DNA of 41,749 nt from an uncultured Clostridia bacterium (GTDB lineage: Bacteria; Bacillota; Clostridia; Oscillospirales; UBA644): NCBI GenBank assembly GCA_947305805.1, contig CAMZEM010000006.1, forward strand, positions 1 to 41,749, read 5' to 3'. Each line of letters starts with the position of its first letter. Within the stretch, counting starts at the first letter, position 1. The notes under the pieces are model-generated. The model was not told the DNA's origin, ran no database searches, and worked only from the letters and a program-made list of their open reading frames with translations. The translations under genes were made by a program, and so were the position numbers. This document shows, piece by piece, positions 1 to 41,749 of this stretch.

Positions 1-1706
1 GAGCCGTCGTAAAGAGTGACTTTACAGTCAACTACCGGATATCCCGCAAGTACGCCGGACTGCATTGCGCCCTGGATACCTGCGTCTACCGCAGGAATGT
101 ATTCCTTCGGTACTGAGCCGCCGACAACTTTGTTTATAAACTCGTAGCCCTTGCCGGGTTCGTTCGGTTCAACGATGATTTTAACGTGACCGTACTGACC
201 TTTACCGCCGGACTGACGGGCATATTTCGTATCCTGGTCAACGGTGTTTCGTATCGCCTCTTTGTATGCGACCTGGGGTTTGCCTACGTTTGCCTCAACT
301 TTAAATTCGCGCAGCATTCTGTCTACGATTATTTCAAGATGAAGCTCGCCCATACCCGCTATGATGGTCTGTCCCGTTTCTTCATCGGTATAAGTTTTGA
401 ATGTCGGGTCTTCTTCGGCGAGTTTGGAAAGAGCGATGCTCATTTTTTCCTGACCCGCTTTTGTTTTCGGCTCGATAGCAACTCTTATAACCGGTTCGGG
501 GAATTCCATCGATTCGAGAATAATGGGTTTATCTTCCACGCAGAGAGAATCACCGGTTGTGGTGTTTTTGAGACCGACGGCGGCAACAATGTCGCCCGCA
601 TATGCCTCTTCAAGGTCCTCTCTGTGGTTTGCGTGCATAAGAAGAATACGTCCGAGACGTTCGCGGCCGCCTTTCGTTGCGTTTTTAACGGTCTGGCCGG
701 CGCTTACTTTTCCCGAATAAATTCTGAAAAAGCAAAGTTTACCTACGAACGGGTCTGTCATAATTTTAAACGCGAGGGCTGAAAACGGCTCTGTGTCGCT
801 CGCCTTGCGCTCGTCTTCTTCGCCTGTGTCGGGATCGACACCCCTGATTGCGGGAATATCAACCGGAGACGGCAGATAAGCAACGATTGCGTCAAGAAGT
901 TTCTGAACGCCTTTGTTTCTGTATGACGTGCCGCATACTACGGGAACGATTCTGTTCGCTATCGTTCCGGAGCGGAGACATCTTTTAATCTCTTCTTCGG
1001 TAATTTCTTCGCCTTCAAGGTATTTTTCCATTACGGCTTCGTCTTCCTCGGCGCACGCTTCAATCATCTTGGTTCTGTATTCTTCCGCAAGAGCGAGCAT
1101 GTCTTCGGGGATAGCCTCAACGCGCATATCGTTACCCATTTCGTCGTAATAAACGTCTGCGGTCATTTCCACGAGGTCTATAACTCCGCGGAAAGTTTCC
1201 TGAGAGCCTATCGGAAGCTGAATGGGAACGGCGTTGCATTTAAGACGGTCGTGCATCATTCTTACCACGCGGTAAAAATCGGCACCCATGATATCCATCT
1301 TGTTAACGTAAGCCATACGGGGTACTTTATATTTGTCAGCTTGTCTCCAAACTGTTTCAGACTGGGGTTCAACGCCGCCCTTTGCACAGAAAACGGTTAC
1401 GGATCCGTCGAGAACTCTTAAAGATCTTTCAACTTCAACCGTGAAATCCACGTGACCGGGAGTGTCGATTATGTTGAGCCTGTGACCTTTCCAGTATGCA
1501 GTAGTCGCAGCGGAAGTGATGGTAATACCTCTTTCCTGCTCCTGCGCCATGAAGTCCATGGTTGCAGTGCCTTCGTGTGTTTCACCGAGTTTGTGATTAA
1601 CGCCGGTGTAATACAGTATACGCTCGGTGGTCGTTGTTTTGCCCGCGTCGATATGAGCCATTATGCCGATATTGCGGTAAAGCTCAATTGGGTATTGTCT
1701 GGGCAT
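1..1706 (-). CDS. fusA: Elongation factor G, partial (C-terminus beyond left edge)
   Basis: Minus-strand translation starts [36 protein letters not shown] (P-loop GTPase) with [19 protein letters not shown]; the frame is open to the window edge, with EF-G-like [21 protein letters not shown] near the edge. ATG at 1706. Confidence 0.97.
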
Positions 1707-1739
1707 TTACTTATCCTTTCGAAAACGAGATTTTTACCA

Positions 1740-2210
1740 TTACCATCTGAAATGAGCAAACGCTTTGTTAGCTTCTGCCATCTTGTGGGTGTCTTCTTTC
1801 TTCTTGAAAGCACCGCCCTGATTGTTGATGGCGTCGAGGATTTCGTTTGCAAGTCTTTCTTTCATTGTGCGTTCGTTGCGTGAACGCGCGTATGTCGTGA
1901 GCCAACGCAGACCAAGGGTAACTCTTCTTTCGGGACGAACCTCCATAGGTACCTGGTAGTTGGAACCGCCGACACGCTTAGCCTTGACTTCGAGAACGGG
2001 CATTATGTTCTCCATTGCCTGTTCGTATACTTCAAGCGGATTTTTGCCTGTTTTTTCTTTTACGATATCGAATGCGTCGTAAACTATTTTCTGGGCAACG
2101 CCTTTTTTGCCGTCATACATAACGCTGTTGACGAGCTTTGATACGAGCTGGCTGCCGTAAATAGGATCGGGGAGAACCTCACGCTTGGGTATGTTTCCTC
2201 TTCTGGGCAC
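1740..2210 (-). CDS. rpsG: 30S ribosomal protein S7
   Basis: [36 protein letters not shown]...; a GTG start at 2210 is preferred over the tracked ATG at 2228 because the ATG overlaps the Shine-Dalgarno (ATGAAGGAGGGAAGTAAAGTG). Confidence 0.95.
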
Positions 2211-2359
2211 TTTACTTCCCTCCTTCATTATTGATAAATGAGTTCATCGGTACTCGAAAGCAAATTTTCTTCCGTCAGCGCTCAGCCAAAATAAATATAT
2301 GTATATTAAAGCTTTCGCTGATGAAAAATCCGAGTAACTTAGGCTTTACGCCTTAATGA

Positions 2360-2782
2360 TTATTTTTTCGCAGCTTTCGGACGTTTTGCGCCGTATTTGG
2401 AACGGGACTGCATTCTGCCCGTTACGCCCTGTGTATCGAGCGTGCCGCGAATGATGTGGTAACGAACGCCCGGTAGATCTCTTACACGGCCGCCTCTGAT
2501 GAGCACTACGCTGTGTTCCTGAAGGTTGTGACCGATTCCGGGAATGTATGTCGTTACTTCCGCCGTGTTTGTAAGACGTACTCTTGCTATTTTACGGAGA
2601 GCCGAGTTAGGCTTCTTGGGCGTTTTTGTGCCAACTGAAACGCAAACGCCTCTCTTCTGCGGGTTCGACTGCTCTGTAGGTCTCTTTTTGAGAGAGTTAA
2701 GGCCTTTCTGAAGCGCGGGGGCTGTGGACTTAACGGTAAGAGTCTGTCTTCCTTTACGGACGAGCTGGTTAAATGTAGGCAT
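2360..2782 (-). CDS. rpsL: 30S ribosomal protein S12
   Basis: [13 protein letters not shown]...[11 protein letters not shown]...[31 protein letters not shown] at 2782 preceded by AGGAGGAAAAAC. The tracked upstream ATG is not needed. Confidence 0.97.
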
Positions 2783-2903
2783 GTTTTTCCTCCTTTTCTT
2801 CAAATTTATTATATTAAACAAATAATATAAGCGTTTTAAAGATTGTCTGCGAGCCGAAAAAGTGCATAATTATCCTATATTTTTTCCGTCGTGAACATTT
2901 GAT

Positions 2904-2932
2904 AGTATAGCATAAATTATAACTTTTTTCAA
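2904..2932 (-). promoter_or_regulatory. Sigma-A-like promoter for rpsL-rpsG-fusA
   Basis: Minus strand TTGAAA-N17-TATACT. Confidence 0.6.
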
Positions 2933-2973
2933 GACTGAATTCTTAATTTTTTTCGAACAAACATTGATTTTTG

Positions 2974-3004
2974 GCTTTCGGAACGGATTTACCGCTCCGA
3001 AAGC
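2974..3004. other. Stable hairpin just downstream of the rpoC stop codon
   Basis: Inverted repeat GCTTTCGGA ... TCCGAAAGC (9-bp arms, extendable); no clean U-tract on the rpoC strand. Confidence 0.5.
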
Positions 3005-3016
3005 TCATATTTTTCG

Positions 3017-6000
3017 TCAAACAGCGCTTTCCGCACCGTCAAGTTCGGTAACTTCAACGTTTCTGTATCTTTCAAGACCCGTACCTGCGGGGATAAGCTT
3101 GCCGATGATAACGTTTTCTTTAAGTCCCACGAGCATATCGGTCTTGCCCTTGATTGCGGCATCGGTGAGAATCTTCGTTGTCTCCTGGAACGATGCGGCG
3201 GAGAGGAAGCTTTCGGTTGCAAGAGCGGACTTTGTGATACCGAGAAGCACGGTCTGGAATTCTGCGGGCGCGGCGTCGGGGTTTGCGGCAAGAAGCTTGC
3301 GGTTAACGTCTTTAACCTCTGCTCTGTCGGCAATTGCGCCGAGCATGAATCCTGTATCGCCCGGTTCGGTAATACGAACTTTTCTCATCATCTGGCGGAT
3401 GATGATTTCAATGTGCTTATCGTTGATATCAACGGCCTGGCTGTGGTAAACCTTCTGAATTTCCTGAGTAATGTATTCTTCTACGGCGGCTTCGGACTTG
3501 ACTCTCAGAATATCCTGCGGGTCCTGTGCGCCTTCGGTCAGTTCCTGACCTTTGCGGATAAAGTCGCCTTCGTGAACTTTGAGCCTTGCTCCGTACGGAA
3601 TGAGATACTGGCATATCTCGCCTGTTTCGGAGTTCTTTATTACGGCGTATCTTGCGTGTTTCATTTCCTGGAATGAAAGGTCGCCGTTGATTTCGGAGAG
3701 AATTGCGAGCATCTTCGGGTGACGGGCTTCGAAAAGCTCCTGGACACGCGGAAGACCCTGTGTAATATCCGAGCTGCCCGCAACGCCGCCGGTGTGGAAC
3801 GTTCTCATGGTCAGCTGCGTACCGGGTTCACCGATGGACTGAGCCGCTATGATACCTACCGCTTCGCCGACGTTTACGGTTTCGGAAGTTGCAAGGTTCA
3901 TACCGTAGCATTTTGCGCAAACGCCGTAACGGCATTCGCAGGTGAGAACGGAGCGGAGCTTGAGTTCCTTGAATCCTGCTGCAACAATGCGTTTTGCGTC
4001 CGCATCGCGGATATATCTTGTATTCGGGACGATAATTTCGCCTGTTTTCGGATCTACAACGTCTTCAACGGGGAATCTGCCGATAAGTCTGTTCTGGAAG
4101 CTTTCGATTACTTCGTCTCCGTTGACTATATCGCGAACGACTATGCCGTCGGTGGAGCCGCAGTCGTCTTCTCTTACTATAACGTCCTGCGAAACGTCAA
4201 CGAGTCTTCTTGTAAGATAACCGGAGTCAGCAGTTCTGAGAGCGGTATCTGCCTGACCTTTTCTCGCGCCTTTCGAAGATACGAAATATTCGAGAACGGT
4301 AAGTCCTTCACGGAAGTTTGCTCTGATGGGAACGTCAACCGTTCGTCCGGTTGTGTTTGCCATAAGTCCGCGCATACCGCAAAGCTGTCTTATCTGGTCG
4401 ATAGAGCCGCGGGCGCCGGATACAGCCATCATGTTTATCGGGTTGAACGCGCTGAGGTTCTGCTGAAGTTTCTTCGTAACTTCGCCCGTGGTGTTGTTCC
4501 ATACGGTAACAACCTGAGCGTAACGCTCGTCGTCGGAAATAAGACCTCTTCTGAAGTTGCGTGTAATATTTTCGATTTCAGCGTCTGCCTGACGTACGAG
4601 TTCAACCTTTTCGGTCGGAATTTACATATCGCTTACGGAGATGGTTATCGCGCCTTTCGTGGAATACTTGTAACCCTGAGACTTGATCATGTCAAGCACT
4701 TCGGCGGTCCTTGTTATTCCGTGAACCTTTATGCAGCGGTCGATGATCTTTTTGAGTTCGGACTTTTTGGCAACGTTCGTTATTTCAAGGTCGAAAATCT
4801 TTTCGGGGTCCGATCTGTCAACAAATCCGAGATCCTGAGGAATGGGACGGTTGAATATTATCTGACCTACGGTTGCGTTTATAAGTCTTGTTTCGATTTT
4901 GCCGTTATATTCTTTGCGAACTCTTACCTTGATGGGAGCGTGAAGTCCCACTGCGCCGGCATCGTATGCCATAAGAGCTTCGTCAAAGTCTTTGAACATT
5001 TTGCCTACGCCCGGTTCGGTATCTTTAATAATGGTAAGATAGTACGAGCCGAGGATCATATCCTGAGACGGTACCGCAACGGGCATACCGTCCTGAGGAC
5101 GCAGCAGGTTGTTTGCGGAAAGCATGAGGAATCTCGCTTCGGCCTGCGCTTCCGCGGAAAGCGGAACGTGAACTGCCATCTGGTCGCCGTCGAAGTCCGC
5201 ATTGAAAGCGGTACATACGAGCGGATGGAGCTTTAACGCGCGTCCTTCAACGAGAACGGGCTCGAATGCCTGAATACCGAGTCTGTGAAGCGTCGGTGCG
5301 CGGTTGAGAAGAACGGGATATTCCTTTATAACGGTTTCAAGAGCGTCCCATACGGGAGATTCGGCTCTTTCAACCATTTTCTTTGCGCTCTTTATATTCT
5401 GAACGATGCCGAGCTCGGAAAGTCTCTTCATAACGAAGGGTTTGAAGAGCTCGAGCGCCATTTCCTTCGGAAGACCGCACTGGTAAATTTTCAGTTCGGG
5501 GCCTACGACGATAACTGAACGGCCGGAGTAGTCAACACGTTTACCGAGCAGGTTCTGACGGAAACGGCCCTGTTTGCCTTTGAGTATATCCGAAAGTGAT
5601 TTGAGGGCTCTGTTGTTCGGTCCGCTTACGGGTTTTCCGCGTCTGCCGTTATCTATGAGAGCGTCTACCGCTTCCTGAAGCATGCGTTTTTCGTTTCTTA
5701 TGATAATTGCAGGAGCGGAAAGTTCAAGAAGCTTGCGCAGACGGTTGTTTCTGTTTATAACGCGTCTGTAAAGATCGTTTAAGTCGCTTGTTGCAAATCT
5801 GCCGCCGTCAAGCTGAACCATAGGTCTGATTTCGGGCGGAATTACGGGGATAACGTCAAGAATCATCCATTCGGGACGGTTGCCGGACGTTCTGAACGAT
5901 TCAACAACCTCGAATCTCTTGAGAAGCTTTACTTTTTTCTGACCGTTTGAGTCTTTCATCTCGGCTTTGAGCTCTTCTGAAAGCTTGTCAAGGTCAATCT

Positions 6001-6589
6001 CCATGAGAAGTTCCTTTATAGCTTCCGCGCCCATGCCGGCTCTGAAATCGTCGCCGTATTTTTCGTAAAGATCGTTGTATTCTTTTTCGGTAAGGGTCTG
6101 TTTTTTCTTGATTTCGGGAATTCCGCCGTCGTCAAGGACGATATATGAGCCGAAATAGAGCACGCTTTCAAGCTGACGCGGCTGAATATCGAGCATCTGA
6201 CCGAGACGCGAGGGGATACCCTTGAAATACCAGATATGGGAAACCGGAGCAGCAAGCTCGATATGTCCCATTCTTTCGCGGCGGACTTTTGATTTTGTTA
6301 TTTCAACGCCGCAGCGTTCGCAGACCTTGCCTTTGTATCTGAAACGTTTGTATTTTCCGCAGTGACATTCCCAGTCCTTCGTGGGGCCGAAGATACGCTC
6401 GCAGAAAAGTCCGTCTCTTTCGGGTTTAAGCGTTCTGTAATTTATTGTTTCGGGCTTTTTAACCTCACCATGAGACCATGAACGTATCTTTTCGGGAGAT
6501 GCAAGACCGATTCTTATGGATTCAAAAGAGTTGAATTCCATGCCGGAGGAGTATTGATTTGTAATAACGGTTCCTTTTTCAGCACTCAT
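3017..6589 (-). CDS. rpoC: RNA polymerase beta' subunit, interrupted by one in-frame TAA at 4622-4624
   Basis: N-terminal part 4622-6589 ([28 protein letters not shown]...[16 protein letters not shown]...TISVSDM*) and C-terminal part 3017-4621 ([27 protein letters not shown]...[30 protein letters not shown]...) lie in the same frame, separated only by TAA. Confidence 0.95.
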
Positions 6590-6603
6590 TCGCTTTTCCT
6601 CCT

Positions 6604-9600
6604 TTATTCGTCATCGCCGTCGGAGACGTCAAAGTCGCTGTCGTCTTCTTCGTCATCCGCGCCGTAGCCGCTGTAATCGTCTTCAAACGAAACGCCGGTG
6701 TCTCCCGTTTCTTCGCCTATTTCGGATAAAATGTAATCTGCGGAGTTCGGGAAATCAAAATCGCCTTCCGTATTCATTACTTCCTTCGCCTCTTCGGGGG
6801 TGAATTCGCCGTCGTCCGAATCGTCGTAAGAAGTGGTAAGATCTATTTCGTGCTGGTCTTTTGCAAGAACTTTAATGTCAAGACCGAGAGACTGAAGCTC
6901 TTTAACGAGTACCTTGAAGCTTTCGGGAATACCCGGCTCTGGTACGTTTTTGCCTTTGACAATCGATTCAAACGTTTTAACTCTGCCCACAACGTCGTCG
7001 GATTTAACGGTAAGCATTTCCTGAAGCGTATATGCGGAGCCGTAAGCTTCGAGAGCCCAGACTTCCATTTCTCCGAAACGCTGTCCGCCGAACTGAGCTT
7101 TACCGCCGAGAGGCTGCTGCGTTACGAGAGAGTACGGACCGGTTGAACGCGCGTGAATCTTATCGTCAACAAGGTGATGCAATTTGAGGTAATACATATA
7201 TCCGACGGTAACTTCGCCGTCGAAGAGTTCACCGGTTCTTCCGTCGTAAAGCACGGTTTTACCGGTTTTGTCAAGTCCGGCAAGTTCGAGACATTTTGAT
7301 ATGTCCGTTTCTTTTACGCCGTCGAATACGGGGGTTTCTATCTTCCAGCCGAGCGCCTTTGCGGCATAGCCGAGGTGAACTTCGAGCACCTGACCGATAT
7401 TCATACGCGAAGGAACGCCGAGCGGGTTGAGAACGATATCGAGAGGTGTTCCGTCGGGGAGGAACGGCATGTCTTCCTGCGGAAGAATTCTCGAAACAAC
7501 GCCTTTGTTGCCGTGGCGGCCCGCCATCTTGTCGCCTACAGAGATCTTACGTCTCTGTGCGATATATACGCGGACTACCATATTTGTTGAGGGTGAAAGC
7601 TCCGTGGAGTTTTCTCTCGTGAAGACCTTAACGTCAACAACGATACCGTTTTCGCCGTGGGGAACTTTAAGGCTTGCGTCTCTTACTTCCCTGGACTTTT
7701 CACCGAATATCGCTCTGAGAAGACGTTCTTCCGCGGTCTGTTCGGCATCGCCTTTCGGGGATACTTTGCCGACGAGAATGTCGCCCGCTCTTACTTCCGC
7801 GCCGATACGGATTATACCGCGTTCGTCGAGGTCGGCAAGAAGGTCTTTCGAAACGCCCGGAATATCGTTTGTGATCTCTTCGGGGCCGAGCTTCGTTTCT
7901 TTTGCGTCGATTTCGTATTCTTCAACGTGAATTGAAGTGAAAGTATCTTCCTTAACGAGTTTTTCGTTGAGCAGTACGGCGTCTTCGTAGTTGTAGCCTT
8001 CCCACGTCATAAAGCCGATAAGCATATTCTTACCGAGTGAAAGCTCGCCGTTTGAAGTTGCGGGGCCGTCTGCGATAACGTCGCCTTTCTTAATGATGTC
8101 GCCGACGTTTACTATCGGGCGCTGGTTGATACAGGTGCCCTGGTTTGAACGGAGGAATTTGATAATCGGGTATTCCTCGGTTTCTCCGTTGTCTTTTCTG
8201 ATTTTGATTTCCGTTGCGGAAACGTACGTTACTATGCCGTCGCATTTTGATACTACGCATACGCCGCTGTCTACCGCCGCGCGGTATTCCATACCGGTAC
8301 CTACTATCGGAGATTCGGTTTTAAGAAGGGGAACCGCCTGGCGCTGCATGTTCGCACCCATAAGGGCGCGGATAGCGTCGTCGTTTTCAAGGAACGGTAT
8401 CATGGAGGTTGCTACCGAAACAACCTGTTTCGGGGAAATATCTATGTAGTCAACCTTTTCTTTTTCAACTTCGGCAATGTTTTCTCTGTGGCGGACCGCA
8501 ACCTTCGCTCTGAGAAGTCTGTTCTGCTCGTCGCGCGGCTCATTTGCCTGAGCAACAACGTAGTTATCCTCTTCGTCGGCAGTCATATATCTGACTTCTT
8601 CGGAGATAACGCCCGTTGCCTTGTCTATCGGATGATAAGGCGCTTCGATAAAGCCGTATTCGTTGATTCTCGCAAAAGATGCGAGGTATGAAATAAGACC
8701 GATGTTAGGACCTTCGGGGGTTTCAACGGGACACATGCGTCCGTAGTGCGAGTAGTGAACGTCACGTACGTCGAAACCTGCACGGTCACGGGTAAGACCG
8801 CCGGGACCGAGGGCGGAAAGTCTTCTCTTGTGGGTAATTTCCGCAAGGGGGTTCGACTGGTCCATAAACTGCGAAAGGGGAGAAGATCCGAAAAACTCGC
8901 GGATTGCGGCGATTACGGGTCTTGAATTGAGAAGAGAGGTAGGCGTTGCCTCGGCAACGTTCTGCATATTCATTCTCTCTCTTACGGCTCTTTCCATTCT
9001 TGTAAAGCCGATTCTCAGCTGATTCTGAAGAAGTTCGCCTACGCAGCGGATACGGCGGTTGCCCAGATGGTCGATATCGTCCGTGGAACCGATGCCGTAG
9101 TAAAGACCGAGCAGATAGTTAACGGCTGAGAAGAGGTCTTCGTTGCAGATGGTGTTGGGGGTGAGCTCGGAAAGGCGTTCTCTCGCCATTTCCATTATTT
9201 CCTTATCGGTAGAGCATTTTTCGAGAATATCGCAAAGAACGGGGAATTTAACCCATTCGCGTACGCCCGCTTCGCGCGGATCGAAATTAACGAAGTTTTT
9301 CATATCAACCATATTGTTGGAAAATACTCTTACTTCGCGCTCTTCAATATTGAGATAAACCTCGTAAGCGCCGCTTGCCTCGATTTTGAGCGCCTGGTCT
9401 CTCGTAAGCGGTTTTCCGTCAACGTCGGCTATTATTTCGCCCGTAAGGGGATCTGAAACGGGGCGTGAAAGGATTTTGCCGCTGATACGGTTGCCGAGAG
9501 CGAGCTTCTTATTGTATTTATAACGTCCTACGCGCGTAAGATCGTACGTTCTTTCGCTGAAAAACAGATTGTCTATATGCGCGATCGCGCCGTCAACCGT

Positions 9601-10368
9601 TGCGGGTTCGCCCGGACGGAGCTTTCTGTAAAGTTCGAGAAGGGCGGTGGAACGGTTTGTGGAGGTGTCTTTTTCGAGCGTTGAGAGGATTCTCGGATCG
9701 TCTTCGCCGAATACTTCCTTTATCTTCTCGTCGGTGTCAATGCCGAATGCGCGGAGAAGGGTTGTAACGGGAACTTTCTTGCCTTTGTCCACTCTTACGT
9801 ATATAACGTCGTTGGCGTCGCTTTCAAATTCAACCCACGGTCCTCTGTTAGGCATAACCGTGCCGCTGAAGAGCTTGTTGCCCGCTTTGTCCATATCGTA
9901 GGCAAAGTAAACGCCGGGTGAACGGACGAGCTGTGAAACTACGACACGCTCGGCCCCGTTGATAATAAAAGTTCCGGTTTCCGTCATCAGCGGGAAGTCT
10001 CCGAAGAAAATTTCGGTTTCCTTGATATCCTGAGTCTGTGTGTTCGTAAGACGGCAGATTACTTTGAGCGGAGCGGCGTATGTGGCGTCGCGTTCCTTGC
10101 ATTCGCCGATGGTATACTTCGGTGTTTTCTCGAGTTTGTAGTCAATGTAATCGAGAACAATCGTGCCCGTATGGTCCTCAATATGCGAAGATTCTTTGAG
10201 TACGGAAGGGATTCCTTCTTCGACAAACCACTTGTAGCTGTTGAGCTGAATGTCGATAAGATTGGGAATTTCCTGCACTTCTTTGATCTTTGCGAAGTTT
10301 ACTCGCGTGTTTTTTCCGAGTTGCTCGTAATGAGCTCCGACTGTCATGGGATCGACCGTTGGGGTCAT
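6604..10368 (-). CDS. rpoB: RNA polymerase beta subunit
   Basis: 1254 aa; [67 protein letters not shown] and [38 protein letters not shown] upstream of ATG 10368. Confidence 0.98.
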
Positions 10369-10412
10369 ACGCTATCATCCTCCGTTTTATGTTTGTAAAT
10401 TTTAAAAACCAC

Positions 10413-10441
10413 TTGATTTTTTCTCCGATGTATGCTATAAT
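10413..10441 (+). promoter_or_regulatory. Candidate forward promoter toward purH, inside the rpoB leader
   Basis: TTGATT-N17-TATAAT on the plus strand. Confidence 0.5.
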
Positions 10442-10539
10442 GACATATCAGTCGGAGAACGGAACGGTATTTTTCCGTCCGCCGCGCCTCATCGGAATAT
10501 CCCGGAAAAGGGCAAAAAACGGATAAGGTGCAGATTATA

Positions 10540-10568
10540 ATTATATCATAACCAACGCAATATGTCAA
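10540..10568 (-). promoter_or_regulatory. Consensus sigma-A promoter for rpoBC
   Basis: Minus strand TTGACA-N17-TATAAT (perfect hexamers). Confidence 0.75.
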
Positions 10569-10676
10569 GCTTTCAACCCATTTTGGGGACGTGTTTTTTA
10601 AAACTGTAGCAATTAACGAAATTTTGCCAAAAACTCACCGCTTAATTGTTAAAAATATACAAACGAGGTAAAATCT

Positions 10677-12215
10677 ATGAAGAGAGCATTACTCAGTGTT
10701 TCCGATAAGACGGGAATAGTGGAATTTGCAAAAGAGCTGGCCTCTCTGGGCTACGAAATTCTGTCCACGGGCGGAACCGCCAAAGCTCTTCGCGATAACG
10801 GAATCGCCGTTACAAACGTAAGCGACGTTACCGGTTTTCCGGAGTGTCTCGACGGCCGTGTAAAAACGCTTCACCCGATGATTCATGCCGGCATACTCGC
10901 AATGAGAAGCAATCCCGAACATATGAAACAGATAAAGGAGCTCGGCGTTGAACCGATAGACATTATAGCCATAAACCTTTATCCTTTCAAGAAAACGATA
11001 CTCAAAGAGGGCACGACTTTTGAGGAAGCCGTTGAAAATATCGATATAGGCGGTCCTACAATGATTCGCGCGGCGGCAAAAAACCACCCCGACGTTGCCG
11101 TAATAGTCGACCCCGCGGATTATGCGCCGATAATTGAGCAGCTCAAAAACGGCGGAATAAGCCTTGAAGCGAAAAAAGAGCTTGCGCTTAAAGTTTTCGA
11201 GCATACTGCCGCTTACGACGCGCTTATTGCCGACTATTTCAGAAAACAGCTCGGAAAATCTCCTTTTGCGGATAACCTCACGCTTACTTTCGAAAAAGTT
11301 CAGACGATGCGTTACGGCGAAAACCCGCATCAGAACGCGGCGTTCTATAAACAGATAGGTCATTACGAAGGCACTCTTGCCGAGGCGCAGCAGCTTTCGG
11401 GCAAAGAGCTTTCCTATAATAATATTAACGATACAAACGGCGCTCTCGACCTTCTCAAAGAGTTTGAAGGAAAAACCGCGGTTGTTGCGGTAAAACACGC
11501 TAATCCCTGCGGCGTAGGCACGGGCGAAACGGTATTTGAAGCGTATATGAACGCTTACAATGCCGACCCCGTATCGATTTACGGCGGAATAGTGGCGGTA
11601 AACGCAACGGTTGACGCAAAAACAGCCGAAAAAATGCACGAGATATTCCTTGAAATAGTTATCGCTCCCGATTTTACGGAAGAGGCGGTAAAAATTCTTG
11701 CGGCAAAGCCGAATCTGAGAATTATGAAGCTTCCCGCAATAGCAAAGAGAAACACTCCCGATATGCTCGATATGAAAAAAGTTGCCGGCGGGTTGCTCGT
11801 TCAGGAGCTTGACTGTTCGCTTTACGGCGGAGAGCTTAAATGCGTAACCGACAGAGCTCCCACGGCAGAAGAGATGAAAGCGCTCGATTTCGGCTGGACT
11901 GTTGTTAAACATACAAAATCGAATGCGATAGTCCTTGCAAGGGAAAATATGACAACAGGCGTAGGCCCCGGTCAGACAAACCGCATTACCGCGCTTGAAC
12001 TCGCCGTAAAATATGCGGGAGACAAAGCGAAGGGCTCCGTGCTTGCATCCGACGCATTTTTCCCGTTTGACGACTGCGTAGACGCGGCTCACAAAGCCGG
12101 CATTACCGCAATCATTCAGCCGGGCGGATCGATAAGAGACGAAGATTCGATAAAGAAATGCAACGAATACGGCATAGCAATGGTATTTACTGGACAGCGT
12201 CATTTTAAGCATTAA
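10677..12215 (+). CDS. purH: Bifunctional AICAR formyltransferase/IMP cyclohydrolase
   Basis: [38 protein letters not shown]...; [20 protein letters not shown]; full length 512 aa; RBS gaggt. Confidence 0.97.
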
Positions 12216-12248
12216 CGGTAATAAATCAAACGGAAAGAGGTAGTTTTT

Positions 12249-12563
12249 ATGAAAGAAAAGAAAACACTTGAAGAAAAATACGCAAAACCGGGCGAAGAGC
12301 TCAGAACCGGCACGATAGTTGTGCTGGGCATCGGCTTCTTTGTCTTTCTCATAATGCTTTATTTCTCCACGCAGATGCAGTCAATGGGCTGGATATTCAT
12401 AGTAATAGGCATTGTCCTCTGGCTTTTCTGCATACTTATTGTTTTCAAAAACCTCAAAGGCTGGATTTACGGAAAACGCCGCGAAAGTCTGCTTAAATCG
12501 GGCAAACTGAAAGAAACGGCAAAGAAATCGTACAACCGCGAACACAAATTTGACGAAGATTGA
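12249..12563 (+). CDS. Small membrane protein of unknown function (two predicted TM segments)
   Basis: 104 aa; hydrophobic TIVVLGIGFFVFLIMLYF and GWIFIVIGIVLWLFCILIVF; RBS gaaagagg upstream. Confidence 0.75.
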   Translation: MKEKKTLEEKYAKPGEELRTGTIVVLGIGFFVFLIMLYFSTQMQSMGWIFIVIGIVLWLFCILIVFKNLKGWIYGKRRESLLKSGKLKETAKKSYNREHKFDED

Positions 12564-12568
12564 TTTTC

Positions 12569-12928
12569 GGACGCGGAGGACACGCGATCGCGGAAAAAGT
12601 TTAACCGCTTTTTCTGAGGAAAGTCCGAGCTCCAACGGGAAAGAATAACGGATAACGTCCGCCGAGGGCAACCTCCGGGACAGTGCAACAGAAAATAACG
12701 TCGGTAACCCCGTCACGGTGAAAAGGTGAGGCAAGAGCTCACCGGGAAGACGGCAACGCCTTCCGTCAGTGTAAACCCTATTCGGAGCAATTCCGAAAAA
12801 AGACAGAAAAGCCTGCTTTTCAGCGCCTCCCGTCGCGTCTTGAAGGAAGCTGGAGACACGGAGCAATCCGTGTTCGAGATAGATGATACGCGTAAATACA
12901 AAACTCGGCTTATTATCCTCCGCGCCGT
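12569..12928 (+). ncRNA. rnpB: RNase P RNA, bacterial class A-like
   Basis: P4 signature GAGGAAAGTCCGAGCTCC, ACAGTGCAACAGAAA, GGTGAAAAGGTGAGGCAAGAGCTCACCGG, GTAAACCC, AGATAGATGAT; P1 pairing GCGGAGGA/TCCTCCGC at the ends. Boundaries approximate. Confidence 0.93.
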
Positions 12929-12943
12929 AAAACAATAAATAAG

Positions 12944-12970
12944 GACGTCTTTTAAAGACGTCTTTTTCTT
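12944..12970 (+). terminator. Intrinsic terminator after rnpB
   Basis: GACGTCTT-tta-AAGACGTC followed by TTTTTC. Confidence 0.8.
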
Positions 12971-13121
12971 TCAAAAACCGTTTTGGCGGACTTATGCGCC
13001 GATTTACATTAAAAATTACGATTTTGTATTTATTACTTCCGTTTTTTTGACACCGAAATTTACATATATTTATTTAATATTATCGCATAGGTTAAACTGT
13101 AAAAAACAAAGGTATTATAAA

Positions 13122-16100
13122 ATGCTTCAGCTCAAAAACATAAAAAAGGATTACCTTCTCGGCGGCGGCTCGGTCCACGCGCTCAAAGGTATAACGCTGT
13201 CTTTCCGCGAAAGCGAATTCGTTTCGGTTCTCGGTCCTTCGGGCTGCGGAAAAACAACGATGCTCAATATAATAGGCGGTCTTGACCAGTATTCCGACGG
13301 AGACCTCGTAATAAACGGCGTTTCGACGAAAAATTACAGAGACAGAGACTGGGACAGTTACAGAAACCACTCTGTAGGCTTCGTTTTTCAGACGTACAAT
13401 CTTATTCCGCATCAGTCGGTCCTTCAGAACGTAGAGCTTGCGCTCACGCTGTCGGGCGTATCGAAATCCGAACGCAGACAGCGCGCGAAAAAGGCGCTTG
13501 AAGAAGTCGGACTCGGCGATCAGCTCAAAAAAAGGCCTAACGAAATGTCCGGCGGACAGATGCAGAGGGTTGCCATTGCAAGGGCGCTTGTAAACAACCC
13601 CGATATAATTCTTGCGGATGAGCCGACGGGCGCGCTCGACTCGGAAACGAGCGTTCAGGTAATGCAGATACTTAAAAAAGTTTCAGAAAGCCGCCTTGTG
13701 GTTATGGTAACGCATAACGCAGAGCTTGCGGAAAAGTACTCCACAAGAATAGTCCGCATGCTTGACGGTGTTATTACCGACGATTCAAAGCCGGTAACGG
13801 AAGACGAAAGGGCGATACTTGAAAAAGCCGACGCGGAAAAAAACGCCTCCGCAAAAAAGGTGAAAAAGCCGTCGATGTCGTTTGCAACGTCGTTCGGCCT
13901 TTCTCTGAAAAACCTGTTTACAAAAAAAGGACGAACGGTTTTAACGGCGTTTGCGGGCTCGATAGGCATAATCGGCATTGCGCTGATTTTCGCCGCCTCA
14001 AACGGAATGACTTCTTATATAAACGCCGTGCAGGAAGATACGCTCTCGTCGTACCCGATAACTATTGAAGCCACGACAATAGACCTCGGCACGCTTATGC
14101 AGACTTTTATGGGCGCCGTAAACGATGAAAGCAGGGATCACGAAAAAGACGCCGTTTACTCAAAATCCGCAATGTTTGACATGCTCAATGCGATAAACAA
14201 TATAGAAACCACCGAAAACGATCTTAAATCGTTCCGCAAATATATCGAAGAGAAAAAAGCGGACGAGGAAAGCAGCCTTTCCGAAGCGCTCAGCGGCATA
14301 CGGTATACTTACGACGTTGACCTGACGGTTTACACGAAAAATATAGACGGCGAAATAATTATTTCCGATACGGGCAAACTCTTTTCGCAGGCGCTTACGA
14401 AAAACTACGGGTCGGATTTCGCTTCTTCGCGTTCGTCCGCAGCGTCCTTTACGGCGGGCAATTCCTCGCTTTCGCTTTTCACTTCCTCACAGACCGCCTC
14501 AAGATCGCGGCTCTGGCAGGAAATGCTTTCCGGCGACAACGGCAGGGCGATAAACCCGATACTTGAAGGACAGTACGAGCTTGTATACGGCACATGGCCC
14601 GACGAATTTGACGAAATAGTTGTTGTGCTTGACGAAAACAACGAGATAGACGATCTTTCGCTTTTTGCTCTCGGACTTAAAACCGAAGAGGAAATGGACG
14701 AGATATTCGACGCCGTATCCAAAGGAACGCAGATAGACACTTCCCTGCAAAGCTGGACTTACGAAGAGATCTGCGCAAAGGAATACAGAGTAGTATTAAG
14801 CTGCGACTGCTACACTTACGACGAGTTTTCGGGAACGTACGTCGACCTTCGCTCTACCGACGCGGGAGTCCGCTATCTTTACGACAAAGGGCTCAAACTC
14901 AGAGTTTCGGGAATAATCCGTCCCAACGAAAATGCCGTAGCGGCAATGCTTAACGGTTCGCTTGCGTATACGTCAATGCTTACCGAATACATAATCGAAA
15001 AAGCGCACGGCTCAGAGCCGGTAAAAGCGCAGACGGAGTCTCCGGATACCGATATTTTTACGGGGCTTCCTTTCCGCGAAAACAACGGAAGAATGACGGA
15101 CGAAGAAAAAGAGGAGTCTTTCAGAAATTATATCGGCGGTCTTGACACCGAAAAAAAGGCGGCGGCATACGTTGACATTATGGCAATTCCCACCGAAGAA
15201 CAGCTCGACGCGGCGGTTGAAGCCTCAATGAACGGAATTACGAGAGAAAGAATAGAGTCTGTTTTAACCGCATCAATGACGCAGCAGATGAGTATGTCTC
15301 AGGAAGAAATTGAAGATTATATTTCTCAGATGAGCGACGACGATCTTTTCGGACTTTTTGAAAATATGGCAAGAGCTCAGGCGGCGCAGCGCATTTCCGC
15401 GCAGGTAAGGCAGTCGCTTGCGGGTATGACGCCCGAACAGCTCTCTGCGGCGCTCGATGCGGCGCTTCCCGACTATACAACCGAACAGTGCGCGCTTTAT
15501 CACGACGAAGTCCTCGTTTTTTCCGATAAAACCTATGAAGAAAACCTCATAAAGCTCGGCTGCGTTTATCTTGACGACCCCTCTTCCGTAAATCTTTACG
15601 CGTCAACGTTTGCAAACAAGGATATTATAGAAGACTGCATTGCCGAATACAACAGCACGGTTGACGATCTTGAAAGAATACATTACGTTGACTATGTGGG
15701 GCTGATGATGTCCTCAATATCAACAATAATAAACGCGATAACTTACGTGCTTGTTGCTTTCGTTGCCATTTCGCTCGTTGTGTCTTCCATAATGATAGGC
15801 GTAATAACCCTCATTTCAGTTCAGGAAAGAACGAAGGAAATCGGTATTTTACGGGCGATAGGCGCATCGAAAAAGGACGTTTCAAGTCTGTTTAACGCCG
15901 AAACCGTGATTATCGGTTTTACTGCGGGACTTCTCGGAGTGCTCGTAACGTATCTGCTATGCATTCCGCTTAATTTCATTCTTTATGCTCTTACGGGAAT
16001 TGCGGCGCTTAAAGCGATACTTCCCATACCCGCCGCGGTAACTCTCGTTTTGATAAGCGTGCTGTTAACGCTTATATCGGGTATTATCCCGTCGAGAAGC

Positions 16101-16142
16101 GCGGCTAAAAAAGACCCGGTTGTGGCTTTGAGAACAGAATAA
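13122..16142 (+). CDS. ABC transporter with N-terminal ATPase fused to an FtsX/MacB-type permease
   Basis: MLQLKNIKKDYLLGGGSVHALKGITLSF; Walker A GPSGCGKT, signature MSGGQMQRVAIARAL, Walker B IILADEPTGALD; C-terminal FtsX-like region VQERTKEIGILRAIGASKKDVSSLFNAE. Start at ATG 13122 rather than 13047. Confidence 0.92.
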   Translation: MLQLKNIKKDYLLGGGSVHALKGITLSFRESEFVSVLGPSGCGKTTMLNIIGGLDQYSDGDLVINGVSTKNYRDRDWDSYRNHSVGFVFQTYNLIPHQSVLQNVELALTLSGVSKSERRQRAKKALEEVGLGDQLKKRPNEMSGGQMQRVAIARALVNNPDIILADEPTGALDSETSVQVMQILKKVSESRLVVMVTHNAELAEKYSTRIVRMLDGVITDDSKPVTEDERAILEKADAEKNASAKKVKKPSMSFATSFGLSLKNLFTKKGRTVLTAFAGSIGIIGIALIFAASNGMTSYINAVQEDTLSSYPITIEATTIDLGTLMQTFMGAVNDESRDHEKDAVYSKSAMFDMLNAINNIETTENDLKSFRKYIEEKKADEESSLSEALSGIRYTYDVDLTVYTKNIDGEIIISDTGKLFSQALTKNYGSDFASSRSSAASFTAGNSSLSLFTSSQTASRSRLWQEMLSGDNGRAINPILEGQYELVYGTWPDEFDEIVVVLDENNEIDDLSLFALGLKTEEEMDEIFDAVSKGTQIDTSLQSWTYEEICAKEYRVVLSCDCYTYDEFSGTYVDLRSTDAGVRYLYDKGLKLRVSGIIRPNENAVAAMLNGSLAYTSMLTEYIIEKAHGSEPVKAQTESPDTDIFTGLPFRENNGRMTDEEKEESFRNYIGGLDTEKKAAAYVDIMAIPTEEQLDAAVEASMNGITRERIESVLTASMTQQMSMSQEEIEDYISQMSDDDLFGLFENMARAQAAQRISAQVRQSLAGMTPEQLSAALDAALPDYTTEQCALYHDEVLVFSDKTYEENLIKLGCVYLDDPSSVNLYASTFANKDIIEDCIAEYNSTVDDLERIHYVDYVGLMMSSISTIINAITYVLVAFVAISLVVSSIMIGVITLISVQERTKEIGILRAIGASKKDVSSLFNAETVIIGFTAGLLGVLVTYLLCIPLNFILYALTGIAALKAILPIPAAVTLVLISVLLTLISGIIPSRSAAKKDPVVALRTE

Positions 16143-16153
16143 AGATAAAAAAA

Positions 16154-16183
16154 GGACAGGGTACAAAATACCCTGTCCGTCTT
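16154..16183. terminator. Bidirectional terminator between convergent genes
   Basis: GGACAGGGTA-caaaa-TACCCTGTCC, 10-bp perfect stem, T-rich plus side and A-rich minus side. Confidence 0.85.
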
Positions 16184-16195
16184 TTTCGCTTTGTA

Positions 16196-18025
16196 TTATT
16201 TTATTCTGATTATCGCAACGGAAAGCGGTTTCAGTTCAAACGAGAGCGAGGGCTTTTCGGTTAAAACGCAAAGCTCTTTTTCTTCAAAGTCCGAAACGGG
16301 CATAAGCTCTTTGCCCTCAAAGACTTTCGCTTCAGAGCAATCTCCGCCTAAATTCAGACGGAAATTCGCCTTTTCGCGGGCGGAATCGTTTATTGCGGTA
16401 ACGGTTTTTACCCCCTCCTTTTCGGTAACGGTAACGTTATCGTCCGAATAAAGAAGTTCGCCGTTCATATGCGCCGTAAAAAGCTTTATCATTTTGCCCG
16501 TTGCGGTAAATTCCGCGCTGTGGGGATATACTTTTATCGCGCCTTCGTTTACCGCCTCGAAATTGCAGGCAATTCCGACGTCCGAAACAGGTGCCTGACC
16601 GATAATCATATTCATCATCATTGCGGCGTGCATTCCGTCGGGAATACCGGATTTTCTGTACCACGCATACCAGAGATTCCACTCGTCAAATGAAATGTGA
16701 ACTTTGTGCTCTCCGAGGTATTCGCGAAGCAGCGCCATGCATTTTCTTGCGTTTTTAACGTTTTCAAGCCCCGAAAGATACTCTTTCTCTATATTTTCCG
16801 CTTTTGTGTAAATCGGTTCGTGGGAATATGTGTGGTAGGAAACGTATTCGACTATATCCGAAAGAGGTATTGCGGCATCGTCAATCCATTCTTTGTTAGG
16901 ATGCGGACCCGAGGAACAGAGAATAAGCGAGGGGCACTTTTCCAGCATCTTTTCCGCCTGTTTTCTTGCAAGACGGGCGTAGCCTTTCGCGGTATTGTCG
17001 CCCTCCATATGTCCGTAGCCGAATTCGTTGCCCAAAGACCAGTATTTAACGTTATACGGCTCTCTGTGACCTCTTTCCGCCCTGATTTTGCCGTATTCGG
17101 TTGTTTCGTCACCGTTGCAGTATTCAACCCACGCGGCGTTTTCCTCCGGCGTTGACCATGTGGGATTTATTGTTATAAACGGCTCCGCGCCTATTTCGCG
17201 GCAAAGCGCTATAAAATCGTCCGTGTTTATCTCGTGGCCGTCAAAACCCAGTGAGTGTGGCTGTGTTTCTATGGGATCGTAAGACCTCAGCGGAGAACGC
17301 TCGTCAACGGGCAGAAGACCGTCAAACCAGTTGTATTCTCCCGCAAAGTTGCCGCCGGGCCAGCGCAGAATTTTAATGCCCATTTCTTTCATAAGAGCAA
17401 CAACGTCTTTTCTCATTCCGTGAAAACTGTCTTTGTTTATAAGCGAAATACTGCCTATGCAAAGACATACACGCTTTTTGAAAACGAGACGCAAAGACGC
17501 ATCGCAGTCGCTTTCCGCGCTTTTAAGCTCCGTTTCGTATCTGTTCCATTCGTCGCCCGCAGAAACGGCAATCTTTTTTTCGGCGTAAGTTTTTTTGCCG
17601 TATCTGTCCGTAAGACTTACCGTTATTTCAACGTCCTCTTCACATTTTGCAACAACCGCGAAAAGATAGGTTTCTTTATCCGAAATATCTATTCCGTGCT
17701 GACCGAAACCGCCCTCTTTTTCGCCGTCGCAGCACATAAGCTGCTGCGCTCCCGTTTCAAGAGACCTGTGCATGTGGTAATGTTCCCTGTCGTGATGCGC
17801 ATAAGGCGCGCCGATTATCGCGTACGTTCTGTCTCCTATAAGAAACCATTCGCGTGCAACGCCTTCCATTACGGACGGCTTGCCCGAAAACTTTCTGTTT
17901 CTCAGCATCTGCGCGGAAAGGCCCGTGTAAATGCTTGAACGCGTATGTTCAAGATTGTTTCCGAATAAAAAAGGAGAAACTTTGCCGAAACTTTTGCCGT
18001 TTAAAATAACACTGTGTTCGTTCAT
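16196..18025 (-). CDS. Alpha-L-arabinofuranosidase-like glycoside hydrolase (GH51 type)
   Basis: FLFGNNLEHTRSSIYTGLSAQMLRNRKF, RWPGGNFAGEYNWFDGL, YWSLGNEFGYGHMEG, VHISFDEWNLWY; ATG at 18025. Confidence 0.85.
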   Translation of the reverse strand: MNEHSVILNGKSFGKVSPFLFGNNLEHTRSSIYTGLSAQMLRNRKFSGKPSVMEGVAREWFLIGDRTYAIIGAPYAHHDREHYHMHRSLETGAQQLMCCDGEKEGGFGQHGIDISDKETYLFAVVAKCEEDVEITVSLTDRYGKKTYAEKKIAVSAGDEWNRYETELKSAESDCDASLRLVFKKRVCLCIGSISLINKDSFHGMRKDVVALMKEMGIKILRWPGGNFAGEYNWFDGLLPVDERSPLRSYDPIETQPHSLGFDGHEINTDDFIALCREIGAEPFITINPTWSTPEENAAWVEYCNGDETTEYGKIRAERGHREPYNVKYWSLGNEFGYGHMEGDNTAKGYARLARKQAEKMLEKCPSLILCSSGPHPNKEWIDDAAIPLSDIVEYVSYHTYSHEPIYTKAENIEKEYLSGLENVKNARKCMALLREYLGEHKVHISFDEWNLWYAWYRKSGIPDGMHAAMMMNMIIGQAPVSDVGIACNFEAVNEGAIKVYPHSAEFTATGKMIKLFTAHMNGELLYSDDNVTVTEKEGVKTVTAINDSAREKANFRLNLGGDCSEAKVFEGKELMPVSDFEEKELCVLTEKPSLSFELKPLSVAIIRIK

Positions 18026-18059
18026 ACAATTCACCCGCTCAATTCGTCTGTTTTTTTGA

Positions 18060-18088
18060 ATTATACCATTACAGCGCAAAAAAGTCAA
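18060..18088 (-). promoter_or_regulatory. Promoter of the GH51-type gene
   Basis: Minus strand TTGACT-N17-TATAAT. Confidence 0.65.
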
Positions 18089-18149
18089 CGGACGCAGGAA
18101 AAAAAGTCGGGTTTTCGGGAAACTTTTTTAAATGTTCAATATTTTACTC

Positions 18150-18178
18150 TTGATTTTAAAACGGAAATATGATATACT
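18150..18178 (+). promoter_or_regulatory. Promoter of tRNA-Leu
   Basis: TTGATT-N17-TATACT about 20 bp upstream of the tRNA. Confidence 0.55.
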
Positions 18179-18199
18179 ACGCTACGTAAAATCAGATAT

Positions 18200-18286
18200 G
18201 CCGGTGTGATGGAATTGGCAGACGTCCCGGACTCAAAATCCGGTGGTAGCAATACCGTGCGGGTTCGACCCCCGCCACCGGCACCA
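18200..18286 (+). tRNA. tRNA-Leu (anticodon CAA), CCA encoded
   Basis: Acceptor GCCGGTG...CACCGGC, anticodon loop CTCAAAA, long variable arm, T-loop GGTTCGACCCC, terminal ACCA. Confidence 0.95.
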
Positions 18287-18333
18287 GATGGTATGTATTT
18301 TTTTCAAATCTAAGAAAGGAGGAGCTTAAACCA

Positions 18334-18363
18334 ATGATTAACAGAGAGGTAATTGCCGATTAA
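18334..18363 (+). other. Candidate leader uORF MINREVIAD
   Basis: AAAGGAGG Shine-Dalgarno then ATG ATT AAC AGA GAG GTA ATT GCC GAT TAA, directly followed by inverted repeats. Confidence 0.5.
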
Positions 18364-18426
18364 CCGAATATAGGCGCAGATCATGTCGGAGGGGTATGCC
18401 CCTCAGATTCGGCGCGCCGTTTTTGA
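18364..18426 (+). promoter_or_regulatory. Candidate attenuator hairpins in the leader of the GNAT/beta-lactamase gene
   Basis: CCGAAT/ATTCGG (18364-18369, 18407-18412) versus GGCGC/GCGCC (18373-18377, 18414-18418), both enclosing GAGGGG-TATG-CCCCTC; GTTTTT follows. Confidence 0.45.
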
Positions 18427-18574
18427 GTAACTTTCGAAGGGTGTGAACCGCGGAACGCAGCCACAACGGGAGCTGCTTTGCTGCGGTATTTTTGCGCCTT
18501 TTTTCGGCAGTCGGTGTAATGCCGAAACAATTCATATCATACCGAATCACATAATCAAGGAGTTAAAATATATT

Positions 18575-20062
18575 ATGATAATAAAACTGGAATCTGTAAA
18601 TGACAACAACCGGGAAGCCGTCCTGGCGCTTTCCGTGCGGGAGGATCAGCCCTTTGTCGCGCCAAACGATGTCTCCCTGCGGCAGGCGGACGAAGCTAAC
18701 GCCGAGCAGCCCGGCATTGCGAGGCCGTTTGCAATCTATGCCGATGAAAAGCTCGTCGGTTTCTGTATGTTCGCCTTCGATCCCGAGGAAGAGGATGAGG
18801 ACGACCGCTACTGGCTCTGGCGTTTTATGATAGACAAAAACGAGCAGGGCAAGGGATACGGCCAGGCCGCCCTGCAGGAGATCATCAGGTATTTCAAGGA
18901 AAACGGCGCTGACCGTCTTTTCCTGTCCACCGAGCCGGAGAACGAGCTCGGTCTGCATATCTATCACAAGGCGGGTTTCCGCGAGACCGGAATGATCGAC
19001 GGCGGCGAGGCCGTGCTGATGCGGATGCTCAAAGGCCCCAACCGAATCATCAAGAACATCTACGGCGTCGATGTGGATAATGCCATGCGCATCAGGGGCG
19101 GAAAGGGCTACGGCGTCAGCATCGCGGTTCAGGACGCAGACGGAGATTTCCTCACCTACTGCGCCGGCAGCGGCAGATACGGAGAAGACTTTCCGGTGAA
19201 CCCGGATATGATATTCCAGGCGGGTTCCGTATCAAAACCCATGTTTGCGCTGACGCTTCTAAGATATGTTGACAAAGGCGTCATAGACATGGATGCGGAT
19301 ATCTCGGGCGTCGTTCCGGAATACGCAAAGAGTCCGCTGACATTTTCCGCCCTGCTCAGCCATACCGCGGGCTATAACCTGCACGGTTTTCCCGGATACC
19401 CTGCAAATCATGAGCCGCTTTCCTTGGAGGACGTGCTGAACGGAAAAGGCAATACGCCTAAACTGCGCAGAATACGCCCCTACGGCAAACAGCACATGTA
19501 TTCCGGAGGCGGCATCACGCTGGCGCAGCTCGCTTTTGAGCGCATTACCGGCACGACCCTCCGCGAGGCCTTTCAAAAAGAGGTCGCCGAGCCTTTGGGT
19601 CTTAAACGCACCGGATTTTTCCAGCCGCTTGACGAAGAACTTGTCTCCAACGCCGCGTTCGGATGGAGACTTGCACAGAAAGAGGATCCCGCTCACGGTT
19701 ATCACTATTATCCCGAGCAAGCCGCGGCAGGTCTTTGGACCACGCCAACGGAGCTTGTAAAAATCGGGCTTGAGCTGTCGAAGAGCTATCGCAAAGGCGG
19801 CCTTCTGAAGAAAAAGACAGCACGCCGCATGATGATGCCGGTTATGGATGACTACGGGCTTTGTCTTAACGTATGGGAATCGGAAGCGCGGAAAGACAGC
19901 GTTGCAGGCCACGGCGGAGAGAACTGGGGCTTTCTGACAAACTGGGTCTTCTCCCGCAAAAAAGATATCTGCGTTGCCGTGATGTACAACAATGTCACGA
20001 GAAGCGCTGACGAAGCGATGGATAAAATCGCATGCGAGATTTATAAAAACGCAAAAGAGTAA
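18575..20062 (+). CDS. GNAT N-acetyltransferase fused to a class C beta-lactamase-like serine hydrolase
   Basis: N-terminal GNAT (DDRYWLWRFMIDKNEQGKGYGQAALQEIIRYF...LHIYHKAGFRETG); C-terminal SxxK motif AGSVSKPMFALTLL, LLSHTAGYNLHG, YSGGGITLAQLAFERITG, GHGGENWGF. Start ATG 18575. Confidence 0.85.
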   Translation: MIIKLESVNDNNREAVLALSVREDQPFVAPNDVSLRQADEANAEQPGIARPFAIYADEKLVGFCMFAFDPEEEDEDDRYWLWRFMIDKNEQGKGYGQAALQEIIRYFKENGADRLFLSTEPENELGLHIYHKAGFRETGMIDGGEAVLMRMLKGPNRIIKNIYGVDVDNAMRIRGGKGYGVSIAVQDADGDFLTYCAGSGRYGEDFPVNPDMIFQAGSVSKPMFALTLLRYVDKGVIDMDADISGVVPEYAKSPLTFSALLSHTAGYNLHGFPGYPANHEPLSLEDVLNGKGNTPKLRRIRPYGKQHMYSGGGITLAQLAFERITGTTLREAFQKEVAEPLGLKRTGFFQPLDEELVSNAAFGWRLAQKEDPAHGYHYYPEQAAAGLWTTPTELVKIGLELSKSYRKGGLLKKKTARRMMMPVMDDYGLCLNVWESEARKDSVAGHGGENWGFLTNWVFSRKKDICVAVMYNNVTRSADEAMDKIACEIYKNAKE

Positions 20063-20078
20063 ATACTCTCTTTAATAA

Positions 20079-20118
20079 ACACCGACCGGTTGTTTTATGC
20101 AGCCGGCCGGTGTTTTCT
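20079..20118 (+). terminator. Intrinsic terminator after the fusion gene
   Basis: ACACCGaCCGG ... CCGGcCGGTGT followed by TTTTC. Confidence 0.7.
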
Positions 20119-20165
20119 TGCTCAAATCAATAACATATCATCATTGCCGCAAGGCAAAATTTCGT

Positions 20166-21506
20166 TTAACGGGTTTTATATATTGCAAATCCGAACGGAG
20201 CGAAGTTCAGCGTATCGCTGCCTGTCGTTTGCGCGCCGGATGAATAAATCACTTTCAATTCTTTTTCGGAAAGACTTTCGTTTATTTTTACCGTCGTTTC
20301 CGATTTGGAAAGATTTGCGATAAACAGAAGTTTTTCGTCTTTGAGACAGCGTTTGAACGCGATTACCGATTCGGGTCTGTCGTGAGCGATCCACTCTGTT
20401 TTTCCGGTTCCGAAAAGCCCGTTTTCCTTTCTTTCTCGGTTCAGCGTTTTAATGATTTCCTCTCTTCGCAGCGCCTGAGGCGTCGTTTTCAGCTTTTCTC
20501 TGGGAGTAGCGGAAAATATGCCGGGATAAAATCTGTTGGCGAACATATTGATTAACGTGTCGCAGCACAGCTCGTTGCCGCAGTATACCATAGGTATGCC
20601 GTCTATACAGTGGTTAAGAGCTGTCACGAGATCCATTCCGCGGTGGCCGATCAGCGTTTCTATGCGTTCGGGCCAGTCCGTTACGGTATCGTGATTATCC
20701 ATATCGCGGAGGATCAGCGCGCCGGCAGGATACTTAGTGTTCGTCTCTTCCCAGATAACTTTCAGAGAAGAGGCGTCCGCAATTCCCGTAAAAATGTTAT
20801 AAAGGCAGGCATGCCACGAAAAGCCGTATACGGCGTTGAAAGCCGAAAGGACTTTTTCCCCGTCGATTCCTTCGTCTATAAGAACGGCGTCCGGTTTTAC
20901 CGCGCATATCCTTCTTTTCCCTTCCTCCCAGAAGCCGATGGGGACATTATCGCCCACGTCGCAGCGAAAACCGTCCGTGTCCATGACCGCCACGTAGTAT
21001 ACCATGTTGCTCCAGAGGTATTCTCTGAGGCCGGGACATGAGAAATCGAGCACGGGGAAATTCCACGGTCCGAGTATAAAGCTTCCGTCTGCGTTCTGTT
21101 TTGCGAATTCCGGGTGTATCTTCAGTATCGGCGCGTTCGGCCCGATATGAAGATAAACGATATCGAGTATGATGTGCATGCCGAGTCTGTGACATTCGCG
21201 GATGCACTCTTTAAGATCGTCCATAGTGCCGTATTCTTCGTCGACAGTGAAATAATCGTTCATGCGGTAGGGATTTTTCGGATTTCCCGTCTGCGAAGCT
21301 TTCTGTCTCGGACTTTGGTTCGTTTCGGAAATATCCGCTTCGAAAACGGGACATAAATAAACGGTGCTTATGCCGAGAGAAGCGAGGAACGGAAGCTCTT
21401 TTGTTACGGAAGAGATTGTTCCCTCCGCCGAAAAAGTGCGGGGGTTTATCTGATAAACGCTTCCGGAGGTCAGCCATTCGGGCGCCGCAATCGATTTCTG
21501 TATCAT
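20166..21506 (-). CDS. GH13 alpha-amylase family enzyme
   Basis: VYQINPRTFSAEGTISSVTKELPFLASLGISTVYLCPVFEA...HIILDIVYLHIG...DTDGFRCDVGDNVP...VLIDEG...RDMDNHDT; ATG 21506 with AGGAG upstream. Confidence 0.85.
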   Translation of the reverse strand: MIQKSIAAPEWLTSGSVYQINPRTFSAEGTISSVTKELPFLASLGISTVYLCPVFEADISETNQSPRQKASQTGNPKNPYRMNDYFTVDEEYGTMDDLKECIRECHRLGMHIILDIVYLHIGPNAPILKIHPEFAKQNADGSFILGPWNFPVLDFSCPGLREYLWSNMVYYVAVMDTDGFRCDVGDNVPIGFWEEGKRRICAVKPDAVLIDEGIDGEKVLSAFNAVYGFSWHACLYNIFTGIADASSLKVIWEETNTKYPAGALILRDMDNHDTVTDWPERIETLIGHRGMDLVTALNHCIDGIPMVYCGNELCCDTLINMFANRFYPGIFSATPREKLKTTPQALRREEIIKTLNRERKENGLFGTGKTEWIAHDRPESVIAFKRCLKDEKLLFIANLSKSETTVKINESLSEKELKVIYSSGAQTTGSDTLNFAPFGFAIYKTR

Positions 21507-21546
21507 ATAATTCTCCTTTTTTTGCGTTAAGTTTTTTCTCCGTTTT

Positions 21547-21575
21547 TTTATACCATTTCTGAGCCGTTTTGTCAA
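21547..21575 (-). promoter_or_regulatory. Promoter of the GH13 gene
   Basis: Minus strand TTGACA-N17-TATAAA. Confidence 0.65.
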
Positions 21576-21644
21576 GTATAAAGCAATATTTTTCCGTTCA
21601 TCGGGCGAAAAATGCCTTGAATTTAACGGGCAGGAAACTTTACG

Positions 21645-21685
21645 GTAAAAAAAGACATAGCCCGCCGGCATGGGGCTATGTCTTA
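21645..21685 (-). terminator. Terminator of the glutamine synthetase operon
   Basis: Minus strand AAGACATAGCCCC-atgccggc-GGGCTATGTCTT then TTTTT. Confidence 0.85.
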
Positions 21686-21771
21686 CAATACGGCGGAGCG
21701 CGGTTCCGCCGAAAAGGAATAAGCAGTGATTATATAGCTTAACCGTTATCCGTTTCTTTTTTTCGGTTCTC

Positions 21772-23856
21772 TTACACGCTGAAAAGAAGATCGCCGTATG
21801 TCGGGAAGGGGAGATATTCTCTTCCTGTCAGCGTTTCGGCTTCATCAGCCGCTTCGCGCAGCGTCTGCATTGCGGGAATTACCGTGTCTTTGTAGAAGAA
21901 AGAGCGTTCTTTTTTGTCGGTAATGCTTTTTGCTTCGCCGAGTTTTTCCGCAAGCGATTCCGTCGTCTCGTAAACGTTGGCGCAAAGCTCGGAAAGCCGT
22001 TTGAGTATCGCCTTTTCCGGATCCGGATTTATGCCGAGACTGTCCAGTTTGACCGCAACGAGCCTCGCAAGGTGTTCCTCGTATTTGAGTATGGACGGAA
22101 TAATATCCTTTTTCGCCATTTCCGCCATCGTCTGAGCTTCGATTGAAACGGTTTTTATATAGTTTTCGTAAAGAATATCGCTTCTTGAATATATCTCTTC
22201 TTTTGTAAAGATGCGGTGCTTTGTGAAAAGCTCTATATTTTTATCTTCAATAAACGTTGCAATTGCTTCGGGTGTGGTTTTAATGTTTAAAAGACCGCGT
22301 TTTTCCGCTTCTTTTACCCATGCGTCGTCGTAGCCGTTGCCGTTGAAAATAATGCGCTTATGTTCGTGAATTGTTTTTCTGATAAGCGTGTTCAGAGCGG
22401 ATGTGAAATCTTTTGCGTTTTCGAGATTGTCCGCAAACTGTTGAAGCTGTTCGGCGATAATGGTGTTAAGAATTATATTCGGACCGGAAATCGAGAGAGA
22501 CGAGCCGAGCATACGGAACTCAAACTTGTTGCCCGTAAACGCAAACGGCGACGTTCTGTTTCTGTCCGTCGTGTCCTTCGGGAAATGCGGAAGAACGTGA
22601 ACGCCTATTTCCATATCGGAGTTTTCTTTGTTGCTGTATCTGCTGCCGCTGTCTATCGCCTCGAGTATTTCGGTAAGCTCGTCGCCGAGGAATATGGAAA
22701 TAATTGCGGGAGGCGCTTCGTTTGAGCCGAGACGGTGATCGTTGCCCGCGGAGGCGATTGAAAGACGGAGCAGATCCTGATATTCGTCAACCGCTTTTAT
22801 TACGGAGCATAAAAACAGAAGAAACTGCGCGTTTTCATACGGCGATTTGCCCGGTTCAAGCAGATTTACGCCCGTATCGGTTGCTATGGACCAGTTGTTG
22901 TGTTTGCCGCTTCCGTTAACGCCCGCAAACGGTTTTTCGTGAAGAAGGCACTTCATGCCGTGGCGTTCGGCAACGTTTTTCAGAATTTCCATCGTAATCT
23001 GATTGTGGTCGGTTGCCGTGTTTGTATCGGTGAATATGGGCGCTATTTCGTGCTGCGCGGGAGCGGCTTCGTTATGCTCGGTTTTTGCGAGCACGCCGAG
23101 CTTCCAGAGCTCTCTGTCAAGCTCCTTCATAAAATCGGCAACTCTCGGCCGTATTGCGCCGAAGTAGTGGTCTCTCATTTCCTGACCTTTCGGCGGTCTT
23201 GCGCCGAAAAGCGTGCGTCCCGTGTAAATGAGGTCCTTGCGTTTGTTGAAAAGCTCCTTGTCAACGAGAAAATATTCCTGCTCCGCGCCGACGGTTGTAA
23301 TTACCCTGTTTACCGAGGTGTTTCCGAAAAGACGGAGAATTCGCAGCGCCTGCGTGTTTAAAAGCTCCATTGAACGCAGAAGGGGCGTTTTTTTATCGAG
23401 CGCATGTCCTCCGTATGAGTAAAACGCGGTGGGAATACAGAGCGTGTTATCTTTTATAAACGCGTAGGACGTCGGGTCCCAGGCGGTGTAGCCTCTCGCT
23501 TCAAACGTTGCCCTGAGTCCGCCGGAAGGGAACGACGATGCGTCGGACTCGCCTTTTATAAGCTCTTTGCCCGAAAATTCCATTATAACAGTTCCGTCGC
23601 CTACGGGGGAGATAAAGCTGTCGTGTTTTTCTGCCGTAATACCCGTCATGGGCTGGAACCAGTGCGTGAAATGCGTTGCGCCCTTGGATACCGCCCAGTC
23701 CTTCATTGCGGCGGCAACGGCGTTTGCAACGGTAATATCAAGACTTTTGCCGCCTTTTACGGCTTTTTTCAGCGCGGTATATGTTTCTTCAGAAAGTTTT
23801 TCCTTCATTACCGCATCGTTGAATACGTAAGATCCGAAAATTTCAGTTACGTTCAT
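21772..23856 (-). CDS. glnN: Type III glutamine synthetase (GlnN family)
   Basis: [88 protein letters not shown]; 694 aa. Confidence 0.95.
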
Positions 23857-23870
23857 AATAATTCCCTCTG

Positions 23871-25514
23871 TTATCCATCTTTTTCGGAAAGGATTCTGTT
23901 GATTTTTTCTCTTAATTCAAGCAGCCATCCGTTACTGCGCGGAAAACGGCTGAAAGTTATTTTTTCTTTAAGACCTGAATCGATGATTTCGAGCGTTTTT
24001 TCTCTGCCAATCTTTTTTTCGAGCGCTTCAAGCGCGCGCATGTCCTGAATACCGTCGAAAAACACCTCGAAACGCAGGGAGGACACGGGTTTTCCGTCGT
24101 TGCCCGGATAAACGATAAACGCGTCGCCCGAAGGATACGCCTCTTTTGCGTCGGTTACGTAATACGGATCTATCATTTCATAGGAAAGCACGGAATTCCA
24201 GAAATTGTATCCCCAGTGAAGAAATCCCTTTATCCCGAATTTGTAAAGCTGTATGCCGAGAATTCTGTTCTGAAGCGACGGCTGCGCAATAAACCTGTTT
24301 GAAACGTCTTTATACTGTCCGCAGCAGTAATAGCACCATAAATCCTTTACCCCGTTTTCAATAAACGGCTCTATATGGTTTGTGGAAGGGACGGGCGTTT
24401 TTACCGCTCCCGTTTCGTAAAAACGGTAAGACGAAAGAGCGTCTATCATATTAAACTCGTCGTCGGTGTATTTTCTTATCAGAGCGGCCGCGGCGTTGTA
24501 TTTTTCGGGACTGTCCGCCGAAGGCTCGTCCGAAACGTGAAAATACACGCGGTCCGCCATATTTCTTTCTTTGAAAAAGGCGGTCAGAGCGGGAATGAGC
24601 TGAGAAAGAAAATTAACGTATTCCTCGCCGTAAGCGTCTGTTTCCCAACCGAAAATACGCTTTGTTTCGCCGTTTTCTTCGGCAATTATCTTCGGCGCGT
24701 TCGTTGCTCCCCACTGCGTATAAAGCGGAGCAAGCTCAAAATATTCTATTCCGTTTTGCTCCGCGGTGTTTAACCAGCGTATAAGTCTGTCAAAGCCGAA
24801 GGTGTAACTATCACCGTTTTTGTAAACGTCAAGCAGCTGAACGGTCGTTCTTTCCGAACCGACGGCGGTATCGAGCGCAGGCGTGAAAATAGGGGTAAGA
24901 ATCATATTCATACCGTGATCCGCGGCGTTTTTCATATAATTCCCGATTATTTCCCAATGTTTTTCGGAAAAAGCGGCAACGGAATACCTGTCGCAAAGAC
25001 AGTCGGCATGAAACCAGTTTGTATATATAAGAGACTGTTTTTCAAGCTCGGCATTGAGAATTCTGAGAGTAAAAACCGTTTCGCAAACCGATTCTTCGCC
25101 GTTTCTCAGTATAACTTTTATATGGTGCGTTGCGGGAAGCACGCCGCGCGCGTCAACGGTTACCCAGAGCACGGAAACACGGTTTTTGCTTACCGTAAAT
25201 CCGCTTTTGCGTATTTCTTCGAGCACGTCTGGGAAAAGACCGGGTTTATCGGAAATGAGATATTCGTCGTGATCGTCGTAGCACGGAAGCATGGACGGAA
25301 CGTATCCAACCTCTCTTACGGTTACTCCCGGAATTGTGGACGCCGTTTCAACGCTCAGACGCATCCTTCCGCTTTCGGGAAGCGTATACGCAATCTGATA
25401 ACTGAAAATCTCGTTTTTCAGCGCTGTTGCCTCGGAATATTCTTCAAGCGAGTCAAACGCCGTATCGGGCATTACTTTTTCAAGAGACGAAGTGCATTTT
25501 GAAAGTATATTCAT
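23871..25514 (-). CDS. DUF4091-type glycoside hydrolase-like protein
   Basis: [84 protein letters not shown] 25514. Confidence 0.7.
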
Positions 25515-25518
25515 TGAA

Positions 25519-26337
25519 TTATCCCTCACCGCTTTCCCGTTTTTTGCATATGTCAACTATAAATTCCGTTTCGGTTTCCGCGCACGGCAGGCGCATCGCT
25601 TTTTCGATTCTGTCTTTCGGCGTGCGGTAAAAATACGGAGTCATCGATATGAGATCGCAGAGCGAAGCGTTGTCAAGAGTAACCTTTTTTGAGATCTTTT
25701 TTGAAGATATAATCTCAAAAGCGTCGGAAAGCCCTGAATTTTCGTCGTTTTGCCTCGGCTCGCCGTATAAAATGCGTTTTATGCCCATAAGGTGGTCTTT
25801 GCCGGGAAAAACGTGTATAAAAACGCCGTCGGGGGCAAGAATACGCAGAAACTCCCTTTCATTTACCGGCGCAAATATATGCAAAAGAATATCCGCGGAA
25901 CCGTCTTTTACGGGAACCGACGAGATATTCGCAACAAAAAACAGCGCTTTTCGGGAATCTTTCGCCGCATATCGAAGAGCTCTTTTTGAAAGATCGAAGC
26001 CGTAAAACGACGCCTCTGAAAACTCTTGCTGAAGTGCGTTTGTAAAATATCCCTCGCCGCAGCACGCGTCTATAACGGTGAAATGCGGATGAACGGATTC
26101 TTTAAGCGTGTCTTTCAGTCCGCAAAGAAGATGCGAATAATGACCTTTTGCAAGAAAGCGTTTTCTTGCGGACGCCATTTCGGCGCCGTCTCCCGCGCCG
26201 GCGGAACCGTTGAGAATAAGATTTACGCTTCCCTCTTTCGAACGGTCAAAAGAGTGTCCGTTTTTGCAGAAAGCGTTCTTTTCCGCAAATTGCAACGGGT
26301 AGCCGCATACGGGACAGATAATCGGACAGTCTGTCAT
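25519..26337 (-). CDS. RlmA-like 23S rRNA (guanine-N1)-methyltransferase
   Basis: Zn-binding CPVCGYPLQF...CKNGHSFDRSKEGSVNLIL, VIDACCGEGYFTNALQ, HIFAPVNEREFLRILAPDGVFIHVFPGKDHL. Confidence 0.85.
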   Translation of the reverse strand: MTDCPIICPVCGYPLQFAEKNAFCKNGHSFDRSKEGSVNLILNGSAGAGDGAEMASARKRFLAKGHYSHLLCGLKDTLKESVHPHFTVIDACCGEGYFTNALQQEFSEASFYGFDLSKRALRYAAKDSRKALFFVANISSVPVKDGSADILLHIFAPVNEREFLRILAPDGVFIHVFPGKDHLMGIKRILYGEPRQNDENSGLSDAFEIISSKKISKKVTLDNASLCDLISMTPYFYRTPKDRIEKAMRLPCAETETEFIVDICKKRESGEG

Positions 26338-27296
26338 ACTCTGCCGAGCTTTTTAAGTTCGCGAACGTCAACGTCCGCAAAAACGGGTGTTAAAAATTCG
26401 TTTAAAAGACGCGAAACAAGGCGTTCGTGGTAAAAACCGGAAAGCTCTTCGGGACGGAAGTTTGTGCTTATTATCATAGGACTTGAGCTGTTTAAGCGCG
26501 AATTTACAACGTTGTATATTACGGACTCGGAAAACTGTGTTGCAAATTCCGAACCGAGGTCGTCTATAATGAGAAGATCGGCTTCAAAAAATCTGTCGGT
26601 ATCTCCGTTTTTTGAGCCTTTTCCGAATTTTTCGGCTTCAAATTCGGATATCATATTCTGCGCGGTAACGTAGCAAACGTAATTGCCCTGTTCGGCGCAC
26701 GCTTTTCCTATCGCGCAGGAAAGAAAGGTTTTTCCCGAACCGCTTCTGCCCATAAAAAGCAGATTTTCCTTCTTTTTAGCAAAATCGCGAACGTATTTTT
26801 TCGCGTAGCCGAGCGTCAGCTCCATTTTTTCGCGGTCTGCGGGGTTTTTGTAATATGAAAGACTGAAGGAATCGAACGTTTTGTTTTTGTAGTCCGAAGA
26901 AAGACCCGAACTGTCAAGAGTCAGCGCGGAAAGCTCTTTTTTGAAGCATTCGCAAAGCCCTTTTTCCGTATATCCCCTGTCTTTGCATTTTTCGCAGCGG
27001 GGACGGATATCGCACGCGTTTGAGGGAAGACCCGCATCGGAAAGAATTGCGGCTCTTTCTTTTTGAAGATCGAGACTCGTTTTGCGGAACGAATTGAACG
27101 CCTCTTCGCTTCTGTCTCCGCTGAAAGCAAAAGCCGTAAAGCGCGACATATTTTTCCTCAGCTCTTCGTCTATTTCTTTCAGTCTGGGAAGTTTTTCGTA
27201 AATCGAAGCAATTCTGCGCAGTTCCGATTCACGGAATTCGGCATTTTTCTCCTGAAGAACCCCGTCCGTTTTTTCAAACAGTTCATGCCTGCTCAT
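26334..27296 (-). CDS. DnaC/DnaI-like AAA+ ATPase (helicase loader family)
   Basis: CEKCKDRGYTEKGLCECFKKEL; LLFMGRSGSGKTFLSCAIGKAC; LLIIDDLGSEF; MIISTNFRPEEL. Confidence 0.88.
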   Translation of the reverse strand: MSRHELFEKTDGVLQEKNAEFRESELRRIASIYEKLPRLKEIDEELRKNMSRFTAFAFSGDRSEEAFNSFRKTSLDLQKERAAILSDAGLPSNACDIRPRCEKCKDRGYTEKGLCECFKKELSALTLDSSGLSSDYKNKTFDSFSLSYYKNPADREKMELTLGYAKKYVRDFAKKKENLLFMGRSGSGKTFLSCAIGKACAEQGNYVCYVTAQNMISEFEAEKFGKGSKNGDTDRFFEADLLIIDDLGSEFATQFSESVIYNVVNSRLNSSSPMIISTNFRPEELSGFYHERLVSRLLNEFLTPVFADVDVRELKKLGRV

Positions 27297-28242
27297 CTTC
27301 GCCGTTCACCGCCTTTTTCATTATTTCCCATGTTTTGTCCACGGTTTTTTCCGTATCGGGAGATTGCGCGTAACCTTTCGTTTTTCCCTTTCTTGAGGGA
27401 GAAGGCTTTTTTGCGGACGCCTGCGAAGGATCCGTAATTCCTTCCGCCTTCCAAGAACGGAGTATTTTATCTATATACTGATATTTGTATGAACCTATGC
27501 TTTTTATCATGCTTTCGTATGCGGCAAGAATCATATCGTCCGAATATCCGAGCTCCGTGCGCCATGCAACGAATACTCTTTTCTCCTCTTCGCCGAGCGC
27601 TCTGTCCGTGATGCCGAGCAGTTTCGCGGTTTTTTTCGCGGCTTCGTTTTTTTCTTTTTCCGCGGCGAAAAACGCCTCTGCCTTTTCAAGCGTAACTATT
27701 CCTTCGTCAGCCCATATAACGGCGGTTTTTTCTATCTGGCGCATCGATTTTTTGCCGTTGTCCGCGCAGTACTGCAAAAGAACGGCGGCAACTTCGGGCG
27801 GAAGCCCGATCCAGTCAACGAGAGAAAGAACCGTATACGCGTCGGTGGTGTTGAGCGGACGCGCGAGCAGCTCCTCCGTTTTGTCGTAAAGGAATTTAAC
27901 CGCGCTGTCTCCGCTTATTCTGTCTGCAACCTCGTCGGCGGAATACGGCTGAATATCCGAAGTTTTAAGCTGCGGGCGCGAAAGAGTGTATTTCTGTTTG
28001 GATCTGAAAAGAATGCCCTTTTCAACCCAGTAGTCAAACGCCGGGGCAAGATTGTCCTTTTCTATTCCCGTTGCCGCACAGATATCGGTTTCGAGAAACG
28101 ATTTTGAAGGGTTACGCAAAAGAAACAGAATAAGTCTCAATGCGTCCTGAGGCGCTTTGAGATAACTGTCCGCTATTTCGTTGGGAACGGAAAACGTAGG
28201 GCTGTTCTCGAATATTACTGTCCTGTCCGGCATTCTGCTCAC
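27283..28242 (-). CDS. DnaD domain protein
   Basis: PNEIADSYLKAPQDALRLILFLLRN N-terminal region; C-terminal WRTELGYSDDMILAAYESMIKSIGSYKYQYIDKILRSWKAEGI (DnaB_2/DnaD domain). Confidence 0.85.
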   Translation of the reverse strand: MSRMPDRTVIFENSPTFSVPNEIADSYLKAPQDALRLILFLLRNPSKSFLETDICAATGIEKDNLAPAFDYWVEKGILFRSKQKYTLSRPQLKTSDIQPYSADEVADRISGDSAVKFLYDKTEELLARPLNTTDAYTVLSLVDWIGLPPEVAAVLLQYCADNGKKSMRQIEKTAVIWADEGIVTLEKAEAFFAAEKEKNEAAKKTAKLLGITDRALGEEEKRVFVAWRTELGYSDDMILAAYESMIKSIGSYKYQYIDKILRSWKAEGITDPSQASAKKPSPSRKGKTKGYAQSPDTEKTVDKTWEIMKKAVNGEDEQA

Positions 28243-28278
28243 GGCTTTCTTTAAAATTGGGAATACTTATACCTTATA

Positions 28279-28307
28279 ATTATAACAGAATAATGCCGTC
28301 AAGTCAA
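28279..28307 (-). promoter_or_regulatory. Promoter of the dnaD-like operon
   Basis: Minus strand TTGACT-N17-TATAAT. Confidence 0.65.
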
Positions 28308-28361
28308 TAGTTATAATAAATTTTCACAAACGCCCTGCCGCATAAAATTCTTACGTCCGTC

Positions 28362-28390
28362 TTGACTAAACCGATTTTAAATGTTATTAT
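28362..28390 (+). promoter_or_regulatory. Divergent promoter for the 28410 ORF
   Basis: TTGACT-N17-TATTAT. Confidence 0.55.
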
Positions 28391-28409
28391 ATAAAAAAAA
28401 CGGATCGGA

Positions 28410-28889
28410 GTGGTAAATACGGAATACCCTGTTTTTTTTAAACGGAAGCGCATCGGTACGGTTGTCTTCAACGCCGTAATGCTTGCCGTTTCGCTTGCGG
28501 CTATGATATACAATATTATAAATGCGGGAGAATACGCCGTGTTTATAGTTACCTCCGCGGTGTTTGCGCTTACGCTTGTTTTCAATATTTTTCTTATTTG
28601 CGAAAAAACGTATGCAATTTATGAGGACAGGATAGTGTCTCTTTCGAAATTCCTTCCGAAAACGGAGATCAAAGCGTCCGAAATTGCCGGAGTAGACTAC
28701 GCAAACGAGCTTCACGACACGCTTAAAATCAGTTACAACACCGACGAATTCGATCTCGTAAAAATATCGGGCGGCAGCGCGGCGTTTGCGGAGCTTGGCG
28801 AGGGAATGTGGACGGCGTATATTTCGAAAAGAGACGTAAACAGACCTCTTGCGGAAATAAAGCTGATTATTGAAAGCATGAAAAAGTAA
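28410..28889 (+). CDS. Small membrane protein, possible PH-like/DUF domain, unknown function
   Basis: 159 aa, GTG start; two hydrophobic helices then a soluble region TYAIYEDRIVSLSKFLPKTEIKASEIAGVDY. Confidence 0.65.
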   Translation: MVNTEYPVFFKRKRIGTVVFNAVMLAVSLAAMIYNIINAGEYAVFIVTSAVFALTLVFNIFLICEKTYAIYEDRIVSLSKFLPKTEIKASEIAGVDYANELHDTLKISYNTDEFDLVKISGGSAAFAELGEGMWTAYISKRDVNRPLAEIKLIIESMKK

Positions 28890-29009
28890 TTTTTTATAAA
28901 TTCTTTCTCAAAACGGGAACTTTCACCGGCTTTTTCAGTCCAAATGCATATATTGACGGAAAAATCGGGGAAATTTCCGTTCATTTTTGCGGAAAATAAC
29001 GGGTATCTA

Positions 29010-29038
29010 TTGACAAATCGCAAAAATAATGTTATATT
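29010..29038 (+). promoter_or_regulatory. Promoter of the Big_2 lipoprotein gene
   Basis: TTGACA-N17-TATATT. Confidence 0.7.
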
Positions 29039-29125
29039 ATAATATATGCGCTGAAAAAGCGCCCTTGAACACGCAGATCCAATTACACAGCTGAAAAATA
29101 TTTATTACTCGAAAGGTGGTTCATT

Positions 29126-32100
29126 ATGAAACACAGATTTCATAAGATTACTGCGTTACTCCTCGCAGCCGCAATGCTGGTTGCATTTCTGGCAGCGTGC
29201 GGAGAAGAACCGGTAGACCTTCAGTCGGTTTACAAATTCTCCGAAACAGCAGTAACTCTTAACGCAGGCGAAAACTACGCTCTGCTTATTTACGACGATA
29301 CATACAGCGACAGATCGTATACCGCCGTATGGTCATCCAATAACCCTGCGGCAGTCTCCGTAGAACAGAGCGGATTTATCACGGCTCTTGCGGCAGGCAC
29401 AGCCACGGTTACGGCAAACCTTCATTTTGACAAGGAAAACCAGGACGTAACCCTTAACTGCGCAATAACGGTTCTTGAAACGAACATCGCCGTTACGGGC
29501 GTATCCATAAACGCAATGGAACAGACCCTTGACGTAGGCGGCGTTACCGTTTTAACTCCGACCGTCCTTCCCGCAGACGCAACAAACAAAGCCGTCAGCT
29601 GGACCACTTCCGATCCGTCGGTTGCAATAGTTTCTTCCGGCGTTGTTACCGCTGTCGGCGCAGGTACCGCAATAGTAACCGCAGTTACCGATGACGGCGG
29701 CAAAACGGCAGACTGCATAATCACCGTAAACACTCCCGTAGATACGTTTGAAAGTCTTACGCTCAACAAAACGTCCGTATCCGTTGCGGTAGGCAAGACA
29801 ACCTCGCTTACGGCTACAATCAAGCCTACGGGTATTGCAGCAGACATTATCTGGACGAGCGCGGACGAATCGATAGCAACCGTGCTTAACGGCACCATCA
29901 CGGGCGTTAAAGCCGGTACCACAACGATTACCGCTACATTAAACGACAAGGTTACAAACAAAGTCGCAACATGTAAAGTAACCGTAACGTCCTCAACATC
30001 GTCAACGTCATCCGGTTCGTCTTCTTCCGGAAACTCCGGATCGTCTTCTTCCGGCAACTCCGGTTCTTCCGGTTCTTCTTCGGGCACATCCACTACCGTA
30101 AAGGCAACGAGCGTTAAATTCGACGTTCAGTCCATGACCGTTTACGTAGGCCAGAAAGGTCCGTGGAAATTCAACCCGACCGTTACCCCCGCAAACACAA
30201 CCGAAAAAGGCACATGGACATCCAACAACCCGTCCGTTGCTGCGGTTGACTCAGAGGGTAACATCACAATCGGCGATATCGGTTCAAGCTATTTTGAAAT
30301 GGCAACAATAACCTACACCGTCGGCTCCAAGTCGGCAAGCGGCGTTGTAGTTGTTATGGCTGCAAGCTCCAACCCGAATCCCGAAAACAACGAAACCGAA
30401 AATCAGCAGGGTGAAAACCAGACTCCTTCCGAAAACACAAATCCGAATGAGAATGAGCAGACACCTTCCGAAAATACCGAAACACAGACTCCGTCAACCG
30501 GCGAAAAAGCAGTTACTTCTCTTATTCTTGCAGAAGACACTGCAACAATCAACGTAGGTCAGGCATATGCGATTGAATTTGACGCATATCCGAAGGACGC
30601 TGTGGGAACTTACACCTGGTTAAGCGCAAACGAAGCGATTGCAACGGTTACCGCTTCCGGCGTAGTAACAGGTCAGGCGGTAGGTGAAACCACCGTAACC
30701 GTTACCGAAACGAAGTCCGGCATTTCTCAGACGTGCAAAGTAGTCGTTAAACTTAAAGAGGCCGAATCGGTAACGCTTTCCAACGCAAACGTAACGCTTC
30801 CGCTCGGTCAGACGTATACTCTTTACGCTACCGTAACTCCGGACGACACATCCGAAACATTAACCTGGACATCCCAGTATCCGGAAATTGTTTCCGTATC
30901 TCCTCTTGCGGACGGCAAATCCGCTCTTATCGCATCGCTGCAGAGCGGCACGGTAGTTATAACTGCAAGCACACCGAGCGGCAAGAAAGCAGAATGCACC
31001 GTAGCTTCCGGCGTAACCGGTTATGACTCGGGCGACGTAACACAGCAGGTTTCGTCTAAAATCAAGGTAAGCGTTGTAGTAATCGCAAGCGGAGACCTTG
31101 AACAGGGCAATGCATATTCCGCATACCTCACGTTCTCTCCCGCGCTTTCCACCGCGCAGCAGGCAACGCTTATGTATGCAATAAGCACTCAGGACAATAC
31201 CGTAGCAATTACAAGAACATCGGCAAACGACTACACGAAAAACAGCTTCACAATCACCCCGACCGTCGCTGCGGGTTCCGCAACTCTGACGGGATTTGTA
31301 AGCTCTTCCGACGCATCATTGCAGTTTGAATACGAGCCGAAGACGGTTTCGATTCTTTCTCCCTCGGCGGATATAAAGACACCTATTAAATCTCTTACAA
31401 TGAGTCCCACATCCCTGTCGCTTTACTCCAAAGCTACTTCGGTTATAGCCGTTACTCCCACACCGTCCAACAATGACGATGAATTAACATGGTTCTCTTC
31501 CAATGAGTCGGTAGCAAAAGTTGTAGGCAACAAGTTCAGCGCAACCGTTATCGCGGTAGGCGCGGGAACTGCCACTATCACAGCAAAAACACGCGGAAAT
31601 CTTACCACAAACAAGGTAACCGCTACATGCAGAGTAACTGTAAGTGCAACCGGATCTGTTGATACAGGCAGAAGTGTTATCGGTGTAATGCAGGGCTCAA
31701 CATATCAGCCTACAAATGCAGACATCGGAGCGACCGGTTCGTTTGCTATGAGTCCCACATGGACACCTGGCAGCGTGTTTGTTTCCGGCGGAACGGATAA
31801 TTCATACGCACTGACCATTGACAAAAACGGTCTTATTACCATTGGCGACAATGTTCCCATCGGCACTACTCTTGCAACATCCGTAAGCTACGCCATTGCA
31901 AACGCAGGCACACTCGTTCAGAAAGACTTTACCATTATGGTAATTAACGCCAAGGCAACAGGATCAACCACCTCTGCTCCGACAGTAACGATGAATGTCT
32001 CCGTTGGCGACATCGGTGATTTCAGCAACTATCCCGGAACATACTATACCTCGGATAATCCTCAAGTTGTCAGAATTAATAATAGTACATGGTATGCGGA

Positions 32101-32752
32101 AAAAGCAGGTACCACAAGTATTCATATCTATGACAAAGATGGCGACGGCAAGGTTGAATTGATTACTGTTAAATTCGTAGTCGGCAACCCTGTTATCGAA
32201 AAAACGATTAATGTAGATGAACTCATTCAGATTGCGGATATTTCCGAATTAAGCGGAAAAACAATTAAGGGAATCTCTTCAAGCAGTAGCTCAAGAGTAT
32301 CCGTTTCATCTGTTAACGGACAGTATGTTTTAAAGGGAGAATCAGGCGGTTCTGCCGATGTAACAGTTACTTTAGGCGATGATTCACAATATATTATCAG
32401 AGTAACTGTAAGATCTTCATCAAGTTCAGGAAGTTCAAGTTCAACAACCACCTCTCCAAAACTTTCCCTTAGTCCCTCTTCTTCTGTAAAAGGAGGAAGC
32501 GAGGTTAAAGCAACCCTGTCTAATTTAAACAGTATGCATCGGGATATTCTGTGGAAGATCACTGGTTCAGGTGCAACGTTTGAGGGAGGGGTAAAAGAGA
32601 TCTCTTATTCTGCAACAGTATTGACAAAAGAAGAAGTAATTGTTTATACTGCTGATGTAACAGAGGAAACAGTAGTTAAAATTGAAGCATATTATAAAAC
32701 TTCCGAATCTAAAATTGGTGAGATAACTCTTACAATCAAACCTCAGTCTTAA
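29126..32752 (+). CDS. Large surface lipoprotein with multiple bacterial Ig-like (Big_2) domains
   Basis: Signal and lipobox LVAFLAACGEE; repeated modules such as VSINAMEQTLDVGGVTVLTPTVLPADATNKAVSWTTSDPSVAIVSSGVVTAVGAGTAIVTA; Ser/Gly and Pro/Glu/Asn/Thr linkers; RBS AAAGGTGG. Confidence 0.9.
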   Translation: MKHRFHKITALLLAAAMLVAFLAACGEEPVDLQSVYKFSETAVTLNAGENYALLIYDDTYSDRSYTAVWSSNNPAAVSVEQSGFITALAAGTATVTANLHFDKENQDVTLNCAITVLETNIAVTGVSINAMEQTLDVGGVTVLTPTVLPADATNKAVSWTTSDPSVAIVSSGVVTAVGAGTAIVTAVTDDGGKTADCIITVNTPVDTFESLTLNKTSVSVAVGKTTSLTATIKPTGIAADIIWTSADESIATVLNGTITGVKAGTTTITATLNDKVTNKVATCKVTVTSSTSSTSSGSSSSGNSGSSSSGNSGSSGSSSGTSTTVKATSVKFDVQSMTVYVGQKGPWKFNPTVTPANTTEKGTWTSNNPSVAAVDSEGNITIGDIGSSYFEMATITYTVGSKSASGVVVVMAASSNPNPENNETENQQGENQTPSENTNPNENEQTPSENTETQTPSTGEKAVTSLILAEDTATINVGQAYAIEFDAYPKDAVGTYTWLSANEAIATVTASGVVTGQAVGETTVTVTETKSGISQTCKVVVKLKEAESVTLSNANVTLPLGQTYTLYATVTPDDTSETLTWTSQYPEIVSVSPLADGKSALIASLQSGTVVITASTPSGKKAECTVASGVTGYDSGDVTQQVSSKIKVSVVVIASGDLEQGNAYSAYLTFSPALSTAQQATLMYAISTQDNTVAITRTSANDYTKNSFTITPTVAAGSATLTGFVSSSDASLQFEYEPKTVSILSPSADIKTPIKSLTMSPTSLSLYSKATSVIAVTPTPSNNDDELTWFSSNESVAKVVGNKFSATVIAVGAGTATITAKTRGNLTTNKVTATCRVTVSATGSVDTGRSVIGVMQGSTYQPTNADIGATGSFAMSPTWTPGSVFVSGGTDNSYALTIDKNGLITIGDNVPIGTTLATSVSYAIANAGTLVQKDFTIMVINAKATGSTTSAPTVTMNVSVGDIGDFSNYPGTYYTSDNPQVVRINNSTWYAEKAGTTSIHIYDKDGDGKVELITVKFVVGNPVIEKTINVDELIQIADISELSGKTIKGISSSSSSRVSVSSVNGQYVLKGESGGSADVTVTLGDDSQYIIRVTVRSSSSSGSSSSTTTSPKLSLSPSSSVKGGSEVKATLSNLNSMHRDILWKITGSGATFEGGVKEISYSATVLTKEEVIVYTADVTEETVVKIEAYYKTSESKIGEITLTIKPQS
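30014..30080 (+). repeat. Short tandem repeat in the Ser/Gly linker (about 24-bp unit)
   Basis: GGTTCGTCTTCTTCCGGAAACTCC then GGATCGTCTTCTTCCGGCAACTCC then a degenerate third copy. Confidence 0.7.
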
Positions 32753-32791
32753 TAGTCTAGAATAAAACGATATTAAACAACAGCAAAAATC

Positions 32792-32824
32792 GGGGAAGCG
32801 CTTACGGCGCTTCCCCTGTTTTTT
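32792..32824. terminator. Bidirectional terminator
   Basis: GGGGAAGCGC-ttacg-GCGCTTCCCC with TGTTTTTT on plus and GATTTTTG on minus. Confidence 0.85.
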
Positions 32825-32835
32825 ATATTCGGTTT

Positions 32836-34065
32836 TCAGTCAATCTTTTTTCTTCTCACAAACGAGTAGGGCGGAACGTAGTCTTCATATTCGATGTATA
32901 CGGGCATTTCGGCGTGCGGCGCGGAAAGAATAAACTCGCCGTTTTCATTATACATTCTGCCTATAGTAAACGTCTGATACGGTCTGCCGGGAGAGATTAT
33001 TTCGCACGTTTCGCCTACCGAAAACTTGTTTCGCTGAGATACTTTTAGCAGTTTTTTTGCGGGATCGTATCTTTCAACCGTGGCTATAAGCTCATAGTCG
33101 CGGATATACGAAGATTCCTTGTAATTCTGTCCGTTCTGCGGTTTTCCGAAGTAAAATCCCTCGTAATATTCCCTGTGGCTTACCTTGCAGACCTCTTCAT
33201 AGTAGCTTTCGAGGTTTTCGGAATACTTCATAATGTCCGTAAAGCAGTCGTCAACGGCTTTTCTGTATGCCGCGGTAACGGAAGCCACGTAAAACTCCGT
33301 TTTTACGCGACCTTCTATCTTAAAGCTGTTTATTCCGGCGCGGACAAGCTCGGGAATATGCGTTATCATGCATATATCGCGCGAATTCATTATATACGTT
33401 CCCGTGTCAGTCTCTTCAATCGGGAAATATTCGCCGGGACGCTTTTCTTCCGTAAGCGCGTATTTCCACCTGCACGGCTGAGCGCATTCGCCTCTGTTTG
33501 CGCTTCTGCCCGCCATGAAATCCGAAAGAAGACATCTGCCTGAATACGATACGCACATCGCGCCGTGAACGAAAGCTTCAAGTTCGAGATCGTCGGGAAT
33601 GTTCTCTCTTATCCGCGATATTTCGTCAAGCGAAAGCTCTCTGCCAAGAACTATGCGTTTCGCGCCCGTTTCGTACCAGAATCTGCAGGACTCCGAGTTT
33701 ACGGTTGACGCCTGTGTTGAAATATGTATTTCGAGGTTCGGCGCATATTTTTTTGTTAACATCAGAAGTCCGGGGTCGGTAACTATCACACCGTCTGCGC
33801 CCGCGTCCGCAACGCCTTTTATGTATTCGGGAAACATCTCCGTTTCGTCGTCGTGAGGGACTGCGTTGCACGCAACGTATACTTTTGCGCCTTTTGTATG
33901 CGCAAAATCAATGCCTGCCGCCATATCGCGCGGCGGAAAGTTTGCCGAGGCGGTTCTGAGCGAAAAATGCTCGCCGCCGATATAGACAGCGTCCGCGCCG
34001 TATAAAACGGCGTAAACGAGCTTTGAATAATCGCCTGCGGGGGATAAAATTTCGGGTTTTTTCAT
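32836..34065 (-). CDS. U32 family peptidase / tRNA-hydroxylation type protein
   Basis: PEILSPAGDYSKLVYAVLYGADAVYIGG; ELEAFVHGAMCVSYSGRCLLSDFMAGRSANRGECAQPCRWKY; INSFKIEGRVKTEFYVA. Confidence 0.93.
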   Translation of the reverse strand: MKKPEILSPAGDYSKLVYAVLYGADAVYIGGEHFSLRTASANFPPRDMAAGIDFAHTKGAKVYVACNAVPHDDETEMFPEYIKGVADAGADGVIVTDPGLLMLTKKYAPNLEIHISTQASTVNSESCRFWYETGAKRIVLGRELSLDEISRIRENIPDDLELEAFVHGAMCVSYSGRCLLSDFMAGRSANRGECAQPCRWKYALTEEKRPGEYFPIEETDTGTYIMNSRDICMITHIPELVRAGINSFKIEGRVKTEFYVASVTAAYRKAVDDCFTDIMKYSENLESYYEEVCKVSHREYYEGFYFGKPQNGQNYKESSYIRDYELIATVERYDPAKKLLKVSQRNKFSVGETCEIISPGRPYQTFTIGRMYNENGEFILSAPHAEMPVYIEYEDYVPPYSFVRRKKID

Positions 34066-34085
34066 CTGAAATCTCCGTAAAAATC

Positions 34086-34114
34086 AGCCGCGTCCCTGAA
34101 AGAACGCGGCTTTT
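34086..34114. terminator. Hairpin terminator between gpmI and the U32 gene
   Basis: GCCGCGT-ccctgaaaga-ACGCGGC followed by TTTTTT on plus; T-rich also on minus. Confidence 0.6.
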
Positions 34115-34117
34115 TTG

Positions 34118-35686
34118 CTATTTTATTATGCTGTCAAGCCACATTGAGGGTTTTTCTATACCCATTATCTTCACTACCGTTGCGGCAACGTTTGCAAGTC
34201 CGAAAGAACCGGGGGCGATTTCGTATTTTTCGTTTTTGTCGTAAACAATAAACGGAACGGGGTTTAAGGTGTGCGCCGTCTTCGGTTTCGGGGGCTGACC
34301 CTCTTTCTTTTTCTCGTACATTTCGTCCGCATTGCCGTGGTCTGCGGTAACAAGAAGCGTATAGCCCGCCTTGTCAACGGCTTCGATTATTCTCGCAAGG
34401 CAGATATCAACCGTTGCAACGGCAATCTGCGCCGCGGCGTAGTTTCCGGTATGTCCCACCATGTCGCCGTTCGGGAAATTGCAGCGGATAAAATCGTATT
34501 CGCCGCTTAAAATCACTTCGCAGAGTCTGTCGGTTATTTCTGCGGCTTTCATCCACGGCCTCTGTTCGAAAGGAACGATATCGGAAGGTATTTCTTCAAA
34601 AACTTCGAGTTTGTCGTTGAATTTCTCACTGCGGTTGCCGTTCCAGAAATATGTAACGTGGCCGTATTTCTGAGTTTCGGATATGGCGAACTGTTTTTTG
34701 CCGTGTTTTACGAGAAGCTCGGAGAGCGTGTGTTTGATGCTCGGCGGAGAAACGAGGTAGTTTTTGGGTATTTTAAGGTCGCCGTCGTATTCGAGCATGC
34801 CGGCATACATAACCTTGGGCGAACGGACTTTGTCAAATTTGTCAAACGTATCGCCGCCGTCAAAGGTTTTGCTTATCTCTATTGCTCTGTCGCCGCGGAA
34901 GTTGAAAAGCACGAAACTGTCACCGTCGTTTACGGTGCCTACGGGTTTGCCGTTATTTGCGATAACAAACGGGGGAATATCCTGGTCTATCGCGCCTGTT
35001 TCTGCCCTGAGCGTTTCGAGAGCTTTGGATGCGGACTCAAAATATCTGCCGTCTCCCAGAACGTGGGTATGCCAGCCCTTTTCAACCATTGCCCAGTTTG
35101 CCTCGTAGCGGTCCATTGTTATCTGCATACGTCCGCCGCCGGAAGCGATTTTTGCGTCGAAAGAGGAATCCGAAAGTTCGGAGAGCACTTTTTCAAGCTC
35201 GTCTATATACTGGGGAGCGGAAGTTGCGGGAACGTCACGTCCGTCAAGAAGAATATGAACTCTTACCGTTTTTACACCGTCCTCTTTTGCTCTGCGGATA
35301 AGCGCGAATAGGTGTTTTATGTTTGAATGTACGTTTCCGTCCGAAAGAAGACCGAGAAAATGCATTGCGCCGTTTTTGCAGAAAGAAACGAGGTTTTTCC
35401 ATGTTTCGGATTCAAAAATCTTTCCGCTTTCTATGCTTTCGTTAACGAGTTTTGCGCCCTGCGAGTATATCTGGCCGCAGCCGAGAGCGTTGTGTCCAAC
35501 CTCGCTGTTGCCCATATCGTCGTCGGAGGGAAGACCTACCGCCGTGCCGTGAGCCTTGATATCCACGTAGGGACACGTTGCTTTTAATCTGTCAAGAACG
35601 GGCGTATATGCGCTCATTACGGCGTTACCGTAATCGCTCGCATTTGTGCCTACGCCGTCCATTACAACAAGTACTGTTTTTTTCAT
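34118..35686 (-). CDS. gpmI: 2,3-bisphosphoglycerate-independent phosphoglycerate mutase
   Basis: VLVVMDGVG; MGNSEVGHNALGCGQIYSQGAKLVNESI; LLSDGNVHSNIKHL; VHILLDGRDVPATSA; TADHGNADEM. Confidence 0.95.
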   Translation of the reverse strand: MKKTVLVVMDGVGTNASDYGNAVMSAYTPVLDRLKATCPYVDIKAHGTAVGLPSDDDMGNSEVGHNALGCGQIYSQGAKLVNESIESGKIFESETWKNLVSFCKNGAMHFLGLLSDGNVHSNIKHLFALIRRAKEDGVKTVRVHILLDGRDVPATSAPQYIDELEKVLSELSDSSFDAKIASGGGRMQITMDRYEANWAMVEKGWHTHVLGDGRYFESASKALETLRAETGAIDQDIPPFVIANNGKPVGTVNDGDSFVLFNFRGDRAIEISKTFDGGDTFDKFDKVRSPKVMYAGMLEYDGDLKIPKNYLVSPPSIKHTLSELLVKHGKKQFAISETQKYGHVTYFWNGNRSEKFNDKLEVFEEIPSDIVPFEQRPWMKAAEITDRLCEVILSGEYDFIRCNFPNGDMVGHTGNYAAAQIAVATVDICLARIIEAVDKAGYTLLVTADHGNADEMYEKKKEGQPPKPKTAHTLNPVPFIVYDKNEKYEIAPGSFGLANVAATVVKIMGIEKPSMWLDSIIK

Positions 35687-35696
35687 CGCTTTTTCC

Positions 35697-36917
35697 TTAT
35701 TCCTGATTCATTGATTTTTCGAGATTTGATTTGATATGACAAAGAAGCTCGTCAAGATTTACCGCTTTTTTGTTTTCTATTGTCGAAAGCGCCGCAAGAG
35801 ATTTTGTCATAATGCCGCTTTCAACGGTTTTTATGCACGCATTTTCAAGTTTGTTTGCAAAATCGCAAAGCTCATTTATTCCGTCAAGCTCGCCGCGCTT
35901 TCTCAGTCCGCCCGTCCACGCAAAAATCGTTGCTATCGGGTTAGTGGACGTTTTTTCGCCGCGAAGATGAGCGTAATAATGGCGCTGGACGGTGCCGTGC
36001 GCCGCCTCATACTCAAAATTGCCGTCGGGCGAAACGAGCACGGACGTCATCATGGCAAGATCGCCGAAAGCCGTTGCAAGCATATCGGACATAACATCGC
36101 CGTCGTAATTTTTGCATGCCCAGATAAAACCGCCTTCGGAACGGATTACTCTTGCAACCGCGTCGTCAATGAGCGTGTAAAAATAGTCTTCAAGACCTGC
36201 CGCCCCGAATTTTTCGCGGTATTCGCCGTCGTAAATTTCCTGAAAAATATCCTTGAAGCGGTGATCGTAAGTTTTGGAAATGGTATCTTTTGCCGCAAAC
36301 CAGATCGGCTGACGCGTAGAAAGCGCATAGTTAAAGCATGCGCGGGCAAAAGACGCTATGCTCGCGTCTGTATTGTGCATGCCCATAACAACGCCGTTTC
36401 CGTCAAATTCCTTTACGGTAAGGCGTTTTTCCTCGCCGTTTTTACCGGTTATGACAAGCTCGGCTTTCGATCCGGCTTCAACCTTTGACTCAACTGCGGA
36501 ATATATATCGCCGTATGCGTGACGCGCAATCGTAATAGGCTTTTTCCATGTGGGAATATACGGTTTTATGCCGTTAATGAGTATCGGAGCGCGGAAAACC
36601 GTGCCGTCAAGAATCGCTCTGATCGTTCCGTTCGGGCTTTTCCACATCTTCTTTAATTTATACTCTTCAACGCGCTGCGCATTCGGAGTAATCGTTGCGC
36701 ATTTTACCGCCACTCCGTATTTTTTCGTTGCGTTTGCGGCGTCAACGGTTACGCGGTCGTCCGTTTTGTCTCTGTTTTCAAGCCCGAGATCGTAATATTC
36801 GGTTTTAAGGTCGATATACGGGCAGAGAAGCTCGTCTTTCGTTTTCTGCCAGATAATCCGGGTCATTTCGTCGCCGTCCATCTCAACGAGCGGCGTTTTC
36901 ATCTGTATTTTTTTCAT
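35697..36917 (-). CDS. icd: NADP-dependent isocitrate dehydrogenase (eukaryote-like type)
   Basis: [106 protein letters not shown]. Confidence 0.95.
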
Positions 36918-36932
36918 AAATATCCTTTAAGG

Positions 36933-38186
36933 TCAGCTTCTCTTTGAAAGAACGTCTTTTTCGTAACGTTTTACTTCTTTGAGCCATTCCTCGCCTGCCG
37001 GTACGCCGGACTGATTGCAGAATTCCTCCCAGACGTATCCGAGCGGGAAATACTTGTATTCTTCGGTGAGGACGAGACGGGAGGTATAGTCGCCTTCAAG
37101 CTCCGCCTTTTTCAGCGCTTCCGTCGGTTCGAGAAGCGCGCTGAGAAGCGCTTTCTGAGTGCTTCTTACGCCGAGAACCCATGCCGCAACTCTGTTTATG
37201 CTTGCGTCAAAGTAGTCAAGCGCAATATTTACTCTGCCGGTAAGATCGTTTCTTACTATCTCCTGAGCAATCGCCCTGAGCTCGTCGTCAAAAATAACTA
37301 CGTGGTCGCTGTCCCAGCGGACGGGGCGCGAAACGTGAAGCATAAGCTCGTCCGCAAAGAGAGCCATAGCGCTGATTTTTGCGGAAATAACCTCCGTCGG
37401 GTGGAAGTGACCCGAGTCGAGCGTTACCATTATTTCGGGATGTTTTGCGGCATAACCCATGAAAAATTCGTGGGAACCTACAACATAGCTTTCGCTGCCT
37501 ATACCGAAAAGCTTGCTTTCAACGGAGTCTTTATTGTATTTCGGGTCGATTTTCTCTGCGAATATTCTGTCGAGAGCCTCCGCCATTCTTATTCTCGGCG
37601 AAAGCTTGTCTATCGGCGATTCCTTGCAGCCGTCGCACATCCAGAAGTTTGTATTGCATCTCTGACCAAGCTCTTTGCCGAAATATTCGGCTATTTTTCT
37701 GCAGCGGATACCGTGTTCGATCCAGAATTCGCGTATGCCTTTGTCGGGCGATGCAAGCGTAAAGCCGTCGTCGGAATATTTATGGCTGAAATAAGTGGGG
37801 TTGAAGTCAAGACCTATGCCGTTTTCCTTTGCAAAATCAATCCAGCCCGCAAAATGTTTCGGCTCAATTTCGTTTCTGTCTACGAATTTTCCGCCGTTTT
37901 CAAGGTAAATTGCGTGAAGGTTAAGCTTCTGCTTTTGGGGAATGAGCGAAAACGCCTCCGCAAGGTCCGCGCGAAGTTCGTCCGCGGTTCTCGCTTTTCC
38001 GGGATAATTGCCCGTTGTCTGAATTCCGCCGCCCGAGAGAGTGCTGCCTGTTTTTTCAAAGCCTCCTACGTCGTCTCCCTGCCAGCAGTGAAGCGAAATT
38101 TTGATTTTTTTGAGTTTTTCTATCGCAGCATCGGTATCAACGCCGATTGTTGCGTATTTTTCTTTGGCGAGAAGATAATTGCCCAT
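36933..38186 (-). CDS. rhaA: L-rhamnose isomerase
   Basis: [86 protein letters not shown]. Confidence 0.95.
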
Positions 38187-38323
38187 TGTCTTTCCTCCGG
38201 TATCATGAATTTATTATTTTTCGGCAATATGCGCGAAGCGGACCGCCTATATTATAATATGTATGGAAGTTTTCCGCCACGCGGTGCGCGTCTTATAAAA
38301 AAAACGCCGTTTAACACAATAAC

Positions 38324-38352
38324 ATTTTAGCAAAATATATATAAAAAGTCAA
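38324..38352 (-). promoter_or_regulatory. Promoter of the rhaA-icd-gpmI unit
   Basis: Minus strand TTGACT-N17-TAAAAT. Confidence 0.6.
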
Positions 38353-38372
38353 GGGAAAATTTGCAATAATCC

Positions 38373-38401
38373 TTGACAATATTATGTTTATATGCTATAA
38401 T
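38373..38401 (+). promoter_or_regulatory. Perfect consensus sigma-A promoter
   Basis: TTGACA-N17-TATAAT. Confidence 0.8.
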
Positions 38402-38432
38402 GAATACGCCGAAAAGAGAAAGGGGGATGTTT

Positions 38433-38738
38433 ATGGCTGAAAAGAAAGCGGAATTTCTTATGTTCAAGGGCAAGCCGCTCGTCCGTATGGGAAATATGAT
38501 ATACTACGGCAATCCCGGCGATAAATACGTTGTAATGCTTCAGATACTTTCAACGGAAGATTTCAACGGCTTCAACCTTGCGCGCAAAGTTTCCGTACAG
38601 TTGCAGCTGACAGACCCGGACGTTAAGGCCGTTGACCGTATAGTAAAACGTTCCGACAAAGTGGGACTGTATCAGGCAATGGTTATAGCCGATATATGGC
38701 TTGAAAGGGCTCTTTCGGAGGACTCTGCTGCGGAATAA
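38433..38738 (+). CDS. Small conserved protein of unknown function (101 aa)
   Basis: MAEKKAEFLMFKGKPLVRMGNMIYYGNPGDKYVVMLQIL...; RBS AGGGGG 7 nt before ATG 38433. The tracked start at 38373 lies in the promoter. Confidence 0.8.
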   Translation: MAEKKAEFLMFKGKPLVRMGNMIYYGNPGDKYVVMLQILSTEDFNGFNLARKVSVQLQLTDPDVKAVDRIVKRSDKVGLYQAMVIADIWLERALSEDSAAE

Positions 38739-38826
38739 ACGGGATTTATTTGCAGTTTTTACATCTGTGTATAAAATCTTTACGTTGCAACCAACATTTT
38801 TGGTTATATTGACTAATAAAAAACTC

Positions 38827-38855
38827 TTGACAAATTTTAGCCAATATAGTAAAAT
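38827..38855 (+). promoter_or_regulatory. Promoter P1 of the uncharacterised lipoprotein gene
   Basis: TTGACA-N17-TAAAAT. Confidence 0.65.
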
Positions 38856-38896
38856 GTTTATATAACCACTGATTATCTACGAATATGTAATCTTTC

Positions 38897-38925
38897 TTGA
38901 CAAAGAAGAATTAGCATATTAAAAT
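38897..38925 (+). promoter_or_regulatory. Promoter P2 of the uncharacterised lipoprotein gene
   Basis: TTGACA-N17-TAAAAT, same hexamers and spacing as P1, 70 bp downstream. Confidence 0.6.
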
Positions 38926-38946
38926 TAGAAAGGATGAATCATCAGT

Positions 38947-40311
38947 ATGAAAAAATTCATTTCGATTATGTTGGTCCTTTTGCTGACCCTCGGTATTACG
39001 GTCGGATGCGCCGGCGGAGACAGCGGCGGTGTCAAGAATGGCGGCATAACAAGTAATGACCTTAAAGACAGCTCGGCAACACAGCAGCGTTGGCTCAGAC
39101 TTCCCGATACTTCCACCAACGTTTGCAAACTCGTTATCAACCCCGACGAATATTCCGGCGGCAGCTCGGGCAACTTCAACAGACTGGCTCTTAACCTCGG
39201 TCTTCTTGATGACAATAAAGCAGTTACACAAACTCTCAACGATCTTATCTTCGTTGTTGAAAGCAAATCCGCAAACGGCGTAGGCGGAACTGAAGTTTTC
39301 GTTCCTATCTACGATCAGGATGCGGAAGACGTTAACACCCGTTACACCGTTAAGAAAATGACTCTTGACGTAGACGGCACAAAAGTAAGCGCAACGATCC
39401 CCGGCGGCGACGAATCGTCTACTCAGAACATCACCATGAGAGATAAGATCCCCGTTGACTTCCAGACAGATATAGTTGCCGTTGTAGACGTTATTTCCAC
39501 AGCAGGCGCTAAATGGAAAGTTACCGGCGCTTCTCAGAAGCCGACTTACTCCATCCTCGCTCAGAACGATACGGACGCTACCGGACATTTCGCATTCAAC
39601 CTCACCGAGATTCTTTCTCAGCAGGTTACCGAAGACGACGATATCTCCGTTATGACTCTCAACGTAACCCTGGCCGTTATCGGCGCAGGACCGCTCGTAT
39701 TCGACAACTACAAAGTTCTCTCCATTGAAAGAGGATTCCAGTTTGCTGCAGCGGATGCTTCCACAACATGGTATCCCTACGGTATCGTTTCCACTCTTGA
39801 ATACCCCAACGGCACAGCTGCTGAGGTTATGGACTACTTTGCAGGTTACAGAACCGTAGCAAGAAGAATTACCTTCACAAAAGACGGCTCCTTCTATCTC
39901 GCAGGTAAAGTATACGGCAAACTCACATACGACGACAAGCAGAACCTTATGATAATCGAAGGCAACGGCTTCAATTACGTTGTATCTCCCAAGAGAAAAC
40001 AGTACATCACATTCTACAACAGCGAAGCAGATATGCTCAGCCGTTCCAACGGAACTTCCGAGCCCACAGACTCCACTCAGTACTGGACTGTAGGCTGCGG
40101 CAGAATTGAAGTAGACACAGATCTTTACGTATCCGTTGCTCTCGACGCTACCGCTTCTGTTGAACAGCTCTGCGAAGAAGCTAAGGATGCCGTAGGCGCA
40201 GGCAAGACAGCAAAGAGAATTGAAGAAAACATCAAATACTGGGATAAATACCTTGCAGCTATCACAATCCCGTCCGATCTCATTCTCGCATCTGCACCCG
40301 AAAAAGACTAA
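38947..40311 (+). CDS. Secreted lipoprotein of unknown function (454 aa)
   Basis: Signal peptide and lipobox MKKFISIMLVLLLTLGITVGCAGG; RBS AAAGGA. Confidence 0.85.
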   Translation: MKKFISIMLVLLLTLGITVGCAGGDSGGVKNGGITSNDLKDSSATQQRWLRLPDTSTNVCKLVINPDEYSGGSSGNFNRLALNLGLLDDNKAVTQTLNDLIFVVESKSANGVGGTEVFVPIYDQDAEDVNTRYTVKKMTLDVDGTKVSATIPGGDESSTQNITMRDKIPVDFQTDIVAVVDVISTAGAKWKVTGASQKPTYSILAQNDTDATGHFAFNLTEILSQQVTEDDDISVMTLNVTLAVIGAGPLVFDNYKVLSIERGFQFAAADASTTWYPYGIVSTLEYPNGTAAEVMDYFAGYRTVARRITFTKDGSFYLAGKVYGKLTYDDKQNLMIIEGNGFNYVVSPKRKQYITFYNSEADMLSRSNGTSEPTDSTQYWTVGCGRIEVDTDLYVSVALDATASVEQLCEEAKDAVGAGKTAKRIEENIKYWDKYLAAITIPSDLILASAPEKD

Positions 40312-40347
40312 TCCGAACTGATCGAAATTAAATAAAATAAATTACTG

Positions 40348-40381
40348 CGGGAGAATATGTTTTCATATTCTCCCGTTCTTT
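40348..40381 (+). terminator. Intrinsic terminator
   Basis: CGGGAGAATATG-tttt-CATATTCTCCCG (12-bp perfect stem) then TTCTTT. Confidence 0.85.
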
Positions 40382-40517
40382 ATGTCTCTGAATCCGCAGA
40401 TGCGTATACGGGTAAAAACGGTATATAAAACGGAAAACATCGAGCTTTTTGTATATTTTTGGTAATTATATACATTGGTGGCTTTGCAAATAAGTTAAAT
40501 TATGTTGAAAATAACAG

Positions 40518-40546
40518 TTTACATTTTGTAAATGATATGGTATAAT
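40518..40546 (+). promoter_or_regulatory. Promoter of the symporter gene with palindrome on the -35
   Basis: TTTACA-N17-TATAAT; TTTACA-ttt-TGTAAA palindrome at 40518-40532. Confidence 0.6.
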
Positions 40547-40652
40547 TATACAAATTCGGGTCCCGAACCGGGGTCTTTGGGAGATCAACGTCGGGCGGAA
40601 TAAAAAAATCTATTTTTTAAAGCAGTACACGCAGGAAAGGCAGGAAAATTAA

Positions 40653-41749
40653 ATGAACACACAGATCATCGCAATCGTCGCTCTCGTAGTATTTGCGGCA
40701 ATTATGATAGTGATCGGCATTTTCACGTCCAGGAAATCGTCTACCTTGGACGGATTTTTATTGGGCGGACGCAAAATCGGCGCATGGCTTACGGCTTTTT
40801 CATACGGCACAACTTACTTTTCCGCCGTTATTTTTATCGGTTATGCAGGTAAAAACGGCTGGGACGTAGGTTTTTCGGCTATGTGGATAGGCATAGGCAA
40901 CGCGCTTATCGGAGCGCTTGCGGCATGGATAGTGCTTGCGAAAAGAACGAGAAAAATGACGCGCAAACTCAACGCGCGCACAATGCCGGAATTTTTCAGC
41001 GCACGCTACGAAAGCCGCGGAATGAAGATATACTCTGCAATTATAATCTTTATATTCCTCGTACCCTACGCCGCAACGGTTTATAAAGGTCTAGGCTCGC
41101 TTTTCGGCTCAATCTTCCCGAATGATATTCTGGGCATGTCGCCCACAACCGTATGCATGATAATCGTTGCGGTTCTCGCTGCGGCATACCTCGTGCTCGG
41201 CGGATATATCGCTTCGGCAATAAGCAATCTCATTCAGGGCATAATAATGATAGCGGGCGTTATAATAATGTGCGTTGCGCTCGTAAATCATCCGAACGTA
41301 GGCGGAATAGGCAACGCAATATCAAAGCTTGGCGAAATGAACCCCACGCTTACAAGCGTTTTCGGCGGAGCAAACGCAAAGTTTTTGCTCTGGAATATTC
41401 TTTTAACAAGCTTCGGAACATGGGGACTTCCCCAGATGGTCCATAAATACTACGCCATCAAAGACGAAAACGAAATAAAGAAAGGATCTGTTATTTCAAC
41501 GATTTTCTGTCTTGTTATCGGCTGCGGTGCATACTTTGCGGGATCTCTCGGCAGATTTTTTGTTGAACAGAACGCCTCCGGCGCGCCCGATCTTGCGGGC
41601 GGATACGACAGTGTTGTGCCCTCAATGCTCAATACCGCGTTTTCGTCATCGGTGCTTGGAAATATTCTTTTAAGCGTAATTCTTCTTTGCGTTCTTTCGT
41701 CTTCAATGTCCACTCTGTCGTCAGTTGTTTTAACGTCCTCCACGTCAAT
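40653..41749 (+). CDS. Sodium:solute symporter (SSS family), partial, C-terminus beyond right edge
   Basis: MNTQIIAIVALVVFAAIMIVIGIFTSRKSSTLDGFLLGGRKIGAWLTAFSYGTTYFSAVIFIGYAGKNGWDVG...; repeated TM helices; frame open to the window end. Confidence 0.88.
   Translation, partial: MNTQIIAIVALVVFAAIMIVIGIFTSRKSSTLDGFLLGGRKIGAWLTAFSYGTTYFSAVIFIGYAGKNGWDVGFSAMWIGIGNALIGALAAWIVLAKRTRKMTRKLNARTMPEFFSARYESRGMKIYSAIIIFIFLVPYAATVYKGLGSLFGSIFPNDILGMSPTTVCMIIVAVLAAAYLVLGGYIASAISNLIQGIIMIAGVIIMCVALVNHPNVGGIGNAISKLGEMNPTLTSVFGGANAKFLLWNILLTSFGTWGLPQMVHKYYAIKDENEIKKGSVISTIFCLVIGCGAYFAGSLGRFFVEQNASGAPDLAGGYDSVVPSMLNTAFSSSVLGNILLSVILLCVLSSSMSTLSSVVLTSSTS

Follow-up and report, generated by a model that had tools for sequence, protein, structure and literature searches.

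A conserved GNAT–serine hydrolase fusion of ruminant-gut Clostridia and its candidate attenuator leader

Introduction

What is the function of a single protein that joins a GNAT acetyltransferase to an S12-type serine hydrolase, and how is the gene for such a protein controlled? The question is raised by a locus in a 41,749-nucleotide stretch of DNA (contig CAMZEM010000006.1, hereafter the window) from an uncultured Clostridia bacterium. The window is chromosomal, as judged by the presence of rpoB, purH, the RNase P RNA, and a phosphoglycerate mutase gene, and the fusion gene is solitary in it, with a tRNA-Leu on one side and a terminator-like hairpin (20086–20106, forward strand, called by consensus scan only) on the other. 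A leader RNA of ~210 nt between the tRNA and the fusion gene, absent from the preliminary description of this DNA and noticed only in the follow-up, turned out to carry much of the argument below.

The fusion gene and its domains

The gene spans positions 18575–20062 of the forward strand as a single stop-free ORF whose translation is 495 amino acids long, with the GNAT domain at about residues 1–153 and the hydrolase at about residues 165–490. The reading frame is already open from a GTG at 18443; the start is placed at the ATG at 18575, which is preceded by a Shine–Dalgarno sequence (SD), AAGGAG, at 18557–18562, and at which the homologues also begin. Pfam assigns PF00583 to residues 45–135 (E = 1.6e-16; 61 bits against a gathering cut-off of 20.7) and PF00144 to residues 181–483 (E = 4.1e-37; 128.5 bits against a cut-off of 27), and each half searched singly received the same assignment as in the whole protein. 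Beyond the scores, the GNAT half has the acetyl-CoA motif Q/RxxGxG/A (Q91-G-K-G-Y-G96), and the hydrolase half has the SxxK motif (S218-V-S-K221), the tyrosine motif (Y309-S-G311), and a third motif of the (K/H)xG type (H446-G-G448). Thus, the preliminary description was right to read one continuous ORF with a GNAT domain and a PF00144-type serine hydrolase, and the motifs it named (QGKGYG, SVSK, YSG, and the one around HGG) are all present; no stop or frameshift was found between the two domains, and neither half was assigned elsewhere. Its remark that codon usage is unlike that of the neighbors also holds because GC3 is 65.7% in the fusion gene (overall GC 54.8%) versus 50–56% in five flanking genes.

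A scan of species genomes for the same fusion, as the preliminary description had proposed, found relatives encoded in 170 candidate stretches, nearly all from MAGs of ruminant-gut Clostridia. The best 80 of the 170 cover approximately the whole protein, mostly at 71–91% identity, and, to judge by their titles, almost all derive from gut metagenomes of goats, sheep, buffalo, or cattle. No internal stop was found in the 70 full-length copies examined (71 aligned copies), and 144 residues are invariant over the 71 sequences; these include, in the acetyl-CoA loop, Q91, G94, and G96 and, in the hydrolase, S218, K221, Y309, G311, H446, and G448. Between the window's fusion and four close copies, dN is 0.05–0.06 and dS ~1.0–1.25, the halves being alike, with a dN/dS of ~0.05 in each. 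The lack of internal stops, the invariant active sites, and the low dN/dS together indicate that purifying selection acts jointly on both predicted activities. It is nearly certain that the fusion is real and conserved; an assembly chimera or a chance joining was rejected, as full-length copies, at up to ~90% identity, recur in independent genomes whose flanking DNA is unrelated. No account of such a GNAT–S12 fusion turned up in the literature searched, in keeping with the earlier statement that no characterized protein has this exact arrangement.

Two apparent variants of the fusion were discarded. A second, distant fusion at locus L053 is really a GNAT gene followed by an adjacent S12 gene, in that unfused order and with a stop between them, and insertions of ~600 bp seen in some loci were neighboring GNAT or hydrolase genes merged into one match.

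Distribution and lateral spread

When the window was compared with the 80 loci by blastn, similarity extended from ~18290–18600 to the stop codon at 20062, with almost nothing beyond: the shared DNA consists of the leader and the fusion gene, and the flanks of the 80 loci are unrelated. Within its own genus, 2 of 10 genomes hold the fusion (this genome counted); none of 10 genomes from other genera of the same family does, and in the class the figure is 2 of 391 genomes. A genome from a different class has a near-consensus leader followed by the start of a fusion (L119), on a contig of only ~1.9 kb for which misbinning is possible, whereas the other copies lie on contigs of 100–640 kb. Because homology ends sharply and presence is patchy, the fusion has very likely spread laterally, an argument made from these boundaries and this patchiness rather than from the taxonomic labels of the MAGs, which are coarse. 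The horizontal acquisition proposed on first reading is thereby supported by the unrelated flanks as well. Carriage by phages or plasmids was considered and rejected: viral contigs yielded neither the fusion protein nor the terminator motif, none of the plasmid and phage records covered 80% of the fusion protein, and the leader was not found in plasmids. PADLOC returned weak matches only.

The contig of L076 holds a full fusion copy (74% identity) and, at 10217–10789, a truncated second fragment covering residues 304–494 with 93% identity to the window; the fragment beside the full copy is a sign of repeated acquisition.

The leader RNA

The conserved leader region (18290–18520, forward strand), which moves with the gene, was delimited by blastn against the 80 loci and scores 144.9 bits with a covariance model, R1. 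It directly follows the tRNA-Leu (caa) at 18200–18286 (forward strand), identified by ARAGORN and Rfam, and in three other loci a tRNA (Ser, Ser, and Arg) likewise lies within ~400 nt of the leader. R1 recognizes the leader in 42 of the 80 loci, one weaker match counted, immediately ahead of the fusion or ahead of a different upstream gene, often a GNAT or hydrolase gene that heads the operon. The order of elements is an SD, a small upstream ORF (uORF), a 6-bp helix P1, a hairpin P2, the element ATAGTGGGAACCGCAG, a strong terminator, a T-run, and GYRCC. In the window, all on the forward strand, the predicted uORF MINREVIAD* occupies 18334–18363 behind the SD AGGAGGAG at 18317–18324; P1 (18373–18378 with 18413–18418) encloses P2 (18389–18394 with 18399–18404), as read from pair counts over 18373–18418; and the intrinsic terminator at 18447–18487, in which 98% of cells are paired in 36 leaders, is followed by a T-run at 18489–18493 and by GCGCC at 18494–18498.

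A predicted uORF with an SD and an ATG or GTG start is found in 49 leaders (45 distinct), mostly with 6–11 codons and with 15 at most, and its stop lies just before a conserved ACTGAAT; one further leader (L064) has no start codon at this position. The peptides are variable and not rich in one amino acid, and no known stalling motif was seen in them. Over the 36 leaders, 91.6% of the cells counted are paired (slid controls, 32–61%), and there are 19 two-sided changes versus 11 in shuffles; of the 500 shuffles, which ignore the relatedness of the sequences, 1 attained the observed covariation score. The combination of a uORF that has a ribosome-binding site with an intrinsic terminator before the gene suggests that the leader is probably of the attenuator type. 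In such attenuators, normal translation of the uORF leads to a stop, and a stalled ribosome leads to read-through (PMC5418344, PMC6310831). When 38 leaders were folded at equilibrium, either free or with the ribosome footprint blocked, no antiterminator was found and the mean probability of the terminator stayed at 0.97 or above; switching may be kinetic.

Several more specific identities of the leader were examined and set aside. No Rfam leader family, the T-box included, matched at E up to 1 in 18150–18650, where Rfam found the tRNA itself and a sub-threshold tmRNA match, and the T-box reading of the stretch GGGTGTGAACCGCGG was dropped accordingly. A housekeeping leader does not fit the single copy in this genome; a specific stalling peptide is not supported, as variability at third positions of the uORF does not clearly exceed that at the first two; and a long-range pairing between the SD and CUUUC did not convincingly exceed swapped controls.

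Possible kinship with tetracycline-resistance leaders

Leaders of tet ribosomal-protection genes (tet_protect, NF012153) resemble those of the fusion. Most of these loci have an SD, a tiny uORF, AGTGGGAAC, a terminator, and the tail TTTTTTGTACCC (TTTTTGYRCC) in the same order as the fusion leader, from which they differ in the uORF peptide, MRQGILK, and in the terminator sequence. A bipartite motif, AGTGGGAAC-N25-55-TTTTTGYRCC, chosen after both leader sets had been seen, has 19 matches in 291 genomes of the class, 17 of them at tet ribosomal-protection leaders, and none in reversed controls; of the 80 fusion loci, 10 contain it, in each case precisely at the leader, and their 917 kb hold no other copy. 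In the window, the leader has diverged (GTGTGAACC) and lacks an exact match. The full R1 model gives E-values of 0.07–0.5 on the tet leaders, which are not significant. Since the motif was picked post hoc and R1 does not reach significance, common descent of the fusion and tet leaders is plausible but unproven. Attenuation of tet(M) itself was reportedly described by Su et al. in 1992.

The uORF MRQGILK is near-invariant at the tet genes (L108–L114, L116, L117, L124–L127, and L129–L141), the one deviation being MQQGILK in L135, and the peptide was not found in print in the literature searched.

Leaders recognized by R1 also precede a different GNAT gene (L095), an M29 aminopeptidase gene (L101), and genes encoding RsgA GTPases (L100 and L102), in genomes that also hold the fusion. 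Remoter leaders lie before RsgA in other families (L104–L106; per-genome E-values of 8e-5 to 5e-6) and, elsewhere in the phylum, before RsgA (L120 and L122, the latter locus at about 1200–1850) or a GNAT (L121), with E-values of 4e-4 to 8e-4; all six contain a uORF. One genome (G028) has three leader copies at three places, which looks like a small regulon. HflXr is controlled by a uORF attenuator (PMC6310831), and by analogy the RsgA genes behind uORF–terminator leaders suggest inducible RsgA paralogues comparable to it.

A gene of the Mor family (PF08765; ~110 aa) lies just 5' of the fusion in eight loci, none with a leader match, for instance at L018:5595–5927, L033:5660–6004, L040:2658–2960, L058:5592–5927, and L060:5707–5982; its product is perhaps an alternative regulator.

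Operon partners

Counting as partners the genes on the same strand within 400 nt of the fusion, we found a separate S12 hydrolase in 44 of the 80 loci, a GNAT related to the N-terminal half of the fusion (c2) in 20, and a second GNAT type (c5, PF12746) in 18. Double GNAT partners occur in 10 loci, M3 oligoendopeptidases in 7, and M29 peptidases in 3. Compared with the corresponding halves of the fusion, the separate GNAT and S12 proteins show identities of only ~34% and ~29%, respectively; the fusion is therefore not a recent joining of its neighbors.

An S12 hydrolase (L043:2207–3583) and a PF12746 GNAT (L053:7492–8517) share a C-terminal domain of ~93 aa (40% identity, E = 6e-17) that matches no Pfam model and is possibly a substrate- or partner-binding module.

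Proposed function and competing readings

The N-terminus of the fusion, MIIKLESVNDNNREAV, is predicted to form the first strand of the GNAT domain and lacks a hydrophobic segment, which would speak against export. Because the GNAT domain is N-terminal and depends on acetyl-CoA, and no export signal is evident, the enzyme is expected to be cytoplasmic. About half of the copies lie behind such a leader, which resembles the tetracycline-resistance switch, and this resemblance suggests that the fusion probably disarms a natural antibiotic that blocks protein synthesis; defense against a translation-targeting compound stands, in our judgment, at roughly even. In the mechanism we propose, the leader would attenuate transcription by sensing the ribosome, in the manner of tet ribosomal-protection genes. 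By default, transcription would end at the leader terminator; disturbed translation of the uORF would allow read-through into the fusion gene, and in the cytoplasm the enzyme would then inactivate an amino-bearing translation inhibitor of the peptide or aminoacyl type, both by acetylation of the amino group and by cleavage of an amide or ester bond. We are evenly divided on whether the fusion is such a laterally spread, attenuator-controlled detoxification module, a reading drawn from sequence comparison.

There is a precedent for the chemistry in microcin C, a cytosolic, translation-blocking aminoacyl-nucleotide once processed, of which MccE2 acetylates the amino group and MccF cleaves the amide bond (PMC9239234). 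The likeness is one of function and not of family: MccE2, a GNAT, and MccF are separate proteins, unlike the two halves of the fusion, for which no membership is claimed. MccF is an L,D-carboxypeptidase rather than an S12/PF00144 enzyme.

If the detoxification module is real, it would be an unrecognized, laterally spreading, and probably drug-inducible inactivation enzyme in gut bacteria of livestock (cattle, sheep, and goats), and the compound that opens the leader terminator would point to what the enzyme acts on in nature, which may be a rumen antibiotic of a new class. RsgA paralogues would also be connected with inducible ribosome stress, much as HflXr connected HflX with it. A broader version, which we put forward tentatively and hold at somewhat less than even, is that a family of ribosome-sensing attenuators, kin to the tet leaders and missing from Rfam, governs a mobile set of GNAT and S12-peptidase enzymes, bifunctional or clustered, together with RsgA paralogues, as a defense of rumen bacteria against an undescribed peptide-type translation inhibitor, the fusion acetylating and cutting the same drug.

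Structural comparison lends some weight to a metabolic enzyme, which would scavenge or recycle D-amino-acid peptides or amines of the diet or cell walls under a leader that senses amino-acid starvation. Foldseek searches with an AlphaFold model (mean pLDDT 75, pTM 0.65), carried out along with the domain searches as first proposed, placed the Lip3 DL-peptidase, a D-stereospecific hydrolase, and alkaline D-peptidase ahead of AmpC, with E-values that lie close together. The Bacillus alkaline D-peptidase and D-stereospecific hydrolase (4y7p/9s7k), Lip3 (9sn1), and the R61 DD-peptidase (1hvb) share with the fusion the S12/PF00144 fold and SxxK, but they are only ~20–22% identical to it and lack a GNAT domain. 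Similarly, the best matches of the GNAT half among solved structures are spermine/spermidine acetyltransferases of the BltD type (2fl4 and 9dsb; E = 1e-12), stand-alone enzymes of low identity whose substrate is not transferable. The M3 and M29 peptidases among the partners, and a habitat presumably rich in peptides, also suit a metabolic role. We consider such a role possible, if rather unlikely: the patchy, lateral distribution, the clusters of several GNATs, the motif common to tet leaders, and RsgA under related leaders fit a response to stress or drugs better, and the uORFs, as noted above, are not rich in any single amino acid.

Alternatively, the leader could be an ordinary uORF and terminator, a passenger of the cassette that is silent on the substrate, with an enzyme that modifies a ribosome-associated protein or peptide through a RimI-like GNAT. 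A weak resemblance of the GNAT half to RimI (40 bits versus 86), RsgA under related leaders, and the equilibrium folding without an antiterminator agree with this, but strong conservation and covariation of the leader amid unrelated flanks argue for regulation, and we regard the passenger reading as improbable.

A dual resistance enzyme combining a class C beta-lactamase with an aminoglycoside-type acetyltransferase, as the first reading implied, finds the PF00144 fold with SVSK, YSG, and HGG and AmpC structures among the Foldseek matches in its favor but is very improbable, given scores of 26.3–27.8 bits for class C beta-lactamases (NF033085, cut-off 415), 20.8–24 for AAC(6') (cut-off 250), and 21.8 for streptothricin acetyltransferase (STAT, cut-off 420), HGG in place of KTG and YSG in place of YxN, and no evident signal peptide, whereas beta-lactams act outside the membrane. 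The GNAT half exceeded the cut-off of no curated resistance acetyltransferase. Thus, of the label "class C beta-lactamase-like", the PF00144 serine hydrolase stands and the class C assignment does not, the fold being nearer to D-peptidases; the idea of two activities, potentially directed at antibiotics or peptides, survives without that class: both active sites are kept, and the leader RNA and the operon partners, neither of them part of the first reading, lend it independent support. With an N-terminal GNAT, no evident export signal, and a low class C score, hydrolysis of nitrocefin is therefore not the first expectation for the fusion.

Two other genes of the window, neither of them a partner of the fusion, deserve mention. 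An RlmA-like 23S rRNA methyltransferase, with a zinc ribbon and a methyltransferase domain, is encoded at 25522–26337 on the reverse strand, and a large protein with six Big_2 immunoglobulin-like repeats, encoded at 29126–32752 on the forward strand, is probably located at the cell surface.
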